The position numbers and the translations under genes are program-made. 64,000 nt of DNA from Pseudobdellovibrionaceae bacterium (GTDB lineage: Bacteria > Bdellovibrionota > Bdellovibrionia > Bdellovibrionales > Bdellovibrionaceae), in assembly GCA_019637875.1 (NCBI GenBank), contig JAHBUW010000014.1, forward strand, positions 1 to 64,000. Reading direction: 5' to 3'. The number at the start of each line of letters is the position of its first letter. The stretch's first letter is position 1. The notes under the pieces were generated by a model. The model was not told the DNA's origin. It was given only the letters and a program-made list of their open reading frames with translations, and ran no database searches. Positions 1 through 64,000 of the stretch are shown here, in pieces.

Positions 1-2
1 CG

Positions 3-362
3 CGATTCGAGCCGGGCGGCAAGGCTTTCAGCGTCGTCATGGCGCTCGGGGCTTCGGCGAAGCTTTTGCGCGAGACGGGCATCCAGAACGTCGAGCGGGA
101 AGCCGAACGTTTGACCCGACAACTCCAAGAAGGCCTGGAGGCACGGCGATACGTGGTCGCCTCTCCGCACGGTGAAAAATTCCGGGGCGCGATTCTCAAT
201 TTCGTTTCCGGTCCTGGCGCCAAACTGCGCGAGCTCGCAGAGATCGAAAAGACCTTCGTCACGGCCAAGGTCGCCTACGCGAAGCGCCCTCCGGGGATCC
301 GGCTTTCGCTGCATGCGATGATGCAAGATGAGGACGTCGCGCGGGTCTTGGCGCTACTCTAA
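3..362 (+). CDS. Class V aminotransferase / cysteine desulfurase-like protein, C-terminal fragment
   Basis: This is the 3' end of a gene that begins before the window; the frame is open from base 3. The visible part starts RFEPGGKAFSVV and ends PPGIRLSLHAMMQDEDVARV. These match the small C-terminal domain of PLP-dependent class V aminotransferases (SufS/NifS, selenocysteine lyase and relatives), where an RFE-G motif precedes the last helices and a GIR-S-H motif closes the fold. The PLP lysine lies upstream and cannot be seen, so desulfurase, kynureninase-like and other aminotransferase activities cannot be told apart. Its TAA stop overlaps the TAG stop of the convergent gene on the other strand. 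Confidence 0.75.
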   Translation, partial: RFEPGGKAFSVVMALGASAKLLRETGIQNVEREAERLTRQLQEGLEARRYVVASPHGEKFRGAILNFVSGPGAKLRELAEIEKTFVTAKVAYAKRPPGIRLSLHAMMQDEDVARVLALL

Positions 363-1903
363 GCGGCTTTTTTGCCGCCGCTGCCGCCGCCACGCTTAAA
401 GCTGCCGATCATCTCGTTCAGGTAAACTTGCGCGCGGTAGCGCTTCACCTGCGAGGCCGAGTCTTTGCGGAGGTGCATATGGGTCACCCCTTTGTTGCGC
501 AGTCGTCCGCGCTGCGCCCCGAAGAGCTTGCGGCCTTGGGGCGTGTACAAGAGGTATTTTTTGTTTGAAGGAAGATAGATGTAGAGGTCGAACTCGACCG
601 GTACGTCGTCGTGCAGTTCGTCGATGCCGAGCTTCAGCATGTTTTCCGCGACGGACTGCTCCAGCTTCGTTTCGGTCTCTTTCGAGGGGAAGAAAGCCAT
701 CGCGATCTCGTTCGTGCCGTGCACGGACTTGCGCAAGAAATTCGCCTGCGCGATCGCCCACTCTTCGAAGTCGACCTGCTCCAGTTTCAAATTCATGCCG
801 TTGTCATCGTCGATTTTTTCACCGTTCGCGCGCAAGAAACTGAAAAGGCGATCCTGAACGCTTTTCAGGAACTCGTCGTCGATCTTTCGGTCCGCGCCGA
901 GTGCGGCCACCAAGTATCCCGAAAAACGCGGCGAAGAGATGGTGATGCACGCCACATTCGTCGCGGACGTCACTTCTTCGAAGTTCGGATCGCCCTCCGT
1001 GATGAGGACGCTTTGTTCGAGTGCCTCCTGAGTGCCTTTGACAATCAACGACTCGCGATCCGGATAGTTCGCGGGATCCTGTTTGTAAGTGGGTTGTTTG
1101 CGAGCCTTGCGGGCGATGGGCCCGTGTTCCATGATCGGACCGTCTTTGCGTTTGCGCGACGAGCCTTTCTCTGAAGTGGAGTCTTCGGAGTTGGTGGCGC
1201 CCGGAGTGACGGCGGATCCCATCGTGTCCCAGCTGCTCGCGTAGGGATTGTTGGAGTCGTCGTCGAGCTCGGGGTTTGCGGCATTTGCCGCCGGGTCGCC
1301 CCCGGAGCCGCCGACTTGACCGTCGGAATTCGCTCCGACAGCGATGGCAGGTCCGGCCGCGCTCGGCGCAGAGCCCGCGATGAAGCCCGCTTCATCTGGC
1401 GATTCGTCGCCATTGGCGAGTCGCGCCAGCATTTCACGCGCCGAATTGAACCCCTCTCCGGTGACGGAGGTCGTACCGCTATTCGACTCTGGCATATAGG
1501 TCCCGTTTTCGATCGCGCGCTGGCGGTCGAGTTCTTTTTTCTCTTCGTCTTTTTTGATCTTCAAGATCGTGCGTTCGATCGCGGGTCCCGAGACGGGCGG
1601 AAAGACGTTATATTCCAGTCCCATCTCCTGAAGAATCGCCATGGAGGCATTCGTCGACGCTTCGACGAAACCGATGACCTTCACCGGAAAAGCCTGGCCG
1701 ATGAGTTTGGGCAGGACGCGGGCCTTGCGGTTGGGATGATCCGCCGCGATCAATACGAACTCGGGTTGCTTTTGAATGACGGCGGCGATCGCGTCGCGCA
1801 AGTTCGTGGTCGTGATGATTTGCCACTGGCGATTGCGCAGGAACTGTTCGGCCTGCTTCAGTGCCTGTGGTTTCGCCTTTAATATGACCACCTTATAACT
1901 CAT
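359..1903 (-). CDS. Degenerate receiver-domain protein with a C-terminal domain like those preceding HD-GYP domains
   Basis: This 514-residue cytoplasmic protein has no signal peptide. Residues 1-115 read like a CheY-type receiver (alternating beta strands VVILKA, FVLIAAD, VKVIGFV), but the phospho-acceptor position four residues before the loop Pro is Ala and the conserved beta-5 Lys is not evident, so it is probably a pseudo-receiver. Residues 150-265 are low-complexity Ser/Gly/Asn linker. The C-terminal 200 residues include a stretch (VEFDLYIYLPSNKKYLLY, then KGVTHMHLRK) resembling the small domain found before HD-GYP or HDOD modules in delta-type proteobacteria, but no HD-GYP domain follows. 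It ends in a Gly/Lys tail. The product is inferred to be a signalling scaffold; the function is unknown. Confidence 0.6.
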   Translation of the reverse strand: MSYKVVILKAKPQALKQAEQFLRNRQWQIITTTNLRDAIAAVIQKQPEFVLIAADHPNRKARVLPKLIGQAFPVKVIGFVEASTNASMAILQEMGLEYNVFPPVSGPAIERTILKIKKDEEKKELDRQRAIENGTYMPESNSGTTSVTGEGFNSAREMLARLANGDESPDEAGFIAGSAPSAAGPAIAVGANSDGQVGGSGGDPAANAANPELDDDSNNPYASSWDTMGSAVTPGATNSEDSTSEKGSSRKRKDGPIMEHGPIARKARKQPTYKQDPANYPDRESLIVKGTQEALEQSVLITEGDPNFEEVTSATNVACITISSPRFSGYLVAALGADRKIDDEFLKSVQDRLFSFLRANGEKIDDDNGMNLKLEQVDFEEWAIAQANFLRKSVHGTNEIAMAFFPSKETETKLEQSVAENMLKLGIDELHDDVPVEFDLYIYLPSNKKYLLYTPQGRKLFGAQRGRLRNKGVTHMHLRKDSASQVKRYRAQVYLNEMIGSFKRGGGSGGKKAA

Positions 1904-2099
1904 TCATCACTCACTCGTTGAGAAGAGATGCGTTCGCCTTTTTCTTGGGCAAACATAGGCCCCTCTACTTATCGGTCCAGGGGCGAAATGACACAATAGG
2001 ACTTCCGTCGAGCTGCACGCTGCAGAAGGGGGAGGGAAGCTGACGTCTCAGAATGGGGCTTGTTAAGCTCAAAGGAGTCAGACTAGAAGGGCCACCACC

Positions 2100-3983
2100 G
2101 TGAAAGACTCCCACTCTCACTCGAATAAATCGCTGCTCGCCTTGTCCATCGGCGCCCTCGGGGTCGTCTATGGAGATATTGGGACGAGCCCCCTGTACGC
2201 GCTCCGTGAATCGTTTCAGCACAATAAATTTCTGGAGCTGACTCCGGACAACATCCTTGGGATCTGCTCGCTGATCTTCTGGACGATCGTGCTGGTCATC
2301 AACCTGAAGTACATGTGGTTCATTCTGCGCGCGGACAACAAGGGCGAAGGCGGAATCCTGTCGCTGATGGCGCTCGCCACGGCCTACGGGCGCGAGGATT
2401 CCAAACGTCGCATCTTACTTTTGATCGTGGGGCTTTTCGGCTCGGCGCTGCTGTACGGAGACGGCGTCATCACGCCCGCGATCTCGGTTCTTTCCGCCGT
2501 CGAGGGGATCAAGATCGTGACGCCGGTCTTTGAGCCTTACATTTTGCCGATCACCATGACGCTCTTAGCGGGGCTTTTCTTCATTCAGCGGATCGGCACC
2601 GGAAGTATCGGTAAAGTCTTCGGTCCCGTCGTGTTGCTATGGTTCTCCTCCATCGCGGCTTTGGGGGCCGCGGGCATCGTCGAAAATCCCGAGATCCTGC
2701 GCTCGCTCAGTCCGCATTACGCCGTGAACTTTTTCTTGAATAACGGTCTTCATTCGATGCTGGTTCTAGGATCCGTCTTCCTGGTGGTCACCGGCGGCGA
2801 GGCCCTCTACGCCGATATGGGGCACTTCGGTAAGCGGCCCATCCGTGCGGCTTGGGTCGCGATCGTTTTTCCCTGTTTGGTTTTGAACTATATGGGGCAA
2901 GGCGCGCTATTGCTACGCAATCCCGCCGGGATCGAGAACCCATTTTACTTCCTGGTCCCGGAATCGCTGCGCATCCCGATGGTGATCTTGGCGACCCTGA
3001 CGACGATCATCGCTTCGCAGGCGTTGATCACCGGGATCTTTTCGCTCACGCGCCAGGCGGTGCAGTTGGGATTCGCGCCCCGTTTGCGAATCATCCATAC
3101 GTCGTCACGCGAAATCGGTCAGATCTATATTCCGACCGTGAACTGGATCCTGATGGCCGGGGTCATGTGGGTCGTGTTCTCGTTTAAAACGTCGAGCTCG
3201 CTTGCGTCGGCCTACGGAATCGCGGTGACGGCGACGATGGTGGTGACGACCTTCCTGGCCTTCGTGGTCGCGCGCAAACTCTGGAATTGGCCGTTGTCGC
3301 GGGCGCTCGCGCTTTTCGGGTTCTTCCTGATGATCGATTTGGCTTTCTTCGGTTCGAACCTGATCAAAATCGCCGACGGCGGCTGGGTGCCGCTCGTGAT
3401 CGCGGCGTTCGTCTATCTGCTGATGTCGACGTGGAAGAAGGGACGCCGCATTTTGGCGGAACATCTGAAAGCGCGCTCGGTTTCGGTGGAAGATTTCTTG
3501 GTTCGTATTAAACAAGCGCCGCCCGTGCGCGTTCCGGGGACCGCGGTTTATATGAGCGGCGATGCGTGGGGCGTGCCCGTGCCGCTGCTGCACAACTTGA
3601 AGCACAACAAGGTTTTGCATGAGCGCGTGGTGCTTTTGACGATCCGTACGGTCGAAGTGCCGAGTGTGAATAAAAAAGAACGTGTCCGCATCGACTCGAT
3701 GGGGCCGAATTTTTACCGGATCATTGCGAACTACGGTTTTATGGAAACGCCCAAGATCAAACACATCCTCGAAGCGTGCCGCGAGCAGGGGATTCACATC
3801 TCTTTGCAGGATACGACCTTCGTTTTGGGTCGTGAAACGATCTTGCCGACGGGTGATCCGAACATGGCGGTCTGGCGCGAAAAAATCTTCGCGCTGATGG
3901 CACGCAATGCCGAGCGGCCCACCGCGTACTTCAAGATTCCGCCGAACCAGGTGATCGAAGTCGGCATTCAAGTCGAGATTTAA
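2100..3983 (+). CDS. kup: Kup-family potassium transporter
   Basis: The protein is a low-affinity K+ uptake system in the inner membrane, thought to be a K+/H+ symporter. Its 627 residues fit the family (about 620-630). The N-terminus ALGVVYGDIGTSPLYALRE is the Kup signature, and LLYGDGVITPAISVLSAVEG and the hydrophobic run to about residue 450 give some 12 membrane helices, followed by a cytoplasmic C-terminal domain. The start is GTG at 2100 with a GAAGG-type site about 10 bases upstream. The gene stands alone, convergent with the patatin gene; only 15 bases separate their coding regions and a hairpin holds both stop codons. Confidence 0.97.
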   Translation: MKDSHSHSNKSLLALSIGALGVVYGDIGTSPLYALRESFQHNKFLELTPDNILGICSLIFWTIVLVINLKYMWFILRADNKGEGGILSLMALATAYGREDSKRRILLLIVGLFGSALLYGDGVITPAISVLSAVEGIKIVTPVFEPYILPITMTLLAGLFFIQRIGTGSIGKVFGPVVLLWFSSIAALGAAGIVENPEILRSLSPHYAVNFFLNNGLHSMLVLGSVFLVVTGGEALYADMGHFGKRPIRAAWVAIVFPCLVLNYMGQGALLLRNPAGIENPFYFLVPESLRIPMVILATLTTIIASQALITGIFSLTRQAVQLGFAPRLRIIHTSSREIGQIYIPTVNWILMAGVMWVVFSFKTSSSLASAYGIAVTATMVVTTFLAFVVARKLWNWPLSRALALFGFFLMIDLAFFGSNLIKIADGGWVPLVIAAFVYLLMSTWKKGRRILAEHLKARSVSVEDFLVRIKQAPPVRVPGTAVYMSGDAWGVPVPLLHNLKHNKVLHERVVLLTIRTVEVPSVNKKERVRIDSMGPNFYRIIANYGFMETPKIKHILEACREQGIHISLQDTTFVLGRETILPTGDPNMAVWREKIFALMARNAERPTAYFKIPPNQVIEVGIQVEI

Positions 3984-4000
3984 GCCCCGTCGCGGGGCTT
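3982..4000. terminator. Hairpin holding both stop codons of convergent genes
   Basis: A perfect 8-bp stem (AAGCCCCG / CGGGGCTT) with a three-base TCG loop. The kup TAA (3981-3983) enters the left arm and the patatin stop (3999-4001) enters the right arm. It could act as a bidirectional terminator, but no long T-run follows on either strand, so termination strength is uncertain. Confidence 0.55.
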
Positions 4001-5123
4001 AAGCTTTCAGGAAGCGTCGGATGTCGTCGGCCTTGGCCAGACCGTCGGCATAGCCGAACTCGATCAGTTTTTTACAGAAGTCCGGATCGAAAAGCAGATA
4101 AGAGATCAGCTCCGAAGCGTCTTCGAGCGGGCCCAGTCCCTTCAGCAGGTAGCGGATGATGCGCGGAAGCCGCGAGCTCATGTGGTGGGCGTGGTGGCCG
4201 ATGTCTTCGGTCGGGTAAACCCAGCTGACGTCCATCGGGCGGAAGTTCAGATTTTCGATCGCGTCCGTGGGAACTTTCTCCAAGAACTGATTGATCTTCA
4301 AAAGACGTTCGACGTCGACCTCGATCCCGTCCAGAAGCACCGAGTTCATGACCATGTTCACGACCCGCGCCACGCTGGGAACTTTGTCTTCACGCTGACC
4401 GCGCGCGCTGTCGGCGGTCCAACCCATCTTGCGTACGCCGATGACGAAGACCGAGCTCGCGCCCAGATGAATCGCGGGGCTGAGCGGAGCGTGGGAGCGC
4501 ACGCAGCCATCACCGTAATAGGCGTCGGCGACTTTGATCGGCGGGAAAAGCAGCGGGATGGCGGACGACGCCATGACGTGCTCCGAGCGAATCTGCGTCT
4601 TCAGGGAGTAGCGGCGGTTGCGCTGCCAGTCGGGAAGGCCTTCACCGCCTTGCACGAAGGTGACGGTGTGGGAATTGCGATAGTCCATGGCGGAAAGCGC
4701 CAGCGCGCGCAGGTGACCTGACTCGACCAACGCGTCGACGCGATCCCAATCCATATTGCGATCAATCAAGGCGCGTAGCGGAGCCGTATCGAGCAGCGAC
4801 TTGCCTGAGGCGCCCGTGAGCGCCCCCAAAGACAGCTCACCCATCCATTTGAAGCCGATCTTACCCATCGACATGATGTCGGTATGGAAGACCTGCTCGG
4901 GCGTCAGCTGCGACCATAGGCTTTCCAGAAACCGGACCTGTTTCGGAAAACGATCCACGCCCCAGCTCAGGCAGGCGGCGTTGATGGCCCCCGCGCTGAT
5001 CCCGGTGATGATTTGGAAAGGAGCTTCGATTTTGAGTTCTTCAGAGATTTCCGCGACGGCCTTAAGGACGCCGACTTGATACGCGCCACGCGCGCCGCCG
5101 CCAGAGAGAACGAGTGCCTTCAT
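3999..5123 (-). CDS. Patatin-like phospholipase
   Basis: This 374-residue protein belongs to the patatin/RssA lipid acyl hydrolase family. It has the glycine-rich oxyanion motif GGGARGAY (residues 8-15), the nucleophile elbow GISAG with Ser43, and the catalytic Asp in YGDG (Asp205), so the Ser-Asp dyad is complete. It has no signal peptide, so it is probably cytoplasmic or uses another export route. The C-terminal third (VARVVNMVMNSVLLDGIEVDVERL) is typical of longer bacterial patatins. The phospholipid substrate is inferred. The gene is convergent with kup and stands alone. Confidence 0.92.
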   Translation of the reverse strand: MKALVLSGGGARGAYQVGVLKAVAEISEELKIEAPFQIITGISAGAINAACLSWGVDRFPKQVRFLESLWSQLTPEQVFHTDIMSMGKIGFKWMGELSLGALTGASGKSLLDTAPLRALIDRNMDWDRVDALVESGHLRALALSAMDYRNSHTVTFVQGGEGLPDWQRNRRYSLKTQIRSEHVMASSAIPLLFPPIKVADAYYGDGCVRSHAPLSPAIHLGASSVFVIGVRKMGWTADSARGQREDKVPSVARVVNMVMNSVLLDGIEVDVERLLKINQFLEKVPTDAIENLNFRPMDVSWVYPTEDIGHHAHHMSSRLPRIIRYLLKGLGPLEDASELISYLLFDPDFCKKLIEFGYADGLAKADDIRRFLKA

Positions 5124-5191
5124 CCCTTGATCTTAACGAAAGGTCGGGGTCTTTGGGTACGCGCAAGGCCGAAAGCTAGACTTCGAAAACA

Positions 5192-5228
5192 CCAAAAAAA
5201 AAGACCGGGCCTTACGGCGCCGGTCTTT
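5192..5228 (-). terminator. Rho-independent terminator downstream of yceI
   Basis: Read on the minus strand, a 9-bp stem AAAGACCGG/CCGGTCTTT with an 11-base loop runs straight into a run of T residues. It lies 35 bases past the yceI stop. Confidence 0.85.
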
Positions 5229-5262
5229 CGGTGTTCGTACGATTCAAGGTCCGCGCAAAGGC

Positions 5263-5937
5263 TTACTTGGTCGCAACGATTTTCAAGCTGAGGTCGATGT
5301 CATTCGCGATGACCTTGTCGCCCAGGCCTTTGAAGAACTTGTCCGAAGCGTAGCGGACATCCCACTTCGAGCGGTCGATCTTCAGGGTGCCGGTCGCTTC
5401 CGCTTTTCCGTCCGCGCCGAGAGTCGCCACGATCGGGAAGGTCACGGGATGAGTCTTACCCTTCAGGGTGAAATCGCCAGTCAGCTCATGCGTCGCTTCG
5501 CCCGCTTTCGGAGCGGTGAGGGTTTTCGCGCTGGTGATTTTGAATGTTGCGGTCGGGAACTTCGCGACGTCGAAGAAGTCGGGCGATTTCAAGTGACCTT
5601 CGAGTTTGCCTTTGTCGCCGGGGCTGGCGGCGAGGTCCTTGTTGTTGATCGAATTCATGTCGATGACGATTTCGCCACCGGTGATGTTTTTGTCGGCGAC
5701 GTTGATCGTGCCCGACTTGATCGCGACGGTGCCGTTGTGTGCCGACTCAACCAAAACTTTTTTACCGGTCCAGCCCACTTCCGAAGCGGCCGTGTCGACC
5801 TTCAAAGTGGTGGCGGCGCCCGCGGCTGCGGCGGCCGACGACGGAGCGGCCTTGGGGTCTTTTTTCGCTTGAGCGGTCAACGCCAAGCTACCGGTGAAAG
5901 CCAAGACGAGAGCTGCGGTCGTAAAATGAATGCGCAT
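5263..5937 (-). CDS. YceI-family periplasmic lipid-binding protein
   Basis: YceI-fold proteins are lipocalin-like beta-barrels that bind isoprenoid chains in the periplasm. The protein (224 residues) has a signal peptide ending TAQAKK, then an Ala-rich linker, then the YceI domain: VDTAASEVGWTGKK at the start, PDFFDVAKFPTATFKITS in the middle (the typical FD-KYP-A-F motif) and LTLKGKTHPVTFP-like residues near the end. The start at 5937 is chosen because AAGGAG lies 8 bases upstream; an in-frame ATG eight codons earlier has no such site. The gene is a single unit with its own terminator. Confidence 0.93.
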   Translation of the reverse strand: MRIHFTTAALVLAFTGSLALTAQAKKDPKAAPSSAAAAAGAATTLKVDTAASEVGWTGKKVLVESAHNGTVAIKSGTINVADKNITGGEIVIDMNSINNKDLAASPGDKGKLEGHLKSPDFFDVAKFPTATFKITSAKTLTAPKAGEATHELTGDFTLKGKTHPVTFPIVATLGADGKAEATGTLKIDRSKWDVRYASDKFFKGLGDKVIANDIDLSLKIVATK

Positions 5938-6040
5938 ACAGAAGACTCCTTTTCTCCTCAAACGGGAGTGTTGAGGGGATCGAGTCTGTCCACACTTGCA
6001 GAGGATGTCACGGCGGGATGCGCCGGGGCATGAGGCTCCC

Positions 6041-6076
6041 CCAAAAAGAAGACCGGAGACTTGCGTCTCCGGTCTT
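6041..6076 (-). terminator. Rho-independent terminator downstream of lon
   Basis: On the minus strand an 11-bp stem (AAGACCGGAGA/TCTCCGGTCTT) with a short loop is followed by CTTTTTGGGG. It lies 30 bases past the lon stop and shares its outer AAGACCGG bases with the yceI terminator. Confidence 0.85.
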
Positions 6077-6105
6077 AAGCCAAGCTCTGACTTGCCTTTT
6101 TGCTT

Positions 6106-8628
6106 CTACTCTTGCTCGGCCTGCACGCCGTCATTCGATTCGGGGAATGCCTCTTCGGTCGTCGGCCGCGGCATGTCCGTCCGCGGCGGGCCTTTCGGCT
6201 CGACCGACTCCAGATCCGCATACTCCGCCTTCACCGTGAGGGGAAGATCCAGCAGGAACTGCGTCTCGATGGGCTTTAAATCCAGATCGAAAACAAGCTT
6301 CAAAAGTTCCTCGACCCGCGCGACGAAATGGATTTCCATCTCGCTGACGACATCCTGCGGAATCTCGCGCAGATCGCGGCGATTGCGTTCGGGAAGGACC
6401 ACGGTCCGGATCCCCGCACGGTGCGCGGCGATGACCTTTTCCTTGATCCCGCCCACGGGGGTGATCGCTCCGCGCAGCGTGATTTCTCCGGTCATGGCGA
6501 GCTTCGAAGAAACCGGACGTCCGGTGAGGAGCGAAATCATGCTCGACAGGATCGATACGCCCGCCGAAGGCCCATCTTTCGGAGTGGCGCCGGCCGGCAC
6601 GTGCAAGTGCAGATCGTACTTTCGCCATTCCAAATTCAATCCTAGATCTTTCAAGTGACTGCGGATCAGGCTCTGCGCGATTTGCGCGGACTCGCGCATC
6701 ACGTCGCCCAATTTTCCGGTCAAAATCAGATCGCCCCGGCCGGGCATCGCCGTGGTCTCGACGAAAAGGATGTCGCCTCCCACCGGGGTCCACGCCAGTC
6801 CCGTCACCACGCCGGGCGGATTGGCTTCCAGCGCCTCTTCCGTCAGGTAGCGGTCGGGTCCCAGAATCTCTTCGATGTCGAAGGACTTGATGCGGACCGG
6901 GTCGGTTTCGTTCTTCTCGATTTTCGCGACGACCTTCTCGCTGACCCCGCGCAAAACGGCGGCGACTTTGCGATCCAATTCGCGCACGCCCGCCTCGCGG
7001 GTGTAGGACGAGATCAGCCGCGTGAGCGCGTCGTCTTCCAGGATCGCGGTACCGGGTTTGAAGCCCTGCTCCTCCATTTGTTTCGGAATCAAATGGTTCT
7101 TCGCGATATGGAATTTCTCGGCCAGGGTGTAGCCGGTCATGTCGATGATTTCCATGCGGTCGAGGAGCGGGGCGGGAATCCCGTCCAGCTGGTTCGCGGT
7201 CGCGATGAACATCACCTTCGACAGATCGAAGGGCACTTCCAGGTAATGGTCCGTGAAGTTCGCGTTCTGTTCCGGATCCAGAACTTCCAGCAGGGCCGCC
7301 GCGGGATCTCCTTGATATCCGCGTCCCATCTTGTCGATTTCATCGAGCAAAAAGACGGGGTTGTTCTCTTGCACGCGTTTCAGTCCCGCGATCACGCGAC
7401 CGGGTAGCGCCCCGACGTACGTCCGACGGTGCCCGCGGATCTCGGCATCGTCACGCACGCCGCCGACACTCACGCGGATGAACTTGCGGCCGAGGGCTTT
7501 CGCGATTGAGCTGGCGAGCGACGTCTTCCCGATCCCGGGAGGGCCCAGGAAAAGCAGGATCGATCCCTTCGCGTTCTTTCTCAGTTTCATGACGGCCAGC
7601 TGCTGCACGATCCGTTTCTTGACTTGCTCCATGCCGTAGTGATCCGCGTCCAGGATCCGGCGCGCGGCCTCGAGGTCGATGTCGGTCTCGACCGCCGATT
7701 TTGACCAGGGGAGCGCGGCGATCAGCTCAAGGTAATTGCGAATGACGTGGCTTTCCGGCGATTGGGGGCCGATCTCGGTCAAGCGACGCAGTTCGCTTTC
7801 CGCGACCTTGCGCACTTCGTCCGGCAGTCCCGCTTCGTCGAATTTTTTCTGCATCTTCTCTTCGAAGGTGCCGTCCTCGCTTGAACCATCGAGCTCTTCG
7901 CGAATGGCTTTCATATGTTCGCGCAAGATGCTTTGGCGCTGCTGTTGTCCCAGTTTTTGACTGAGCTTATTGCGGATTTCCGCTTGCAGTTCGAGGCTTT
8001 CCTTGAAGGACTTCATCAAATTCAACAGATGGAGGGCGCGCTCGCGCAGATTCGTCATCTCGAGAATTTTCTGTTTCTCTTTCAGATCGACGTCGATGTT
8101 ACCGGCGCAAAGCGCGGTCAAATAAGACAGATCGTCGATGCCGTTCAGCATCTCGTTCAATTGATCGGTGTTTCCGGGCAGGACCTTCAGGATGTCTTTC
8201 CCCAGCTGACGAAGAGAATCCAGCAGGGCCTTTTCGGTCTGTTCGTTCATGTCGTTGACGTCGTCGAGCTGCTGGCCGAAAGCCTCGAGGAAATTCTCGC
8301 TCTCGAGCAGCTTAAGGTCTTCCAGGCGCACGCGCGCGAAGCCGCGTAAGACGACCTGGTAGCCGTTCTCGGGTTTGCCTTTCAAAGAGTCGATGCGGCA
8401 GAGCGTGCCGACGGTATGGACGCCGTCCGCGCCGATGGGTTTTTCCGCCGGGATGGCGTCGTCTTGGGGAATTTGTTGCGTGGTGATGATCCAGAAGCCT
8501 CTTTTTTCCGCTTCCTTCAGAGCGCTCACGCTGCGCTCGCGTCCCACTTTCACGACCTGAGTCAGGCCGGGAAATAAAACCGCGTTTCTCAAGGGTAGTA
8601 CGGGAAGTCGTCCGTGCATTGAAGTCAT
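6106..8628 (-). CDS. lon: ATP-dependent Lon protease
   Basis: Lon is a cytosolic AAA+ serine protease that degrades damaged and regulatory proteins. The order is the N-terminal LON domain (LPVLPLRNAVLFPG), a coiled region, AAA+ module with Walker A GPPGIGKTS and Walker B VFLLDEIDKMG, and the Lon protease domain with the Ser in KDGPSAG and Lys in GGIKEK. The catalytic dyad is intact. Start 8628 is used because GGAGG sits 7 bases upstream; the reading frame runs 39 codons further but those residues do not look like Lon. At 840 residues it is about 55 longer than E. coli Lon, because of an acidic Pro/Glu-rich C-terminal tail. It is divergent from the DedA genes. Confidence 0.96.
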   Translation of the reverse strand: MTSMHGRLPVLPLRNAVLFPGLTQVVKVGRERSVSALKEAEKRGFWIITTQQIPQDDAIPAEKPIGADGVHTVGTLCRIDSLKGKPENGYQVVLRGFARVRLEDLKLLESENFLEAFGQQLDDVNDMNEQTEKALLDSLRQLGKDILKVLPGNTDQLNEMLNGIDDLSYLTALCAGNIDVDLKEKQKILEMTNLRERALHLLNLMKSFKESLELQAEIRNKLSQKLGQQQRQSILREHMKAIREELDGSSEDGTFEEKMQKKFDEAGLPDEVRKVAESELRRLTEIGPQSPESHVIRNYLELIAALPWSKSAVETDIDLEAARRILDADHYGMEQVKKRIVQQLAVMKLRKNAKGSILLFLGPPGIGKTSLASSIAKALGRKFIRVSVGGVRDDAEIRGHRRTYVGALPGRVIAGLKRVQENNPVFLLDEIDKMGRGYQGDPAAALLEVLDPEQNANFTDHYLEVPFDLSKVMFIATANQLDGIPAPLLDRMEIIDMTGYTLAEKFHIAKNHLIPKQMEEQGFKPGTAILEDDALTRLISSYTREAGVRELDRKVAAVLRGVSEKVVAKIEKNETDPVRIKSFDIEEILGPDRYLTEEALEANPPGVVTGLAWTPVGGDILFVETTAMPGRGDLILTGKLGDVMRESAQIAQSLIRSHLKDLGLNLEWRKYDLHLHVPAGATPKDGPSAGVSILSSMISLLTGRPVSSKLAMTGEITLRGAITPVGGIKEKVIAAHRAGIRTVVLPERNRRDLREIPQDVVSEMEIHFVARVEELLKLVFDLDLKPIETQFLLDLPLTVKAEYADLESVEPKGPPRTDMPRPTTEEAFPESNDGVQAEQE

Positions 8629-8835
8629 TCGTTGTCCTCCGTCCCAGTTCAAGTGGGATTTCGGTGAATATGGGTGCGACTCGGAATGCGTCAAGGGGGC
8701 CCGGCGCAAACGCGACCGATGCGAGTTCCGCTTCCATTGCCCCAATCGAAGTGCATTATCAGAATTATTGATGTCTCGCGAAACTCACCGACAAAGAGGT
8801 GACGGGCGGCAGCGGAATTGTCACAATCTTCCCAT

Positions 8836-9519
8836 ATGATGCACATTATCGATCTCATCTTGCATGTCGACCTTCATCTGAAAGAGTGGCTCGCGCTCTA
8901 CGGAATTTGGATTTACGTTATTTTGTTCGTCATCATTTTCGCCGAGACGGGTTTGGTCGTTACGCCGTTTTTGCCGGGGGATTCGCTTCTGTTCGCGGCG
9001 GGTGCGCTGACCGCGCTCGGCGATGACGGGATGAATATTTGGTTGCTGGGCGGTCTGCTGATGGCCGCGGCGATCATCGGGGATCAACTTAACTACACGA
9101 TCGGAAATCGTTTCGGGCAGTGGCTCCTGACCGGACATCTGCGACGTTGGGTGAAGGTGGACCACATCCGCCAAACCGAAATGTTCATGGCGAAGTATGG
9201 CGCCTCCGCGATCGTGCTGGCGCGTTTCGCGCCCATTGTCCGAACCTTCGCGCCGTTCGTGGCGGGGATCGGCAACATGAACCGTCGGCGTTTCCTGATG
9301 TTCAACGTCATCGGCGCCATTTTGTGGGTGCAGATCTTCCTATGGTTGGGACACCTTTTCGGAAATCTGCCGGTCGTGCAGAAAAATTTCTCGCTCGTCA
9401 TCGCGGGCATCATCGCCGTGTCGCTGATCCCGCTCGCGGTCGGTTGGTGGAAGGCCCGTAATGAAGCCACGGCCGAGGCGAAGGCGCCGCAGCCGGTGGA
9501 CGCGGCGGGGCCGCGATGA
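8836..9519 (+). CDS. DedA-family membrane protein
   Basis: DedA/VTT-domain proteins are inner-membrane proteins implicated in lipid scrambling and membrane homeostasis. The family motifs are all present: FAETGLVVTPFLPGDSLLF, the GDQLNYTIGNRFG segment and the RFAPIVRTFAPFVAGIG motif with its conserved Arg and Pro residues. Around five hydrophobic segments are visible. The start is uncertain: ATG 8836, ATG 8839 or TTG 8818 are in frame and none has a clean ribosome site. The C-terminus is hydrophilic. The stop overlaps the next gene's start as ATGA. Confidence 0.93.
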   Translation: MMHIIDLILHVDLHLKEWLALYGIWIYVILFVIIFAETGLVVTPFLPGDSLLFAAGALTALGDDGMNIWLLGGLLMAAAIIGDQLNYTIGNRFGQWLLTGHLRRWVKVDHIRQTEMFMAKYGASAIVLARFAPIVRTFAPFVAGIGNMNRRRFLMFNVIGAILWVQIFLWLGHLFGNLPVVQKNFSLVIAGIIAVSLIPLAVGWWKARNEATAEAKAPQPVDAAGPR

Positions 9520-10106
9520 ACGCGTGGATCCGCCGGCAAGTCCTGCGGATGGAGGCATACGCGGATCGTCCGTGGTACCCCTTCTTGATCGGTCTGCTCG
9601 CGGGGCTTGATAACCTCATCGTCGTGGTGCCGACCGACGGTATTTTGATCTCGAGTATTCTGCTGCAGCCGAAGCGCTGGTTGCGTATGTCTTTCGCCAT
9701 CACTTTGGGATCGAGTCTTGGGGGCTTGGTCTTGGCCTGGCTGGTTCAGCATCACGGTTTGCCGTTGATCGAAACCTATTACCCGTCGCTTTTGACGACC
9801 AAGTCTTGGGTTTGGACCGAATACCTCTTCGATAACTACGGATTGATCGTCCTGTTCGCGGTGGCGGCGACCCCGATCATGCAGCATCCGGCGATCGTTT
9901 TGACCGCCCTCAGCGGCACGAGTCTGCTGTCGCTCTTTATGGTCATGATCGCGGGGCGAGCGCTCAAGTATCTTTTCCTCGGGTACATCAGCGCGAAGAT
10001 GCCGGCGCTCTTGGGACGCCTGTGGGGCGTCCGCAAAGAGCTCGAGGAGGTCGGGATCGAGGCCAAACCGAACGAGATTCCCGATCCCCCCACGGTCCTT
10101 CGTTAA
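9516..10106 (+). CDS. Small VTT/YqaA-like membrane protein coupled to DedA
   Basis: This 196-residue protein has four to five hydrophobic segments (WYPFLIGLLAGLDNLIVVVPTDGILI, FAITLGSSLGGLVLAWLV, LIVLFAVAATPIMQHPAIVL). The pattern of re-entrant loops with a proline (VVVPTDG, TPIMQHPA) resembles YqaA and other SNARE-associated/VTT proteins. It overlaps the upstream DedA gene by four bases, so the two are translationally coupled and probably act together in the membrane. No enzyme motif is evident. Confidence 0.7.
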   Translation: MNAWIRRQVLRMEAYADRPWYPFLIGLLAGLDNLIVVVPTDGILISSILLQPKRWLRMSFAITLGSSLGGLVLAWLVQHHGLPLIETYYPSLLTTKSWVWTEYLFDNYGLIVLFAVAATPIMQHPAIVLTALSGTSLLSLFMVMIAGRALKYLFLGYISAKMPALLGRLWGVRKELEEVGIEAKPNEIPDPPTVLR

Positions 10107-10219
10107 CCCCTCAGTTGTTGATCGGACGGGGACATTTTTGCGCGCCTCGTTTCAGAGTGAGACGGCGCCCGCGATCTAGTGGACGGGAGCGTGAACGCGC
10201 TTTGCACCGCCAGAGAGGC

Positions 10220-11275
10220 ATGAAACCTCTTCTTGTTATTTTCATCGTCCTGCTCGGTACGCTCAAGCTTCAAGCCCAAGATGTGAACTACGACGTCGCC
10301 GAAAGCGACACCCGCGGGATCGACCTGACCGTCTACGGCCCCAGCCGCGCCGACCGCATCCGCACGCTGCTGCGGACACCGAATGAAAGCTACGGACCGA
10401 ACTGCTGGAACGCGGCCCTGCAGGTGTCGGGCGTCATCGATTCCACGCCCCGTTACGTCTCGGGCGCGGAGTTCTGGCACTGGATGAACTCGCCATTCTG
10501 CGCGCCGGTCGGGCGGGATGAGCCGCTTCGCTACGGCGACATCGGTTCGGTGTTCAGCGCCGGGCAAGGCCACTACCACAGTTTCATGCGCGTGAACGAC
10601 AACGTCATTTTTCAAAAAGCGGGACCCGAGGTCCATCAGAAGTGGGAGTACACGAAGCACGAAAAGATCGTGTTCCCGCAGTTCTTCAATGAAGCGCAAA
10701 AATGCAAAGGCAACGAAGCCAAACAACAAGGGAAAGACTGCGAGCTCGGCATCGTCTACCACCGCTGCGACGCGGTTCCGAACGACTTTTACTCGAAGCA
10801 CGGCGAGCTTCGCGGCGCGGAAGCTGAAATCAAAAAACAAGAGGCGATCATCGCGAAATGGATGAAGCACCGGCGGCCCGCGGACCGTCCCGCTTTCGAA
10901 GCGGCGATGTTCAAGATGAAAAACGTGATGGACCGGTTGGGCAAACAGACGTTTACGGGCGAAAAAGAGTTCGCCCGTAGGTCTCTTCATCTGCGCGCGG
11001 CCGCGAATCTCGTGACGGACATCTATCAAGACGATGAGAAGAAGAGCCTGAAGCTCCTTCAGGTCCAAGACGAGGCGGTCGCCTTCTTCCAGGCCCAAGA
11101 GCGTCGGACCGCTTACGCGTCGGTGGATCGCACCACGTGGCGCACCTTCGCTTGGCCGAACAGGCCGAGCCAAGAGTCCGGAAACCAAACGCGGGCGAAA
11201 TCTCTCACTCAAGGTCTCGACATGATCCCCGGCTATGAAACTCCGTCGATCCGCGAACTCCTAGAAGGAAAGTAG
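10220..11275 (+). CDS. Secreted protein with an NlpC/P60-like Cys-His pattern
   Basis: The mature start is placed at ATG 10220, preceded by AGAGAGG; it gives a 20-residue signal peptide ending LKLQAQ. The N-terminal half carries NCWNAAL with Cys62, then YGDIGSVF, then GHYHSFMRV with His118/His120 and a following FQKAGP. This Cys-GD-His-hydrophobic order is that of NlpC/P60 and CHAP peptidases, so a papain-fold hydrolase is inferred. The C-terminal half (from about residue 195) is helical, charged and unrecognised. Four extra Cys residues (94, 162, 174, 183) may form disulfides. An export target in the periplasm or prey is plausible but unproven. Confidence 0.6.
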   Translation: MKPLLVIFIVLLGTLKLQAQDVNYDVAESDTRGIDLTVYGPSRADRIRTLLRTPNESYGPNCWNAALQVSGVIDSTPRYVSGAEFWHWMNSPFCAPVGRDEPLRYGDIGSVFSAGQGHYHSFMRVNDNVIFQKAGPEVHQKWEYTKHEKIVFPQFFNEAQKCKGNEAKQQGKDCELGIVYHRCDAVPNDFYSKHGELRGAEAEIKKQEAIIAKWMKHRRPADRPAFEAAMFKMKNVMDRLGKQTFTGEKEFARRSLHLRAAANLVTDIYQDDEKKSLKLLQVQDEAVAFFQAQERRTAYASVDRTTWRTFAWPNRPSQESGNQTRAKSLTQGLDMIPGYETPSIRELLEGK

Positions 11276-11299
11276 AAACATAATCCTTGTGGCGAAAGC

Positions 11300-11329
11300 C
11301 AAAAAAAAGCCCGGGTAAAACCCGGGCTT
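11300..11329 (-). terminator. Rho-independent terminator of the outer-membrane protein gene
   Basis: Read on the minus strand, a 10-bp stem AAGCCCGGGT/ACCCGGGCTT with a three-base loop runs into eight T residues, 29 bases past the stop of the barrel gene. Confidence 0.9.
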
Positions 11330-11357
11330 CATCAAAGACTCTAAACCAAACAACCAA

Positions 11358-12284
11358 TTACAGGTTGATGTTGGTCGAGAGAGCAACGTTCGTGCGGTCT
11401 GCACGGATGTTGTTCGGCAGGAACTGAACGTTCGGGTACAGGTAGATATCACGAGTGATCACGAAGCCCAGACCCACCGATTGGTAGGGGTTTTCGTAGT
11501 CCAACTTCGAGGGGTTCGAACGAGCCGACGAGTAGTTGAAGTATCCGAACACGGTACGGAACTGAACTTTCTCGCTGAATGCGTACTCGGCGAAGGGATA
11601 GACGCCGAAGCCCAAAGCAGCGCGGTCATCTTGGATATCATCACCGTAGATCGTTCCACCAATCGAAACTGCCGCACCAACGTCCCAGCCGTAGCTGGTC
11701 GAGTAGATCGCCGTTTGACCGAGCGACCATCCGCCACGATCGTTCAGAGCAGCGATCGACTCACGGTCAGTCGTGTACGACAGACCTGCATCAGTCACCA
11801 TCTGGAACGGGCCCACTTTGTACAGGCGCTCGTAAGAGATGTAGGGATCGTTGATCGAAGTGCGCTCGCCGATTTCCGACGACTTATTGTGGAAGGGAGT
11901 CAGAAGCGACACGCCTGTTCCGAAGTTGAGGTTGTCGCGGTCAGTTGCGCGGTATTTCATCGCAATCGAACCACCCAAGCGAGTGTCGACCAGGGAGTTA
12001 CGAGCCGAGCGGTAAGCGGGACGAATACGATCGAAGGGTTTTTCAACCGATCCACCCGAGTAGCTCAGAGCTGAACGGAACGAGAATTTCGACTTCGCAC
12101 CAGTGGACGCACGCATGCGGGCGTTGGTGATCTCTTCGTCGATGTCTTTCTGTTGTTGATCCTTGGGGATCACAGTCGACGACTCAACGGTCGAAGTGTT
12201 TGCCGTCGAGGAAGACGATTCTTCCTGTGCGTACGACAGAGATGCGATGAGAGTCATTCCAAGAATGAGGCTCAGTTTTTTCAC
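11358..12284 (-). CDS. Outer-membrane beta-barrel protein
   Basis: The start is a GTG at 12284 with AAGGAG five bases upstream; it gives a signal peptide (LILGMTLIASLSYA). After a Ser/Thr-rich stretch and a short helix, residues 95-308 show alternating hydrophobic/polar strands with aromatic girdles (MKYRATDRDNLNFGTGVSLL, WDVGAAVSIGGTIYG, QFRTVFGYFNYSS), which is the pattern of a barrel of perhaps 10-12 strands. The last residues TNINL lack the usual terminal Phe. No specific porin family is recognised. The strong ribosome site and terminator suggest high expression. Confidence 0.72.
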   Translation of the reverse strand: MKKLSLILGMTLIASLSYAQEESSSSTANTSTVESSTVIPKDQQQKDIDEEITNARMRASTGAKSKFSFRSALSYSGGSVEKPFDRIRPAYRSARNSLVDTRLGGSIAMKYRATDRDNLNFGTGVSLLTPFHNKSSEIGERTSINDPYISYERLYKVGPFQMVTDAGLSYTTDRESIAALNDRGGWSLGQTAIYSTSYGWDVGAAVSIGGTIYGDDIQDDRAALGFGVYPFAEYAFSEKVQFRTVFGYFNYSSARSNPSKLDYENPYQSVGLGFVITRDIYLYPNVQFLPNNIRADRTNVALSTNINL

Positions 12285-12802
12285 GTCGGCTCCTTTTTCT
12301 ATCCTGTTGGGATTTCGCATTGAAATCCGGCAAATGGTTTCTTTTGAAAACCTGTTTAACTTTCTCAAATTACCGATTGCGAATGTGGTGGTGTGATGAT
12401 GTGCGAGCCGCGTGATGCAACCCCAACCCCTTGTGACCCCACTCCATCCGCGTCTCATTCAACTCGCCACACCCCACCCCTTTGTGCCGGTGCGGTCGTT
12501 TGAGATTCGGTCCCCTTTTGTCTCCAAAGACGTTTGTCTAGGTTTCGGACTCACAGTTTTGCAAGCCTGGGGCCAGAAAATTGGTGTCAAAGAGAAACCA
12601 AATGCTGACCTAAAACCTTCGGTTTACTTACGTAAACCTGCGACTCGAGTGCTTTGTTGACCCGAAGGGATCTAACATAGACGCGGCGTGTTTTCTACTC
12701 AAAAGACAATGGAATGAGAACTGAGGCCATCTCGGCATTACCGGATTTCAGTAGTGAAGAACGGATCAAGATGGGGTCAAAACTACAGGCGGCGGGAGAT
12801 CT
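12285..12802. other. 518-bp non-coding region
   Basis: No open frame here looks like a gene; the 74-codon frame at 12714-12938 is a shadow of the M23 gene. The first 120 bases are AT-richer and must hold the promoter of the barrel gene. An imperfectly spaced palindrome GGTTTAC-4-GTAAACC lies at 12621-12638 and might be an operator. Nothing else is recognised. Confidence 0.5.
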
Positions 12803-13540
12803 TTACAGGCTGTCGGCCGAGGCTTCGGCGGGAGCGCGCGGGCTGATCCAGGACGGGCTGGAGGACGGCGACGGGAAAGGATTGAGCGCGGCGATGTCGG
12901 GGCCGACCCAAACCGGAAAGCGAATGCGGGAGGCCTGACGGGCGAGCTCGTGGCCGCCGGGCAGGAAGTTCAGCGGATCGACGGGGCCGTCCTTCATGCG
13001 AATTTCGAAGTGCAGATGGACGCCCGTGGCGCGGCCGGTGCGGCCCATCTCACCGATCAAATCCCCTTTGGCGACGGTCGTGCCGGCCTTAATCGAGGAC
13101 TTCGACAAATGGGCGTAAAGAGTCGCAAAGCCGTCTTTGCCTTCGACCATGACCATGCGGCCGTAACCACGGAACTCACGGCCGACGTAGATCACGAGTC
13201 CCTCGTGGGCCGCGTAGATGGGGGTTCCCTTGGGGGCGGCCAGATCGATGCCGAGGTGGGGGCGACCGCGTTTTTTCTTCGGTTTCAGGAAAAAGCCGCG
13301 GGTCATGCGGGCCTCATCCACCGGCCAATCGAAATGGCCTGAACGGTTGCCGCGCTCATGCACGGCGATACCGGAAGTCGATGTGACGTCTTCATCGGGT
13401 CCCAAAGCTTGGTCGGGATCGATGGCGGTTTTAGGAGATTCTTGGATGCGGCTGGGCACGGACGGAAGCGTCGGACTCACGCAGGCGGTGAGACTCGCGG
13501 CCAGACTCGAAATGAAGAGGGTGGTTACAAGCCGCTTCAT
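12803..13540 (-). CDS. M23-family murein endopeptidase lipoprotein (LytM domain)
   Basis: The signal peptide ends in the lipobox LTAC, so Cys20 would be lipidated. After a Pro/Ser linker the LytM domain spans about residues 68-200. All zinc ligands are present: HLGID (His95, Asp99), LYAH (His144) and HLHFE (His175, His177), so it should be an active zinc endopeptidase cutting peptidoglycan cross-links, unlike degenerate NlpD/EnvC proteins. The C-terminal 50 residues are a Pro/Ser/Ala tail. It stands alone. Confidence 0.93.
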   Translation of the reverse strand: MKRLVTTLFISSLAASLTACVSPTLPSVPSRIQESPKTAIDPDQALGPDEDVTSTSGIAVHERGNRSGHFDWPVDEARMTRGFFLKPKKKRGRPHLGIDLAAPKGTPIYAAHEGLVIYVGREFRGYGRMVMVEGKDGFATLYAHLSKSSIKAGTTVAKGDLIGEMGRTGRATGVHLHFEIRMKDGPVDPLNFLPGGHELARQASRIRFPVWVGPDIAALNPFPSPSSSPSWISPRAPAEASADSL

Positions 13541-13613
13541 GGGAAATCAGGTTAACAATTCTAAAGGCCCACGCCTAGGTCAAACTCGCCAAAAGCCCTT
13601 AAAAACTCGCCTT

Positions 13614-13648
13614 TTTTGAAAAACCGACCCGCGGGAAGTCGGGTTTTT
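13614..13648 (-). terminator. Probable terminator of glyA
   Basis: On the minus strand, CCGAC and GTCGG arms around a GC-rich loop are flanked by A and T runs (AAAAACC ... GGTTTTT). A second GC hairpin (GGCGGGA/TCCCGCC, 13674-13690) precedes it. The stem has a one-base bulge. Confidence 0.5.
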
Positions 13649-13707
13649 GCCTGAGTTGTGGGCATTTTTGGAAGGCGGGAAAGTCCCGCCCCCTGGGATT
13701 TTTGGCT

Positions 13708-14982
13708 CTAGCCCTGGAGTTCAGGGTAGATCGGAAACTTCGCGCACAACTCGCGGATCTCTCCGTGGATTTTGGTTTTCAAAGCGGCGTCTTCCGGCGC
13801 GCGCAGGACCTGAGCGATCCAGACGCCGATACGTTCCATCTCGGCGGTGCCCATCCCCCGCGTGGTCAAAGCCGGGGTGCCGATGCGCACGCCGCTCGTC
13901 ACGAAGGGCGAGCGTTGCTCGTTCGGAACCGTGTTTTTGTTCACGGTGATACCCGCTTCATCCAGCGCATGTTCGGCGACTTTCCCGGTCACGGGGGTTT
14001 TCGACAGATCCACCAAGATGAGGTGGTTGTCGGTTCCGCCGGTTACCAGCGCGAAGCCCTCTTTCAACAAAACGTTGGCGAGCGCACGGGCGTTTTTCAC
14101 GACATTTTCGGTGTAGGTCTTGAAGCCCGGTTGGAGCGCCTCGTGGAAAGCGACCGCTTTTCCCGCGATCACGTGTTCGAGCGGACCTCCCTGGATGCCG
14201 GGGAAGATTCGCGAGTTCAGTTTTTTCGCGTTCTCTTCCGAGTTCGTGAGGATGAGTCCGCCGCGCGGTCCGCGCAGGGTCTTGTGGGTCGTCGTAGTCA
14301 CGTAATCCGCGTACGGGAAGGGCGACTCGTGGACGCCCGCCGCGACCAGACCCGCGAAGTGGGCCATGTCGACCATCAAGACCGCGCCGACCTCGTCCGC
14401 GATCTCGCGGAATTTTTTGAAGTCGAGCGCGCGCGGATACGCGCTGTAGCCCGCGATGATCATCTTGGGTTTCAGCTCCTGCGCTTGCTTGCGAATCGTC
14501 TCGTAATTCAAAAGACCCGTGTCCGCGTCGAGTTTGTAGCCGTGCGCCTCGAACAGAAGACCGCTGAAATTGACGGGCGAGCCGTGGGTCAGGTGACCGC
14601 CGTGGGACAGGTCCAGTCCCAGGATCTTTTCGCCGGGTTTCAGCGCCGCCAGGTAAACCGCCATGTTGGCCTGTGAACCCGAGTGGGGCTGGACGTTGGC
14701 GAAGGCGCAGCCGAAGAGTTTTTTCGCGCGCTCGATGGCGAGCTGTTCGATCTCGTCGACGAAGTTGCAGCCACCGTAGTAGCGCTTTCCCGGATAACCT
14801 TCGGCGTATTTGTTAGTAAGGATCGATCCTTGCGCTTCCATCACCGCGAGCGACGTATAGTTTTCGCTGGCGATCATCTCGAGACCGAACTTTTGGCGGT
14901 CGGTTTCACGTTGCAGGGACGCAAAAACTTGCGGGTCGGCTTTAGAGAGCGAAGGGAAGGTGTTTGTCATGGCCGACACCAT
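13708..14982 (-). CDS. glyA: Serine hydroxymethyltransferase
   Basis: GlyA interconverts serine and glycine and loads tetrahydrofolate with one-carbon units, using PLP. The 424 residues fit the family. Hallmarks are [11 protein letters not shown], the [11 protein letters not shown] loop, [14 protein letters not shown] and the PLP lysine motif [14 protein letters not shown]. The first ATG (14982) and a second ATG four codons on (14970) are both possible; neither has a strong ribosome site. In many proteobacteria glyA follows fabF-rpiB; here an HExxH lipoprotein gene lies between. Confidence 0.97.
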
Positions 14983-15038
14983 AGGCGGATCGGCCGGGTT
15001 CGTACAGGGATATTGCGGTGCCGGAGTTCGGATCGCGG

Positions 15039-16229
15039 TTAGAGCTCTGCTCCTTGCGCCGACAGACGTTCCAGCGTCGCTTTGGCGTCTTGGAGGGCCG
15101 CCGCGCCCTCGCGCTGATCCAAGTGGGCTTTCAGGTGCGTCGCCATACGCGGGTCCAACCGGAAGAGCGGGCGCAGACCTTTGCCGGTCTTTTTGGCGTC
15201 GACGCGTTTGCGGGCGTCGTCGATGACTTTCTGGGTTTGGCTTTCGATCTCGACGATCGCGGCCTCGATGCGCGGGATATTCGCGGGCACCGTGAACGCA
15301 TTTTTAGTCGCCTCGGACTTCACGTAGTTCAAAAGACCGCGCACCTCTTGGAAGGTTGCCAGGCCGTTTTTACGTGAGGCTTCCATGTACCAAAGGGAGC
15401 TTTCCGCGGCCTGCAGATTCCCGCCGGTCATGCGGCCTTCGGTCCACTCACGAATCAATAGCGCCTCGAGCGCGACCTCTTCGAAGCTGCCGCGCACTTC
15501 CAGTTCGTACAAAGAGCGGTTGAGGGATTCGGTTTCAGCCACGATGCTTTCCAGCTTCGTGACGTCCGCGCGGTCTTTGTGCTCGTTCATCCACTTTTCA
15601 ATGCGTTGAAGGCTGCGCTGCATTTGGCGGACAAGCGGTGTGTACGGGATGATGCTGCGGTTCGCTTTGCGTCCCTGGTTGAAATTGTGGTGCATCATCT
15701 CGTGCACGAGGGTCCAGCGATCCGAGGCCTCGTCGACCAGGATCGTGGGGCTGACGATTTCGAAATCCTGGCAACGGGTCTGGCAGTTATCCCAGTAAAG
15801 TCCCGCGAGGCGACCATCCGAAATGCCGCCCGAAGCGCGGTCCCACACCGAACGCAAGTCCGTCGGCACTTCCTCAAGATTGAAATAGGTTTGGCAAGCG
15901 CCGCCCAGATTTGCGCGCGCGACGCGGAAGAGGTTCACGCCGAGTGACCGCACGTAGTCGGTCGTGGAGACGGCCGAGGCGTCGAGAACCGCTTCGAGGT
16001 CATAGCGGTCGTAGGGTTTATTGAAGACACCGAAGACGAACTCGGTTTTGGTTTTATTCTGAAAAAGCGCGTTCGGGCCCGCGTCGGGCGCGTTGTTGCG
16101 ACAAGCGATTTTGTCGTAATCGCGGGGGACCACACGGCCGGTTTCACCGCCACCCCCGCCGCCGGCGGAACAGCCCGCAAGACCCAAAAGGAAGATGAAC
16201 GGCGAGACAAGGGCGATGGATGTTTTCAA
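15039..16229 (-). CDS. Lipoprotein with an HExxH zinc-metallopeptidase motif
   Basis: Start TTG 16229 is chosen because AGGAGG lies five bases upstream; the longer frame to 16301 is unlikely. The signal peptide ends LAGC (Cys20), followed by a Gly run. The motif [11 protein letters not shown] (HEMMH, residues 176-180) is a classic HExxH, and [10 protein letters not shown] about 80 residues later could supply a gluzincin third ligand. Several Cys (43, 112, 149, 153) may form disulfides. The C-terminal third is helical. A periplasm-facing metallopeptidase is inferred; no named family is recognised. It lies between rpiB and glyA. Confidence 0.65.
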
Positions 16230-16271
16230 GCGATCCTCCTGTGGCGGGCCAGAGAGCCATCTTCGGCTTCG

Positions 16272-16314
16272 GCGCAAAAACGAGAACCCCCACGCTGGCA
16301 AAAGCCGGTGGGGG
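16272..16314 (-). terminator. Terminator closing the fab-rpiB transcript
   Basis: On the minus strand CCCCCAC pairs with GTGGGGG, with an inner GGC/GCC stem and a four-base loop, then TTCTCGTTTTTGC. It lies about 40 bases past the rpiB stop and separates rpiB from the HExxH lipoprotein gene. Confidence 0.75.
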
Positions 16315-16354
16315 CGTCAATCGTGGAGTTCATTGGAACATAAGTATTGTGAGT

Positions 16355-16861
16355 TTAAGGCGTACCGACCGGCGCCGAAACCTTCTCGACCCGGCGTTGA
16401 TGGCGACCCCCGGCAAAAGCCGTCGTGACAAAAAGATTCACCATCTTCAGAGCCAGGTCGTGATCGAGGAGGCGTCCCCCCAAACACAGAATGTTGGCGT
16501 CATTGTGTTCACGTGAAAGGGTCGTCGATTCTTCATTCCAGCAAAGGGCCGCGCGGATGTGCGGATATTTGTTCGCGCGCATCGCCATCCCCTGGCCAGA
16601 GCCGCAAATCAGAAAGCCCATTTCCGCGGGCAGCGGAATCGGACTTGCCGGTTCGCCACCCGAACTCACGAGCTGAAAGCCGTGAATCTTCCGGCAGACT
16701 TGATCGGCATAGTCGGGATAGTCGACCGAAGCCGTGTCGTGCGGTCCCAAATCCTCAATTTGGATTTTGAGCTCTGCCGAGGCGAGGATCAGGTGGCGTT
16801 TGATTTTTTCTTTCAGGTCGTAACCACCATGATCGGCGGCCAGATAAACTTTGCGGATCAT
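16355..16861 (-). CDS. rpiB: Ribose-5-phosphate isomerase B
   Basis: RpiB interconverts ribose-5-phosphate and ribulose-5-phosphate in the pentose phosphate pathway. The family motifs AADHGGYDLKE at the N-terminus, ICGSGQGMAMRANK with the catalytic Cys, and REHNDANILCLGGR are all present. It is 168 residues, slightly longer than usual because of an insert around residues 62-80 (FQLVSSGGEPASPIPLP). Its ATG overlaps the fabF stop by four bases, so it is coupled to fabF, a common proteobacterial arrangement. Confidence 0.94.
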   Translation of the reverse strand: MIRKVYLAADHGGYDLKEKIKRHLILASAELKIQIEDLGPHDTASVDYPDYADQVCRKIHGFQLVSSGGEPASPIPLPAEMGFLICGSGQGMAMRANKYPHIRAALCWNEESTTLSREHNDANILCLGGRLLDHDLALKMVNLFVTTAFAGGRHQRRVEKVSAPVGTP

Positions 16862-18123
16862 GCGTCCACCTTCGAAAAAATAAGGCTCGCGTTGGTTCCG
16901 CCGAAGCCGAAAGAGTTATTCAGAACGTGCGTGATCTTGCCCGTGCGCGCTTCGCCGGTGACGTAGTCCAGATCGCAACCTTCCGACGGGTTCACAAGAT
17001 TGATGGTCGGGGGCGAAAGTTGGTGCTCAAGTACCTTCACGCAAATGGCGCCTTCGATCGCGCCCGCCGCGCCGAGCGTGTGGCCGATCATGGATTTCGT
17101 CGCGTTCACCCAAAGTTTTTTGGCGTGGTCGCCGAAGACCGCCTTGAGGGCCTGCGTTTCCAGTTCATCGCCCAAAGGCGTCGAGGTCGCGTGGGGATTC
17201 ACGTACTGAATGTCCGACGGCTTCAGGCCCGAATCCTTCAGCGCCGCCATGACGGACCGCTGTCCGCCTTCTCCGCAAGGAGCGGGCGAAGTCATATGGT
17301 ACGCATCGGCCGTCGCTCCGTAACCGGAAACTTCCGCCAAGATGCGGGCGCCGCGTTTTACCGCGTGCTCCATGGATTCCAAAACCATGATCGCGCAGCC
17401 TTCAGACAGGACGAAACCGTCGCGGTCTTTGTCCATCGGACGGCTGGCGTGAGTGGGATCGTCATTGCGAGTGGACAGCGCGCGCATCGCGCCGAAGCCG
17501 CCGATGGCCATCGGGCAGACGGTCGCCTCGGCGCCGCCCGCGATCATGACGTCGTTTTGTCCGTAACGAATCGCATTGTAGGCTTCGCCGATGGAGTGTG
17601 CGCCGGTCGCGCAGGCCGAGGTGATCGAATAGCTCGTGCCGCGCAGACCGAAAAGGATCGAGACCTGACCCGAAGCCATATTGGTGATGACTGCGGGAAT
17701 GAAGAACGGCGAAATCCGGCTGGGGCCTTTTTCGGTGATTTTCGCGAACTGCTCTTCGATGAACGGCAGACCGCCCATGCCGACGCCGATGAAGGTGCCG
17801 GTCGTATTTTTCACCTCTTCGGTGAGCTCCAGCTTCGCGTCGTCGAGCGCCATTTTGGTCGCGGCGACGGCGTACTGGATGAAGGTATCCATTTTCTTTT
17901 GTTCTTTTTTAGGGATGAAGGCGTCAGCATTGAAGTTCTTCACTTCGCCCGCGAACTTCGTATCGTACAAAGTCGTGTCGAATTTGGTGATCGGCGCGAT
18001 GCCGCTTTGGCCGCGCAAAAGATTCTGCCAGGTTTCTTCCATGCTGAGTCCCAGTGGGGTCACGGCGCCGATGCCGGTGACGACCACACGACGAATTTCA
18101 CGAGAACCACGAGTCAGCTTCAT
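16858..18123 (-). CDS. fabF: 3-oxoacyl-[ACP] synthase II
   Basis: FabF (KAS II) elongates acyl-ACP with malonyl-ACP. The Cys-His-His triad is visible: SACATGAHSIGEA, NPHATSTPLGD and GHTLGAAGAIEG. The N-terminus RRVVVTGIGAVTPLG and C-terminus NNSFGFGGTNASLIF are typical; 421 residues is normal. It is separated from acpP by 175 bases holding a strong terminator, so part of its transcription probably starts locally or by read-through. It overlaps rpiB. Confidence 0.97.
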   Translation of the reverse strand: MKLTRGSREIRRVVVTGIGAVTPLGLSMEETWQNLLRGQSGIAPITKFDTTLYDTKFAGEVKNFNADAFIPKKEQKKMDTFIQYAVAATKMALDDAKLELTEEVKNTTGTFIGVGMGGLPFIEEQFAKITEKGPSRISPFFIPAVITNMASGQVSILFGLRGTSYSITSACATGAHSIGEAYNAIRYGQNDVMIAGGAEATVCPMAIGGFGAMRALSTRNDDPTHASRPMDKDRDGFVLSEGCAIMVLESMEHAVKRGARILAEVSGYGATADAYHMTSPAPCGEGGQRSVMAALKDSGLKPSDIQYVNPHATSTPLGDELETQALKAVFGDHAKKLWVNATKSMIGHTLGAAGAIEGAICVKVLEHQLSPPTINLVNPSEGCDLDYVTGEARTGKITHVLNNSFGFGGTNASLIFSKVDA

Positions 18124-18204
18124 GCAGAACCTCTTTTAATGGTGGCGTACGTAATCTTTGAGACGAACCAACGTCTTTTTCGAAGTCATCCAATTGATGA
18201 CCTC

Positions 18205-18257
18205 TGAAAAAACGAGCGCCCCGGACCGCGCTCCGTGAAGAGGTCCGGTCAGGGGCG
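18205..18257 (-). terminator. Terminator or attenuator between acpP and fabF
   Basis: On the minus strand a long GC-rich stem (GCCCC and GGACC blocks pairing with GGTCC and GGGGC across a small bulge) is followed by GCTCG and six T residues. It would end most acpP transcripts, which fits the usual need for far more ACP than FabF. Confidence 0.75.
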
Positions 18258-18298
18258 TGAGTTCAATTTCCGATCGAGATCGAAAACCAAATCCAGAA

Positions 18299-18538
18299 TT
18301 ACTGGAGTTTGCCTTTTTTCTCGAGGAAGCCAGTGACGTCACCGACGGTCCGGAGTTTTTCAGCTTCTTCGTCGGGGATTTCGAGGTCGAATTCCTCTTC
18401 CATCGCCATGACGAGCTCGACGATATCGAGGCTGTCTGCGCCCAGATCGTCGATGAAGGAAGCTTCAGTCTTCACTTTCTCGGGATCCACGCCCAACTGC
18501 TCAACGATGATGTCTTTCACTTTCGGATTGATAGCCAC
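18299..18538 (-). CDS. acpP: Acyl carrier protein
   Basis: AcpP carries growing acyl chains on 4'-phosphopantetheine. The modification site is the Ser in [10 protein letters not shown], and the acidic helix II ([16 protein letters not shown]) is typical. Two starts are possible: GTG 18538 has a perfect GGAGG seven bases upstream and gives 79 residues, the usual length; ATG 18565 also has AAGGA eight bases upstream and gives 88 residues. The shorter form is preferred. It lies between fabG and a terminator. Confidence 0.96.
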
Positions 18539-18625
18539 TTTAGAACCTCCGGTTTCGATTTCCATTGCAAATTTCCTTTCTGACCAAAACTTGTCAGTCA
18601 GTTTTGAGTTCTGTTACTTAAATCC

Positions 18626-19390
18626 CTATTCCATGAACATGCCGCCGTTGACCGACAGCGTATGACCCGTGATGTAACTCGCCCGGTCCGACAGCAGGAA
18701 GGCGACCGCTTGCGCGACCTCTTTCGCCTCGGCGATCCGACCCAGCGGAATTTCGCTGAGGATCATCTTTTTCTGATCGTCGGTGAGGACTCCGGTCATT
18801 TCCGTATTGATGAAACCCGGCGCCACGCAGTTCACGCGGATGCCGCGCGAAGCGACTTCGGCTGCCGCCGACTTCGAGAATGCGACGGTGCCGCCTTTGG
18901 AGGCCGCATAGTTCGCCTGGCCCGCGTTGCCGGTCTGACCGATCACGCTAGTGATATTCACGATCGAACCTTTGCGGGCTTTCAGCATGGGCTTCAGCGC
19001 CGCGCGCGTGACCAGGAAAGTTCCTTTGAGGTTCGTCTGGACGACGTTATCAAAGTCTTCGGTTTTCATGCGCAAAAGAAGACCGTCTTTGGTGACGCCC
19101 GCATTGTTCACGATGCCGTCGATCTGGCCCCAGGTCTTCAGGAGTTGGTCGATGCCTTCATCGACCGAGGCCTCTTGTCCCACGTCCATCTTCAGCGCCA
19201 GATGGCCTGAACCCGGAAGATCTTTGAGGACCGCTTGCGCCGCATCTTCACGCGACACATAAGTGATCGCGACGCTCGCGCCTTCGCGAGCGAGCTCACG
19301 GGCGATGGCGGCGCCGATGCCACGGCTTCCGCCGGTGACCAGCACCTTTTGTCCCGTCAGTAGACCCTGTGATGAATTCGCATTTGTCAT
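18626..19390 (-). CDS. fabG: 3-oxoacyl-[ACP] reductase
   Basis: FabG is the NADPH-dependent short-chain dehydrogenase of fatty-acid elongation. It has the cofactor motif TGGSRGIG, NNAG, the Ser in NITSVIG and the YAASK active-site motif; the C-terminus GHTLSVNGGMFM is typical. The start is taken at ATG 19390 (254 residues); a TTG six codons upstream is also open. The leader contains a 23-bp tandem repeat that reaches back into the end of fabD. Confidence 0.96.
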   Translation of the reverse strand: MTNANSSQGLLTGQKVLVTGGSRGIGAAIARELAREGASVAITYVSREDAAQAVLKDLPGSGHLALKMDVGQEASVDEGIDQLLKTWGQIDGIVNNAGVTKDGLLLRMKTEDFDNVVQTNLKGTFLVTRAALKPMLKARKGSIVNITSVIGQTGNAGQANYAASKGGTVAFSKSAAAEVASRGIRVNCVAPGFINTEMTGVLTDDQKKMILSEIPLGRIAEAKEVAQAVAFLLSDRASYITGHTLSVNGGMFME

Positions 19391-19406
19391 ACTAGAGCTC
19401 GACCTC

Positions 19407-19475
19407 AAATTGAGCCTTGCAGGCTTTTTAAATTGAGCCTTGCGGGCTCTTTAAATCGCGCCTTGCGGCTTCGCG
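19407..19475. repeat. Three tandem 23-bp repeats spanning the fabD end and fabD-fabG spacer
   Basis: Units begin at 19407, 19430 and 19453 with an exact 23-base period. Units one and two share the core AAATTGAGCCTTGC; unit three (AAATCGCGCCTTGC) is more divergent and is inside fabD, covering its last codons and stop. The fabD-fabG spacer therefore looks like a duplication of the 3' end of fabD. Confidence 0.8.
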
Positions 19476-20428
19476 ATTTTTTCAATCATTTTCAAGTCTT
19501 CCAAAGAGTTGGCATTCAAGACTTGGAAGAACTCGGAGTCAATTTTTTTGAGGAGCCCTTGAAGCACCTTGCCAGTCCCCAATTCTAAGCATTGGGAAAC
19601 GCCCTGTTTTTTAAGCAACTCCATGCTTTGCATCCATTTCACGGGGCCTGAAACCTGGCGGATCAAGTTCTCGCGAAGGGCCTCTGGATGGGTTTCCACG
19701 GCCGCAGTGAAGTTCTGGATGATCTGGAAGGCGGGAAGCTGGAACGGCATGTCGCTCAGCACCTTACGCATTTCGTCTTCCGCCGGCTTCATCATGGCGC
19801 AGTGAAAAGGCGCCGAGACGTTCAAGGGGATGAGCTTCAGGCGCGGGGTTTCGGTCGGCCAAATATTTTCGGCTTTGGCGTTGGCCCTCATCCATTCGAT
19901 GGCTTTCATCGAGCCCGAGATCACGATCTGACCGGGGCTATTGTAGTTCGCGGGGCTCAGCGGGGTGAAACCCGACTCTTTTTCGACATAAGAGCACAGC
20001 TGAATCACCTGGGATTCGCTGAGGCCCATCACCGCGACCATACCGCCTTGACCCACGGGAACGGCGGATTGCATGGCCTGGCCGCGCGTCCGTACGGCCT
20101 TCACCGCGGGCGCGAATTCGATGACTCCGGCCGCGACGAGGGCGCCGTATTCCCCGATCGAGTGGCCCGCGCCGATCCGCGCTTTCGCGCCGAATTCGGA
20201 CGTGATCACGCGGGTCGTGGCCGTCGAAACGGTCAGGAGCGCGGGCTGCGTGTTCTCGGTCATCGCGAGCTCTTCCACGCTGCCGTGAAAGCAGAGTTTT
20301 TTCATGTCGATTTTGATCGCGTCCGAAGCTTCTTCGAAGGTGGTCTGGGCGATCTTGAAATTTTCAAAAAGGAACTGGCCCATACCGGGCTGCTGGCTTC
20401 CCTGACCGGGATACAAAAAGGCGAACAT
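19451..20428 (-). CDS. fabD: Malonyl-CoA:ACP transacylase
   Basis: FabD loads malonate from CoA onto ACP. Motifs: FLYPGQGSQQPGMG at the N-terminus, the nucleophile GHSIGEY, the Arg in RTRGQAMQ and the active-site His in APFHC (most relatives have APFHS). At 325 residues it is of normal length. It sits between fabH and fabG; its 3' end carries the third copy of a tandem repeat. Confidence 0.96.
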   Translation of the reverse strand: MFAFLYPGQGSQQPGMGQFLFENFKIAQTTFEEASDAIKIDMKKLCFHGSVEELAMTENTQPALLTVSTATTRVITSEFGAKARIGAGHSIGEYGALVAAGVIEFAPAVKAVRTRGQAMQSAVPVGQGGMVAVMGLSESQVIQLCSYVEKESGFTPLSPANYNSPGQIVISGSMKAIEWMRANAKAENIWPTETPRLKLIPLNVSAPFHCAMMKPAEDEMRKVLSDMPFQLPAFQIIQNFTAAVETHPEALRENLIRQVSGPVKWMQSMELLKKQGVSQCLELGTGKVLQGLLKKIDSEFFQVLNANSLEDLKMIEKIAKPQGAI

Positions 20429-20448
20429 CGTGATCCTCTCCCACGCAA

Positions 20449-20470
20449 AAGGCCGAGTCGCCCCGGCCTT
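20449..20470 (-). terminator. Hairpin between fabH and fabD
   Basis: A 7-bp stem AAGGCCG/CGGCCTT with an 8-base loop lies in the 51-bp fabH-fabD spacer. On the minus strand only TTTT follows in total, so it is more likely an attenuator or processing site than a full terminator. Confidence 0.45.
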
Positions 20471-20479
20471 CGTTCAGAT

Positions 20480-21475
20480 TTAGTATTTAAGAAGTAGGCT
20501 TCCGGCGGTCAGTCCCGCGCCGAAGGCGGTCAACAGAATCGTCTGCCCCCGCTGGATGCGGCCGTCGCGGACGGCGGTGTCGAACGCCACGGGAACCGTC
20601 GCGGCCGAGGTGTTCCCCATCTCATGGACGATGGAAATCACGCGATCCGTGGGGAAGTCGAAATGGTTCGCGACCGCTTCCATGATGCGCGCGTTGGCTT
20701 GGTGCGGGACGAGCCAGTCCACGTCGGTCAGCGCGAGCTTGTTGTGCTCAAGCGCTTCCTGGCAGACGCCCGACATCGTGCGAACCGCGTTCTTGAAAAT
20801 CTCGCGGCCCTTCATGCGCAGGTACTGATCGCCGCGATCGAGGACGTCTTGCGAGAACGGAATTTTCGAGCCGCCCGCGGGCAGGACGAAGAGATCGCCG
20901 AGCGAGCCTTCCGCCTTCAAATGCGAGCTGTAGAGGATATTGGGATCGTTCGCGGGCGCGCGCTCGACGATGAAGGCGCCGGCGGCGTCACCGAAGAGGA
21001 TGCAGGTCTCGCGGTCTTTGTAGTTCACGTAGCGGTGAATGATTTCCGCGCCGATGACGAGAATGGTTTTATACATTCCCGAGCGGATGAACTGATCGGC
21101 GACGGACATCCCGTAGACGAAGCCCGAGCACGCCGCCGACAGGTCGAAGGCGGGGATCGCGGGGCAACCGAGCTTGTGTTGCAGCACGCACGCCGACGAC
21201 GGCATGACCTGATCACCCGTGACGGTACAGAAGATGATCATCTCGATGTCGGTGGCTTTTTTGCCGGCCGCTTCGAGAGCGCGTTGGGTGGCGATGTAAG
21301 CGAGGTCGGTGGTGGCTTGATCGTCGGCCGCAATATGGCGACGTTCAATACCGGTGCGTTCGCGGATCCACTGATCGTTGGTATCCACGAGTTTTTCGAG
21401 GTCCTGATTCGACAGGATTTTCTCGGGAAGATAAGAGCCGGTGCCGGCGATGCGGGTCCGGTAAGTGGGCGTCAT
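20480..21475 (-). CDS. fabH: 3-oxoacyl-[ACP] synthase III
   Basis: FabH starts fatty-acid synthesis by condensing acetyl-CoA (or a branched starter) with malonyl-ACP. The Cys-His-Asn triad is visible as DLSAACSGFVYG, WLVPHQANARI and GNTSAATVPVAF. The N-terminus RIAGTGSYLPEKILSN is typical. At 331 residues it is normal. The gene normally beside it, plsX, is absent here: rpmF is only 77 bases upstream. Confidence 0.97.
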   Translation of the reverse strand: MTPTYRTRIAGTGSYLPEKILSNQDLEKLVDTNDQWIRERTGIERRHIAADDQATTDLAYIATQRALEAAGKKATDIEMIIFCTVTGDQVMPSSACVLQHKLGCPAIPAFDLSAACSGFVYGMSVADQFIRSGMYKTILVIGAEIIHRYVNYKDRETCILFGDAAGAFIVERAPANDPNILYSSHLKAEGSLGDLFVLPAGGSKIPFSQDVLDRGDQYLRMKGREIFKNAVRTMSGVCQEALEHNKLALTDVDWLVPHQANARIMEAVANHFDFPTDRVISIVHEMGNTSAATVPVAFDTAVRDGRIQRGQTILLTAFGAGLTAGSLLLKY

Positions 21476-21552
21476 TCCGTGTCCTCATTGACGGCCGTAG
21501 CTTGCACTACGACCGTAAAGTTGCTGAGTCCGTGCTGTGAATCAGGAAACGA

Positions 21553-21741
21553 CTACTCTTTGCCGGCGCTGATCTGTTTGCCGTTGTAGTAGTAAGCGCC
21601 ATCCGCACCTTTCGATGCACGGTGAGGGCGAACCAACTCTTTGGTCTTGGGATCAATGGCACGAGCGGCAGAGGTCAGACCATCGTGGCTACGGCGCATA
21701 TCACGGCGCGAGCGCGAGGTTTTCTTCTTGGGTGTAGGCAT
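21553..21741 (-). CDS. rpmF: 50S ribosomal protein L32
   Basis: L32 is a small basic protein of the large ribosomal subunit. The N-terminus PTPKKKTSRSRRDMRRSHDGL is the family signature. It lacks the four Cys of the zinc-binding form, so it is the zinc-independent type. The position directly after DUF177 (yceD) is the usual one in bacteria. Confidence 0.97.
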   Translation of the reverse strand: MPTPKKKTSRSRRDMRRSHDGLTSAARAIDPKTKELVRPHRASKGADGAYYYNGKQISAGKE

Positions 21742-21801
21742 AGCACTTTCCTTGTTAAACGAGAGGTCGCAATGTACCGACGCGAACCTTAAAAAATCAA
21801 G

Positions 21802-22350
21802 TCAATTCTTCAATCTACCGAGGATCGCAAAAGGGTTCTCTCGGCTTTCCATGGGCTCGTCGTAGCTGAAAGACTTCCCACGCACGTCAAGCAAGCAGGT
21901 CGCGCATTTCCCGTCTTTTTGCACGGGAGGAGCCGGAACCGCGGGAATGGAAAGTGCCACGATTTCATGCAGGTAATCGCCCATTTGGAAGGTGTTCCCT
22001 TGGTATTCCGCGACGGAAGGGCCTTCGTTGTTATGATCCGAAATGTGATTGGCCTTCGCGTACTGCGAGTTCCGCTCCGGCGGGATCTCGGGGATCAGGA
22101 GTTCGCGGAAACGCTCATTCACGGGCCATTTGAAGTCCAGGCCGCAGCGCGAGCAGTCCTCGGGCAGGGTTGTTTTGATCGTGCCGGTCAGCTCATAGGT
22201 CCCGGCGTCCAAAGGGCGGATCATGAATTCCGCCAGATAGCTGGAATCTTGGATCAAATCGCCAAGGATCTGGTTGAGCTCGCCGCTTTGGCGCGTCAGC
22301 TGCCACTCGCGGCCGTCATCAGGAATTTCATTGAGATGAATTTGGAACAT
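21802..22350 (-). CDS. DUF177 (YceD) family protein
   Basis: YceD-family proteins are encoded beside rpmF and are linked to 23S rRNA and ribosome accumulation in bacteria and chloroplasts. The 182-residue product has the family's CSRC and CATC pairs, the LRPLDAGTYELTGTI-like beta region and the typical tail ENPFAILGRLKN. It is the first gene of the fatty-acid cluster on this strand and is divergent from a small hypothetical gene. Confidence 0.9.
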   Translation of the reverse strand: MFQIHLNEIPDDGREWQLTRQSGELNQILGDLIQDSSYLAEFMIRPLDAGTYELTGTIKTTLPEDCSRCGLDFKWPVNERFRELLIPEIPPERNSQYAKANHISDHNNEGPSVAEYQGNTFQMGDYLHEIVALSIPAVPAPPVQKDGKCATCLLDVRGKSFSYDEPMESRENPFAILGRLKN

Positions 22351-22424
22351 AGGGTCCGCGTTCTAATTGAGGCGCGGTGCGTCGTCAAGGGCTTCTCAGT
22401 GAGTTTTCAGGTTAAAGTGTCGGG

Positions 22425-22715
22425 GTGAGCGAACCTACGACCTTGCGCGACTACTTCAAAGCCCTGATCGAGCGTGTGGAAGCCTCGGACGAGATCCACA
22501 ACGGCGGGACGGATAAAAACGGCTTTTATAAGCCCACCCGCACGATCATCCTGAAGCAACTGAATCTGCTGAAAGATCTGCACGATAAGCCCCGCGCTCA
22601 TCCGATGGTGAAGGGCGCCTGGGAGAAGCTCGTCGAAGAAATGCCGCCCGAATGGCTCGTCGTCCCCGCAGGGCTTCGCGAAGAACTCACCCAGATCCTC
22701 AGAGGTCCGTCGTAG
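22425..22715 (+). CDS. Small cytoplasmic protein of unknown function
   Basis: The 96-residue product begins at GTG 22425 and has no signal peptide or membrane segment. It is charged and helical (RDYFKALIERVEASDEIHNGG, IILKQLNLLKDLHDKP) with a W-rich middle (GAWEKLVEEMPPEWLVVP). I do not recognise the family. Codon use fits the neighbours and no good frame competes on the other strand, so it is likely real. It is divergent from DUF177. Confidence 0.6.
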   Translation: MSEPTTLRDYFKALIERVEASDEIHNGGTDKNGFYKPTRTIILKQLNLLKDLHDKPRAHPMVKGAWEKLVEEMPPEWLVVPAGLREELTQILRGPS

Positions 22716-22719
22716 GGGA

Positions 22720-22803
22720 TGCGTCCATCGCGAAGCGATGACGTGGAATGCGTCGACGGCGAAGCCGTTACGGGGATCAGCCGACGGCGAAGCCGTGACG
22801 TGT
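22720..22803. repeat. Three degenerate 28-30 bp repeats, each with a GAA-loop hairpin
   Basis: Three hairpins of one plan, CATCGC-GAA-GCGATG (22726-22740), ACGGC-GAA-GCCGT (22756-22768) and ACGGC-GAA-GCCGT (22784-22796), fill the gap between two convergent genes. The spacers are also related (ACGTGGAATG, ACGGGGATCAG, ACGTGTTTCAG). Confidence 0.7.
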
Positions 22804-22804
22804 T

Positions 22805-23779
22805 TCAGTCTCGTCCGTAAGTTTTGTCGTTCACTTCATCCGTGGTGCGTTGCCACTCGCGGGCGCGCGGATCCGAGGCCGGGATGTAGTCGACGCTGAA
22901 GACGTGGGGCAGAAGCTCTTTTTCTTTTACCCAGATCTCGCCCATCTGGCATTGCTTGTCGTAAGGGGCGTCGTAGCCCTTGCACGAAAGCCCCCAGGAG
23001 TTGCGGATGCGGTAGTGGCATTCGCCGTTGATGATGCGACGACCGATGATGGAGCTGGCGTGTGCGCCCGCCGGCTTCTTGAAGAAGCTGTCGTAACCGA
23101 TGCCCGCGATGCGTCCTTGGTTGAGGGCTGAGTCCAGGGCCTCGCGCATCTGCTGGTTCACCTTGGCCTCTTCCGCGGCGGGGCGTTTTTTCTGATTGTA
23201 GCGTGAGCGTACGGGATCTTTCACCGAGGTGATCGCGAATTCGTCGATCGCGCGTCGGCAGTAACGTTTGATCTCGTCTTCGGAGAGTTTGCGATTGAAG
23301 GTCGTGAGCGAGTCCGCGCTTTCGTCGCGTTCGGTGTCCGCGCGCTCTTGCAATCGGCGAAGGCCCGGTGAGTTCGATCCGCCGCGGGAGTCCATCTCTT
23401 GATCCGTACAGATCTGACCGCGCGACAACGCGGACTTCAGCGCCTCGGCGACGCTGCCGCCGGCGAAACTCTGCGAGTCGACGAGGTTGCGGGAGGGGTG
23501 TTTTTTCTGAACCTCGTGCGCCATCTGGATCGGCGAGACGTCGTTGCGGGAAAAGCCGTCTTTCGTCAGCCCCAGGACGCCCTTTTTCTCTTGGCGCAGG
23601 GCTTGGGATAAAACGTCCGCCGCCGTGAAGGCGTAGCACCAGTCGAGGTTGTCTTGGTCACGCACGGGGCCCAGGGTTTTCTTCAGATCGACGGGGGAGC
23701 AGCGTTGACGGAGGTCTTCGGCGAAGGTCGGGGGCGCGATCAGGCCGAGCACAAAAATCGTGAGTGTGATCCCCCGCAT
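22805..23779 (-). CDS. Secreted papain-like (C1A) cysteine protease
   Basis: The signal peptide (LTIFVLGLIAPPTFA) is preceded by a strong GAAGGAG site. The catalytic layout of papain is clear: GPVRDQDNLDWCYAF gives the oxyanion Gln42 and nucleophile Cys48, GAHASSIIG gives His240, and YRIRNSWG gives Asn260. There is no obvious propeptide between the signal peptide and the catalytic domain, and the region between Cys and His holds a charged insert (residues 125-215). It is probably active outside the cytoplasm. Bacterial C1A proteases of this type are uncommon; a role in digestion is an inference. Confidence 0.85.
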   Translation of the reverse strand: MRGITLTIFVLGLIAPPTFAEDLRQRCSPVDLKKTLGPVRDQDNLDWCYAFTAADVLSQALRQEKKGVLGLTKDGFSRNDVSPIQMAHEVQKKHPSRNLVDSQSFAGGSVAEALKSALSRGQICTDQEMDSRGGSNSPGLRRLQERADTERDESADSLTTFNRKLSEDEIKRYCRRAIDEFAITSVKDPVRSRYNQKKRPAAEEAKVNQQMREALDSALNQGRIAGIGYDSFFKKPAGAHASSIIGRRIINGECHYRIRNSWGLSCKGYDAPYDKQCQMGEIWVKEKELLPHVFSVDYIPASDPRAREWQRTTDEVNDKTYGRD

Positions 23780-23852
23780 GCGGCCCCTCCTTCAACTAGT
23801 TTAACCGCAACGGGGGCGCGATGCCACTGATTCGTCGGGCGCGGAAAGGCGG

Positions 23853-24725
23853 TTATTTCGCGCTCGCGAGACGGTCCAGTTCACCCGCGCGGGCGCGCAG
23901 TTTTTCGCTCAGATTTTTTCGCTGTTTTTCCTCAAGGGAAGTCGCGATCTGGATGACGAAATCGCGGATTTTCTTTTGGTATTCGGCCCGGGCGGTCAGG
24001 TACTCCGCGCCCTGCAGGCTTTCCCAGTTGTGGAAGAAGTCATGCACGAATTTTCTGCGGGCGGCCTCGTCGGCGCGCACGGCTTTGAATTTATCAAGGA
24101 CGATTCGGCGATTTTCGACCTGTTGGACTTGCGGTGGTGTCGTCTGCTGGACCCAGCCTTTGAAAGCCTCTTTCTGCGCGGGCGTCAGGTATTCGATCGT
24201 GTCGTCGACGATGTCCTCGGCGCGGTTTTTCATTTTAGATCGCGCCTGCGCGGGGTCTTGCGCGCGCTTCAAATCCTTTTCGTATTTCTTCATCACTTCC
24301 GTATCGAACTGTTTGAAGTTCACGGCGACCTGATCCTGGATGAGTTTTTGCGCCATCGGTTCGAAACGTCGGCCGGCGGCCAGAAAACCGTCCTGCAGAA
24401 GTTTGAGATGCTCTTCCACGTTTTCCGCCGTGAACGCGTTTTGGTCGGCCAGATCCGCGAGCCGGCGCAGCTCGGCCGAGAGTTTCGGAAAGTCCTCACG
24501 GCGCAATTCACCGAGCGCGGTGTTGAACTCTTGGCGCGCTTCGGTTTTTTGTACCGAACTCAGTTCGAAATAGTCGGTGACGGAGTACATGACGAAGGTG
24601 TCGGCCCAGCGCAGAGCCAGATCCAAACGTGAACAGCCCGCGCCCATGAGTAAAAGGGCCGAGGCGAGGACGAGGGCCATCTTCAGAAGTCGACCGGGGC
24701 GTTGTCGGGGTGCGGCTATTTTCAT
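23853..24725 (-). CDS. DUF6279-type lipoprotein
   Basis: The signal peptide ends in the lipobox MGAGC and is followed by SRLDLALRWADTFVMYSVTDYFEL, the characteristic start of DUF6279 lipoproteins. The rest is almost wholly helical and charged (residues 55-285), with no enzyme motif. The ribosome site GGAGG lies 8 bases before the ATG. The function of the family is unknown. It stands between the papain-like gene and the ABC operon, separated from each by about 75-100 bases. Confidence 0.75.
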   Translation of the reverse strand: MKIAAPRQRPGRLLKMALVLASALLLMGAGCSRLDLALRWADTFVMYSVTDYFELSSVQKTEARQEFNTALGELRREDFPKLSAELRRLADLADQNAFTAENVEEHLKLLQDGFLAAGRRFEPMAQKLIQDQVAVNFKQFDTEVMKKYEKDLKRAQDPAQARSKMKNRAEDIVDDTIEYLTPAQKEAFKGWVQQTTPPQVQQVENRRIVLDKFKAVRADEAARRKFVHDFFHNWESLQGAEYLTARAEYQKKIRDFVIQIATSLEEKQRKNLSEKLRARAGELDRLASAK

Positions 24726-24824
24726 GCGTGTTTTCCTCCGTCCAAATCAACTTCTTGCAAGATGGGTTCGCGGGGACGACTTCTCCCGGACCGCAAAATC
24801 GTCCCAGAAAAGGAGCTCTTGGGA

Positions 24825-25772
24825 CTATTTTGACAGCGTCGAGAAAAGATCCTTCGCGGGCACTTTCGTTTTCACCAATTTGAGCTCGAAAAGCTGATCC
24901 GCAAGCGTCTGCCAGCGAGATTCCGTCATCACGCCGAGGCCGTGGGTCTTCGTTTCCGCCGTCTGCACTAAGTCCAGCTGCGCGTGTGCGCTGTCATTCA
25001 TCGTGACGAGGTCCATGGCGGGATTCAGTTTCGTCATACGGGCGTTGGTGGCGGCCGGATCTTTCACATAGTCCGCCCAGCCCTGGCGTACGGCCGCGAC
25101 GACTGCCCTCACTTCCGCGGGATTTTCTTGCAGACGTTTTTTGGTGGTCACCAGAACGGTCGTATAGGGGTTGTAACCGGCGTCGGCGATCAGGAAGGTT
25201 CGCACGTCGAGCGAAGACTTCTTCGCGGTGAGCGGTTCTGACGTCACGAAACACTGCTGATTGATCTTCGGATCGCCGATGAAATTGGTGATCCCGCCGG
25301 GATAGGGGGCGGTTTTCGCCAAAGGTTTACCGAATTTCTTTTGCAGATACATCGCGTAGGGAAGCCCCGCCTGCCAAAGAAGAGTGGAGTCTTTGTCTTT
25401 CAAAAGAGCGTCGATTGAATCATAATTTTTGTTTGTTCGAAACATGATCCCCTGCGGATTTGTCTGAAACGCCGCGAACACGGCGATCACCTCTTTTGAA
25501 CCCCGATCCCAAGCCAAAACCAGCTCGTCGGCGCTCACGATCGCGTAATCGGCTTGCCCCGCCGGGAGCATCTGCGCGGTGGGTGTGCCGCTTCCGCCGG
25601 GCAAAATTTCGACATTCAGTTTTGCCGCTTTAAAATGAGGTTCGGCCGCGTAAAACCCGCCGAATTGGGGCTCGGGTTTCCAGTTCAGCGCCAAACGTAA
25701 AGGGGCCGCCGAAACGACCAGAGAGCTCAGAACCGCCGCGAGAAAGGGAATCAGAAAAGTGAAAACGCGCAT
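24825..25772 (-). CDS. NMT1/ThiY-like ABC substrate-binding protein
   Basis: A signal peptide (FLAAVLSSLVVSAA) leads into LRLALNWKPEPQFGGFYAAEP, the signature of NMT1/THI5-like binding proteins, with the ligand-loop LPGGSGTP and DYAIVSADELVLAWDRG following. These proteins bind pyrimidine thiamine precursors, nitrate, sulfonates or related small molecules. It is the last gene of a four-gene operon with permease, ATPase and a 2OG-type oxygenase; AAGGAG precedes its ATG. The ligand cannot be assigned. Confidence 0.88.
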   Translation of the reverse strand: MRVFTFLIPFLAAVLSSLVVSAAPLRLALNWKPEPQFGGFYAAEPHFKAAKLNVEILPGGSGTPTAQMLPAGQADYAIVSADELVLAWDRGSKEVIAVFAAFQTNPQGIMFRTNKNYDSIDALLKDKDSTLLWQAGLPYAMYLQKKFGKPLAKTAPYPGGITNFIGDPKINQQCFVTSEPLTAKKSSLDVRTFLIADAGYNPYTTVLVTTKKRLQENPAEVRAVVAAVRQGWADYVKDPAATNARMTKLNPAMDLVTMNDSAHAQLDLVQTAETKTHGLGVMTESRWQTLADQLFELKLVKTKVPAKDLFSTLSK

Positions 25773-25782
25773 GTGAACTCCT

Positions 25783-26553
25783 TTACGAGTCTTCCGTCGC
25801 CAAAGCGAAGGGACGGTAGCGAAACAACATCCATTTCAGGGTTTTGACCGCGCCCAGAACGGCGACGCCCATCAGCGTGATGAGAAGAACGGCCGCGAAC
25901 ACGAGGTCCACGCGCTGCTGGGTCCGTGCGACGTCGATCAGACTTCCCAGCCCCGACCCCGCGACAAATTCGCCGACCACGGCGCCGATGACCGCAAGGC
26001 CCACCGCGATCTCAAGCCCGGTGAAAAAAGCCGGTAACGCCTGCGGAATTTTGAGGTGCCACAGCGTCTGCAGACGCGTGGCTTTCAGCGCGCGGAAAAG
26101 CTCAAGCCGCGTCGGCGGCGCCGAGGACAGGCCCGCCAGCGTCCCGGCCAAGATCGGAAAGAACGAGACCACGAACGCCGAAGCGCGCACGGTCGGAGCA
26201 CCGAAACCGAACCAGATCACGAGCAGCGGCGCGATCGCGATGATCGGGACCGTTTGGAAGAAAACCGAAACCGGCAGAAACGCGCGCTCGAGCCGCGGAC
26301 TGAAAGACAGAAGAAGCGCGATGCTGACGCCAAGAGCGACGCTCATCGCAAATCCCGTCATCGCGTTGGTCAGGCTTTCAAGAAACGCCGAGCCGAATCC
26401 GACATCCTCCTGCCCGAAGGCGGCCGCGACCTGGGCCGGCGAGGGCAGCAGATACTCGGGCACAAGTCCCAGCCAGGTATTCACCTGAAACAGAAAAAGG
26501 AGAAGGGCCAGCATCAAGACCGGCGGCAGAACTCGTTCGAGCGTGCGGCTCAT
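25783..26553 (-). CDS. ABC transporter permease (TauC/SsuC/ThiX type)
   Basis: The product has six hydrophobic segments, with the EAA loop in LWHLKIPQALPAFFTGLEIAVGLAVIGAVVGEF. This is the binding-protein-dependent permease family of taurine, sulfonate, nitrate and thiamine-precursor systems. Start 26553 is chosen because its ATG overlaps the ATPase stop (ATGA); the frame runs 36 codons further into the ATPase gene but those residues are a shadow. It makes the channel for the adjacent binding protein. Confidence 0.92.
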   Translation of the reverse strand: MSRTLERVLPPVLMLALLLFLFQVNTWLGLVPEYLLPSPAQVAAAFGQEDVGFGSAFLESLTNAMTGFAMSVALGVSIALLLSFSPRLERAFLPVSVFFQTVPIIAIAPLLVIWFGFGAPTVRASAFVVSFFPILAGTLAGLSSAPPTRLELFRALKATRLQTLWHLKIPQALPAFFTGLEIAVGLAVIGAVVGEFVAGSGLGSLIDVARTQQRVDLVFAAVLLITLMGVAVLGAVKTLKWMLFRYRPFALATEDS

Positions 26554-27281
26554 GAAGCGCTCCGCTCTTTGAAGAGCTTGGACAATGCCCGGGTCTGCGC
26601 GAATCCCAAGGTCGACTCTCGCGCCGCGGGACCGTGGGGAAGATCGGCGGGCCGAACCCACTCATGATCCATTTCGCCGCGGGCATTCAACATCAGGATT
26701 CGATCTGAGAGCAAAACGGCCTCGGTGAGGGAGTGACTCACGAAAAGAAAAGCGAGCTCCGGCCGGTCCAGGCGCAATTGGTTCAACTCATCTTGCAGGC
26801 GGGCGCGGATCTGCTCGTCGAGCGCGCCGAAAGGCTCGTCCATCAAAAGAAGGCCCGGTCGGGCGTCTTGATGGTGAAGGACCGCGCGCGCGATCGCCAC
26901 GCGCATCTTCATGCCGCCCGAAAGCTCATGGGGAAAGAGTGTCTTGACCGAAGGCTCCAGACGCAGGCTTTGCAAAAGCGGGTCAAGGTCGGGGAGTCGG
27001 CCGCCGCGCAGTTTCCCCGGAAGGAGGACGTTTTCGGCGACGTTCAGCCAGGGAAGAAGTCGCGGTTCTTGAAAGACGATGGCGGGATCGGCGACTTCGC
27101 GACGGATCTGTCCTTGCGTGGGCGCTTCCAGTCCCGCGACCAAACGAAGCAGCGTCGATTTGCCGCAACCCGAAGGACCGATCAGGGTCACGAATTCGCC
27201 GGCCTTCAACGTGAATTCCAAACCGTGAAAGAGCGTCCGCGCGGGATAGTCCTGTCGCAGCCCCTTCACGTCGAGAATCAC
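26550..27281 (-). CDS. ABC transporter ATP-binding protein (TauB/SsuB type)
   Basis: A complete nucleotide-binding domain: Walker A GPSGCGKST (35-43), Q-loop VFQEPRLLPW, signature LSGGMKMRVAIARA, Walker B LLLMDEPFGALDE and the switch His in VSHSLTEA. At 243 residues it is a single-domain ATPase of the nitrate/taurine/sulfonate class. It overlaps both neighbours by four bases (ATGA), so oxygenase, ATPase and permease are translationally coupled. Confidence 0.95.
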   Translation of the reverse strand: MILDVKGLRQDYPARTLFHGLEFTLKAGEFVTLIGPSGCGKSTLLRLVAGLEAPTQGQIRREVADPAIVFQEPRLLPWLNVAENVLLPGKLRGGRLPDLDPLLQSLRLEPSVKTLFPHELSGGMKMRVAIARAVLHHQDARPGLLLMDEPFGALDEQIRARLQDELNQLRLDRPELAFLFVSHSLTEAVLLSDRILMLNARGEMDHEWVRPADLPHGPAARESTLGFAQTRALSKLFKERSAS

Positions 27282-27898
27282 GCGTTCATCCAGTCATAAT
27301 TGAAAGACACGCTGATGCGCTTGGTTTTCGCGGCGTGGGCGGGAACTTCGTGTTTCATCCAGCTCTCGAAAAGGATGATCTCGCCCGCTTTGGGTTTGTG
27401 CGCGTAATGATAGGCCGAGGACTGTCCGGTGACGGCTTTGGCAAGGGGCCGCGCCATGAATTGATCCAAGCGCGGATCTTCGAAGCGAATGGCCGCGCCC
27501 TCTTTCGGCGTTTGCAAATAGAAGGTTCCGCTGATCACGCTGAGTGGATGAAGATGCATGGGGTGGCTGCAGCCTTCACCCATCACGTTGACCCACATCC
27601 GCGAGAGCTGGATCTCGCGTGCGGGAACTTGCAGTCCCAAAGCCTTCAGGAACTTCGGAATATGGGGGTCCAGTTGTTTTTTGAGTTCATCGAAGCTGCT
27701 CGAAAACCGGTGCAGCTGATCAAGTGAGCCGTAACTGGTGTAGCCGCGTTGGTAGTTCCGGCTGGACCAGTCGCGCCCCGCGCGGTCTTTCGCGGCCAAA
27801 AGCTCGGCCTCTTCAAGGAGTTCGCGCGCGAGCTTCGAGCGTGGATTCAACGCCGGCGCCGTATAGATTTGACTGGGGAACAGGACTTTCAGCGACAT
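27278..27898 (-). CDS. Putative 2OG-Fe(II) oxygenase (TIGR02466-like)
   Basis: This 206-residue protein has the layout of the 2OG-Fe(II) oxygenase family called TIGR02466: SRMWVNVMGEGCSHPMHLHPLSVISGTFYL with metal-site His residues, and PKAGEIILFESWMKHEVPAH with the distal His, then KRISVSFNYDW with the cofactor Arg and the typical end. It is the first gene of the operon and its stop overlaps the ABC ATPase start. This suggests the transported compound is hydroxylated, as TauD does for taurine, but the family and substrate differ. The initiation region has GAGGG directly before ATG, which is tight. Confidence 0.75.
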   Translation of the reverse strand: MSLKVLFPSQIYTAPALNPRSKLARELLEEAELLAAKDRAGRDWSSRNYQRGYTSYGSLDQLHRFSSSFDELKKQLDPHIPKFLKALGLQVPAREIQLSRMWVNVMGEGCSHPMHLHPLSVISGTFYLQTPKEGAAIRFEDPRLDQFMARPLAKAVTGQSSAYHYAHKPKAGEIILFESWMKHEVPAHAAKTKRISVSFNYDWMNA

Positions 27899-28045
27899 CC
27901 CTCGATGCTGCTGCGGATTGCTCCTCAGGTCAACGAAGCCGGATTGCCACAGAACGGCAGGGTGACGGAAGTTTCGGCAGTCGGGCGCAGGCCTCGGGGC
28001 CTCATTTCGAGCTGAGAGGGAGCCCGGCTTGCAACTCTCACCGCG

Positions 28046-28861
28046 ATGCTGAAAATCCGTCTTTTCCTCACTTTACTCATGCTGATCGTCTGGAGTCTTC
28101 CCGGTGTCGGCGCGTGGGACGTGGTCGACGCGGTCACGCCCGCAAGCCTTCCCGATTGGGATTCTTCGGCTTTCGAGAGCGCCGCGGTGGCCGACGGGAA
28201 AAACGCGGACGATCTCGGTGAGGACGAAATCGAAAAAGGCGCCCAGACACTGCGGCGCGAGCTCGTCGCGGCTCCCGCGGAGGTCCCCGTCGCTTTGGAT
28301 CCCGTCACGAAAGACAACCGCGAGATCCTGTTCACGTTCGCCGCCAGCCGCGAAATCGAGCCCTCGCGGGCGCGGGTCGCCACGCAGTCTTCTTCAGAGG
28401 CCCTGCCGACGGCCCATCTGCCCGAAGGAGAAGCCGCGCCGGGCGAGCTGGCCCTTCACCTGAAATCCGAAAAGCGAGTCCTCCCGCGCGGAAGTCTGAT
28501 GGCGCTTTCCGATGAGCGTTTGATCGAGCTGTGCGCCGACCTGCGCGAGGCGACCCATCTGACCATCGACGCGAGCCCGGGCGCCACCATCCGCAATTTC
28601 ACGCAAAGGGCGCCCCTTCTGCTGCGCGTGAAGCGCCTGGGTGATCTGGAAAACCTGCGCGCCCGCTTCGTCGCCCTGGTGGGCGGGGGCCAGGATGCGA
28701 AAATCCGTCGACTGAGAAGCCTTCAATCCCCCCACCTCGTGTGCGACGTGCGCTTAAGTTCCGTCGAAGGGATCGAAGCCCCATTGATCCTGGTCGGGGG
28801 CAGCCTGCCGAGGAGCCTCGAGGGCCATCCCCGCATCCGGCGGGTGGGAAACTCGTTTTAA
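28046..28861 (+). CDS. Exported protein of unknown function
   Basis: The N-terminus is a clear signal peptide (LFLTLLMLIVWSLPGVGA). The remaining 245 residues are acidic then mixed, with an apparent small folded part at the C-terminus (ELCADLREATHLTIDASPG, then LVCDVRLSSVEGIEAPLILVGGSLP). No motif is recognised. Frames on the other strand are shadows. It is divergent from the oxygenase-ABC operon. Confidence 0.55.
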   Translation: MLKIRLFLTLLMLIVWSLPGVGAWDVVDAVTPASLPDWDSSAFESAAVADGKNADDLGEDEIEKGAQTLRRELVAAPAEVPVALDPVTKDNREILFTFAASREIEPSRARVATQSSSEALPTAHLPEGEAAPGELALHLKSEKRVLPRGSLMALSDERLIELCADLREATHLTIDASPGATIRNFTQRAPLLLRVKRLGDLENLRARFVALVGGGQDAKIRRLRSLQSPHLVCDVRLSSVEGIEAPLILVGGSLPRSLEGHPRIRRVGNSF

Positions 28862-29012
28862 ACGCCCCTCGCCCTGTCGATACTTTTGACACCCGCTCAG
28901 CCCTCGTCGTCCCTTCCGTGGCACCGCCTCGATTTCGGGCGCTGGGCGACGTTTGTATTCGTTCTCGCGGGCACAACGGGTGCTCTAGTGAAGGTCAGAA
29001 GCGAGGTTGAAC

Positions 29013-29369
29013 ATGAAATACTCTCTGATGACCCTGATGCTGATGACGAGCCTGAGCCTTTCGGCTTTCGCGGGCACAAGCAACTTGGTGAAAACGGAAC
29101 GCGAGGATTTCAATGCCCTGATTCAAGAGGGAATCGACTCGCAAAAAGAACTCCGTAAGGAACTGCGCGGAAACGCCGGAATGCCGAAATCTGAGCGCGC
29201 CTGGAATGAAGAAATCAACGAGCAAGGCCGTAAACTGATGGGTGTTGTCGAAGCGGAACAGCGAGTTTCGCCGACCACGAACTTCGTTCGCAAATCCCCC
29301 GTCGGGCCCACGACTCAGGATCTGAAACAGAAGCGCATCGCCGAAGAGTACGACTCTCTCGAGCATTGA
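29013..29369 (+). CDS. Small exported helical protein
   Basis: The start is set at ATG 29013, six bases after GCGAGG; a TTG two codons upstream is also in frame. The signal peptide (MTLMLMTSLSLSAFA) is followed by a charged helical protein of about 100 residues (NALIQEGIDSQKELRKELRG). No family recognised. A good terminator follows, so it is probably a real single-gene unit. Confidence 0.65.
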   Translation: MKYSLMTLMLMTSLSLSAFAGTSNLVKTEREDFNALIQEGIDSQKELRKELRGNAGMPKSERAWNEEINEQGRKLMGVVEAEQRVSPTTNFVRKSPVGPTTQDLKQKRIAEEYDSLEH

Positions 29370-29407
29370 TTGCGCGTCCCTTTTTAACGAACCCCCAAAC
29401 CCCCCAT

Positions 29408-29446
29408 AGCGAGCCGGATCAGGAATGGTCTGGCTCGCTTTCTTTC
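29408..29446 (+). terminator. Rho-independent terminator of the small exported protein gene
   Basis: An 8-bp stem AGCGAGCC/GGCTCGCT with a 16-base loop is followed by TTCTTTCGTTC. It lies 38 bases past the upstream stop and 22 bases before the stop of the convergent recombinase gene. Confidence 0.75.
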
Positions 29447-29467
29447 GTTCGGGTCCAGTTGCCGCTC

Positions 29468-30007
29468 TCAGATCTCGACCAGCAGACGACGCAGCTCTTC
29501 TTTGGAGTAGAGATAGTCGGCGTAAATCATCGTATTGGCGATGTTGCGGTGGCCGAGCGCCACCTGAAGTAAACGAATGTCGCGCGTGCGCTTATAGAGC
29601 TCGATCGCGAAGGTGTGGCGAAGCGAGTGGAACTTCTTCGGCACGGGTCGGTACAGCTGCCAGATCTGATAAAGCCGTTCGTAAGAGATGTCGAAGAGCT
29701 TCGTTCCCTCGAGGCCCTGATTGTAGCGGTGAAGCCGCTGGAAGAGCTTGGAGGGCAGGGGGATCTCGCGGTCGTTGGATCCCTTGATCCCCCGAATAAA
29801 GAGCGTTTCGTCGTTGAGAATGAGGTCCGAGCGCTGACAGTTCAGAAGCTCGGTCGCCCGCGCCCCGGTCTGTAGAGCGAGTTCTAAAAGTAAAACATTG
29901 CGGGGATCGGAGTCTTGAAAAGAGCGAAAAATCTGCCGAAGACGAGCTAGCTCATCGTCGAGGAGATACTTGTTTTTATTCAGTGCGTAACGGGGGACTC
30001 TTGACAC
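29468..30007 (-). CDS. Minimal tyrosine recombinase (catalytic domain only)
   Basis: From GTG 30007 the product is 179 residues and consists almost only of the catalytic domain. The active-site set is complete: Arg50 in TGARATELL, Lys75 in IKGSNDR, HSLRH with His127 and Arg130, LGHRN with His153, and Tyr162 in MIYADY. The N-terminal core-binding domain of XerC/D and phage integrases is absent, as in FimB/FimE-type invertases. The frame extends to a GTG at 30082, but that start has no ribosome site and the extra residues do not look like a domain; 30007 has GAGG 12 bases upstream. It is divergent from the membrane-HTH gene, across a region rich in inverted repeats. Confidence 0.9.
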   Translation of the reverse strand: MSRVPRYALNKNKYLLDDELARLRQIFRSFQDSDPRNVLLLELALQTGARATELLNCQRSDLILNDETLFIRGIKGSNDREIPLPSKLFQRLHRYNQGLEGTKLFDISYERLYQIWQLYRPVPKKFHSLRHTFAIELYKRTRDIRLLQVALGHRNIANTMIYADYLYSKEELRRLLVEI

Positions 30008-30157
30008 GCTGCATATACCTCGCGAGTGCGAATTCTTGATTTCAAAATAGAGGAAAAAGGGCCTGGATGGAGGTCCAAACACAACGCATCAATTCTGATG
30101 ACCCAACTCTTCCATCCGCTGAACATATAAAAATCATCGTAAATACATAGACTTAGC

Positions 30158-30185
30158 ACTACAGCTTATAACTATAAGCTGTAGT
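30158..30185. repeat. 28-bp palindrome with 13-bp perfect arms
   Basis: The arms ACTACAGCTTATA and TATAAGCTGTAGT are exact complements around a two-base AC centre. It lies 151 bases upstream of the recombinase start. It may be a recombinase core site or an operator. Confidence 0.9.
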
Positions 30186-30284
30186 CGGAATCGTAAAAAG
30201 GGGTCCAGGGGTAGGGGTGGATTGAATTCTTGAGGGAAATCCGCAACTTCCAGCAAAACTGGACCTGACTTCTTAAGCCCTTTC

Positions 30285-30313
30285 TTGTGAAATACATCGA
30301 GATTTCATGTGAT
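30285..30313 (+). promoter_or_regulatory. Candidate promoter of the membrane-HTH gene
   Basis: TTGTGA and TGTGAT (each 4 of 6 to the sigma-70 consensus) are separated by 17 bases. The -10 element overlaps the first GTGAWTCAC palindrome, so a bound repressor would block it. Confidence 0.35.
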
Positions 30314-30338
30314 TCACAACGAAAATGATGTGAATCAC
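30309..30338. promoter_or_regulatory. Paired operator-like palindromes GTGAWTCAC
   Basis: GTGATTCAC (30309-30317) and GTGAATCAC (30330-30338) are both 9-bp palindromes; their centres are 21 bases apart, two turns of the helix. They lie 26-55 bases before the HTH gene start. Confidence 0.65.
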
Positions 30339-30363
30339 CAGTCTGCAGAAAGGTCCAGACGGC

Positions 30364-31149
30364 ATGGATGTCGAAAAAGAAGGCCCCCAAAAGCCCCTCC
30401 CGGGCGAGAGTTCCAAGACAGGGCAGGCAGCCTCGGTTTCAAAGGTCGATTTAAAATCCACCCTCGGAAACGACGTTTTACCCCCTCTTTTGAAGTCGGA
30501 TTTCGAATCTGCACTTCGCTCGAAAACCAGTCTTCGACTCATTTATGAGGCGCAGACCCAGGTCATTCAGAAGCAAATCGGGGATTTGGAATCGGTTCGC
30601 GAAAAGCTCGGTTTGAATGCGCGCAAGATCTGCCAACTTTTGATGGTCGACCCCTCGGCTTGGAATCGCTGGACCCGGCCCGGCCACACCGCCCCTCCCC
30701 ATATTTGGCGCGCTCTACAGTGGTATATGATCGTTCAAGAGAAACTTCCCGGACTCAGTCCGCAGTTTTTCATCGAGCGGGTGGTCACCAAGGTTGAAAA
30801 GGTCACGGAAAAGACGGTCGAACGCGTCGTCGACATCCCCCGCGAAACCGATTTTTCATCCCCCGTCCTGGATCCGGATTTTGCGGCTCATTTGGAAGAA
30901 CGAAATCAGCTTTTAAATCAGGACCTCGGTGAAATCCGCCAGCAGTCGCAAACCCTGCTCACCCAAATCGAAACCCAGAACGAACTTTTGAAATCCCAGG
31001 CCGAGCAGATCCAACGCTTGAAGATGACCCTGGTCGTGGGACTTTGCCTTTGCTTCGGTTTGGTCATCGGGCTTTTGAGCTATCAGGTGAAGCGCGCCAA
31101 TACGCCCGCGTGGGAAAACCTGCCCTCGGTCGAAGACTCTGCGAATTGA
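30364..31149 (+). CDS. Membrane-tethered helix-turn-helix protein
   Basis: The 261-residue protein has no signal peptide. Residues 77-122 (REKLGLNARKICQLLMVDPSAWNRWTR) read as an XRE-like HTH, then a coiled-coil rich in Val/Glu/Lys heptads (137-160 and 176-220), then one membrane segment MTLVVGLCLCFGLVIGLLSY (221-240) and a short tail. The topology places the DNA-binding end in the cytoplasm with a C-terminal anchor, the reverse order of most known one-pass regulators. No family name is recalled. Its TGA shares an A with the next ATG (TGATG), so the two genes are coupled. It could bind the palindromes upstream. Confidence 0.7.
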   Translation: MDVEKEGPQKPLPGESSKTGQAASVSKVDLKSTLGNDVLPPLLKSDFESALRSKTSLRLIYEAQTQVIQKQIGDLESVREKLGLNARKICQLLMVDPSAWNRWTRPGHTAPPHIWRALQWYMIVQEKLPGLSPQFFIERVVTKVEKVTEKTVERVVDIPRETDFSSPVLDPDFAAHLEERNQLLNQDLGEIRQQSQTLLTQIETQNELLKSQAEQIQRLKMTLVVGLCLCFGLVIGLLSYQVKRANTPAWENLPSVEDSAN

Positions 31150-31862
31150 TGTTGAAGTTCGACGCCCACGGCATTTTGGTCGACACGCAGGCCGGGGACG
31201 GCGGCGATTCGGCCAATCGCGCGGGCCTTTGGGCGCTGCTCGGTCATGCGCAACCGCTGGACCTGTTCGAACAAAAGGGCTTCCTTGTCCGACATCCTTT
31301 TCAAGAGCCTTGGAATCACCCCGGCAACTTCACGCGGGATCAGCTCTTACCTTATGTTGCGGGTCTTTGGCGGCAAGGCGAAATCAAGGCCGCGCGGCGC
31401 GTGTTTTGGCGGCATTTGCGCAGAGGATTTTTCGCGCAAAATCTCGATCGCGACCAGCCGGGGACGCGCAAGAAACCTTGGCCCCACCGTTATCGGGATG
31501 ATCGCGATGAGCGGGCGTTTTCGTGGTTTGATTTTGCCGATCCGCTGATGCCGGACCATATCTTTCATCTGATTTTGTGCGCCCGACTCTGGCCGCTCTA
31601 TATTTTCGGGATCTTCGGGTATCCGTGGCTTCTCATCAATATATTCGGACACGGACTGTTCAGTCGCTCGGACGATGAGGGGCAGATCCTGAGTCAGTGT
31701 CTGCGCGCGGGAAGACCCTTCGTCGCGTTTTATCGATTCGTGAAGCCGGACTATCGTGAGTCACTGCGACGTTACTGGGATGAGCGCCGGCGAATGGGGG
31801 AAATTGCCGACGCTCTGATCGAACAGGTCGAGGTGAACCCCCGACTTCAAACGCTCGATTAA
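31149..31862 (+). CDS. Unknown protein coupled to the membrane-HTH gene
   Basis: The start is ATG 31149, overlapping the upstream stop; the longer frame from 31044 lies in the HTH gene. The 237-residue product begins DAHGILVDTQAGDGGDSANRAG and continues RHPFQEPWNHPGNFTRDQLLPYVAGLWR, a pattern with conserved-looking Asp, His, Trp and Arg. A hydrophobic stretch (LWPLYIFGIFGYPWLLINIFG, about residues 155-175) may be a membrane or interface segment. I do not recognise the family and assign no function. The stop directly abuts the stop of the convergent zinc-ribbon gene. Confidence 0.6.
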   Translation: MLKFDAHGILVDTQAGDGGDSANRAGLWALLGHAQPLDLFEQKGFLVRHPFQEPWNHPGNFTRDQLLPYVAGLWRQGEIKAARRVFWRHLRRGFFAQNLDRDQPGTRKKPWPHRYRDDRDERAFSWFDFADPLMPDHIFHLILCARLWPLYIFGIFGYPWLLINIFGHGLFSRSDDEGQILSQCLRAGRPFVAFYRFVKPDYRESLRRYWDERRRMGEIADALIEQVEVNPRLQTLD

Positions 31863-32126
31863 CTAGTCGAAGAGCTCTTCGAGAAAACTTTTACGACGTT
31901 TATAGGGTTTGCGGCTCTCGTCATGGCGATCATATCGTTCTTCGCGAGGGGACGCCACGCTTGCCACGGCGGCCGCCGCAGCGACGGAAGCGGCGCTTTT
32001 TTCGATGATTTTATCCAGCTCACCGCGATCGAGCCAAACGCCACGACAGTCGGGGCAGTAGTCGATCTCGATACCTTGACGTTCCGAAAGAACCAGATTC
32101 GTCTCTTTGCATACGGGACATTTCAC
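31863..32126 (-). CDS. TFIIB-type zinc-ribbon protein
   Basis: The start is set at GTG 32126, which has GGAGG seven bases upstream; the ATG eight codons further has none. The product (87 residues) has CPVC at residues 3-6 and CPDC at 24-27, followed by RGVWLDRGELDKII, the hallmark of the small bacterial zf-TFIIB family. The C-terminal half is Ala-rich then basic. The role is unknown; nucleic-acid or protein binding is usual for zinc ribbons. Confidence 0.85.
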   Translation of the reverse strand: MKCPVCKETNLVLSERQGIEIDYCPDCRGVWLDRGELDKIIEKSAASVAAAAAVASVASPREERYDRHDESRKPYKRRKSFLEELFD

Positions 32127-32204
32127 GTGGGGACCTCCGAGAGGTTTCAAGCTCCCACACGAGACGCGCCGGCGATATTCGATAATTGCGAACGAATCCT
32201 TCGC

Positions 32205-33683
32205 TTAATCCCGAGCGTCGTTGTCGGCTGCGGCCGGACGTGAGTTCAAAACTTGGCCGTGCTCGCAGCGCGCGGGCAGACTGGACTTGAAGCGTTCAAG
32301 TCCCGCGACCTGTTTCTTTTTCTGAGCCTCGGTGCCGCCACACTCGCCCCGCATGGGATTCCCCTGGTGGTCGAGGTAGTTTTCTTTCTGCAGGCAATTG
32401 CGAAGCGCGACCAGATGGTTTTTGAGCTCTTTGAATTTGTCTTCGGCGCGCGCGAGTTCGCGACGGCGCTTCGCCGGATCCTCGCTGCGCACGAGCCAGC
32501 TTTCGCAGGTCTTTTTCAGAAGGTGCTGGGGCCAGCGTTTGCGGTCACTGACACCATCAAGAACGTTGTCCGCGAAAGTGACGCCCACGTTGTACGCGCC
32601 CGAGGCCACGGCGAAACTTTCGACGCTTTGACGGGCCCAGTCTTCGTCGCTCATCTCGTCGCGTTTACCTTCGAAGCGCGCAAAGATGTGGCGCAGATAG
32701 ATCGAACTTGTTCCCAGACCTAAAGAGGGGCAGCGGGCGATCATCTCTTTCGTGACGGGCAAATTGCGACATGAAGAATGCTCCAAGCGATCGCCGAGAC
32801 TATCGATGTAAGCCCGCCATTCGTTTTGGATTTTTCCCGGACGCGCGATCCATTTGTTCACTTCGGTCAGGAAGGAGCCGGTCGCCTGGCAGACCCCCGT
32901 GGCCCCGCCATTTTTGGCGCGGCCATCGAAACGGGATTCGCGTCCGCAGGTGCAGGTCAAAAGACCAATGGGAACGCGAAAGCTGCGGTTCGCGAAAGCG
33001 ATCATCGCCCGGTAATTTTCGTAGTATTTTTCGCGCTGGGATTTTTCGCCCGGATTTTGCGAAAGCAGACACATGTGATAGCGATCGATGTCTTCCGAGC
33101 CTTTGATGCCGGTGTTTTCGATCATCAAGTCATCCAGCAAAACGGAAACGGGATCGCCACGGCGATAGCTGTCGAGCTGGTTCTGGCGACGTTCTTCGTC
33201 GGTCCAGCGACGATTCACGGGCGCGGTTTCACTGGCCTCTGTCGTACCGCTGGGGGCCGCGAGAGACGTGTCGGGGGAAGTGGCCGGTAAGTTGTCCGCG
33301 CGCGGCTGAATGCGGCGGCTGACTTCCGCCGTACGCACGGGCGGAGCTTCGGCTTGAACCGCGAAGGAACTGGCCGGAAAGCTGAAGCGCTTTTGTTCGA
33401 AGCTAAAGCAGTTGTTCAAGATCCGGGACTGGGGCTCGACGATGTAAGAGGTCCCCCGCTCACCCGGAACGCAACCCACCACGACCGCACCCTGGTTCAC
33501 CAACGCTTCGGGATTCATGATCTGACATTCTTTATTCGTGTTTCCCAAACGCCAGGGAAACTGCATCTCGGTCGTCGTCGCCTTCACCCAGCGACCGACC
33601 GGACATTCCACGGCCTGCGCGGTCGGGACCAACGCTCCCACGATCAATGCCGTCACAATCCACGAGGTCCCAAATGATCCCAT
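32205..33683 (-). CDS. Exported lytic-transglycosylase-like protein with many cysteines
   Basis: A signal peptide (IVTALIVGALVPTAQA) is followed by a Cys-containing N-terminal domain, a Pro/Thr/Ser linker (115-160) and an SLT-like domain. TCGRESRFDGRAKNGGATGVCQATGSF places the catalytic Glu at residue 249 in the usual ESRF motif, with GATGVCQAT for the GA-GLMQ motif, and SGAYNVG further on. Cys residues flank the active site, unusual for the family, so disulfides are likely. The C-terminus is a charged helical region. It would cleave peptidoglycan glycan chains; the activity is inferred. Confidence 0.75.
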   Translation of the reverse strand: MGSFGTSWIVTALIVGALVPTAQAVECPVGRWVKATTTEMQFPWRLGNTNKECQIMNPEALVNQGAVVVGCVPGERGTSYIVEPQSRILNNCFSFEQKRFSFPASSFAVQAEAPPVRTAEVSRRIQPRADNLPATSPDTSLAAPSGTTEASETAPVNRRWTDEERRQNQLDSYRRGDPVSVLLDDLMIENTGIKGSEDIDRYHMCLLSQNPGEKSQREKYYENYRAMIAFANRSFRVPIGLLTCTCGRESRFDGRAKNGGATGVCQATGSFLTEVNKWIARPGKIQNEWRAYIDSLGDRLEHSSCRNLPVTKEMIARCPSLGLGTSSIYLRHIFARFEGKRDEMSDEDWARQSVESFAVASGAYNVGVTFADNVLDGVSDRKRWPQHLLKKTCESWLVRSEDPAKRRRELARAEDKFKELKNHLVALRNCLQKENYLDHQGNPMRGECGGTEAQKKKQVAGLERFKSSLPARCEHGQVLNSRPAAADNDARD

Positions 33684-33828
33684 CCTTTTGTTATCGGCCC
33701 CGGACGAAAAAAACCTGCGCCCCGTTTTGGGAAAAGACCCGACTTTTCGCGAGGGATTTCCCTCCGCTCTCCGGATCGGCGTTTTCAGCTGACCCTCCGT
33801 CAGGGTCTCCTATAAGATCGAAGAACCC

Positions 33829-35202
33829 ATGAGAAATTCGCTCTTCCGTTCGCGGGCTTGGCTCCATGTTTTGATTTCGATTGTGCCGGTCATCTTGATC
33901 CACGCTTCGGCCTCGGCCGACTGTAGCGCGCCGGCGGGGCTGCCGGGCCAGGTGAACCTGCGGGGAGCACCCCAGAAACCTTATTTCTGCGATGGAGTCC
34001 GCTGGTTCGAAATGAACTTCATCGAAGCTGGCGGGACGGGGGCGGGGAGTTGCACCCCGGCGGAGCTCGGAACTTTCGCGAATCGGAGCGGGTCTTTCAG
34101 ACTTTGCAACGGATCGGACTGGCTGAGGCAAACCACGGACACGTTGATCTTGGGCAGCTGCACGACTCAAGGGGAACTCAAATTTGACCCCCTCACCCAA
34201 GTGCTTTCGGCTTGCGACGGCGGAATCCTGCGGACCGCGAAGCTTCCCGCTCCCGCCGTCGTCTACAACGCGACCGGATCGCTCCAAACTTATTCCGTCC
34301 CGCCCGGAGTCACCCGACTGACCGCCCGTATTTGGGGCGCCGGCGGTGGAGGTGGGGGCGGAGCCCGTAAAGGTGCGGCCGGAGCTCCGCGCACGGGCGG
34401 CTCGGGCGGCGGCGGGGCCTACAGTGTGGTGCAGTTCGACGTCACACCGGGAGAGACTCTGAATCTTTATGTCGGGCGCGGTGGGGGCGGCGGGCGCGCG
34501 CTCCTGCACACCTTTCTGATCATCTTTCCCTCGTCTTATACGTCGTCGGGCGGCGGCGGGGGCGGGCTGAGTGCCATTCAGCGGGCCTCGGACTCCAGTT
34601 GGCTCGTGGCCGTCGGCGCGGGCGGAGGAGGCGGCGGAGCTGACGAACAGCTGACCGCCCCGGCCACCGGCGGTCGCGGGGGCGCCGGTGGCGTTCATCT
34701 CGGCGAAGATGGCGTCAGCGCGACGTCCGGTTCTTCTGGCGGCCGCGGCGCAACCTCCACCTCGGGCGGAGGTCCGGGCACCGGTTCGTTCGCCGCGGCC
34801 GCCGGCGCGGGCGCCCTGAGAGCCGGAGGCTTCGGCGCGGGAGATTCGGGAACTCGGGATCCGGCGTCCTTTTTTAACGGCGGCTCACCGGGGCTTGTGC
34901 TGGACAACCAGATCCCCACCGGAGGTGGCGGAGGTGGCGGAGGCTACGGTGGTGGCGGCGGTGGCGCGGGAGCGCAGGAGAGTGACGTCGGCTCTTCCGG
35001 CGGAGGCGGCGGCAGCTCCTCGACGGCCGCGAATGTTCACTGGCTTTATGGAGAGAGCGGTAGTGGTTCGACTCCGGGTGGGATCGGCATGGCCGACCGT
35101 CCGTTCGGCATCGCCGAAGGGGGCCTCGGCAAAAGTGGTGGGGACACGGGTGCAGACGGTGGTCACGGACTCATCATTCTGATCCCCGACCCCGCACCTT
35201 GA
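33829..35202 (+). CDS. Glycine-rich secreted surface protein
   Basis: A signal peptide (LISIVPVILIHASASA) is followed by about 110 residues with paired Cys and an YFCDGVRWFEM motif often seen as short repeats in secreted proteins of predatory bacteria. From about residue 150 a glycine-rich domain starts (SVPPGVTRLTARIWGAGGG, then VTPGETLNLYVGRGGGG), resembling the glycine-rich domains of phage fibres and bacterial adhesins. The rest is long runs of Gly/Ser/Ala to the end. Its coding strand gives a long antisense frame at 33691-34698 that is a shadow. A surface or adhesin role is inferred. Confidence 0.75.
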   Translation: MRNSLFRSRAWLHVLISIVPVILIHASASADCSAPAGLPGQVNLRGAPQKPYFCDGVRWFEMNFIEAGGTGAGSCTPAELGTFANRSGSFRLCNGSDWLRQTTDTLILGSCTTQGELKFDPLTQVLSACDGGILRTAKLPAPAVVYNATGSLQTYSVPPGVTRLTARIWGAGGGGGGGARKGAAGAPRTGGSGGGGAYSVVQFDVTPGETLNLYVGRGGGGGRALLHTFLIIFPSSYTSSGGGGGGLSAIQRASDSSWLVAVGAGGGGGGADEQLTAPATGGRGGAGGVHLGEDGVSATSGSSGGRGATSTSGGGPGTGSFAAAAGAGALRAGGFGAGDSGTRDPASFFNGGSPGLVLDNQIPTGGGGGGGGYGGGGGGAGAQESDVGSSGGGGGSSSTAANVHWLYGESGSGSTPGGIGMADRPFGIAEGGLGKSGGDTGADGGHGLIILIPDPAP

Positions 35203-35274
35203 TTGCGCGCGGCAAGATCACAAGGTGATTGGACGCGCCGCGAATCCTCCTCCCTCCGAGGGGAATTTTTCCTT

Positions 35275-35303
35275 TTGACTCCACTCTTTGGATTTCTTTA
35301 AGC
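35275..35303 (+). promoter_or_regulatory. Candidate sigma-70 promoter of leucine dehydrogenase
   Basis: TTGACT, a 17-base spacer and TTAAGC. The -35 box is good and the -10 box poor. It ends 46 bases before the ATG. Confidence 0.35.
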
Positions 35304-35349
35304 TCCCGCCTCGAGTGAATGCTCAACTGAGGAACAGGGGTCAAAGATC

Positions 35350-36465
35350 ATGGGGACATTTGAAGTCATCTCGAAGCACGGCGATCATGAGCAAGTGGTT
35401 TTCTGCCACGACAAGTCGGTCGGCCTGAAGGCGATCATCGCCATCCACAATACCTCACTGGGTCCGGCCCTCGGCGGAACGCGGATGTGGAACTACAAAA
35501 ACGAAGATGACGCTCTGATCGACGTTCTGCGCCTCAGCCGTGGGATGACCTACAAAGCGGCGGCCGCCGGTTTGAACCTCGGCGGCGGAAAAGCTGTCAT
35601 TATCGGGGACTCGAAAACACAAAAGTCCGAAGGCCTTTTCCGCGCGTTCGGCCAGTTCGTGAACTCACTGAACGGTCGTTACATCACCGCGGAAGACGTT
35701 GGGACCTGCGTTCAGGACATGGAGTACATCTTCATGGAAACCCCCTGGGTCACCGGGATCCCGAAGGATTTCGGCGGATCGGGTGATCCGTCACCCTATA
35801 CGGCGCACGGCGTGTTGATGGGACTGAAGGCCGGCGCGAAATTCAAGTTCGGCACGGACGACCTCAAAGGCGTGCGCGTCGCGGTCCAGGGCCTGGGGAA
35901 CGTCGGTACTCACCTCGTGAAATACCTCGTTCAAGAGGGCGCGAAAGTCGTCGTTTCGGACATTGATCCCGATAAAATCAAAGCCCACGTCGATCAGTAC
36001 AATGTCACGGCGGTCGCGCCGGAGCAGATCGCATTCACCGAATGCGACATCTTCGCGCCTTGCGCCCTGGGTGCGGTCGTGAACGATCAAAGCGTCAGCA
36101 AATTGAAGTGCCAAGTGATCGCGGGCGGAGCGAATAACGTTCTTGCTGAGCAGCGCCACGGTGACCATTTGCGTGAACTCGGCATCCTGTATGTTCCCGA
36201 CTACGTCATCAACGCCGGCGGCCTGATGAACGTCTTCGTGGAGCTCGAGGGCTACAGCTCGGATCGTTCGTTCGAAAAGACCCGTAAAGTCTACGACAAC
36301 TGCATGCAGGTCTTTGAAATTGCCAAACGCGACGGCATCGGTACCCACCTTGCCGCGGACCGTCTGGCAGAGCATCGCATCGAAACCGTCGGTCGCCTGA
36401 AGCAGCGGCATTCGGGGAAATCGATCCGCAATTTCGGCACTTTGAAGGAAGTCTTCAACCGCTAA
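35350..36465 (+). CDS. Leucine dehydrogenase-type Glu/Leu/Phe/Val dehydrogenase
   Basis: The enzyme deaminates branched-chain amino acids to oxoacids with NAD+. The 371 residues match leucine dehydrogenase: LGPALGGTRMW, MTYKAAAAGLNLGGGKAVI with the two active-site Lys (69 and 81), and the Rossmann motif VQGLGNVGTHL. The C-terminus carries PDYVINAGGLMNVF. Substrate preference among Leu, Val and Phe is inferred from the GTRMW motif and length. The gene probably has its own promoter. Confidence 0.93.
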   Translation: MGTFEVISKHGDHEQVVFCHDKSVGLKAIIAIHNTSLGPALGGTRMWNYKNEDDALIDVLRLSRGMTYKAAAAGLNLGGGKAVIIGDSKTQKSEGLFRAFGQFVNSLNGRYITAEDVGTCVQDMEYIFMETPWVTGIPKDFGGSGDPSPYTAHGVLMGLKAGAKFKFGTDDLKGVRVAVQGLGNVGTHLVKYLVQEGAKVVVSDIDPDKIKAHVDQYNVTAVAPEQIAFTECDIFAPCALGAVVNDQSVSKLKCQVIAGGANNVLAEQRHGDHLRELGILYVPDYVINAGGLMNVFVELEGYSSDRSFEKTRKVYDNCMQVFEIAKRDGIGTHLAADRLAEHRIETVGRLKQRHSGKSIRNFGTLKEVFNR

Positions 36466-36469
36466 TTGG

Positions 36470-36498
36470 TTGACGCCCCGAACGGGCTTATAGAGAAT
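36470..36498 (+). promoter_or_regulatory. Candidate promoter for the yfgM-bamB-like pair
   Basis: TTGACG, a 17-base spacer and GAGAAT, ending 27 bases before the ATG. It lies in the short gap after the leucine dehydrogenase stop. Confidence 0.4.
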
Positions 36499-36525
36499 AT
36501 CCGGACTTTGAACCAAGGATGATGG

Positions 36526-37311
36526 ATGGACTCGAATAAGCCCGCTTCAACTCTGCGTAAACCCAAAAAAGAACTCGATATCGTCACCACCGAACTCAAA
36601 AAGGGTTTCGAGTGGACCACCAAACACACCTCGCTGGTTGCGGGAATCGTTGGCGTTTTGGTTCTCGTGGGGGGCGGATACGCCATCTACTCCACGCTTG
36701 CGAAAAGCAAAGAGCTCGATCTTCAGTCGAAATATTATGATCTCGAAGCGGTCGTGAATAAGAAACGCGCCGATTTCGAAATGGCGAAAAATCCCCCGCC
36801 CGCGACCCCCGATCAACCGGCGCCCGCACCGACGGCGAAGCCCTCGGGCGATCTGCAAAAAGATTACGGCGACGTGACCGCGCAGCTCGCGGACTTCGCA
36901 AAACAAAATCCCGGCTCGACCGCGGGCTCTATGGCCGCATTGAATCTGGCGTCCCTGCAGGCGGAATACAACCAGACCGAAGCCGCCATCACGACTTTGA
37001 AAAGCGTGACGCCGCCGAAGACTTTCCTGGGCGCGCTCGTGCAGATGGAACTCGCCACGCAATTGGCGAATGCGAACAACTGCGCGGATGCCACCGCCAT
37101 CTGGCAACAGCTCACGAACGCACCGAACGCCCAATTCCTGAAGGGCGAGGCGAAGTTGAAGATGGGACTTTGCGCGGAATCGCAGGGTGACCTGACCAAA
37201 GCGCAGAGCTTCTACAGTGAAGTCGAGCGCGACTACAAAGACTCGGCTGCGGGTCGCTCGGCTTCGCAGTACCTACGTCTGCTCGCAATGAAAAACGAAG
37301 CGGCGAAATAG
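36526..37311 (+). CDS. YfgM-like tetratricopeptide membrane protein
   Basis: The product (261 residues) has a cytoplasmic N-terminus, a membrane helix at about 35-57 (SLVAGIVGVLVLVGGGYAIYS), a Pro-rich linker and a helical repeat region with paired helices (LQAEYNQTEAAITTLKSV, AKLKMGLCAESQGDLTKAQSFYSEVERDY) like TPRs. E. coli YfgM has this layout and is encoded just before bamB, as here, and helps periplasmic chaperone traffic. The ribosome site AAGGATGATGG lies directly upstream. Confidence 0.7.
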   Translation: MDSNKPASTLRKPKKELDIVTTELKKGFEWTTKHTSLVAGIVGVLVLVGGGYAIYSTLAKSKELDLQSKYYDLEAVVNKKRADFEMAKNPPPATPDQPAPAPTAKPSGDLQKDYGDVTAQLADFAKQNPGSTAGSMAALNLASLQAEYNQTEAAITTLKSVTPPKTFLGALVQMELATQLANANNCADATAIWQQLTNAPNAQFLKGEAKLKMGLCAESQGDLTKAQSFYSEVERDYKDSAAGRSASQYLRLLAMKNEAAK

Positions 37312-37324
37312 ATCGGGGTTCGTT

Positions 37325-38497
37325 TTGAAGTGGAACTTGAAGTTCGTTCTGATGATCGTGATGGCCGGAGCCCTTTCGGCCTGCGCGCAGCTTGAAAAAC
37401 TGACCGAAAAAAGCCCCCGCCGTCACTTCCAGGTTTCCGTGGACTGGGTGAAACGCGGTCCCGAAAAAACGAACCTCAATTTCCGTAAAATCAATCGTTT
37501 CCAGTCGATCGCTTTTGAACACCCCAAGGCGGGGCCGGCCCTGATCCAAGGCAACGCCATCGACGGCGTCGTGGCCTATCGCCGCGCCAATGGCCAAGAG
37601 ATCTGGCGTCGCCCGATCCCCAATGGCGTCGAGGCGGGGGCGATCCTTCAAGGGGAGCATTTGTTCTTCGGTGGGCTCGACGGCATGTTCTATGCGGTGA
37701 ACGCGGTGGACGGCTCGGTCTTGTGGAGCTTCCCGACCCGCATCGAAAATATCGCCGATCCGTATTTCCACGATGGTCTGGTTTACTTTTTGACCGGCGC
37801 GAACACGCTGTACGCACTGGACGCAGAGACCGGGAAACAGGCTTGGCTTTATTCGCGCCAGGACGGGCAGGCCCTCAGTATCCGCGGCGGTTCGAAGCCG
37901 GCCTATCAGAACGGCAGCATCTACGCGGGCTTCTCGGACGGCTCGGTCGTCGCGCTCAACGCCAAGACGGGCGCACTCAAGTGGGAAAAGCAGCTCAATC
38001 GCAATAAACGTTTTCGCGATCTGGATTCGGCCCTCACGGTGGAAAACGAATTCCTGTACGTGAGCGGTTTCGACGACTCCTTTTACGCCCTTCGCTCCGC
38101 GACGGGTGAAGTCGCCTGGAAATTCGATCAAGGCGGGTACGGCGCGATGACCGTCACCGCGGATCGGATCTTCTACGCTTCCAGTGAATCCGAACTCGTG
38201 GCGCTGAACAAAGCGACCGGACAAAAGGTCTGGGGGGCGATGCTGAAGACGGGGCTTCCGACCGCGCCCGTGCTCAGCCGCGGACTCGTCGTTTTCGGCG
38301 CTTCGCAAGGCGCGCTGACCTGGGTGGACGCCGGAACGGGCCGCGAGGTCGCGAAGTTCGACACGGGGTCGGGCATCCTCGCTCAGCCCTACGTCGACGA
38401 AAAAAACAATCACCTGTACGTGATTTCAAGCGAAGGAAACGTCTACGCGATCAATGCGGGCTGGAAGCTCGCTTCGCTGATTCCTTATTTGCGCTAA
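37325..38497 (+). CDS. bamB: BamB-like PQQ-repeat outer-membrane lipoprotein
   Basis: BamB is a beta-propeller lipoprotein of the outer-membrane barrel assembly machine. The start is TTG 37325, giving a signal peptide with lipobox LSAC. Seven or so PQQ-like blades follow, each with a G-VWR or YALDAETGK-like motif (VYFLTGANTLYALDAETGKQAWLYS, YVSGFDDSFYALRSATGEVAWKF). The length (390 residues) matches BamB. It follows the yfgM-like gene by 13 bases, which supports the assignment; a different PQQ-binding role cannot be excluded. Confidence 0.8.
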   Translation: MKWNLKFVLMIVMAGALSACAQLEKLTEKSPRRHFQVSVDWVKRGPEKTNLNFRKINRFQSIAFEHPKAGPALIQGNAIDGVVAYRRANGQEIWRRPIPNGVEAGAILQGEHLFFGGLDGMFYAVNAVDGSVLWSFPTRIENIADPYFHDGLVYFLTGANTLYALDAETGKQAWLYSRQDGQALSIRGGSKPAYQNGSIYAGFSDGSVVALNAKTGALKWEKQLNRNKRFRDLDSALTVENEFLYVSGFDDSFYALRSATGEVAWKFDQGGYGAMTVTADRIFYASSESELVALNKATGQKVWGAMLKTGLPTAPVLSRGLVVFGASQGALTWVDAGTGREVAKFDTGSGILAQPYVDEKNNHLYVISSEGNVYAINAGWKLASLIPYLR

Positions 38498-38521
38498 ATC
38501 TCTACCGGCCAAGGAGGTCCC

Positions 38522-38932
38522 GTGAAGATGAAGTTGATCCTTTTCGTGGGCGTGGCGGCGGTGCTCGCCGGCTGCGCTTCGGGCAACTGCCGTAAACATC
38601 AAGCCGAAACCAAAGCCGAAGCGGCGGCGGCCACGACCGAAACCAAGGCCACGAAAAATCCGGAGGCTCCCATGGCTAAAGTCACCGATCGCATCCGCGT
38701 TTTCAAATACGATGGCAGCCTTCAGTGCAATCAAGGTAAAGCCATCTCCCTCGAGACCATGCAAAAAGAGCTGAAAGGAATCGAAGTGTTCTCGTCCGAG
38801 AATAAACCCGATTCTTTGATGCGCATTCAGCAGTGCGGAACCCCCACGGGCCGCGCCAACGTCTTTGAGATCGCGCGCGAGAACCTCGATGCCGCGAAAA
38901 AACTCGGCTTCCAACTCTGGACCTTCGACTGA
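38522..38932 (+). CDS. Small lipoprotein
   Basis: GTG 38522 follows AAGGAGG by four bases. The signal peptide ends LAGC (lipidated Cys), then an Ala/Thr/Glu linker, then a folded part of about 80 residues with two Cys (LQCNQ, IQQCG). No family recognised. It is 24 bases past the bamB-like gene and its TGA lies at the beginning of the next open frame, so it may be the third gene of the operon. Confidence 0.75.
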   Translation: MKMKLILFVGVAAVLAGCASGNCRKHQAETKAEAAAATTETKATKNPEAPMAKVTDRIRVFKYDGSLQCNQGKAISLETMQKELKGIEVFSSENKPDSLMRIQQCGTPTGRANVFEIARENLDAAKKLGFQLWTFD

Positions 38933-39012
38933 CGGCGACCCGACTCCTCGACGAACTGGAAATCCAGATTCGCGAGGGCCGTCTGCGTGACGTTCAAGAA
39001 CGACTCGAAAAA

Positions 39013-40407
39013 TTGCGCCTGACCGGCTGGGACGAGGCCCACGTTTTACGTGCGGCGAACCTCGCGCGGCGAGTGCATCGGCCCCGTTTGACCTTGAAGT
39101 GGCTGCACGCGCGGATCCGTCCCGAGGCGGGGCTGCGGCAGTCCCCCGCCAGTCCGGAAGAGGTCTGCGAGTACGCCGTCGGCCTTCACCGCATCGGCGC
39201 TTATCGCGAAGCCTTGGAGCTTCTGGAGGCCCCCGGCGTGGATGCGGCTCCGCAGGCGCGCCTGTACCAGGCCTTCACGCATTTCGCGCAGTGGGACTAT
39301 GGACGGGGACTCACGCTGATCGAGTCTTATTTGCGGCATCCCGGACTGACGGACGTTTACCAGCGTCGCGTCGGGCTCATCAACCAGATCGCGGCCCTCG
39401 TGTTTCTTGAGGACTATACGCGCGCCCTCGCGGTGGCGGATCCGCTTTTGGAAGAACTTCGGCGCGACCAGCAGAGCCTGCTGTGGGCGAATCTGCTGGA
39501 GCTTCGTTCGCAAATCCATATCGGTCGCGGGGATCTGAGTTCCGCGCGCCAAGAGCTCAAAGAAGCCCGAGAGCTGCTGCAATCCTTTGAAACGGTCGAG
39601 GGTCTATTCGTCGAAAAGTGGACCGCGATCGTCGATGCGCTCGAGCGCAAAGATCCCGAGGTCCTGCAAGACTTCCGCGGCCGCGCCTTGAAACTCGGAC
39701 ACTGGGAGACCCTGCGCGATCTTGATTTTTATCGCCTTAAAATTGCGCCGAACGAACGTGAGTTCCGTTGGCTTTACTTCGGCACCCCGTACCCCGCGTA
39801 CCGACGTCGTTTAGAGCAAGAGTTCGCGACGCGTTTTGCCCCGCCGGCCGACGGCTGGGTCGGTTACGGCGACGGGGCGCACGTCGAGATCGATCCTCTA
39901 CGCGTCGGCGACGAGGTGGGCGAGATCTCGCACCGGATCCTGGTCCTGCTCTTGCGGGACTTTTATAAACCCCAGCGGGTGGGGGAAATCTTCTCGGCCC
40001 TTTTTGCGGACGAGTATTTCAACCCGACGTCTTCGGTCAACCGCGTTCACCAGAATATGAAGCGGGCGCGTGAGTTCATCGAAACCTTGGGTTGGCCCAT
40101 TCGTTTGGAAGAACGCGACGGCGGCTACGGGATTCGTCTCGGCGAACAAACAAAACTTTTCGCACGCGTGCATCCGCTCCCGTTGACCACGGAAGGCTTG
40201 GTGCTTGAATCCCTGCGTCCGCATTTCGGCGAGAAGGATTTCTCGGCCCAAGAGGTCGCGGTCGCTTTGGGGGCCTCTTTGGCCAAAGCCGGACGGCTTC
40301 TGAAACGCGCCTCCGAAAGCGCACAAATTGAAAAGACGGGGGCGGGGAAGAACACCCGCTACCGTTTGATCTCGCCGGCCGGAATCGCAAACGGCGACTC
40401 ATTCTGA
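39013..40407 (+). CDS. TPR protein with a C-terminal winged-helix-like domain
   Basis: From TTG 39013 the product has 464 residues. The N-terminal 260 are helical repeats of TPR type (EVCEYAVGLHRIGAYREALELLEAPG, LLELRSQIHIGRGDLSSARQELKEARELL). Residues 300-380 read as a winged-helix DNA-binding region (HRILVLLLRDFYKPQRVGEIFSALF, SVNRVHQNMKRAREFIETLGWPI, YGIRLGE), followed by a further helical wing at the end. It is probably a regulator. The coding pattern continues 28 codons upstream to a CTG that overlaps the preceding stop, so the real start may be earlier. Confidence 0.72.
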   Translation: MRLTGWDEAHVLRAANLARRVHRPRLTLKWLHARIRPEAGLRQSPASPEEVCEYAVGLHRIGAYREALELLEAPGVDAAPQARLYQAFTHFAQWDYGRGLTLIESYLRHPGLTDVYQRRVGLINQIAALVFLEDYTRALAVADPLLEELRRDQQSLLWANLLELRSQIHIGRGDLSSARQELKEARELLQSFETVEGLFVEKWTAIVDALERKDPEVLQDFRGRALKLGHWETLRDLDFYRLKIAPNEREFRWLYFGTPYPAYRRRLEQEFATRFAPPADGWVGYGDGAHVEIDPLRVGDEVGEISHRILVLLLRDFYKPQRVGEIFSALFADEYFNPTSSVNRVHQNMKRAREFIETLGWPIRLEERDGGYGIRLGEQTKLFARVHPLPLTTEGLVLESLRPHFGEKDFSAQEVAVALGASLAKAGRLLKRASESAQIEKTGAGKNTRYRLISPAGIANGDSF

Positions 40408-40504
40408 GAGGCCAACTCCACAAAAACGTCCCCCGCGTTTCCCGCGTGGCCCCGCTTTCTCAATTGTGAAAGGATGGAGTCTCTGTGGGGTATGGAGGTT
40501 TGGC

Positions 40505-42400
40505 TTGAAGGCATTTGTTTATCTTGCTCTCGTGACCTGCTTTTTCGCGCTCGAAACCCGCGCGGGCTCAACCCAGACCAAAGATTACGTCGACGAGGTC
40601 GACTACACACAGAAGCTTCCCGCGGGCTCACGCTGCCTTTTCGGCTGCGTCACCAACGATGACGGCACCTTGAGTCCGATCATCCGGCGTTCCACACGGC
40701 CCGTTCCGGCCGAGGTGCAAGAGGAAAAAGTCTGGGTTCCCAATCGCGAAGTCCGCTATGAGAAAGAATCCCCTCGCGCGTGTAAATTCGGCTGCGATAA
40801 AAACAAGGACGGCACTTTCTCACCACGCGTCCTGGTCCCGAAGTCCCAGGCCGCGAAATACATGAAAGACACGACGATCGCGGGCCCGAGCTCGGCGGAC
40901 ATCTTGGCCGAGGAAAATCGCCGCCGGGCCATCGCCAAAAAGCAAGCCGACGAACAGGCCCGCCTTCGCGAGGCCGCGCGGGTGAAAGCCCGGGACGAAG
41001 CCATCGTCGCCGAAGAGACTCGCAAACGCGAGATCGCGAAAAAAGCCGAAGCGGCGCGGTTAAAGGCCCAAAACGACGCGGTCGTTCCGGGCACCCGGGG
41101 CGTGGGCGTCGTTGCCGATGAGCCCACGCGATCGCGCGGGACGCGGGATGCGGCTTTGAACGAAGCGGTGAACGCGGCGACGGGGAACGACCCCGCGTTC
41201 AATAAAGGACTTCGCGAAAAGCTCGCCCGCGATCCGCTGACGAGTGGATTTACGACCCGCCAAGAATTCGAGGCCTATATGAACTCCGAGAATTTCCGGA
41301 ATCAGCCGTCGGTCGCCCGTCTTTACGTCGATGCCCGTCAACGCGCGAACGAACAGGCCTTGGGCGTGGCGGTTCCGGCCTCCGAAACTCAAGATAGCGT
41401 CCGCGCCGAAATTGAAGCACGACGTAAAAAGATCGAAGAAGAACGGGAAGCCGCAGCCCAAAGGGCCCGGGCCGAGTACGATCGTAAACTCATGGAGGAT
41501 CAACTCCCCGCGACGCCGAGTTATGAAGACACCACCCGCGAAACCCAAAAGAGCATCGAACGCCTGCGCCAAGATCAAATCAGTGCCGACGCCAATGTCG
41601 AAGCCAAGCGCCGCGAACTGCAGCAAGCCGAGCTGGAGCGGGCGCGCCTGAAGGGTACTGCGGCCGACACCCCAAACGGAGGTCTAGGTGTTGCGACGCC
41701 GGCCGGGGAGACCACGACCGGAGGTGGGCCTTGTTCGAATCGGAAAATGTCGGCGCGTGAACTTGAAAACTGCTCGATGGAGCAACTCAAAAAAGACAGC
41801 CAGGCCGCGGATCAGGCGGTCGCCCGCTGTTTCTATTCGGGTTTCGCGGCGAAGAATGGCGCGAACAACGTTTGCCAGCCGGTGCGCTCCAGTAAAGACG
41901 CAAAAGACCTTGGCGTGAAGCTGAACGGCGTCGCCGAAACGAACTGCGGCGGCGGCATGGTGATGTGCAATCCGCTCGTCTTCGGCGTCCAGTCCGACAA
42001 ACGTGCGATCTGCGTCCGCGGCACCAAAAATGCGTCAAAAGACTGCGCCAAAACCGCGAATCTACAGAGCGAAGACGCAAAAAAACGCTATCAAGAGCTC
42101 ATGAAAGATGCGGAGAACAAAAAACAGTTCAAAGAACTCATGGCGAAGCACAAACGCTCCTGTGATGCCGCGGCGATGGTTCGTTATGGCGAACACGAAA
42201 TGAATCAGATCGAGCATGATCGGGCCTTCACGGCCAACATCAAAAACCGCAAAGACAAAGAGGATCACCGGGTCACCTGCGAAGTCTTAGGCGTCGCGAT
42301 TCAGGTCGCCAAAGAGGCTCAAGGCGCACCAGAATCCGTTGCGTTGCCCACACGCGGAATCCAAGAAGGTGTACCGGTCGAGGGCGAAACTCGACGCTAA
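40505..42400 (+). CDS. Large exported coiled-coil protein with two Cys repeats
   Basis: Start TTG 40505 is chosen because GGAGG lies six bases upstream; the earlier GTG at 40466 is less likely. The signal peptide is FVYLALVTCFFALETRA. Residues 43-58 and 92-107 are repeats of one motif, C-x3-GC-x2-N-x-DGT-x-SP. Long charged coiled coil follows (ENRRRAIAKKQADEQARLRE), then the linker motif LGVAVPASETQ / LGVATPAGETT, then a Cys-rich C-terminal domain (CSNRKMSARELENC onward, with CNP, CVRG and SCDAA). No known family. It resembles the protein at 46499-48379 in size, Cys content and linker. Confidence 0.65.
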   Translation: MKAFVYLALVTCFFALETRAGSTQTKDYVDEVDYTQKLPAGSRCLFGCVTNDDGTLSPIIRRSTRPVPAEVQEEKVWVPNREVRYEKESPRACKFGCDKNKDGTFSPRVLVPKSQAAKYMKDTTIAGPSSADILAEENRRRAIAKKQADEQARLREAARVKARDEAIVAEETRKREIAKKAEAARLKAQNDAVVPGTRGVGVVADEPTRSRGTRDAALNEAVNAATGNDPAFNKGLREKLARDPLTSGFTTRQEFEAYMNSENFRNQPSVARLYVDARQRANEQALGVAVPASETQDSVRAEIEARRKKIEEEREAAAQRARAEYDRKLMEDQLPATPSYEDTTRETQKSIERLRQDQISADANVEAKRRELQQAELERARLKGTAADTPNGGLGVATPAGETTTGGGPCSNRKMSARELENCSMEQLKKDSQAADQAVARCFYSGFAAKNGANNVCQPVRSSKDAKDLGVKLNGVAETNCGGGMVMCNPLVFGVQSDKRAICVRGTKNASKDCAKTANLQSEDAKKRYQELMKDAENKKQFKELMAKHKRSCDAAAMVRYGEHEMNQIEHDRAFTANIKNRKDKEDHRVTCEVLGVAIQVAKEAQGAPESVALPTRGIQEGVPVEGETRR

Positions 42401-42565
42401 AAGATCCTATCTCGTCGTCGTGACATAATATAACTTATCGGAAAACAAAGTCCCCACGAACGTCGGGGGCTCCATTCCTCAATAATTCGTGTTCCTTCTC
42501 TTCAAAATACACCCCCAAATCATGGGGATCACTTGCGTTCTCTCACGCCGCATCGGGATTTTTAC

Positions 42566-42594
42566 TTGATCAATACCGATTCTGGTTTTGGAAT
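42566..42594 (+). promoter_or_regulatory. Candidate promoter of the barrel-lipoprotein pair
   Basis: TTGATC, a 17-base spacer and TGGAAT, ending 38 bases before the GTG start. It lies in an AT-richer 232-base gap. Confidence 0.35.
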
Positions 42595-42632
42595 TTGTCC
42601 GTCCAACACCAACGACTCGATAAGGAGATCTA

Positions 42633-43664
42633 GTGAAGCATCTTGTACTCGCAGCGGCCCTGACATTGATCGTCCCCCAAGCTTTCGCATCGAAAGCGCG
42701 CCTGGACAGCCTTCAAGGCGCAACCTTCCTGAAAGACACCCAGACGGTCTTTTTGAATCCCGCGCACATGCATTCGCTGGGTCAGTACCTGACCTTCGAA
42801 GCCGGCGCTCAAGGCACCACCGGCACCAAAGCGGAAGGTGGATTCCTGCGCAATGACGGCGACGTGAAGTACGGTGCTTATTTGGGCCACATGAGCCCCT
42901 TCCAGAACGCTTACCGCGCGAGCGGCTACGCTCTGGGCGGAACTTTCCTGGCGCAACAGAACCCCGTTTCGTTGATGTACGGAAAAAATGACTGGGGCGT
43001 CGTCCTGGATTTGTCGAACTCGGATAAAAAATCGACCTCCGAAAAAGAAACCACCGTCGGTATCCGCTTCGGCCAACAAGCTGAAGATTCGGAATACTAT
43101 GTTTCGCTCGACCTGTTGGGGAACGCGGAAGCGGCTTCGAACAAAATGTCGACGACCGTTCTGGGTCTCGGCTACGAAAAAGCTTCGGGCGCATGGTACT
43201 ACAACGCTTCGCTCGCTTACGCGATGACGAAAGCGGATGTGGCTCCCGCCTCGGAAAGCGGAAGCGAAGCCCTGATTTCGCTCTCGGCGGCGAATCGTTC
43301 GCTGAAAACCGATCGCGCGGACATCTATTACGGAGCGGGTCTGGACATCGTTAGCGGTAAAATCGCTTCGGCGAATCGCTCGATCCTGCGCCTGCCCCTG
43401 TTCTTGGGTCTGGAACACCAGACTTCGAGCTGGCTCGTGACTCGCGTGTCGGTGTCGCAACCCTTGTTCATCTCGAACGCGAAAGATCAAATCTCGGCAG
43501 CGACCGCGGATACCGACACCCTGGCGAACGCGACTCGCGTTGCGGCGGGCGTTGGCATCAAGTACCAAGAATTCGTGATCGACGGTTCGGTCATGGCGGC
43601 GGCGAACGGAAACATCAACGGGAACCAGGTCCTGTCGCAAGCGGCCCTCACCTACACGTTCTAA
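42633..43664 (+). CDS. Outer-membrane beta-barrel protein ending in Phe
   Basis: GTG 42633 has AAGGAG five bases upstream. The signal peptide is LVLAAALTLIVPQAFA, followed by SKARLDSLQGATFLKDTQTVFLNPAHM, a start seen in delta-type proteobacterial outer-membrane proteins. Alternating strands fill the rest and the last residues LTYTF carry the C-terminal Phe typical of BamA-inserted barrels. Size is 343 residues. Ligand unknown. It probably forms a unit with the lipoprotein that follows by 15 bases. Confidence 0.8.
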   Translation: MKHLVLAAALTLIVPQAFASKARLDSLQGATFLKDTQTVFLNPAHMHSLGQYLTFEAGAQGTTGTKAEGGFLRNDGDVKYGAYLGHMSPFQNAYRASGYALGGTFLAQQNPVSLMYGKNDWGVVLDLSNSDKKSTSEKETTVGIRFGQQAEDSEYYVSLDLLGNAEAASNKMSTTVLGLGYEKASGAWYYNASLAYAMTKADVAPASESGSEALISLSAANRSLKTDRADIYYGAGLDIVSGKIASANRSILRLPLFLGLEHQTSSWLVTRVSVSQPLFISNAKDQISAATADTDTLANATRVAAGVGIKYQEFVIDGSVMAAANGNINGNQVLSQAALTYTF

Positions 43665-43679
43665 GGAAAGGGGAAGATC

Positions 43680-44630
43680 ATGAAGATCTCTCGCCAATTT
43701 CTGACTCTCTCCACGAGCCTCGTGCTCGTGGGCGCGGGCGCCTTGAGCCTTTCGAGCTGCGGTGGGGATGACTCCCTGTCGGGCGCGGGGGGATCCATGA
43801 AGGCCGCTTCGGCGGGTGCCGCCGCGGCGATTTTCTTGGCCGGCAATCAAGGGATCAACCTTGAAATGAAACCGGATAGTGCTCCCAACCTCACTCAACT
43901 CGGCATGCAAGGAACCAGCTTCCAATCGGTGGCCGCGGAAGAGGAGGATCCTTTCAAGGATTGCGCTTCGAAATCTCCGGCGAATCCCAAGGACGATGAC
44001 GGCGACGGCATCCCCTTGGAGTTCACGCGTGAGTACGACTGCACGGATATCACCGTCCAGGGTGGCTACGTGTATTCGGCGCAAGGAAAGTTCACCATCA
44101 TCGATCTCAACGACAAAGATAAACGCTATATGGAAGGCGGCTATCGCTACGAGATCGATTACAAGGGCAAGTACGAGAATCCGACATTCCCCTATACGAA
44201 TACCTACTCGCACCAGGGCTTCTACGACTCGCGTGTGGTCGGTAACTCGTATGTTTTCAAATCAGAATTTTCGGCGGGCTTCGCGGGCGAAGTAAAAGGT
44301 TTCCCTTTCGAAGGAAAGTGGCGATCGAATTACCAGACCGTGTGGACCCCGGACGATGCGAACAACAAATGGGTCTCGGGCAAAGTCGCCTTCTCGGGTT
44401 TCATCGCGCTGGAAGGCAATTTCAGCCACGAGGACGAGGAAAACTACAACGTCGCGTGGGAAATCGGATCCAATGGCCTGGAGTACGCTTACGGCGCACC
44501 CTCGAACTGCACGTATTACAAGACGGGCACGATGTGGTGGATCGACGGTGCGGGCCAGAAGTACGAAATTCAATACAATTGTAACAGTCGGAAGGTTCTG
44601 TTCCAGGGACAAGAAGTCTCTTTGAACTAA
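43680..44630 (+). CDS. Lipoprotein with an acidic DDDGDG loop
   Basis: The signal peptide ends LSSC (lipobox). The mature part starts with a flexible Gly/Ala segment, then PANPKDDDGDGIPLEF, a calcium-loop-like acidic motif, then beta-rich sequence with many Tyr (YEIDYKGKYENPTFPYTNTYSHQG). The last third has Cys pairs (NCTYYK, YNCNS). No family recognised. It follows a barrel gene closely and is closed by a strong terminator, suggesting the two are co-expressed in the outer membrane. Confidence 0.7.
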   Translation: MKISRQFLTLSTSLVLVGAGALSLSSCGGDDSLSGAGGSMKAASAGAAAAIFLAGNQGINLEMKPDSAPNLTQLGMQGTSFQSVAAEEEDPFKDCASKSPANPKDDDGDGIPLEFTREYDCTDITVQGGYVYSAQGKFTIIDLNDKDKRYMEGGYRYEIDYKGKYENPTFPYTNTYSHQGFYDSRVVGNSYVFKSEFSAGFAGEVKGFPFEGKWRSNYQTVWTPDDANNKWVSGKVAFSGFIALEGNFSHEDEENYNVAWEIGSNGLEYAYGAPSNCTYYKTGTMWWIDGAGQKYEIQYNCNSRKVLFQGQEVSLN

Positions 44631-44657
44631 AACCAGTTCGAGCTGATTCAAGCGCCG

Positions 44658-44690
44658 GGGCGGGGGTTCAAATCCCCGCCCTTTTTTATT
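44658..44690 (+). terminator. Rho-independent terminator of the barrel-lipoprotein unit
   Basis: Stem GGGCGGGG/CCCCGCCC with an 8-base loop, followed by six T residues and ATTT. It lies 28 bases past the lipoprotein stop. Confidence 0.92.
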
Positions 44691-44738
44691 TCAGGGTGTA
44701 TTGACGGGTGCCCGCAAGAACGGCAAATTCCGTCCTCC

Positions 44739-45878
44739 ATGCACGCCGATTCCCCCTCCCCGACCTCCATTTGCGATTACCAGTCTCGTTGTTCGGGGTG
44801 TTCGTACTGGGGCATTCCGCTCAGCGCGCAGATCAACCACAAAACCGATGGCCTCCGTCAAGAATGGGACTCGATCGGTCTTGGACTCTGCCCCGAAATC
44901 GAAGTGTTCAGCCTTGCGGACCGGGGCCTGCGCGACCGTTTGGACTTTCGCTGGCAGGACGGGCGCTTCGGGCTTTTTGATCGCAATCGGGATGAGGTCG
45001 TCGATCTCGAGAGTTGCCTGCAGTTGTCGCCCCGTCTGGCCTCCTGGCTCACGGATTTTCGCGCGCGGGAGTTCGCGTTCAAAAAGGCCACGATTCGTTT
45101 GCGGGTCTCGCCCGAAGGACGTCGCGGCGTTTGGCTGGACCTTCCGAACGAGGACGTCAAAGAGCTGATCGAGGACGGCGTCCTTCTGCGCCAACTTCTC
45201 GAGATGGCGGTCGTCGAAATCGGGCAACGCCGCAAACATCTTTACGTCGACGAAACGGATGGACGTTTACGCCTGGCGAAGGATCCACATTTCGAAACCT
45301 GGACGCGGACGTGGTCCGACGGACGCCCCTTGCAACTCTGGTCCCGGATCGCGGACTTCTCGCAAGCCGGGGATGCCATCAACCAAATGCTCGTCGGCGC
45401 CGTGGCCCGGCACTTCGCGAACGAAAATGTGGTTTTGGATTGGGGCGCCGGCTCGGGGAATCTGAGCCTGCCCGCCCTCCCCCACGCGCGCGAGGTCTGG
45501 GCGCTCGATCACGACGAATTCGCACTCATGGGATTGCGCCGCACCCAAGAGGCCGCAGGGCTTACGCAACTGCGTATCGAACGGATGGACTTTCATAAGG
45601 TGGGGGTCTTCGAAGAACTCACGCGTAAAGCGAGCCAACGCTTCGAACAGGAAAGCCAGACCTGGATCGTCGATCCTCCGCGCTCGGGGGCGGGGGCGCT
45701 TTTCTTTGAAGTACCCGACGCGGTGACCAAGATCGTTTCGGTGTCCTGTTTTCAGCAGAGCTTTCTGCAGGACAGCTTCGAACTCACGCGCCAAGGCTTT
45801 CGCTGCGAATCGCTTGCGTTGGTCGATCAATTCCCGCAGACCCACCACGGTGAGTGGGTCTCGAAGTGGACACGATAG
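44739..45878 (+). CDS. RlmD/TrmA-type RNA (uracil-5-)-methyltransferase
   Basis: The protein methylates C5 of a uridine in rRNA or tRNA with SAM. It has Cys12-x5-Cys18-x2-Cys21-x71-Cys93, the same spacing as the [4Fe-4S] cysteines of RlmD, then the SAM motif VVLDWGAGSGNLSLP, the DPPRSGAG motif and the catalytic Cys in VSVSCFQQSF. The tail DQFPQTHHGEWVSKW matches the usual D-FP-T-HVE-V. At 379 residues it is shorter than RlmD (about 430) because the N-terminal TRAM domain is absent, so RlmC or a new member is possible. Its stop is four bases from that of the convergent RDD gene. Confidence 0.85.
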   Translation: MHADSPSPTSICDYQSRCSGCSYWGIPLSAQINHKTDGLRQEWDSIGLGLCPEIEVFSLADRGLRDRLDFRWQDGRFGLFDRNRDEVVDLESCLQLSPRLASWLTDFRAREFAFKKATIRLRVSPEGRRGVWLDLPNEDVKELIEDGVLLRQLLEMAVVEIGQRRKHLYVDETDGRLRLAKDPHFETWTRTWSDGRPLQLWSRIADFSQAGDAINQMLVGAVARHFANENVVLDWGAGSGNLSLPALPHAREVWALDHDEFALMGLRRTQEAAGLTQLRIERMDFHKVGVFEELTRKASQRFEQESQTWIVDPPRSGAGALFFEVPDAVTKIVSVSCFQQSFLQDSFELTRQGFRCESLALVDQFPQTHHGEWVSKWTR

Positions 45879-45882
45879 ACGG

Positions 45883-46485
45883 TTATCTGAAGTGCTGTTG
45901 CACGAGTGGCAAACCCGAAAGGCGGCCGGCCATGTCTTCGCCGACGATCAGCGACAGGATGGGCAAAGTGACGATGCCCGTGACCGTGACCAGAAAGAAT
46001 CTTTGAATCACGCGCAAAGAGTAGTCGTTCGCGATGCGCTGGCGGGCCTCACCTAAACGAATACCGCAGGCCCACTCCCCGATCGTGCATCCCGCGAACA
46101 CGCGAAACGTCAGCAGATAACAAGTGAAGACCAGCAGGACGCATCCCGCGAAGCCCCAAAGGAATTGGTGCTGAATGAAACGGGAGACGGCGCTAAACGA
46201 AACCCCCGAAACGAAGACGAAAAGATAAGCGAAAAAGCACGTCAGCGAAAAGCAGATCAAAAGATCCACGACGGCCGCGAAAGCCGACCACGCCAGCAAA
46301 ATCCAACGCGGGCCGCGCGAGCTCGAACCGCGGTGAAACGCGACGGGCGGCGAATCCTGTACGAAGTTCCAGTTGCGATGGGGAACGACCTCATCTAAGC
46401 GCAAACGCGGACGACGGGGTCCCGTCGGCACGGGGTCCTTCACTGGATGACTCTCGGGGCGGTTGATTTCGATTTCCATATCCAT
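45883..46485 (-). CDS. RDD-family membrane protein
   Basis: The 200-residue product has a polar N-terminus, then three to four hydrophobic segments. The family features are the Asp in AAVVDLLICF, the GCTIGEWACGIRL motif after the second segment, and RVIQRFFLVTVTGIVTLPILSLI with the conserved Arg. RDD proteins are small membrane proteins of poorly known role, in some cases Na+/H+ antiport. It lies 13 bases after the large exported-protein gene on this strand, and its AGGAAGG site overlaps that gene's end. Confidence 0.78.
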   Translation of the reverse strand: MDMEIEINRPESHPVKDPVPTGPRRPRLRLDEVVPHRNWNFVQDSPPVAFHRGSSSRGPRWILLAWSAFAAVVDLLICFSLTCFFAYLFVFVSGVSFSAVSRFIQHQFLWGFAGCVLLVFTCYLLTFRVFAGCTIGEWACGIRLGEARQRIANDYSLRVIQRFFLVTVTGIVTLPILSLIVGEDMAGRLSGLPLVQQHFR

Positions 46486-46498
46486 ACGAGAGCCTTCC

Positions 46499-48379
46499 TT
46501 AGCGTGTCCCAGGCATCACCGGGATCGTCGTCCCGGGAATGGTCGTCGTCGTTCCGGGCAAGATCACGGGGCCGGTCGGCGGGGGCGCAATTCGCAGCTG
46601 TTGCGGTTGGTACATTTGATAGTAAGCCGACCACTGCTGTTTCATTTGCTGTTGTTGCGCATAGTAGGCCAGGAAACCCACGCCGACGGTCATCAGACCG
46701 CCCAGCATGCCTTGCATACCGCCGTTTTGTTCCCACCAGGATTTCTGCGGGCGCTCGCGGCGTGTCCGCTCACGACGTTCGCGATCGCGGCTTTTGTATT
46801 TGTCGACCAGACTTCCGGTGTCGGCGGGGCGATCGGCTTCGCAACCGATCGGTTTCGCCGAGCTTGAATACTTCGAACGTAAACCACCGCCGCAAACGCA
46901 GTAGTAGTGCGTCCGCACTTCACCTTGCGAGTTACAGGTGATCGAAGCGACCGATCCGCCGGCGCAATCCAGCGCCGCTTCACGCAGCGGCAAACCTTCG
47001 CACTGAACGCCACTTTTCACGTCCGAGGCCGGTGCGGGTGCGGGAGCCGAGTCTTTATAAACGACGGTCGTGTTGCCGTCGTGGTACTGATCGCCTCCGT
47101 CGCGGCCGCCGCCATCGTCGAGGGACTTATCGGGCACGGGCAACTCCACCGGAGTATCCGCGGCCGGCGTCGCCTTACCGAGGCTGCCGTTGGTCGTCGT
47201 GCCGGGAGTTTGATCGTTGCGTGCGATCGCGGGTGCGCTGGCCGTACAGGTCAAATCCGTGTAGGTGTCGCGCATCTTGGCGAGCGTTTCGCAGTTGGTC
47301 TCCATCAGGACTTTCATCCGTTTTTCGAGTTCTTGGCACTCGTTGATCTGCTCGTTTTTGGGTTCCTTGCAAAGCAGACGGATCTCATTAATTTTCAGCG
47401 ACAACTCCTGCATTCTTTTGTCGAAATCGTCTTTCGACTTAATTCCCAGGAAGAAGTCATAGACGTTCTTCTGGTTACGCATGTTGCAGCTTTCCGCGGT
47501 GCTGTTGAGCTGGCCGGGTTCGAATTTATGGATTCCGCATTCGGCATTCGCCCCGTACAGATCCTTGGCGCAAACGTAAGTGCCGGGACATTTGACCGCG
47601 TCTTTGGCCGCGGCCGGGGGGACGCAAACTCCGTTTTCGTAAGCGCCGATCCAACCCAAAGAAAGGCAAGAGCCGGTGGGTTGATTCGAAGCGTGGGCTT
47701 CACTCACCGCGCTTGTCCACAACATCGATGTTTTCGAGGGCGCTTTCGATTTCTTCGCGGGAGACTTGCGACCGTTCATCCCGTTCTGCGCGCGCTCGGC
47801 CAGACGCAAAGCCTCACGGACTTGCTCCGAATAGTTCAAGCGGTCTTGGGGACGCAGCAGCGCCAGTTCATTGCTGTAAAGAAAACGCGTGAACTGAATC
47901 CGGTCGGCGACGCCGACGCCTGGACCATAGGCCTCGGCCACCATACGTACGGGACTGTAAATGTCCGCCATCGCGAATTTCTTATGGATGTCTTTGCCAC
48001 CCGAGGGGTAGGTCAGGCTCGCGACCTGGTCACCACGGAAACTCAATGTCGCGGTGGCGCTCTGTCGTCCCTTTTGCGCGATCAGCTGCACGTCTTCAAA
48101 ACGGCCGTTCTTGATCATACGCACTTCGAGTTTCGGCAGTTTCAAGTTCGGATTTTGCTCGAGCATCCGCTCGATTTCGAAGCGAAACGCGAGCGGCAGC
48201 TCGGACTTGGTCATCTCGTAGATGTCGCGCAACTTCACGTCGCCTTTCGACCATCCCGAACGTTGCAGGAAGTTTTTCAGAGCGGGAACGTCGTCTTGAG
48301 GATAGGCCGAAGCGACCTGAACCCAGGTGAAAGTCACCGCCAAGATGTTGAGCAAACAACGCCGAAAAAACTTCTTCAT
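46499..48379 (-). CDS. Large exported Cys-containing protein with a C-terminal membrane segment
   Basis: The signal peptide is LLNILAVTFTWVQVASA. The first 170 residues are a mixed domain; from about residue 235 many Cys appear (GSCLSLGWIG, GVCVPP, CPGTYVCAKDLYG, AECGIH), then helical residues with ECQELEKRM, a linker with LGKATPAADTP, a second Cys region (QCEGLPLREAALDCAGG, YYCVCGGG), an Arg-rich stretch and a hydrophobic segment MQGMLGGLMTVGVGFLAYYA near the end, finishing in Gln/Tyr/Pro-rich sequence. No family recognised. Shares size, Cys layout and the linker with the protein at 40505-42400. Probable operon with the RDD gene. Confidence 0.62.
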   Translation of the reverse strand: MKKFFRRCLLNILAVTFTWVQVASAYPQDDVPALKNFLQRSGWSKGDVKLRDIYEMTKSELPLAFRFEIERMLEQNPNLKLPKLEVRMIKNGRFEDVQLIAQKGRQSATATLSFRGDQVASLTYPSGGKDIHKKFAMADIYSPVRMVAEAYGPGVGVADRIQFTRFLYSNELALLRPQDRLNYSEQVREALRLAERAQNGMNGRKSPAKKSKAPSKTSMLWTSAVSEAHASNQPTGSCLSLGWIGAYENGVCVPPAAAKDAVKCPGTYVCAKDLYGANAECGIHKFEPGQLNSTAESCNMRNQKNVYDFFLGIKSKDDFDKRMQELSLKINEIRLLCKEPKNEQINECQELEKRMKVLMETNCETLAKMRDTYTDLTCTASAPAIARNDQTPGTTTNGSLGKATPAADTPVELPVPDKSLDDGGGRDGGDQYHDGNTTVVYKDSAPAPAPASDVKSGVQCEGLPLREAALDCAGGSVASITCNSQGEVRTHYYCVCGGGLRSKYSSSAKPIGCEADRPADTGSLVDKYKSRDRERRERTRRERPQKSWWEQNGGMQGMLGGLMTVGVGFLAYYAQQQQMKQQWSAYYQMYQPQQLRIAPPPTGPVILPGTTTTIPGTTIPVMPGTR

Positions 48380-48507
48380 AGTTCCGTTATCGGACAGTCA
48401 TCGCGTCCTCTTGAGACGAGGATTGAAGGCGCATCTAGTCCCCATCCTTGGTCCGGTTCCATCGCGGTTGACTGTACGCGTGACGCCTCGTTTTGCGAGA
48501 ATGGGAC

Positions 48508-48972
48508 ATGACATCGAACTCTTCATCCGCCGCGGGTGGCGCGAAGGATTTTTTTGAGAGCCTGGTCCAGCTGGCCCAGGTCATGAAATCCGAGCCCGGG
48601 AGAATCAATGCGGACCTGAATCGCCGCGGTGAAGAGCTGCTCGGAATTTTTCAAGACACCAACTATCGCAATTCTCTTCAAGATCTGCGCGCGCAAAAAA
48701 TTCGCGCGATCGAGATGACCGCCAAAGATATTTCCGAAGGTGTCATGACCTTGCAAAGCTCTTCGATCGGCGTTTCGTATGTCGAAGGCAAGTTCCTGCC
48801 CTTCGTGACGCCCCACGGGACCCCGCCGCGGGGAAATGTGGTGTTCTCGCTCAACTGGCGCGAAAGCAAAGCGTTCCATAGTTGGCGCAGCCAAGAAGAA
48901 AAAGAAATCAACCAAGAAGACATCAACGTTTCGCTCTACCGCTTGGCGGTCATTCTTTCCGAGGTCATCTGA
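48508..48972 (+). CDS. Small cytoplasmic protein of unknown function
   Basis: ATG 48508 gives 154 residues; a TTG five codons upstream is in frame. There is no signal peptide. The N-terminus is Ser-rich, then helical (SLVQLAQVMKSEPGRINADLNRRGEELLG), then a more hydrophobic region with GVSYVEGKFLPFVTP. The function is unknown. Its TGA overlaps the MscS gene ATG (TGATG), so the two are coupled. It is divergent from the large exported-protein gene. Confidence 0.6.
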   Translation: MTSNSSSAAGGAKDFFESLVQLAQVMKSEPGRINADLNRRGEELLGIFQDTNYRNSLQDLRAQKIRAIEMTAKDISEGVMTLQSSSIGVSYVEGKFLPFVTPHGTPPRGNVVFSLNWRESKAFHSWRSQEEKEINQEDINVSLYRLAVILSEVI

Positions 48973-50042
48973 TGGATCCCGTCCCCGTCCCTTCTCCGAC
49001 ACCCACCGCCTGGATCCAAACGCAAAGCCTGGAATTGCTGCTGGGATTCGAGCCCTTCTTTCTGCTCTCGGCCCTCGTGTTTTTGGCCTGGGGCTTCTAC
49101 AAAGGATTTTTGCGCGGCCTTTCGGAAGAACGGCACCAAAGTTTGCGCGGGCAATTCGCGAATCTTTTGAAGCACTACCTCACGTTGGGGCTTCTCTTCT
49201 CGTTGTACATACTTCTGCACTCGAATTGGTTTTTGGGAATGCAGATTCAAAAGCTCGTGCCCTACGTCGCGATCATGACGTTTTTCTGGGGCGGCCTGGT
49301 TTTCATCAAAGCCAGCCGCATGATCATCCTGCAGTACCTTTTCTTGGGCTCGATGCGCGCGGGAGTCCCGCTGTTGATCGTGAACATCGTGACGCTCGTG
49401 TTGTCGATCGTCCTGACGCTCTGGGGCGCCTCCCAGGTTTTCAATTTACAGCTGGCGCCGCTGCTCGCGACCTCGGCCGCGTTTTCGATCATTTTGGGTC
49501 TGGCGCTGCAGGATACGCTTGGCAATTTGTTCGCGGGCATCGCCCTGCAGGTCGATCACAATTTCGAAATCGGCGATTGGCTCGAGGTCTACCACTCGTC
49601 CGGTAAGACGGTCGGCCAAGTGAAAGAGATCAGCTGGCGCTCGACGACGCTCATCGGTTTCACCGAGGAAGTGATCGTGCTTCCCAATCGGACCATGGCG
49701 GGGGCGCAGATCGCGAATTTCCAGGCCGGAGACATGCCCTTTATCCGCAGCCAGATGTTCCGCCTTCCTTACGGAGTCGACTCGGACCGCGCGAAGAAAG
49801 CGCTCGTGCAAAGCCTGGAGGCCATTCCCGAAGTGCGCAAGTACCCCGAGCCGCTCTGCCTGGTCACCGAGACGAACGAATCCTTCCTGAGCTTCAAGCT
49901 CGTGTACTACATCGACAACTACGGCCTGCAGTTCGTCCTCGGGGACCGCGTGGTTCTGGCGGGCTGGCGCGCGCTGGAAAAAGCCGGTTTCGAATCCGGC
50001 CGCAACACCCTGAAAGTCATGGGTTTCGACGGCAAGGTGTAA
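48972..50042 (+). CDS. MscS-family mechanosensitive ion channel
   Basis: MscS channels open under membrane tension and release solutes on osmotic downshock. Start ATG 48972 overlaps the upstream stop; the frame extends 30 codons further, overlapping the earlier gene. Four hydrophobic segments lead to the pore region LLATSAAFSIILGLALQDTLGNLFAGIALQ, rich in Gly/Ala as in TM3, and the soluble domain DHNFEIGDWLEV with VLPNRTMAGAQIANF. The 356-residue size is in the family range. Confidence 0.93.
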   Translation: MDPVPVPSPTPTAWIQTQSLELLLGFEPFFLLSALVFLAWGFYKGFLRGLSEERHQSLRGQFANLLKHYLTLGLLFSLYILLHSNWFLGMQIQKLVPYVAIMTFFWGGLVFIKASRMIILQYLFLGSMRAGVPLLIVNIVTLVLSIVLTLWGASQVFNLQLAPLLATSAAFSIILGLALQDTLGNLFAGIALQVDHNFEIGDWLEVYHSSGKTVGQVKEISWRSTTLIGFTEEVIVLPNRTMAGAQIANFQAGDMPFIRSQMFRLPYGVDSDRAKKALVQSLEAIPEVRKYPEPLCLVTETNESFLSFKLVYYIDNYGLQFVLGDRVVLAGWRALEKAGFESGRNTLKVMGFDGKV

Positions 50043-50166
50043 CCCGCCGCCGTCGATTGTCCGAACACTCCGGAAAATCCTTCACGGAGTCCTCTCCCAG
50101 CTCGCCTTCCGAGGCGTTCTCCCGCGGCACGAAACTTGGAGTTTTCGGGACCGTTGGAGGCCCGGC

Positions 50167-50829
50167 GTGAGCCCATTTGCTCGCACTTTCATTCAAACGA
50201 TCGTCCTTGCCAGCGCGGCGATCGTGACGGGTTGTCTGCCCGCACCGAAAGGCGAAATGCCGATCCACTACGCCGAAAATCCCGACGTCAAGCCGGCGGC
50301 TTGGGAAAAGCGCGGACCCGAGGCCCGGCAGTGGACGCTCCATACCTACAACGAGCTTCGTCAGACCCTGCCCTCGCCGGCGGACCTCACCCCCCGTGAC
50401 CTTAAGGATTTCTGTCCCGAGTACACGACCATGGCTCGCAAGGACCGCCTGAATTTTTGGGTGCAACTCGTGAGCGCAATGACCCGCTACGAATCGGGTT
50501 TTAAACCGGAAACGGAACATACCGAGAATTTTAAAGATCAATACGGGCGTCAAGTGGTCAGCCGCGGTCTTCTGCAAATGAGCATCGGGAGCGTCGAAAA
50601 ACAATGCGGGATCGTGCACGTGAATCAACTGCACAACCCGTTTCGCAACTTGAGCTGCGGCGTGAAGCTGTTGGTTCGCTACGTCAGCCGTGACGGGGTT
50701 CTGAGCGACAAGGTCGGAGACAACTATCAAGGCGGCGCACGCTACTGGGCGGTTTTACGTCCGGGGCACAAGGACTTCCTCGCGAACATTCAAAGCGCGA
50801 CGAAAAGTTTCTGCGAGAACTACCGGTAA
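50167..50829 (+). CDS. Lytic-transglycosylase-like lipoprotein
   Basis: GTG 50167 follows GGAGG by 6 bases. The signal peptide ends in VTGC (Cys23), so it is a lipoprotein. TRYESGFKPETEHTENF places the catalytic Glu at residue 109, and SRGLLQMSIGS is the GLLQ motif of the SLT fold. The C-terminal part holds ARYWAVLR, the place of the usual YN-G loop. Several Cys (83, and later ones near 155 and 168) may pair. Compared with family 1 transglycosylases it is short. It would cleave peptidoglycan at the outer membrane; activity is inferred. Confidence 0.78.
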   Translation: MSPFARTFIQTIVLASAAIVTGCLPAPKGEMPIHYAENPDVKPAAWEKRGPEARQWTLHTYNELRQTLPSPADLTPRDLKDFCPEYTTMARKDRLNFWVQLVSAMTRYESGFKPETEHTENFKDQYGRQVVSRGLLQMSIGSVEKQCGIVHVNQLHNPFRNLSCGVKLLVRYVSRDGVLSDKVGDNYQGGARYWAVLRPGHKDFLANIQSATKSFCENYR

Positions 50830-50862
50830 ATATCAAAAATGAAGGGCCGTCGTTGTTCGTCG

Positions 50863-50923
50863 GACCATCTAGGAAGATGGTCGTCTCTGCTTCATCAGAC
50901 CATCTAGGAAGATGGTCGTCTCT
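50863..50923. repeat. Duplicated 26-bp unit covering the tRNA-Val 3' end
   Basis: An identical 26-base unit occurs at 50863-50888 and 50898-50923, 35 bases apart. It contains the last 11 bases of the tRNA (AGAGACGACCA on the minus strand) and an 8-bp palindrome GACCATCT/AGATGGTC around AGGA. Copy two is the real tRNA end; copy one lies downstream. Confidence 0.92.
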
Positions 50924-50988
50924 ACTGGACTCGAACCAGTGACCTTCTCCATGTCAAGGAGACGCGCTACCAACTGCGCCAAGAGACG
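50913..50988 (-). tRNA. tRNA-Val (anticodon GAC)
   Basis: A complete 76-nt cloverleaf can be folded on the minus strand. The acceptor stem CGTCTCT/AGAGACG, D-stem GCGC/GCGC, anticodon stem TCTCC/GGAGA with loop TTGACAT, and T-stem ACTGG/CCAGT with loop TTCGAGT all pair perfectly. Discriminator is A and CCA is encoded. Anticodon GAC reads Val codons GUC and GUU. It is downstream of lipB on the same strand. Confidence 0.96.
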
Positions 50989-51005
50989 AATCGAGAGGGG
51001 CCAAC

Positions 51006-51731
51006 TTAGCAAGAGGTCTCGGGGACCTCAAGGGGTTTGTGAGGCATTTCCGCGAGGGAGTGATCCGCTAAATTATTGGCTAAAATGTGGGCAAAGTGGC
51101 CCGACCAAGCCTCAAAAAGAAGCTGGAGGGAGGGCAACTCGGCCCCGTAATCGGAGAGCCGATCCAGGGCGGCTCCCCGCACCCCGCAGCTGCGAATCGT
51201 GGAGAAGAGCGAGAGGTCGTTCGTGACGTTGAGGCTCACCCCATGGCGGGTGATCCCGCGCTCAATCCTCAGGCCGATAAAGGCGATTTTACCGCGTTCC
51301 GTGACGAGCCCCGCGCCCTCCGCCGGACGGCTTGTCACGCCGTAGTCCAAAAGCAGAAGGCGGGTCGCCTCCTGTATGGCCTCAACGAATTCGCGGACGC
51401 CGAGTCCGCGCGCGCGCAGATCGAAGATCGGATAAATCACCAGTTGTCCCGGAGAATGAAGCGTCGCCTGCCCGCCCCGGTCCGTGGGGATGACGGGGAT
51501 GTCAGACCCCGCGGCCTCCGGCGAAATATCCGCCACGAGGGAGCCACGACTGCCGAGGGTGATGACGGAGGGATGTTCGAAACCGAGCAGAAGATCGTCC
51601 GAGGGAATTTCAATCCGCCAGGGGGAGCCCGCGCGGCGACGCTCCCAACTCGCACGCTGAATTTCAAGCGCGGCGGGATAGTCGGTGAGACCGCGCCAAT
51701 CAGTAGTAAAGTTCAACCTTGTCGTTTTCAC
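51006..51731 (-). CDS. lipB: Octanoyl-[ACP]:protein octanoyltransferase
   Basis: LipB transfers octanoate from ACP to lipoyl domains, the first step of lipoate attachment. Motifs are RGGQATLHSPGQLVIYPIFDL (residues 85-105), the Lys148 of GKIAFIGLRI and Cys182 in STIRSCGVRG, the catalytic Lys-Cys pair. GTG 51731 is chosen; it overlaps the end of the upstream lipoprotein gene by 32 bases. A TTG at 51719 is possible. The frame upstream of this lies inside the other gene and is a shadow. Confidence 0.93.
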   Translation of the reverse strand: MKTTRLNFTTDWRGLTDYPAALEIQRASWERRRAGSPWRIEIPSDDLLLGFEHPSVITLGSRGSLVADISPEAAGSDIPVIPTDRGGQATLHSPGQLVIYPIFDLRARGLGVREFVEAIQEATRLLLLDYGVTSRPAEGAGLVTERGKIAFIGLRIERGITRHGVSLNVTNDLSLFSTIRSCGVRGAALDRLSDYGAELPSLQLLFEAWSGHFAHILANNLADHSLAEMPHKPLEVPETSC

Positions 51732-52641
51732 GAAACCCCGCGCCCGAGTGGACGACCGCAATCGCGCCATCCTGGCCGAAGTAACTGACGACTTCAAGAG
51801 TCCCCTTCATGCGCCCGGCAACTTTTCCAATGAAATTTCCGCTTTGGGGATCGTAAATCTCATCGCCGTCTTCCGAAACTTTCAAAAGATCGCCGATCTG
51901 CAGGCCCGAAATCTGCCCCACATTCAGGAAAATGCGATCCCCGTTCACGAGCGCGATGCGCCCTTCCCAGCTCATTTTATCGAGCGCGCCGTTGATCTGC
52001 GGCGTGAAATCCAGGAAGGCTTCGGTCACGAGTTTTTCGACGAGCTCGGGATTGTTCGCGAAGAAACGGTCGGATTCGACCTTTTCGGCCACGCGGTAGT
52101 TCGCCTCTTCGAGCGTCACCGTTTTCACGGTGTTGAAGAGCTCTTTGCCCGTGCGGGCCGCGGACACCCGCACCCGGACCACGGCTTCAAATTTCGTCTT
52201 CAATTGACGGAAAACGCCGACGGGATCGGCTTGGCGCTGCACCTTCAGCGACATGAGCTTCCCTTCCAAGACGGCATTTGCGCCCAGCGACTGTGCGGAC
52301 TTGGCGATCTCGGTCAGATTGTATTCGCCGCCCGCAAGTTTCGAGGTCCACTCGGACTTCAAATCTTTGGTGTCGACCACGATCAAATCGCCCGTGCGGT
52401 TCAGCTCACGGATGAACTCCGTGCGCGCGCGATCGTTGAACTCTTGCGACCGCAGCCCTTTGTCGTCCAAGAACGGCAGGATCATCAGCCGCTTGCGCGG
52501 TGAACCGTTCGCTTTGGTCGACATCATGTCTTGTTCACTGACCCGCTTCTGAAGCGTTACGGGTTCACGAGTGGCACAGCCACTCAGAAGTAAGACGGCG
52601 CAGCTCACGAGAATCAAAGAGGACCAGCCGTTATGTTTCAA
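51700..52641 (-). CDS. FlgT/CsgG-like envelope lipoprotein
   Basis: The signal peptide ends LLSGC (lipobox). Residues 50-130 (RLMILPFLDDKGLRSQEFNDRARTEFIRELNRTGDLIVVDTKDLKS, then IAKSAQSLGANAVLEGKL) resemble the CsgG/TolB-like fold with a GA-AVLEG motif. Residues 225-313 (VNGDRIFLNVGQISGLQIGDLLKVSEDG, then FRENDKVELY) resemble the FlgT C-terminal domain. A role near the outer membrane, perhaps at the flagellar base, is an inference. It overlaps lipB by 32 bases and is nine bases downstream of the next gene's end. Confidence 0.65.
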   Translation of the reverse strand: MKHNGWSSLILVSCAVLLLSGCATREPVTLQKRVSEQDMMSTKANGSPRKRLMILPFLDDKGLRSQEFNDRARTEFIRELNRTGDLIVVDTKDLKSEWTSKLAGGEYNLTEIAKSAQSLGANAVLEGKLMSLKVQRQADPVGVFRQLKTKFEAVVRVRVSAARTGKELFNTVKTVTLEEANYRVAEKVESDRFFANNPELVEKLVTEAFLDFTPQINGALDKMSWEGRIALVNGDRIFLNVGQISGLQIGDLLKVSEDGDEIYDPQSGNFIGKVAGRMKGTLEVVSYFGQDGAIAVVHSGAGFRENDKVELYY

Positions 52642-52650
52642 AAGTCACCC

Positions 52651-53802
52651 CTACTGCGCGAATTGATAGCGAAGTTCGTCCGCCAACACGTCTTTCAGCA
52701 CCATCTTACCACTGCCGACGGGGATCTCCGACACCCTTTGGGCCAGATCTTTCGGAGCGACGGGTGAATCCATTTCGAAGGTGGTTGAGGTCGAATTGAT
52801 CAATCGCTCACGCAACGTCTTGACCTCACGGACCTTCGTCCGAAAGCCATCCCGGAAGGCTTCAATCTGCGCCGGGCTGAGAGATCCCGCCACCGTAATC
52901 CTGTAGTTATTCGACTGAATCGCGCCCCGCTGCCACGCCTCGATCGTCTGGTTCGCAAGATCTTTCGCGACCGTCTCAAAGACGTCGCGCAGGCGATTGG
53001 AGACGATCCCGACTTTGGCGTTTTTCTCGAGTGGGACTCGGCGTCCGACTTGGCCGAGCACACGGTTGCGCGGAACGTGCAGCGTATGCAGCTTCAATTC
53101 CAATTCGCGTCCCGTCGCTCCGCCGGCGATGATTTGCACCTCGCCCAGAATGACAACTTGGCTTTGGCGTTGGGCGCTCAGCTTTTGGATATCCGAAACC
53201 CCGAGCTTAAATCCGCCCTCCGTATAGGCCTCTTGGAAACGGAACTGCTGGGGCGCGAGGATGAAGAACCCCTCTTTCAAAAACTCCCGGCGCGACACTT
53301 GTTCGAACTCCGCGCTCCAGTTTGCCAGGCCCTGGTTCGGATTTGTCGTCCACCACGCGAACTGCTCGGAATCGGTTTTATCGATCCACGCCACGAGCGG
53401 CAAAATCACCGGCGGAACGTCGGATTCGAAATACAGGCCCTGATTGATCAGCAGCTGGTCGAGGTCGTCGACGTTGATCCGCACCTGCACCGACATTTTG
53501 TGACCGTCGGCGGTGGTTTCAAGATTTCCGGCTTTCGAGAATGGAATCAAACGCGAAGACAGGCGCAGGACCTTGCTTTGGATCGCCGCGCGATTTTTTT
53601 GAAAACGCTCGGGCCCCAGGGTTTCCCGCACGAGATCTTCGATCGCCTGCGTTTGTGCCTGATCCAACAGAACCCGCCGCGCGGTCGCGGGGTTTTTCTC
53701 TTTCGTGGTGACGTCCACGCTACGTTCGATGGTCGCGCCACCCGCATACAGTGAACCGAAAACCAGTAGCGCACCCAAGATCCGTCCGAGATGTGAAGTC
53801 AA
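52651..53802 (-). CDS. Exported protein paired with the FlgT/CsgG-like lipoprotein
   Basis: Start TTG 53802 is chosen because GGAGG lies 4-5 bases upstream; it gives a signal peptide (GRILGALLVFGSLYAGGA). The mature protein opens with ARRVLLDQAQTQAIEDLVRETLGPE, resembling the LPP20/FlgT N-terminal type of domain that begins with an A-x-x-x-A-L-x-D pattern, then strand-rich sequence. No catalytic motif. It may form a complex with the product of 51700-52641. Gene order on this strand is dnaE, this gene, the lipoprotein, lipB, tRNA-Val. Confidence 0.6.
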   Translation of the reverse strand: MTSHLGRILGALLVFGSLYAGGATIERSVDVTTKEKNPATARRVLLDQAQTQAIEDLVRETLGPERFQKNRAAIQSKVLRLSSRLIPFSKAGNLETTADGHKMSVQVRINVDDLDQLLINQGLYFESDVPPVILPLVAWIDKTDSEQFAWWTTNPNQGLANWSAEFEQVSRREFLKEGFFILAPQQFRFQEAYTEGGFKLGVSDIQKLSAQRQSQVVILGEVQIIAGGATGRELELKLHTLHVPRNRVLGQVGRRVPLEKNAKVGIVSNRLRDVFETVAKDLANQTIEAWQRGAIQSNNYRITVAGSLSPAQIEAFRDGFRTKVREVKTLRERLINSTSTTFEMDSPVAPKDLAQRVSEIPVGSGKMVLKDVLADELRYQFAQ

Positions 53803-53856
53803 AGCTCCTCCAAACGCCAAAGCCCTTCGCAAGGCTTATGTTACCGCTCGCTCATA

Positions 53857-56800
53857 CTAATTCAAATCGATAAAGTCCGTGCGACCGATCGAAGTGTGGA
53901 TCTGTTCGAAGAGCTGCGGTGACACGATGACCCCGCGATGGCTTTCCGATTCCAGTTTCACCGTACGCCCCATCTCGGCCAAATGAATGCGGAATTCGAC
54001 GGGAGTCTCTCCGGTATTCTCGTTCAAAATCCCCGCGAGCGCCGGATACGCGTCCTCGGGCACCTGGCCCATATCGAAGACCAATCGCCGCACGCGTTTC
54101 ATGGAGTCTTCGAGTTTCAAGACCGAATCGGCGATGATCTTGGCCTGGTTGTTTTCAACCTCCAAGAAACCGCCCACCAAAACCGGCTTATCTTCTTTTA
54201 GGATCTGCTCATTCTTGGCGAAAAAATCCGGAAAGATGACCAGCTCGGCCGCCCCGGTCAGATCTTCAAGTTTCGCGAACGCCATCCGCGTTCCCTTTTT
54301 CGTGATGAGTTCCCGCATCTCGGAAATCAGTCCGGCGACCACGACGCGTTTTTTTCCCGCATCCCGATTGCGATGATCGTACTTCGGCGGATTGTCCTTG
54401 ATCACCGCGCGCTCATGCTCGGCGAAGATCTCCGGGAGTTCGGCGACGGTTCCGGTCGTCCACAGGCGTGATAACTTTTCGAAACCCTTCAACGGGTGAT
54501 CGCTCAGATAAAAACCCAAAACTTCTTTTTCGTAGGTCAAAGAGGCGGTCCGCGACCACAACTTCACGTCCTCGAGTTCGACCTTGCCGCTCTCTTCCTC
54601 GGACAGATCGAAAAGCGAAACCTGACCGATTTCGCGGTCCCGGCGCGATCCCTCGGCGCGGTCCAAGAACTTCTGATAACCCGCCAAAAGCTGCGCACGG
54701 TGGGCGCCGAAGTCATCCAGTGCGCCGGACTTGATCAGGCACTCGACCGACTTCTTGTTCATTTTTTTGCTGTCGACGGACTCGAAAAACTGCTCCAGCG
54801 ATTCGAACTTCTGTCCCGGCAACTTCTGGCGAGCCTCGACGACTCCTTGGATCGCGCTTTCGCCGAGGCCTTTGATCGCCCCCAGACCGAAATAGATATC
54901 CTCGCCGCGGACGGCGAAAAGCAGATCCGAATGATTCACGTGCGGGGGGCGGACTTCCAGCCCGTGCTTCTGCGCATCCTTCACGTACTTGACGACCTTT
55001 TCGGTGTCGCCCATCTCCGTGGACAGCAGGGCCGCGTAGAACTCTGCCGGATAGTAGTGTTTCAAGTACGCGGTCTGGGCGGCGACGACGCAGTAAGCGG
55101 CCGCGTGCGATTTGTTGAAACCGTAATCCGCGAACTTGTACATGAGGTCGAAGAGCTCGTCGGATTTCTTCGGATCGAAGCCTTTTTCCGTCGCGCCTTT
55201 CAAGAAGCGCACGCGGTGCTGATCCATCTCTTCTTTGATCTTTTTCCCCATCGCGCGACGGAGCATATCCGCTTCACCGAGCGAGTAGCCCGCGATCCGC
55301 GAAGCGATCCCCATGACCTGCTCTTGGTAGACGATAATTCCGTAGGTCTCTTCCAAAGAGTCCTTCAGCTCGTCGAACAGGTATTCCACCGGCGATTCGC
55401 CGTTTTTCCGTTTCGCGTACTCGGGAATCATCGCCATCGGGCCCGGACGGTAAAGGGCGTTGATCGCGGTGATGTCGAAGAAGTTCGTCGGTTTGATCTT
55501 GCGGATGGCATCGGTGATGCCCTCACCTTCGAACTGGAAGATCCCCGCGGTATCGCCTTTCGCCATGAGCTCGTAAATCCCGGGATCGTTCAGCGAAATA
55601 TCCTGGGTCGCGATCTCTTTACCTTTATTGTCTTTGATGAGCTTCAGCGCACGGTGGATGTGCGTGAGGGTCTTCAGTCCCAAGAAGTCGAACTTGATCA
55701 GTCCGATCTTCTCGGAGTGCTTCATGTCGTACTGAAGCACGCTTTCGCCGTTCGCCCCGCGACTGAGCGGCGCATGACTGACGAGCTCGCCGTCGGCGAT
55801 GACGACGCCGGCGGCGTGGATTCCCGCGTGACGAACCATCCCTTCGACCCGGCGGGCGAGGTCGATCAGCGTCGCGACCTGCGGATTCAGATCCATCATC
55901 TCGTTCAGGCGCGGCTCCATCTGGAGCGCTTCTTCGATGGTGATATTGAGCTTATCGGGAACGAGTTTGGAGACCTGATCGGAATCCGCGAAGCTCATCC
56001 CCAGAACGCGGGCAACGTCGCGGATCGCCGCGCGCGTCTGCAGTTTTCCGTAGGTGATGATCTGCGAGACCGAAGGTGCACCGTACTTCTGCGTGACATA
56101 ATCGATCACTTCCCCGCGACGATCCTGGCAGAAATCGATATCGAAGTCGGGCATGGAGATCCGCTCGGGGTTCAAGAACCGCTCGAACAGAAGTTTGTAA
56201 GGCATGGGGTTCAGATCCGTGATCGACAGCACGAAGGCGACGAGTGAACCCGCCCCCGAGCCCCGACCGGGACCGACCGGAATGTCGTGCCCCTTCGCCC
56301 ACTTGATGAAGTCCGAGACGATCATGAAGTAACCGTTGAAGCCCATGCGGTCGATGACGCCCAGCTCGTACTTCAGTCGCGAAACGTAGGCTTCGCGGTC
56401 CTCATCCGAGAAACTTTCCCCGCGCTCGACCATCTCCTGAATCCGCAGCTCCAGACCTTCGAAGCTTTGCTTCTCGATGGTCTGCGCGATGGTGAGGCCG
56501 TCTTCCGTCGGGAAGCTCGGCAAGTGGTAGATCGGTTTACCTTTGTCGTCTTTGAGTTTGAACTTGATGTCGACGAGTTCCGCGATCTTCAGCGTATTGT
56601 CGCACGCCTCGGGAATGTCCTTGAAGAGTTCGCGCATCTGTTCGGGCTTTTTGAGATAAAACTGCTCCGACCCCAAACGCACGCGCGACTCGTCCTGCAG
56701 CGATTGGTTGTTCCCGATACAGAGCAGGACTTCCTGAGACATCTGATCGTCTTGATTCAGGTAGTGGACGTCGTTCGCGGCGACGAGCGGGATCCCGCGA

Positions 56801-57393
56801 TCGTTCGCGATCTCGCGCAGGAAGTCCTCGGTCTTCTTCCAGTCCGGAAGCCCCGTGCGGTTCAGCTCAAGATAAAAATTTTCGCCGAAGGTCTTCTGGT
56901 AGAAGTCGACGCGTTCGCGTGCTTTATCCGGACCGAAATCGCGGAAGGTCTGCACGATATCGCCCTTGGAGCCACCCGAGAGGATGATCAGATCCTCGCC
57001 GTATTTCGTGAGCAGCTCGTCGTCGATGCGGGGCTTGTAGTAGAAACCTTCCGTGAACCCCAACGTCGAGATCCGGCACAGATTGCGGTAGCCGTTGTGA
57101 TTTTTCGCCAGCAGCACCAGCCGCGTGGGATCGCGACGGATTTCGTTGCGGTCGCCGCCCCGTTGGTGGCGATTGTTGTTCGGCGCAAGATAGGCATCGA
57201 GTCCCAGGATCGGCTTTACGTTCTTGTCTTTGCACGCGAAGTAGAACTCGATCGCGCCGTACATGTTGCCGTTATCGGTCAGCGCGCACGCGGGCATACC
57301 GTACTCGGCCGCCTTCTTCGCGATCGCTTTCACCCGCGCGGAGGCCTCCAGCAGCGAGTATTCCGAATGAACATGCAAATGCGCAAATGACAC
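53857..57393 (-). CDS. dnaE: DNA polymerase III alpha subunit
   Basis: DnaE is the replicative polymerase. The 1178 residues are of normal length and run without intein. The N-terminal PHP domain has FAHLHVHSEYSLLE, the polymerase motif PDFDIDFCQDRRGEVIDYV holds catalytic Asp residues and GPGRGSGAGSLVAFVL is the second metal region. Helix-hairpin-helix and OB-fold (LVGGFLEVENNQAKIIADSV) regions follow. GTG 57393 with AAGGGGAT upstream is the start. It is preceded by a long hairpin separating it from guaA. Confidence 0.97.
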   Translation of the reverse strand: MSFAHLHVHSEYSLLEASARVKAIAKKAAEYGMPACALTDNGNMYGAIEFYFACKDKNVKPILGLDAYLAPNNNRHQRGGDRNEIRRDPTRLVLLAKNHNGYRNLCRISTLGFTEGFYYKPRIDDELLTKYGEDLIILSGGSKGDIVQTFRDFGPDKARERVDFYQKTFGENFYLELNRTGLPDWKKTEDFLREIANDRGIPLVAANDVHYLNQDDQMSQEVLLCIGNNQSLQDESRVRLGSEQFYLKKPEQMRELFKDIPEACDNTLKIAELVDIKFKLKDDKGKPIYHLPSFPTEDGLTIAQTIEKQSFEGLELRIQEMVERGESFSDEDREAYVSRLKYELGVIDRMGFNGYFMIVSDFIKWAKGHDIPVGPGRGSGAGSLVAFVLSITDLNPMPYKLLFERFLNPERISMPDFDIDFCQDRRGEVIDYVTQKYGAPSVSQIITYGKLQTRAAIRDVARVLGMSFADSDQVSKLVPDKLNITIEEALQMEPRLNEMMDLNPQVATLIDLARRVEGMVRHAGIHAAGVVIADGELVSHAPLSRGANGESVLQYDMKHSEKIGLIKFDFLGLKTLTHIHRALKLIKDNKGKEIATQDISLNDPGIYELMAKGDTAGIFQFEGEGITDAIRKIKPTNFFDITAINALYRPGPMAMIPEYAKRKNGESPVEYLFDELKDSLEETYGIIVYQEQVMGIASRIAGYSLGEADMLRRAMGKKIKEEMDQHRVRFLKGATEKGFDPKKSDELFDLMYKFADYGFNKSHAAAYCVVAAQTAYLKHYYPAEFYAALLSTEMGDTEKVVKYVKDAQKHGLEVRPPHVNHSDLLFAVRGEDIYFGLGAIKGLGESAIQGVVEARQKLPGQKFESLEQFFESVDSKKMNKKSVECLIKSGALDDFGAHRAQLLAGYQKFLDRAEGSRRDREIGQVSLFDLSEEESGKVELEDVKLWSRTASLTYEKEVLGFYLSDHPLKGFEKLSRLWTTGTVAELPEIFAEHERAVIKDNPPKYDHRNRDAGKKRVVVAGLISEMRELITKKGTRMAFAKLEDLTGAAELVIFPDFFAKNEQILKEDKPVLVGGFLEVENNQAKIIADSVLKLEDSMKRVRRLVFDMGQVPEDAYPALAGILNENTGETPVEFRIHLAEMGRTVKLESESHRGVIVSPQLFEQIHTSIGRTDFIDLN

Positions 57394-57444
57394 CGAGATC
57401 CCCTTTTCTCGTTTCTCTCTGTTTTAAATAATCCCCATCCTCAG

Positions 57445-57548
57445 AAAAAACTGAGAAGGGTCCAAGGGCAAGGCGGGAGGAGGAAGGCGTACCCTGTGGG
57501 TACGTCGACGACGACCAACGCCGTCCCTTGGGCGCTTATCAGTTTTTT
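57445..57548 (-). ncRNA. Long structured element between guaA and dnaE
   Basis: The ends AAAAAACTGA and TCAGTTTTTT pair exactly (10 bp), then further blocks (GGGTCC..., CCAAGGG/CCCTTGG, GGCG/CGCC) pair with small internal loops, and an apical GTACCC-TGT-GGGTAC hairpin caps it. On the minus strand it starts within the guaA stop region and ends in TTTTTT. A shorter alternative hairpin CTCAG-TTTTTT-CTGAG uses the same end. It could be a terminator, an RNA processing element, a repeat, or an attenuator of dnaE; class is tentative. Confidence 0.55.
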
Positions 57549-59088
57549 ACTCCCACTCGATGGTGCCGGGGGGTTTGCTGGTGACATCATAGACTACCCG
57601 GTTCACCCCGCGAACCCGATTCGTAATTTCGTTCGAAACTTCCCGTAAGAACTCGAATTCAAACGGATACCAATCCGCCGTCATCCCATCGGAACTTGTG
57701 ACCGCACGCAGCGCGAGCACATTTTCGTAGGTTCGGCCGTCGCCCATCACACCCACGGTTTTCACCGGAAGCAGAACGCAGAACGCCTGCCAAATTTTAT
57801 GATACAGGTCTTTCTCTTTCAGTTTCGAGATAAAAATATCGTCGGCCGCCACCATCGTTTCGATTTTCTCGGCCGTGATTTCACCCAAGATCCGAATCGC
57901 CAAGCCCGGCCCCGGGAAAGGGTGACGCATGAGCATATCCTGCGGCAGCCCCAGACGCTTCCCGATCTCGCGGACTTCGTCTTTAAAGAGCTCCCGCACC
58001 GGCTCGACCAGCTTCAAATTCATCTTGGCCGGCAGCCCACCCACGTTGTGGTGGGACTTGATGGTGACACTAGGCCCCCCACGCGACGACACGCTCTCGA
58101 TCACGTCGGGATAAAGAGTCCCTTGCGCCAGCCACTTGATTTCGACCCCTGCCGGTTTGTTCGCATCAAAAACTTCAATGAAAACCCGCCCGATGGTTTT
58201 GCGTTTCTGCTCGGGATCCGAGATTCCCGCCAGCGCGGTCAAAAATTCCTTCCTCGCATCAACCCCTTTCACGTTCAGCCCCAAAGCTTGAAGCTTCGTC
58301 AGCACGCTCGTGAATTCGTTTTTACGCAGAAGTCCGTTGTCGACAAAAACGCAGTGAACGCGCTCGGCCCCGAGGGTCTTCGTCAAAAGCGTCGCCACCA
58401 CCGTCGAATCGACGCCGCCCGAAAGCGCGCACAGGACGTGATCGTTTCCGACCTGGGCTTTCACCCGTTGCTGCAAGACTTCGATGATGTGCGGGGCGTT
58501 CCAGTTCGGCAGAGCGTTTGCGACCTGGGTGGCGAACGCCTTCAGGATCTCGATGCCGTTTTCGGTGTGCGCCACCTCGGGGTGGAATTGCACGGCCCAG
58601 ACGCGATGCCCTTTCAGCGCCGCGGGGTGACCGCCTTCCGAGGTGCCCACGATCTTCAGATTCGCGGGCGGCACCTTCACGACGTCACCGTGACTCATCC
58701 ACACCTTTTGCTCTTTCGGAACGTTTCCGAAGGGCTCTTTCCAGGACACTTTCGAAAAGCCGTATTCGCGGTGTTCGGATTTTTGCACGATCCCGCCCAT
58801 GTGCGCGGCGATCAGCTGCATGCCGTAACACACGCCCAGCAGCGGCGCGAGCTCAAGCAACTCATCGATATCGCGTTTCGGCGCGTTCTCATCGTAGATG
58901 CTCGACGGCCCCCCGCTCAGAATGATCCCCAGAGGTTTCAGCGCCTTGATCTTTTCGAGCGGTTCGTCGAACGGCACGATCTCGCTGTAGAAGTTCAACT
59001 CGCGCAAACGGCGCGCGATCAGCTGGGTCAATTGCGACCCAAAATCCAAAATCAAAAACGGACGTTCCGCGGAAGTCTGAGTGCTCAT
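57547..59088 (-). CDS. guaA: GMP synthase (glutamine-hydrolysing)
   Basis: GuaA makes GMP from XMP. The class I amidotransferase domain has LILDFGSQLTQLIARR, the Cys of GVCYGMQLIA and the His-Glu pair in VQFHPEVAHTENG. The synthetase domain has the PP-loop ALSGGVDSTVVA, and the dimerisation domain ends RVVYDVTSKPPGTIEWE. At 513 residues the enzyme is of normal length. It begins two bases after guaB, so they form an operon. Confidence 0.97.
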   Translation of the reverse strand: MSTQTSAERPFLILDFGSQLTQLIARRLRELNFYSEIVPFDEPLEKIKALKPLGIILSGGPSSIYDENAPKRDIDELLELAPLLGVCYGMQLIAAHMGGIVQKSEHREYGFSKVSWKEPFGNVPKEQKVWMSHGDVVKVPPANLKIVGTSEGGHPAALKGHRVWAVQFHPEVAHTENGIEILKAFATQVANALPNWNAPHIIEVLQQRVKAQVGNDHVLCALSGGVDSTVVATLLTKTLGAERVHCVFVDNGLLRKNEFTSVLTKLQALGLNVKGVDARKEFLTALAGISDPEQKRKTIGRVFIEVFDANKPAGVEIKWLAQGTLYPDVIESVSSRGGPSVTIKSHHNVGGLPAKMNLKLVEPVRELFKDEVREIGKRLGLPQDMLMRHPFPGPGLAIRILGEITAEKIETMVAADDIFISKLKEKDLYHKIWQAFCVLLPVKTVGVMGDGRTYENVLALRAVTSSDGMTADWYPFEFEFLREVSNEITNRVRGVNRVVYDVTSKPPGTIEWE

Positions 59089-59090
59089 TT

Positions 59091-60563
59091 TTAGTTTTCC
59101 ATCCGGTAGTTGGGAGCTTCACGCAAAATGCTGACATCGTGGACGTGGGATTCGCGAAGACCTTGGCTTGAGATCTGAACGAAGCGCGCCCGCTCTTGCA
59201 GTTCGCTGACGTTCGTCGCCCCCACGTAACCCATCCCCGCGCGCAGCCCACCCACCAGCTGGTGAATGATCGCCGAAGCCGCGCCCTTATAAGGAACACG
59301 CCCCTCGATCCCCTCGGGGACGAGTTTGTCTTCTTCCGCCACGTCCATTTGTCCGTAGCGGTCCTTCGAGCCCTTTTTCATCGCGGCGAGCGAACCCATA
59401 CCGCGGTAAAGTTTGTAGGTCCGGCCTTGGAACAGGATCGTCTCGCCGGGGGATTCTTCCGCGCCCGCGAGCAGATTGCCGATCATGACGGAGTTCGCGC
59501 CCAACGCCAAAGCTTTGGTCACGTCGCCCGAGAACTTGATTCCGCCGTCGCCGATGATGGTCTTGCCGTGCTTTTTGGCGATCTTCGAGCACTCCATGAT
59601 CGCCGAGATCTGGGGCATCCCCACGCCCGCGACCACGCGGGTCGTGCAGATCGAGCCGGGACCGACGCCGACTTTCACGACGTCCGCGCCCGCTTTAAAG
59701 AGCGCCTCGGTGCCGTCGGCGGTGACGACGTTCCCCGCGACGATGATCGTATCCTTGAACGTCGAGTTCACGCGCTTCACCATCTCGAGCACGTTTTTGG
59801 AATGGCCATGGGCCGTGTCGATCACGATCACGTCCGCCCCCGCCTTCACGAGCGCGCCCACACGTTCAAAGCTGTCGCTCCCGACGCCGACTGCGGCGCC
59901 GACGAACAGACGCCCCTGCGAGTCCTTCGTCGCCTGCGGATAGTTCTGCGCTTTTTCGATATCTTTGATCGTGATGAGGCCCATCAAAAGGCCCTCTTTT
60001 CCGACCACGGGAAGTTTTTCGATGCGGTGTTGTTGCAGAAGCGTTTTCGCCTGCAGCAGCGTCGTGCCGACCGGCGCGGTCACGAGCTTTTCCTTGGTCA
60101 TCAGATTCGAAATCGGCTGATTGACGTTGGTCTCGAAACGCAGATCGCGATTCGTCAGGATCCCGACAAGCTTACGATCCACCGTCACGGGAACGCCGCT
60201 GATCGAATATTTTTTCATCAGCTCGAGCGCCTCGCTCACGAGCGCATTCGGCGGCAGCGTGATCGGGTCGGTGATCATGCCGCTTTCGTATTTTTTCACT
60301 TTCTCGACTTCGAAAGCCTGCTCTTCGATGGTGAGATTCTTGTGGATGATCCCCAGACCACCCAGTTGCGCCATGATGCGGGCGATGCGGTTTTCGGTGA
60401 CCGTATCCATCGCGGCCGAAAGAATCGGCACGCGCAGATTTTTACCGCGCGCGAAGTGCGATTCGGTCTGCACCTCGCTGGGAACGATTTCCGAATATTG
60501 AGGCAAAAGCAAGACGTCGTCGAACGTCAGCGCGTACTCGATCTTTCCACTCTCTAGAGCCAT
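59091..60563 (-). CDS. guaB: IMP dehydrogenase
   Basis: GuaB oxidises IMP to XMP, committing purines to GMP. Start ATG 60563 is preceded by AAGGG at a good distance; 30 more codons upstream are open but lie in the previous gene. The sequence has ALTFDDVLLLPQYSE, two CBS domains (about 95-205), the catalytic Cys loop GVGPGSICTTR and the flap region GMGSLAAMKKGS. At 490 residues it is typical. The gene is 13 bases after the carbonic-anhydrase-fold gene and directly before guaA. Confidence 0.97.
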   Translation of the reverse strand: MALESGKIEYALTFDDVLLLPQYSEIVPSEVQTESHFARGKNLRVPILSAAMDTVTENRIARIMAQLGGLGIIHKNLTIEEQAFEVEKVKKYESGMITDPITLPPNALVSEALELMKKYSISGVPVTVDRKLVGILTNRDLRFETNVNQPISNLMTKEKLVTAPVGTTLLQAKTLLQQHRIEKLPVVGKEGLLMGLITIKDIEKAQNYPQATKDSQGRLFVGAAVGVGSDSFERVGALVKAGADVIVIDTAHGHSKNVLEMVKRVNSTFKDTIIVAGNVVTADGTEALFKAGADVVKVGVGPGSICTTRVVAGVGMPQISAIMECSKIAKKHGKTIIGDGGIKFSGDVTKALALGANSVMIGNLLAGAEESPGETILFQGRTYKLYRGMGSLAAMKKGSKDRYGQMDVAEEDKLVPEGIEGRVPYKGAASAIIHQLVGGLRAGMGYVGATNVSELQERARFVQISSQGLRESHVHDVSILREAPNYRMEN

Positions 60564-60576
60564 ACCCACACCCTTC

Positions 60577-61095
60577 TTAAGATTCCGCCTGATACCAAGT
60601 TTGATAAAGTAAGTAATTGTCCGCCGAATGCTGCAGTCGCTGGAGCTCCTCATCGGTCAGCTCCCGCACGAGCTTCCCCGGGCGCCCCAGGATCAACGAG
60701 CGCGGCGGAAAGCTTTTGCCTTCCGTGACGAGCGTCCCCGCCCCTACGATCGAATCCGCGCCGATGGAGACGCCGTCCATGAGGACCGCGCCCATACCGA
60801 TCAGGCCGTTTTCGCCGACGGAACACCCGTGCAGCATCACCATATGCCCGATCGTCACGCGGTTCCCGAGGGTCGTGCCGAACTTCCCGTAGGTGCCGTG
60901 AATGACGCTGCCGTCTTGGACGTTGGACTCGCGACCGATCTTGATCGGCATGACGTCACCCCGAATCGTGACGTTGTACCAGATGCTCGATTTTTCCTGG
61001 ATCTCGACGTCGCCAATGATCGCGGCGTTCTCGGCCAGAAACACCGAGGGGTGAATCCGGGGAGTGAAACCGCGCACTGTGCGTATCCAAGACAT
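60577..61095 (-). CDS. Gamma-carbonic-anhydrase-family protein (left-handed beta-helix)
   Basis: The 172 residues show hexapeptide repeats (IIGDVEIQEKSSIWYNVTIRGD, VSIGADSIVGAGTLV) of the left-handed beta-helix fold. The His triad of the gamma-class is present in VIHGT and GHMVMLHGC, so zinc may bind. Members often act as carbonic anhydrases or as structural homologues (YrdA/PaaY), and activity cannot be told from sequence. It is the first gene ahead of guaB, 11 bases after the DUF151 gene. Confidence 0.88.
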   Translation of the reverse strand: MSWIRTVRGFTPRIHPSVFLAENAAIIGDVEIQEKSSIWYNVTIRGDVMPIKIGRESNVQDGSVIHGTYGKFGTTLGNRVTIGHMVMLHGCSVGENGLIGMGAVLMDGVSIGADSIVGAGTLVTEGKSFPPRSLILGRPGKLVRELTDEELQRLQHSADNYLLYQTWYQAES

Positions 61096-61106
61096 TGAAC
61101 GATCCT

Positions 61107-61613
61107 TTACTGCAAAAATTCGTGATTCTTCTTCAAGCCCACCTGGGCCCGCTTCAGATCTTCCGCCATGCCTTGCAGCTCATTGGCCATGGCCTGACTG
61201 CGCAGGATGAACTCTTTCGAGGCGTAGATGGGGACCTTCAGCGCCAAGCACAAAGACAAAGCCCCCGCCGCGGGCAGAAGCAGCGTCTTCAAATGCGGGT
61301 GATTTTCAAACGTCAGCCGCAGAAGTTGTTTCTGCCCCTGAATATCCTCGAAGGTCGCTTTTTTGATTTTGATCCCGACGCTTTCAAAAATCGCGGCCGC
61401 ACCTTTGTGCGGTCCCGTGAGCTCCAGATGGGGCTGCGACTGTCCGAGCGTCAGCCCCGCCTCGAGCGGACTGAGCGGCACCGGCAGCGACAGATCGCCG
61501 AAGCCCTCAAACGCGCTCTCTTTCAACAGGAGCACCGGCAAAAGCCCTTCGCCCATGATCTGGACGCCGAGGGGTTTCAGTTGAATGGGTTTCGATTCGC
61601 GAGCCCTCATCAT
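61107..61613 (-). CDS. DUF151 (bifunctional nuclease-type) protein
   Basis: The 168 residues match the bifunctional nuclease fold: PVLLLKES near the start, SPLEAGLTLG in place of EA-AI, and KTLLLPAAGALSLCLALKVPIYAS in place of the VDARPSDAI-LA segment. The Asp/Arg-rich motif of active members is replaced by LPAAG, so nuclease activity is doubtful. The ATG overlaps the miaB stop by four bases, coupling the two. Confidence 0.75.
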   Translation of the reverse strand: MMRARESKPIQLKPLGVQIMGEGLLPVLLLKESAFEGFGDLSLPVPLSPLEAGLTLGQSQPHLELTGPHKGAAAIFESVGIKIKKATFEDIQGQKQLLRLTFENHPHLKTLLLPAAGALSLCLALKVPIYASKEFILRSQAMANELQGMAEDLKRAQVGLKKNHEFLQ

Positions 61614-63001
61614 CCGTTCAACACCCTTTCCCCGTGAAGGACCGCCGGGAAGGCGCGCAGGATCTTGATCGGAATGGTCTGACCGATGAGCTCTTTGGGA
61701 CCGGTGAAGTAGGTGAGTTTATTCTGCGTGGAACGACCGGAAAGATTTCCGCGGTTCTCATCCATCTTCTCGACCAGGATGTCGAGCGTCTGCCCGACGT
61801 ATTTCTCGGCGTCGTTTTTCGCCCAGACGTCGTGCGCTTTGAACAGACGATCCAGACGGTCGGACTTGGTGTCCTCATCGATCTGCCCGTCAAAACGCGC
61901 GGCCTTGGTGAGTTTACGGGGGGAGTACTTGAACGCGAAGATCGTCTCGAAACCCACCTCTTCGACCAGCGAAATGGTGTCCAGGAACTCCTCTTCGGTT
62001 TCACCGGGGAAGCCCACGATGATGTCCGTCGACAGCACCACGTTCGGGATGGCTTTACGGATCATCGCGATTTTTTCCAGATACTCTTCGCGGGTATAGC
62101 CACGATTCATGAGGTTCAAGATGCGCGAGTTCCCGCTCTGAAAAGGCAGATGGACATACTCGCAGACCTTAGGCTGATTGCGATACATAACCTCAACCAA
62201 TTTTTGGTCGAAGTCTTTCGGATGCGACGTCGTGAAACGGATCCGCTCAATCTCGGTTTGCGTGGCCAAGGCCTCGAGCAGGTCGGCGAAGTCGGCCCCG
62301 CACTCGGACTCGTAGGAGTTCACGTTCTGACCCAGGCAGGTCACTTCCTTCACGCCACGTTTCACGAGCGCTTTCACGTCGTTGATGACGTGCTGGAGCG
62401 GACGGCTTTTTTCGCGGCCGCGGGTATAAGGAACCACGCAGAAGGTGCAGAAGTTGTCGCAGCCCTTCGTGATGTTCACGAAGGTCGAAACCCCCGGCGC
62501 GCGCGCGAGCGTCTCGACGTGATAGGGCGCGCGGTGCTGAAAGCGGGTCTCGACGACTTTCCCCGACTCCAGGCGTCCGATGATTTCGGGAAGCTGGTCG
62601 ATGTTGTCGGTCCCGAAAACGAAGTCGATGATGGGTGCGGACTTGATCAGGTTTTCTTTTTCGTGGGAGCCCACGCAGCCGCCGACGCCGACTTTGACAT
62701 TGGGGTTGCGCTCTTTGAGTTTCCGGAATTTCCCGACCTCGGAGTAGACCTTGTGAACGGGCTTTTCACGCACCGAGCACGAGTTGATGATGATGAGCTC
62801 CGCCTGTTCGGGGGACGTGACCGGCGTGTAGTTCTGCATTTCGAGCAGCGAGTACATCCGTTCCGTGTCGTTCACGTTCATCTGACACCCGTAGGTCGAA
62901 ACGTAAACGCCACGTTCGATCGCGGGAGTCAGGGATTTGGAGTTTTGCGCTGGGGTCACCGCACCGACTGTATTTTCGGGGGTTCCAGGAACATCCGTCA
63001 T
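61610..63001 (-). CDS. miaB: tRNA-2-methylthio-N6-dimethylallyladenosine synthase
   Basis: MiaB adds the methylthio group to i6A37 of tRNAs reading UNN codons. The N-terminal domain has its three cluster Cys (YGCQMNVND, NSCSVREKP, GGCVGSHEK); the radical SAM motif is GCDNFCTFCVVPYTRG; SPRKLTKAARFDGQID and the C-terminal TRAM domain follow. The first 30 residues are a low-complexity extension absent from E. coli MiaB. It starts the miaB-DUF151-carbonic anhydrase-guaB-guaA run on this strand. Confidence 0.95.
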   Translation of the reverse strand: MTDVPGTPENTVGAVTPAQNSKSLTPAIERGVYVSTYGCQMNVNDTERMYSLLEMQNYTPVTSPEQAELIIINSCSVREKPVHKVYSEVGKFRKLKERNPNVKVGVGGCVGSHEKENLIKSAPIIDFVFGTDNIDQLPEIIGRLESGKVVETRFQHRAPYHVETLARAPGVSTFVNITKGCDNFCTFCVVPYTRGREKSRPLQHVINDVKALVKRGVKEVTCLGQNVNSYESECGADFADLLEALATQTEIERIRFTTSHPKDFDQKLVEVMYRNQPKVCEYVHLPFQSGNSRILNLMNRGYTREEYLEKIAMIRKAIPNVVLSTDIIVGFPGETEEEFLDTISLVEEVGFETIFAFKYSPRKLTKAARFDGQIDEDTKSDRLDRLFKAHDVWAKNDAEKYVGQTLDILVEKMDENRGNLSGRSTQNKLTYFTGPKELIGQTIPIKILRAFPAVLHGERVLNG

Positions 63002-63135
63002 GACTTCTCCTGATTCTGTTAAGGGCGCAATCTCACACAGCTTTTTCGGGGGGTCAAACCCCGTCCGGCACGGTCATTTCTTTTTTGCTCGAAGCCCATT
63101 GCTGCTTTCCGTCATTTGGGCTAGATTGCCGCTCC

Positions 63136-63618
63136 ATGGATGCTAGAAAATCGAGCTCGAAGAAGTGGACCCCCTTCCCGGAAGAGTATCTGGGCCAAAT
63201 CACGAACGTCTTCAAAGAGGCCTTCGGACACGAACTGGGCCAGTCCAAGCTGGTGGTGGAAGGCCGCATTTTCCCCGAGGAAATCTGCCTGCGCGTCGGC
63301 TTTCGCGAGCCGCAGACTTTGCGCCAAAATAACTTCGAAATTTCGGCGGATTTCGATCCCGCGCACGAAAACGCGATCGAAAAAATCTACAGCTGCATCG
63401 ATGGCGCCGCCTCACTTTTGGCGTCTTATTTCGAGGGCGAAGCCCGCGAAAAACTCCCGGTCGACTGGAAACCCTTCAAATTCGAAAAGCAGGTCCTGTA
63501 CTTCCAATTCTCGACCGTGAACACGGACCTGGAAAACGAAGCGGACCGCCTCTTGGGCCTGACCTCGGTCAGCCTCTACAACGACGAAGAAGGCGAAGAC
63601 CCCGAAGTCCTGCACTGA
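63136..63618 (+). CDS. Small cytoplasmic acidic protein of unknown function
   Basis: ATG 63136 gives 160 residues; the longer frame from 63085 has no ribosome site and lacks sense. The product is soluble and acidic, with KWTPFPEEYLGQITNVFKEAFG at the start and a C-terminus YNDEEGEDPEVLH. A beta/alpha mix is suggested. I do not recognise the family. It is divergent from miaB and convergent with the last gene across an inverted-repeat element. Confidence 0.65.
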   Translation: MDARKSSSKKWTPFPEEYLGQITNVFKEAFGHELGQSKLVVEGRIFPEEICLRVGFREPQTLRQNNFEISADFDPAHENAIEKIYSCIDGAASLLASYFEGEAREKLPVDWKPFKFEKQVLYFQFSTVNTDLENEADRLLGLTSVSLYNDEEGEDPEVLH

Positions 63619-63620
63619 GG

Positions 63621-63739
63621 TAGCCGCTGACTTGTTGAAACGCGCTGCGAATAAAAAACCCGGGGAGACCCGGGCTTTTTATTTTTCGAATTGTGACTGC
63701 GCCCGTGGGCCGCGGCGCGTTTCAACAAGTGAGCGGCTA
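63621..63739. repeat. 119-bp element bounded by 25-bp inverted repeats
   Basis: The arms 63621-63645 and 63715-63739 pair in 24 of 25 positions (outer ends TAGCCGCT and AGCGGCTA; inner ends GTTGAAACGCGC and GCGCGTTTCAAC). A second hairpin, CCCGGG-GAGA-CCCGGG, sits within. The element lies between two convergent genes. Confidence 0.9.
63653..63687. terminator. Bidirectional terminator inside the inverted-repeat element
   Basis: CCCGGG (63659-63664), loop GAGA, CCCGGG (63669-63674), with an A-run on the left and CTTTTTATTTTT on the right. It serves the plus-strand gene well and may act on the minus strand too. Confidence 0.85.
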
Positions 63740-63755
63740 GGCGCCCCCGGCGACC

Positions 63756-64000
63756 TTAGAACTCTTCCTCTTCGGTCGACATCCCGGCCTCGGTGACGCC
63801 GCGGACCTCGTCGATGTAGGTTTGTGCTTCGTCCTCGAACTCGTTCTCGTTCGCACTTTCGTCGATTTCGAGCTCCGCAATCGCGGCTTGGAAGTCCTTC
63901 TCCGTTTTCAGATCACGGCGGATCATCTCGAGGAACTTATCCGGATAACGTGCGGTCAACTCCTCAACGTAACGTTCGAGTTTGCCGTCGACCAAAATTT
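63756..64000 (-). CDS. C-terminal fragment of a gene extending beyond the window
   Basis: The frame is open to the window edge, so this is the 3' end of a longer gene. The visible 80 residues are acidic and helical (KLERYVEELTARYPDKFLEMIRRDLKTEKDFQAAIAELEIDES), with an extended acidic tail. No motif allows a product to be named. Confidence 0.6.
   Translation of the reverse strand, partial: ILVDGKLERYVEELTARYPDKFLEMIRRDLKTEKDFQAAIAELEIDESANENEFEDEAQTYIDEVRGVTEAGMSTEEEEF

Follow-up and report, generated by a model that had tools for sequence, protein, structure and literature searches.

A candidate second, single-recombinase, dif-like recombination system at the chromosome terminus of Bdellovibrionales

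Background

The XerH/difH system of Helicobacter and Campylobacter and the XerS/difSL system of the streptococci each consist of one tyrosine recombinase and one terminus site, in which inverted arms surround a 6-bp centre, and the site is often located beside the recombinase gene. The same arrangement is found in the locus described here, which lies in a Pseudobdellovibrionaceae genome within a 64,000-nucleotide stretch of DNA that was analysed as a whole (contig JAHBUW010000014.1, positions 1 to 64,000; hereafter the window). However, XerH and XerS, at about 350 aa, possess a core-binding domain and form the sole Xer system of their genomes, whereas the enzyme of the present locus comprises about 178-179 aa, consists of the catalytic domain only, occurs 3.7-17 kb from XerCD/dif and, unlike XerH and XerS, is accompanied by a tail-anchored HTH partner. 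Archaeal XerA/dif likewise combines a single recombinase with a 28-bp site, but XerA has a core-binding domain, is the sole Xer and belongs to another domain of life. Tyrosine recombinases of about 200 aa restricted to the catalytic domain are represented by FimB and FimE, but their substrate is a promoter flanked by two inverted repeats, while the locus here holds one site and no invertible segment. In linkers of the MatP-ZapB type a DNA-binding protein near the terminus is linked to the cell envelope, a feature which is also proposed here; in contrast to such linkers, dispersed sites are lacking, the operator motif being all but restricted to this locus.

The XerL/dif system of Legionellales resembles the present one in that integration of a mobile element revealed the site, in its conservation near the terminus and in its single recombinase (PMC9765430). 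Legionellales lack XerCD, the part of the account consulted includes no description of a membrane-bound HTH partner such as the one found here, and the element concerned exploits the host enzyme, whereas the proviruses at the present locus bring their own relative of the recombinase (PMC9765430). With slightly better than even confidence, the locus is judged from its sequence to represent a second site-specific recombination system of the chromosome terminus, dif-like and served by a single recombinase. Its features are presented in Table 1.

Table 1. Features of the locus and of the neighbouring XerCD dif, with positions in the window
Feature	Position	Strand	Evidence or remark
Catalytic-domain-only tyrosine recombinase, about 179 aa	29468-30007	-	PF00589, 46-member alignment, AF2 model, structural matches
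Conserved left flank of the site, consensus TAATTTCAAnTACTTAAT	30134-30157	+	TA at -4/-3 invariant in 43/43 sites
Palindromic dif-like recombination site, 28 bp (11-6-11), ACTACAGCTTA-TAACTA-TAAGCTGTAGT	30158-30185	.	Covariation, provirus insertion, single copy
Operator-like palindrome 1, CTTGTGAAATACATC	30284-30298	.	Array with 21-22 bp spacing upstream of the HTH gene in relatives
Operator-like palindrome 2, CATGTGATTCACAAC	30306-30320	.	Sequence, inverted repeats I9/I11, spacing as in relatives
Operator-like palindrome 3, GATGTGAATCACCAG	30327-30341	.	Sequence, inverted repeat I11, spacing as in relatives
HTH protein with coiled coil and C-terminal membrane anchor, 261 aa	30364-31149	+	AF2 model, family HTH matches, TM survey, co-occurrence
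Downstream ORF, 237 aa, lineage-specific	31149-31862	+	Coupled by TGATG; outside the module
Canonical XerCD dif, Bdellovibrio type, TTTTCCGATAAGTTATATTATGTCACGA	42418-42445	-	12.3 kb away, on the HTH side

Results and discussion

A tyrosine recombinase reduced to its catalytic domain

A preliminary description of the locus had recognised a recombinase consisting of the catalytic domain only, divergent from a gene for a membrane-anchored HTH protein, and this architecture is borne out by a Pfam match of the recombinase to PF00589 (2.9e-22), by AlphaFold modelling and by a survey of transmembrane segments in the HTH family. The recombinase start was placed at the GTG at 30007 on the basis of the equivalent start in homologues, with the mechanical ORF extending to 30082. 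Residues R50, K75, H127, R130, H153 and Y162 are invariant in the alignment of 46 sequences and correspond to the tyrosine recombinase catalytic set R-K-H-R-H/W-Y. The AlphaFold model (pLDDT 93.9) represents a lone catalytic domain without a core-binding domain, with XerH (Z 17.8) and XerA (Z 16.7) as its closest folds. When compared against curated protein family models, the highest score was obtained with the archaeal XerA model NF040815 (91 bits), which is under the cut-off of 220, while the scores and cut-offs, respectively, were 63 and 335 bits for XerC, 65 and 330 for XerD, 52 and 267 for XerS and 55 and 265 for the integron-integrase model TIGR02249. The two models of tyrosine-type DNA invertases (FimB/FimE-type) gave 42 and 32 bits against cut-offs of 222 and 221, so that by model score the protein is not of the FimB/FimE type. 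Simple tyrosine recombinases, including the described Xer enzymes, incorporate a core-binding as well as a catalytic domain (PMC8138268). Since the former is missing and all scores stay under the curated cut-offs, the protein was not classified in the Xer subgroup; though outside this subgroup by architecture and score, it is predicted to work like a Xer enzyme. 

A single palindromic site in the intergenic region

The gap between the divergent genes (30008-30363; 356 bp) has a G+C content of 43 %, compared to about 57 % in its surroundings. It had been described as AT-richer and packed with inverted repeats, of which the first part holds, while the second could be retained for the 28-bp site and the three phased operator-like palindromes, the only other meaningful repeats in the gap; the remaining listed repeats are weak or fall inside the recombinase gene, and find no support in relatives. 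The 13-bp perfect inverted repeat of the site is longer than any observed in 1000 Markov simulations (maximum 10), and its inverted arms and 6-bp centre conform to the 28-31 bp layout of Xer-type sites. Using a strict score, an equivalent 28-bp site could be distinguished at 43/49 loci and at 18/19 further loci, and it is present as a single copy per genome. The arms covary, with 57 double-changed cells as opposed to 21 in shuffles and 6-27 in slid controls, and the inner A and AA of the arms are among the positions that never vary. TAACTA is the predominant spacer, with TGGCTA or TGACTA occurring in a Bdellovibrio subclade that keeps perfectly palindromic arms, and many arms are still 11/11 palindromic despite this drift. 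Covarying arms around a drifting, asymmetric spacer represent the pattern expected of the site of a homomeric recombinase.

The site lies at a nearly constant distance from the HTH start (median 174 bp), whereas insertions of up to 9.6 kb separate it from the recombinase in some loci. Where the HTH gene is kept without an intact recombinase, the site is absent in four of the five genomes (G178, G285, G038 and G011, all scored with enough flanking sequence present) and decayed in the fifth (G050). Comparison of the loci indicates that site and recombinase belong together. In genus g30 there is a second HTH paralogue, and the HTH gene of G178 may be of this type.

In the scattered loci L079, L095, L104, L295 and L283 the spacer is inverted relative to the conserved flank, with TAGTTA in place of TAACTA and TAGCCA in place of TGGCTA. 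A fixed orientation of the spacer relative to dif was considered, and no rule emerged from 17 genomes, with opposite orientations in twelve and the same orientation in five. The possibility of a telomere-resolvase target was likewise discarded, as the spacer is non-palindromic and the site serves for integration.

Proviruses inserted in the site

A provirus of 9,465 bp is placed exactly within the 6-bp spacer of the site in G024, and the situation in G001 is similar. The corresponding locus of the relative G132 is an empty site, corresponding to the left half of the G024 attL and the right half of its attR (90/97 on the attR side), from which it follows that the crossover took place inside the 6-bp centre, within the shared TAACTA. 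The flank motif ACTTA also precedes the provirus-borne half site in both G024 and G001. The sequence of these junctions identifies the 28-bp element as a real recombination site. The proviruses, of about 9.4 kb, encode a packaging-type ATPase, an SLT lysozyme and a recombinase about 40 % identical to the resident one, and since they carry this related enzyme, the resident recombinase is a putative rather than an established user of the site. The deep vertical conservation of the locus favours the proviruses as probable exploiters of the site, analogous to LME-1 with XerL in Legionella (PMC9765430).

These elements belong to a family of small proviruses of about 9.4 kb (L063:4283-13658, L064:4480-13938 and L288 about 2500-10200), of which two members are located in the 28-bp site and one elsewhere in G132. 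Family members encode a possible capsid protein of 370 aa, of unknown family, in addition to the ATPase, the SLT lysozyme and their own catalytic-domain-type recombinase. A single query of IMG/VR with the provirus ATPase returned no viral relatives. Two more tyrosine recombinase genes, 40 % and 34 % identical to the resident enzyme, are encoded in the same genome as the window (L116; G000:C6:33710-34270, 42299-42694), and the recombinases were the only proteins of the G001 and G024 proviruses for which matches were found in this stretch.

The HTH protein, its putative operators and the downstream ORF

The AF2 model of the HTH protein comprises XRE-like helices (56-127), followed by a single long helix (171-246) of which the C-terminal membrane segment forms part, and a Foldseek search with this model gave weak XRE-type matches and nothing else. 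The C-terminal transmembrane anchor is present in 39/46 members of the HTH family, and a K/R-rich tail ends five others. In several lineages (L087, L091, L097, L100 and L102) the anchor is exchanged for a lysine- and arginine-rich tail resembling histone H1, perhaps another way of holding or compacting DNA.

The most likely targets of the HTH protein are the putative operator palindromes, spaced by 21-22 bp, upstream of its own gene, and autoregulation would be the simple reading of such binding to the predicted operators. It is also an attractive reading that the protein may tether the terminus site to the membrane. Palindrome 1 is the sole match to the operator motif at 12/15 or better within the 64-kb window. 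A MatP-like organiser of dispersed terminus sites was considered and rejected, as the motif has no clear genome-wide enrichment in comparison with genomes lacking the HTH gene.

The downstream ORF overlaps the HTH stop codon (TGATG around 31147-31151). The preliminary description had proposed that three genes and the DNA sites function together, which can be maintained for the recombinase, site and HTH gene, a compact and conserved set, but not for this ORF: no homologues were found at the loci of 54 relatives (E 1e-3), and for this reason it was judged to lie outside the module. Profile searches gave HTH_31/HTH_3-type matches among the HTH family members, while the downstream ORF remained without a match in Pfam and PADLOC searches.

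Position relative to the terminus, dif and XerCD

The canonical dif consensus was not found in the window when three mismatches were allowed, while the Bdellovibrio-type dif was located with its own motif and corresponds to the dif described for HD100 by Carnoy and Roten. In all 32 genomes where dif was located near the locus it lies 3.7-17 kb away, on the HTH side (32/32), while it was undetected within about 20 kb of the locus in G053, G048, G046, G043, G044 and G055, which belong to other families. The locus is situated at 0.42-0.525 of the chromosome from dnaA in 11/13 complete or near-complete genomes (G006, 0.525; G033, 0.490; G036, 0.511; G001, 0.503; seven more, 0.42-0.51). In the single-contig genomes G175 and G277 it occurs at 0.32 and 0.31, respectively, and dif is displaced along with it. 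Conserved synteny explains much of the proximity between locus and dif; in G016 and G017 this proximity is kept amid largely different neighbours. The sign of the GC skew and the polarity of the GGGNAGGG motif change between 30 and 45 kb in the window, with the KOPS polarity switch somewhere at 30.2-44.7 kb, except for one motif at 30693; in HD100 dif fits the switch better. The KOPS motifs, which do not favour the 28-bp site over dif, fall short of proving that FtsK is aimed at it.

As in Xer systems, there is a single chromosomal site near the replication terminus. The locus is not the only Xer system in its genome, as it coexists with intact XerC, XerD and dif, and matches to the XerD model at XerD-like and XerC-like strength occur in nearly all 23 genomes tested, including those without the locus.

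Conservation across the phylum

Among 291 genomes of the phylum, the recombinase is encoded in 77 and the HTH gene in 80, with both present in 76, the recombinase only in one and the HTH gene only in four. In agreement with the compact locus originally envisaged, the two genes are thus not found apart in most relatives, and gene-by-gene comparison shows them to be almost always divergent neighbours. The module is restricted to one order and two genomes of the same class, and both genes are lacking in genus g3, genus g5 and several small f4 genomes. In g3 and g5 (for example G002 and G004) the recombinase, site and HTH gene are gone, while the flanking genes and canonical dif remain. By its sequence context, this absence looks like a clean loss of the module. 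The named database matches sharing at least 45 % identity all derive from Bdellovibrionota, one of them being titled only Proteobacteria, and the next ones share 37 % or less.

For the recombinase dN/dS is 0.009-0.029 and for the HTH gene 0.023-0.057, which denotes strong purifying selection, and the two proteins have diverged in a correlated manner (Mantel r 0.60; 0/2000 permutations), as is expected of co-inheritance. The suggestion that the locus may be a small mobile module was rejected because it is single-copy at the terminus in nearly all members, vertically kept, under purifying selection (dN/dS 0.009-0.057) and fixed beside XerCD dif. No reports on the locus were found in a literature search, for which the HD100 locus-tag range queried was a guess, and it looks previously unreported as a second terminus recombination system.

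Alternative explanations

An unlikely alternative holds that the locus is a domesticated phage lysogeny module, in which an integrase of ancient origin, its attachment site and a cI-like repressor with three operators remained at the terminus and now provide immunity or a decoy against related viruses integrating at this place. The presence of three phased operators ahead of an XRE-like gene, weak matches to phage repressors, and the use of the same site by proviruses whose recombinases share about 40 % identity with the resident one are consistent with such a history, but the resident module is devoid of other phage genes, is single-copy and order-wide with dN/dS values of 0.009-0.057, and keeps its place at the terminus near dif (32/32). 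Membrane anchoring is furthermore unusual for a phage repressor, which also counts against this explanation. Nearly all of the sites are empty, which fits poorly with a recombinase that merely maintains an integron-like or attB-like integration hot spot, with cargo capture as its benefit. A provirus does occupy the site in two genomes, and insertions occur between recombinase and site in G037, G048, G044 and G053, but the latter lie beside the site and leave it unsplit, no cassette array was seen on inspection of the ORFs and the score with the integron-integrase model is low (55 against 265 bits), so that this explanation appears improbable.

The palindrome could also be an RNA hairpin or terminator, with the recombinase acting elsewhere, since its arms covary as RNA stems do and it is intergenic. 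This is rendered very improbable by the lack of a U-tract after the palindrome, the insertion of a provirus exactly in the 6-bp centre, the loss or decay of the site where the recombinase is lost but the HTH gene kept, and the conservation of the non-palindromic flank. A phase switch, with inversion of an intergenic promoter by the recombinase, had been put forward in the preliminary description, and the FimB/FimE-like build, the divergent genes and the inverted repeats would be in keeping with it. Inversion requires two sites and the recombination site is single-copy per genome, so that there is no invertible segment; the locus order is furthermore constant among relatives and the FimB/FimE-type models score far below their cut-offs (42 and 32 against 222 and 221 bits). 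The phase switch was rejected on account of the single-copy site, and is scarcely credible.

Proposed function and implications

The best reading of the locus as a second terminus recombination system is that it serves to unlink sister chromosomes, with dimer resolution and terminus anchoring as the parts that we infer from the sequence. Each site would be occupied at its two near-identical arms by two recombinase monomers, a pair of sites, one per sister chromosome, would synapse, and strand exchange within the 6-bp spacer would resolve a dimeric or linked pair of sisters at the terminus. The tail-anchored HTH protein would bind the phased palindromes, all three of which lie about 100-155 bp from the site, and repress its own promoter, and it may keep the terminus site anchored to the membrane or time the action of the recombinase, the role which FtsK plays for XerCD. 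As there is one symmetric site per chromosome, only intermolecular exchange can take place, either between sisters or, as integration, with a circular element; the deep vertical conservation at the terminus favours sister exchange as the host function. Evidence against this reading is that XerC, XerD and dif should already suffice for dimer resolution. The loss of the module from some lineages, the provirus-borne recombinases, the failure of KOPS motifs to favour the site over dif, the missing core-binding domain and the position at 0.31-0.32 in two single-contig genomes, albeit with dif displaced alongside, likewise count against it. In a more far-reaching proposal, which is tentative and rather doubtful, two terminus systems would operate in parallel throughout the order, with the HTH protein supplying in trans the DNA-binding or positioning function missing from a minimal, catalytic-domain-only Xer-like enzyme, and pinning the operator array and terminus site to the membrane, so as to resolve the many sisters of filamentous predators with non-binary division.

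The described single-recombinase Xer systems replace XerCD, whereas much of the order carries this locus within a few kilobases of an intact XerCD dif. For the separation of multiple chromosomes in Bdellovibrio, a 2023 review names only XerCD/dif and FtsK (PMC11318664). How chromosomes are separated within one Bdellovibrio filament is an open question, for which the locus provides a precise candidate, with the 28-bp site, the enzyme of about 178-179 aa and the membrane-anchored DNA-binding partner all being present in the laboratory strain HD100, at about 1,933.9-1,935.4 kb. The enzyme would furthermore constitute a minimal Xer-like case for asking what the core-binding domain does.
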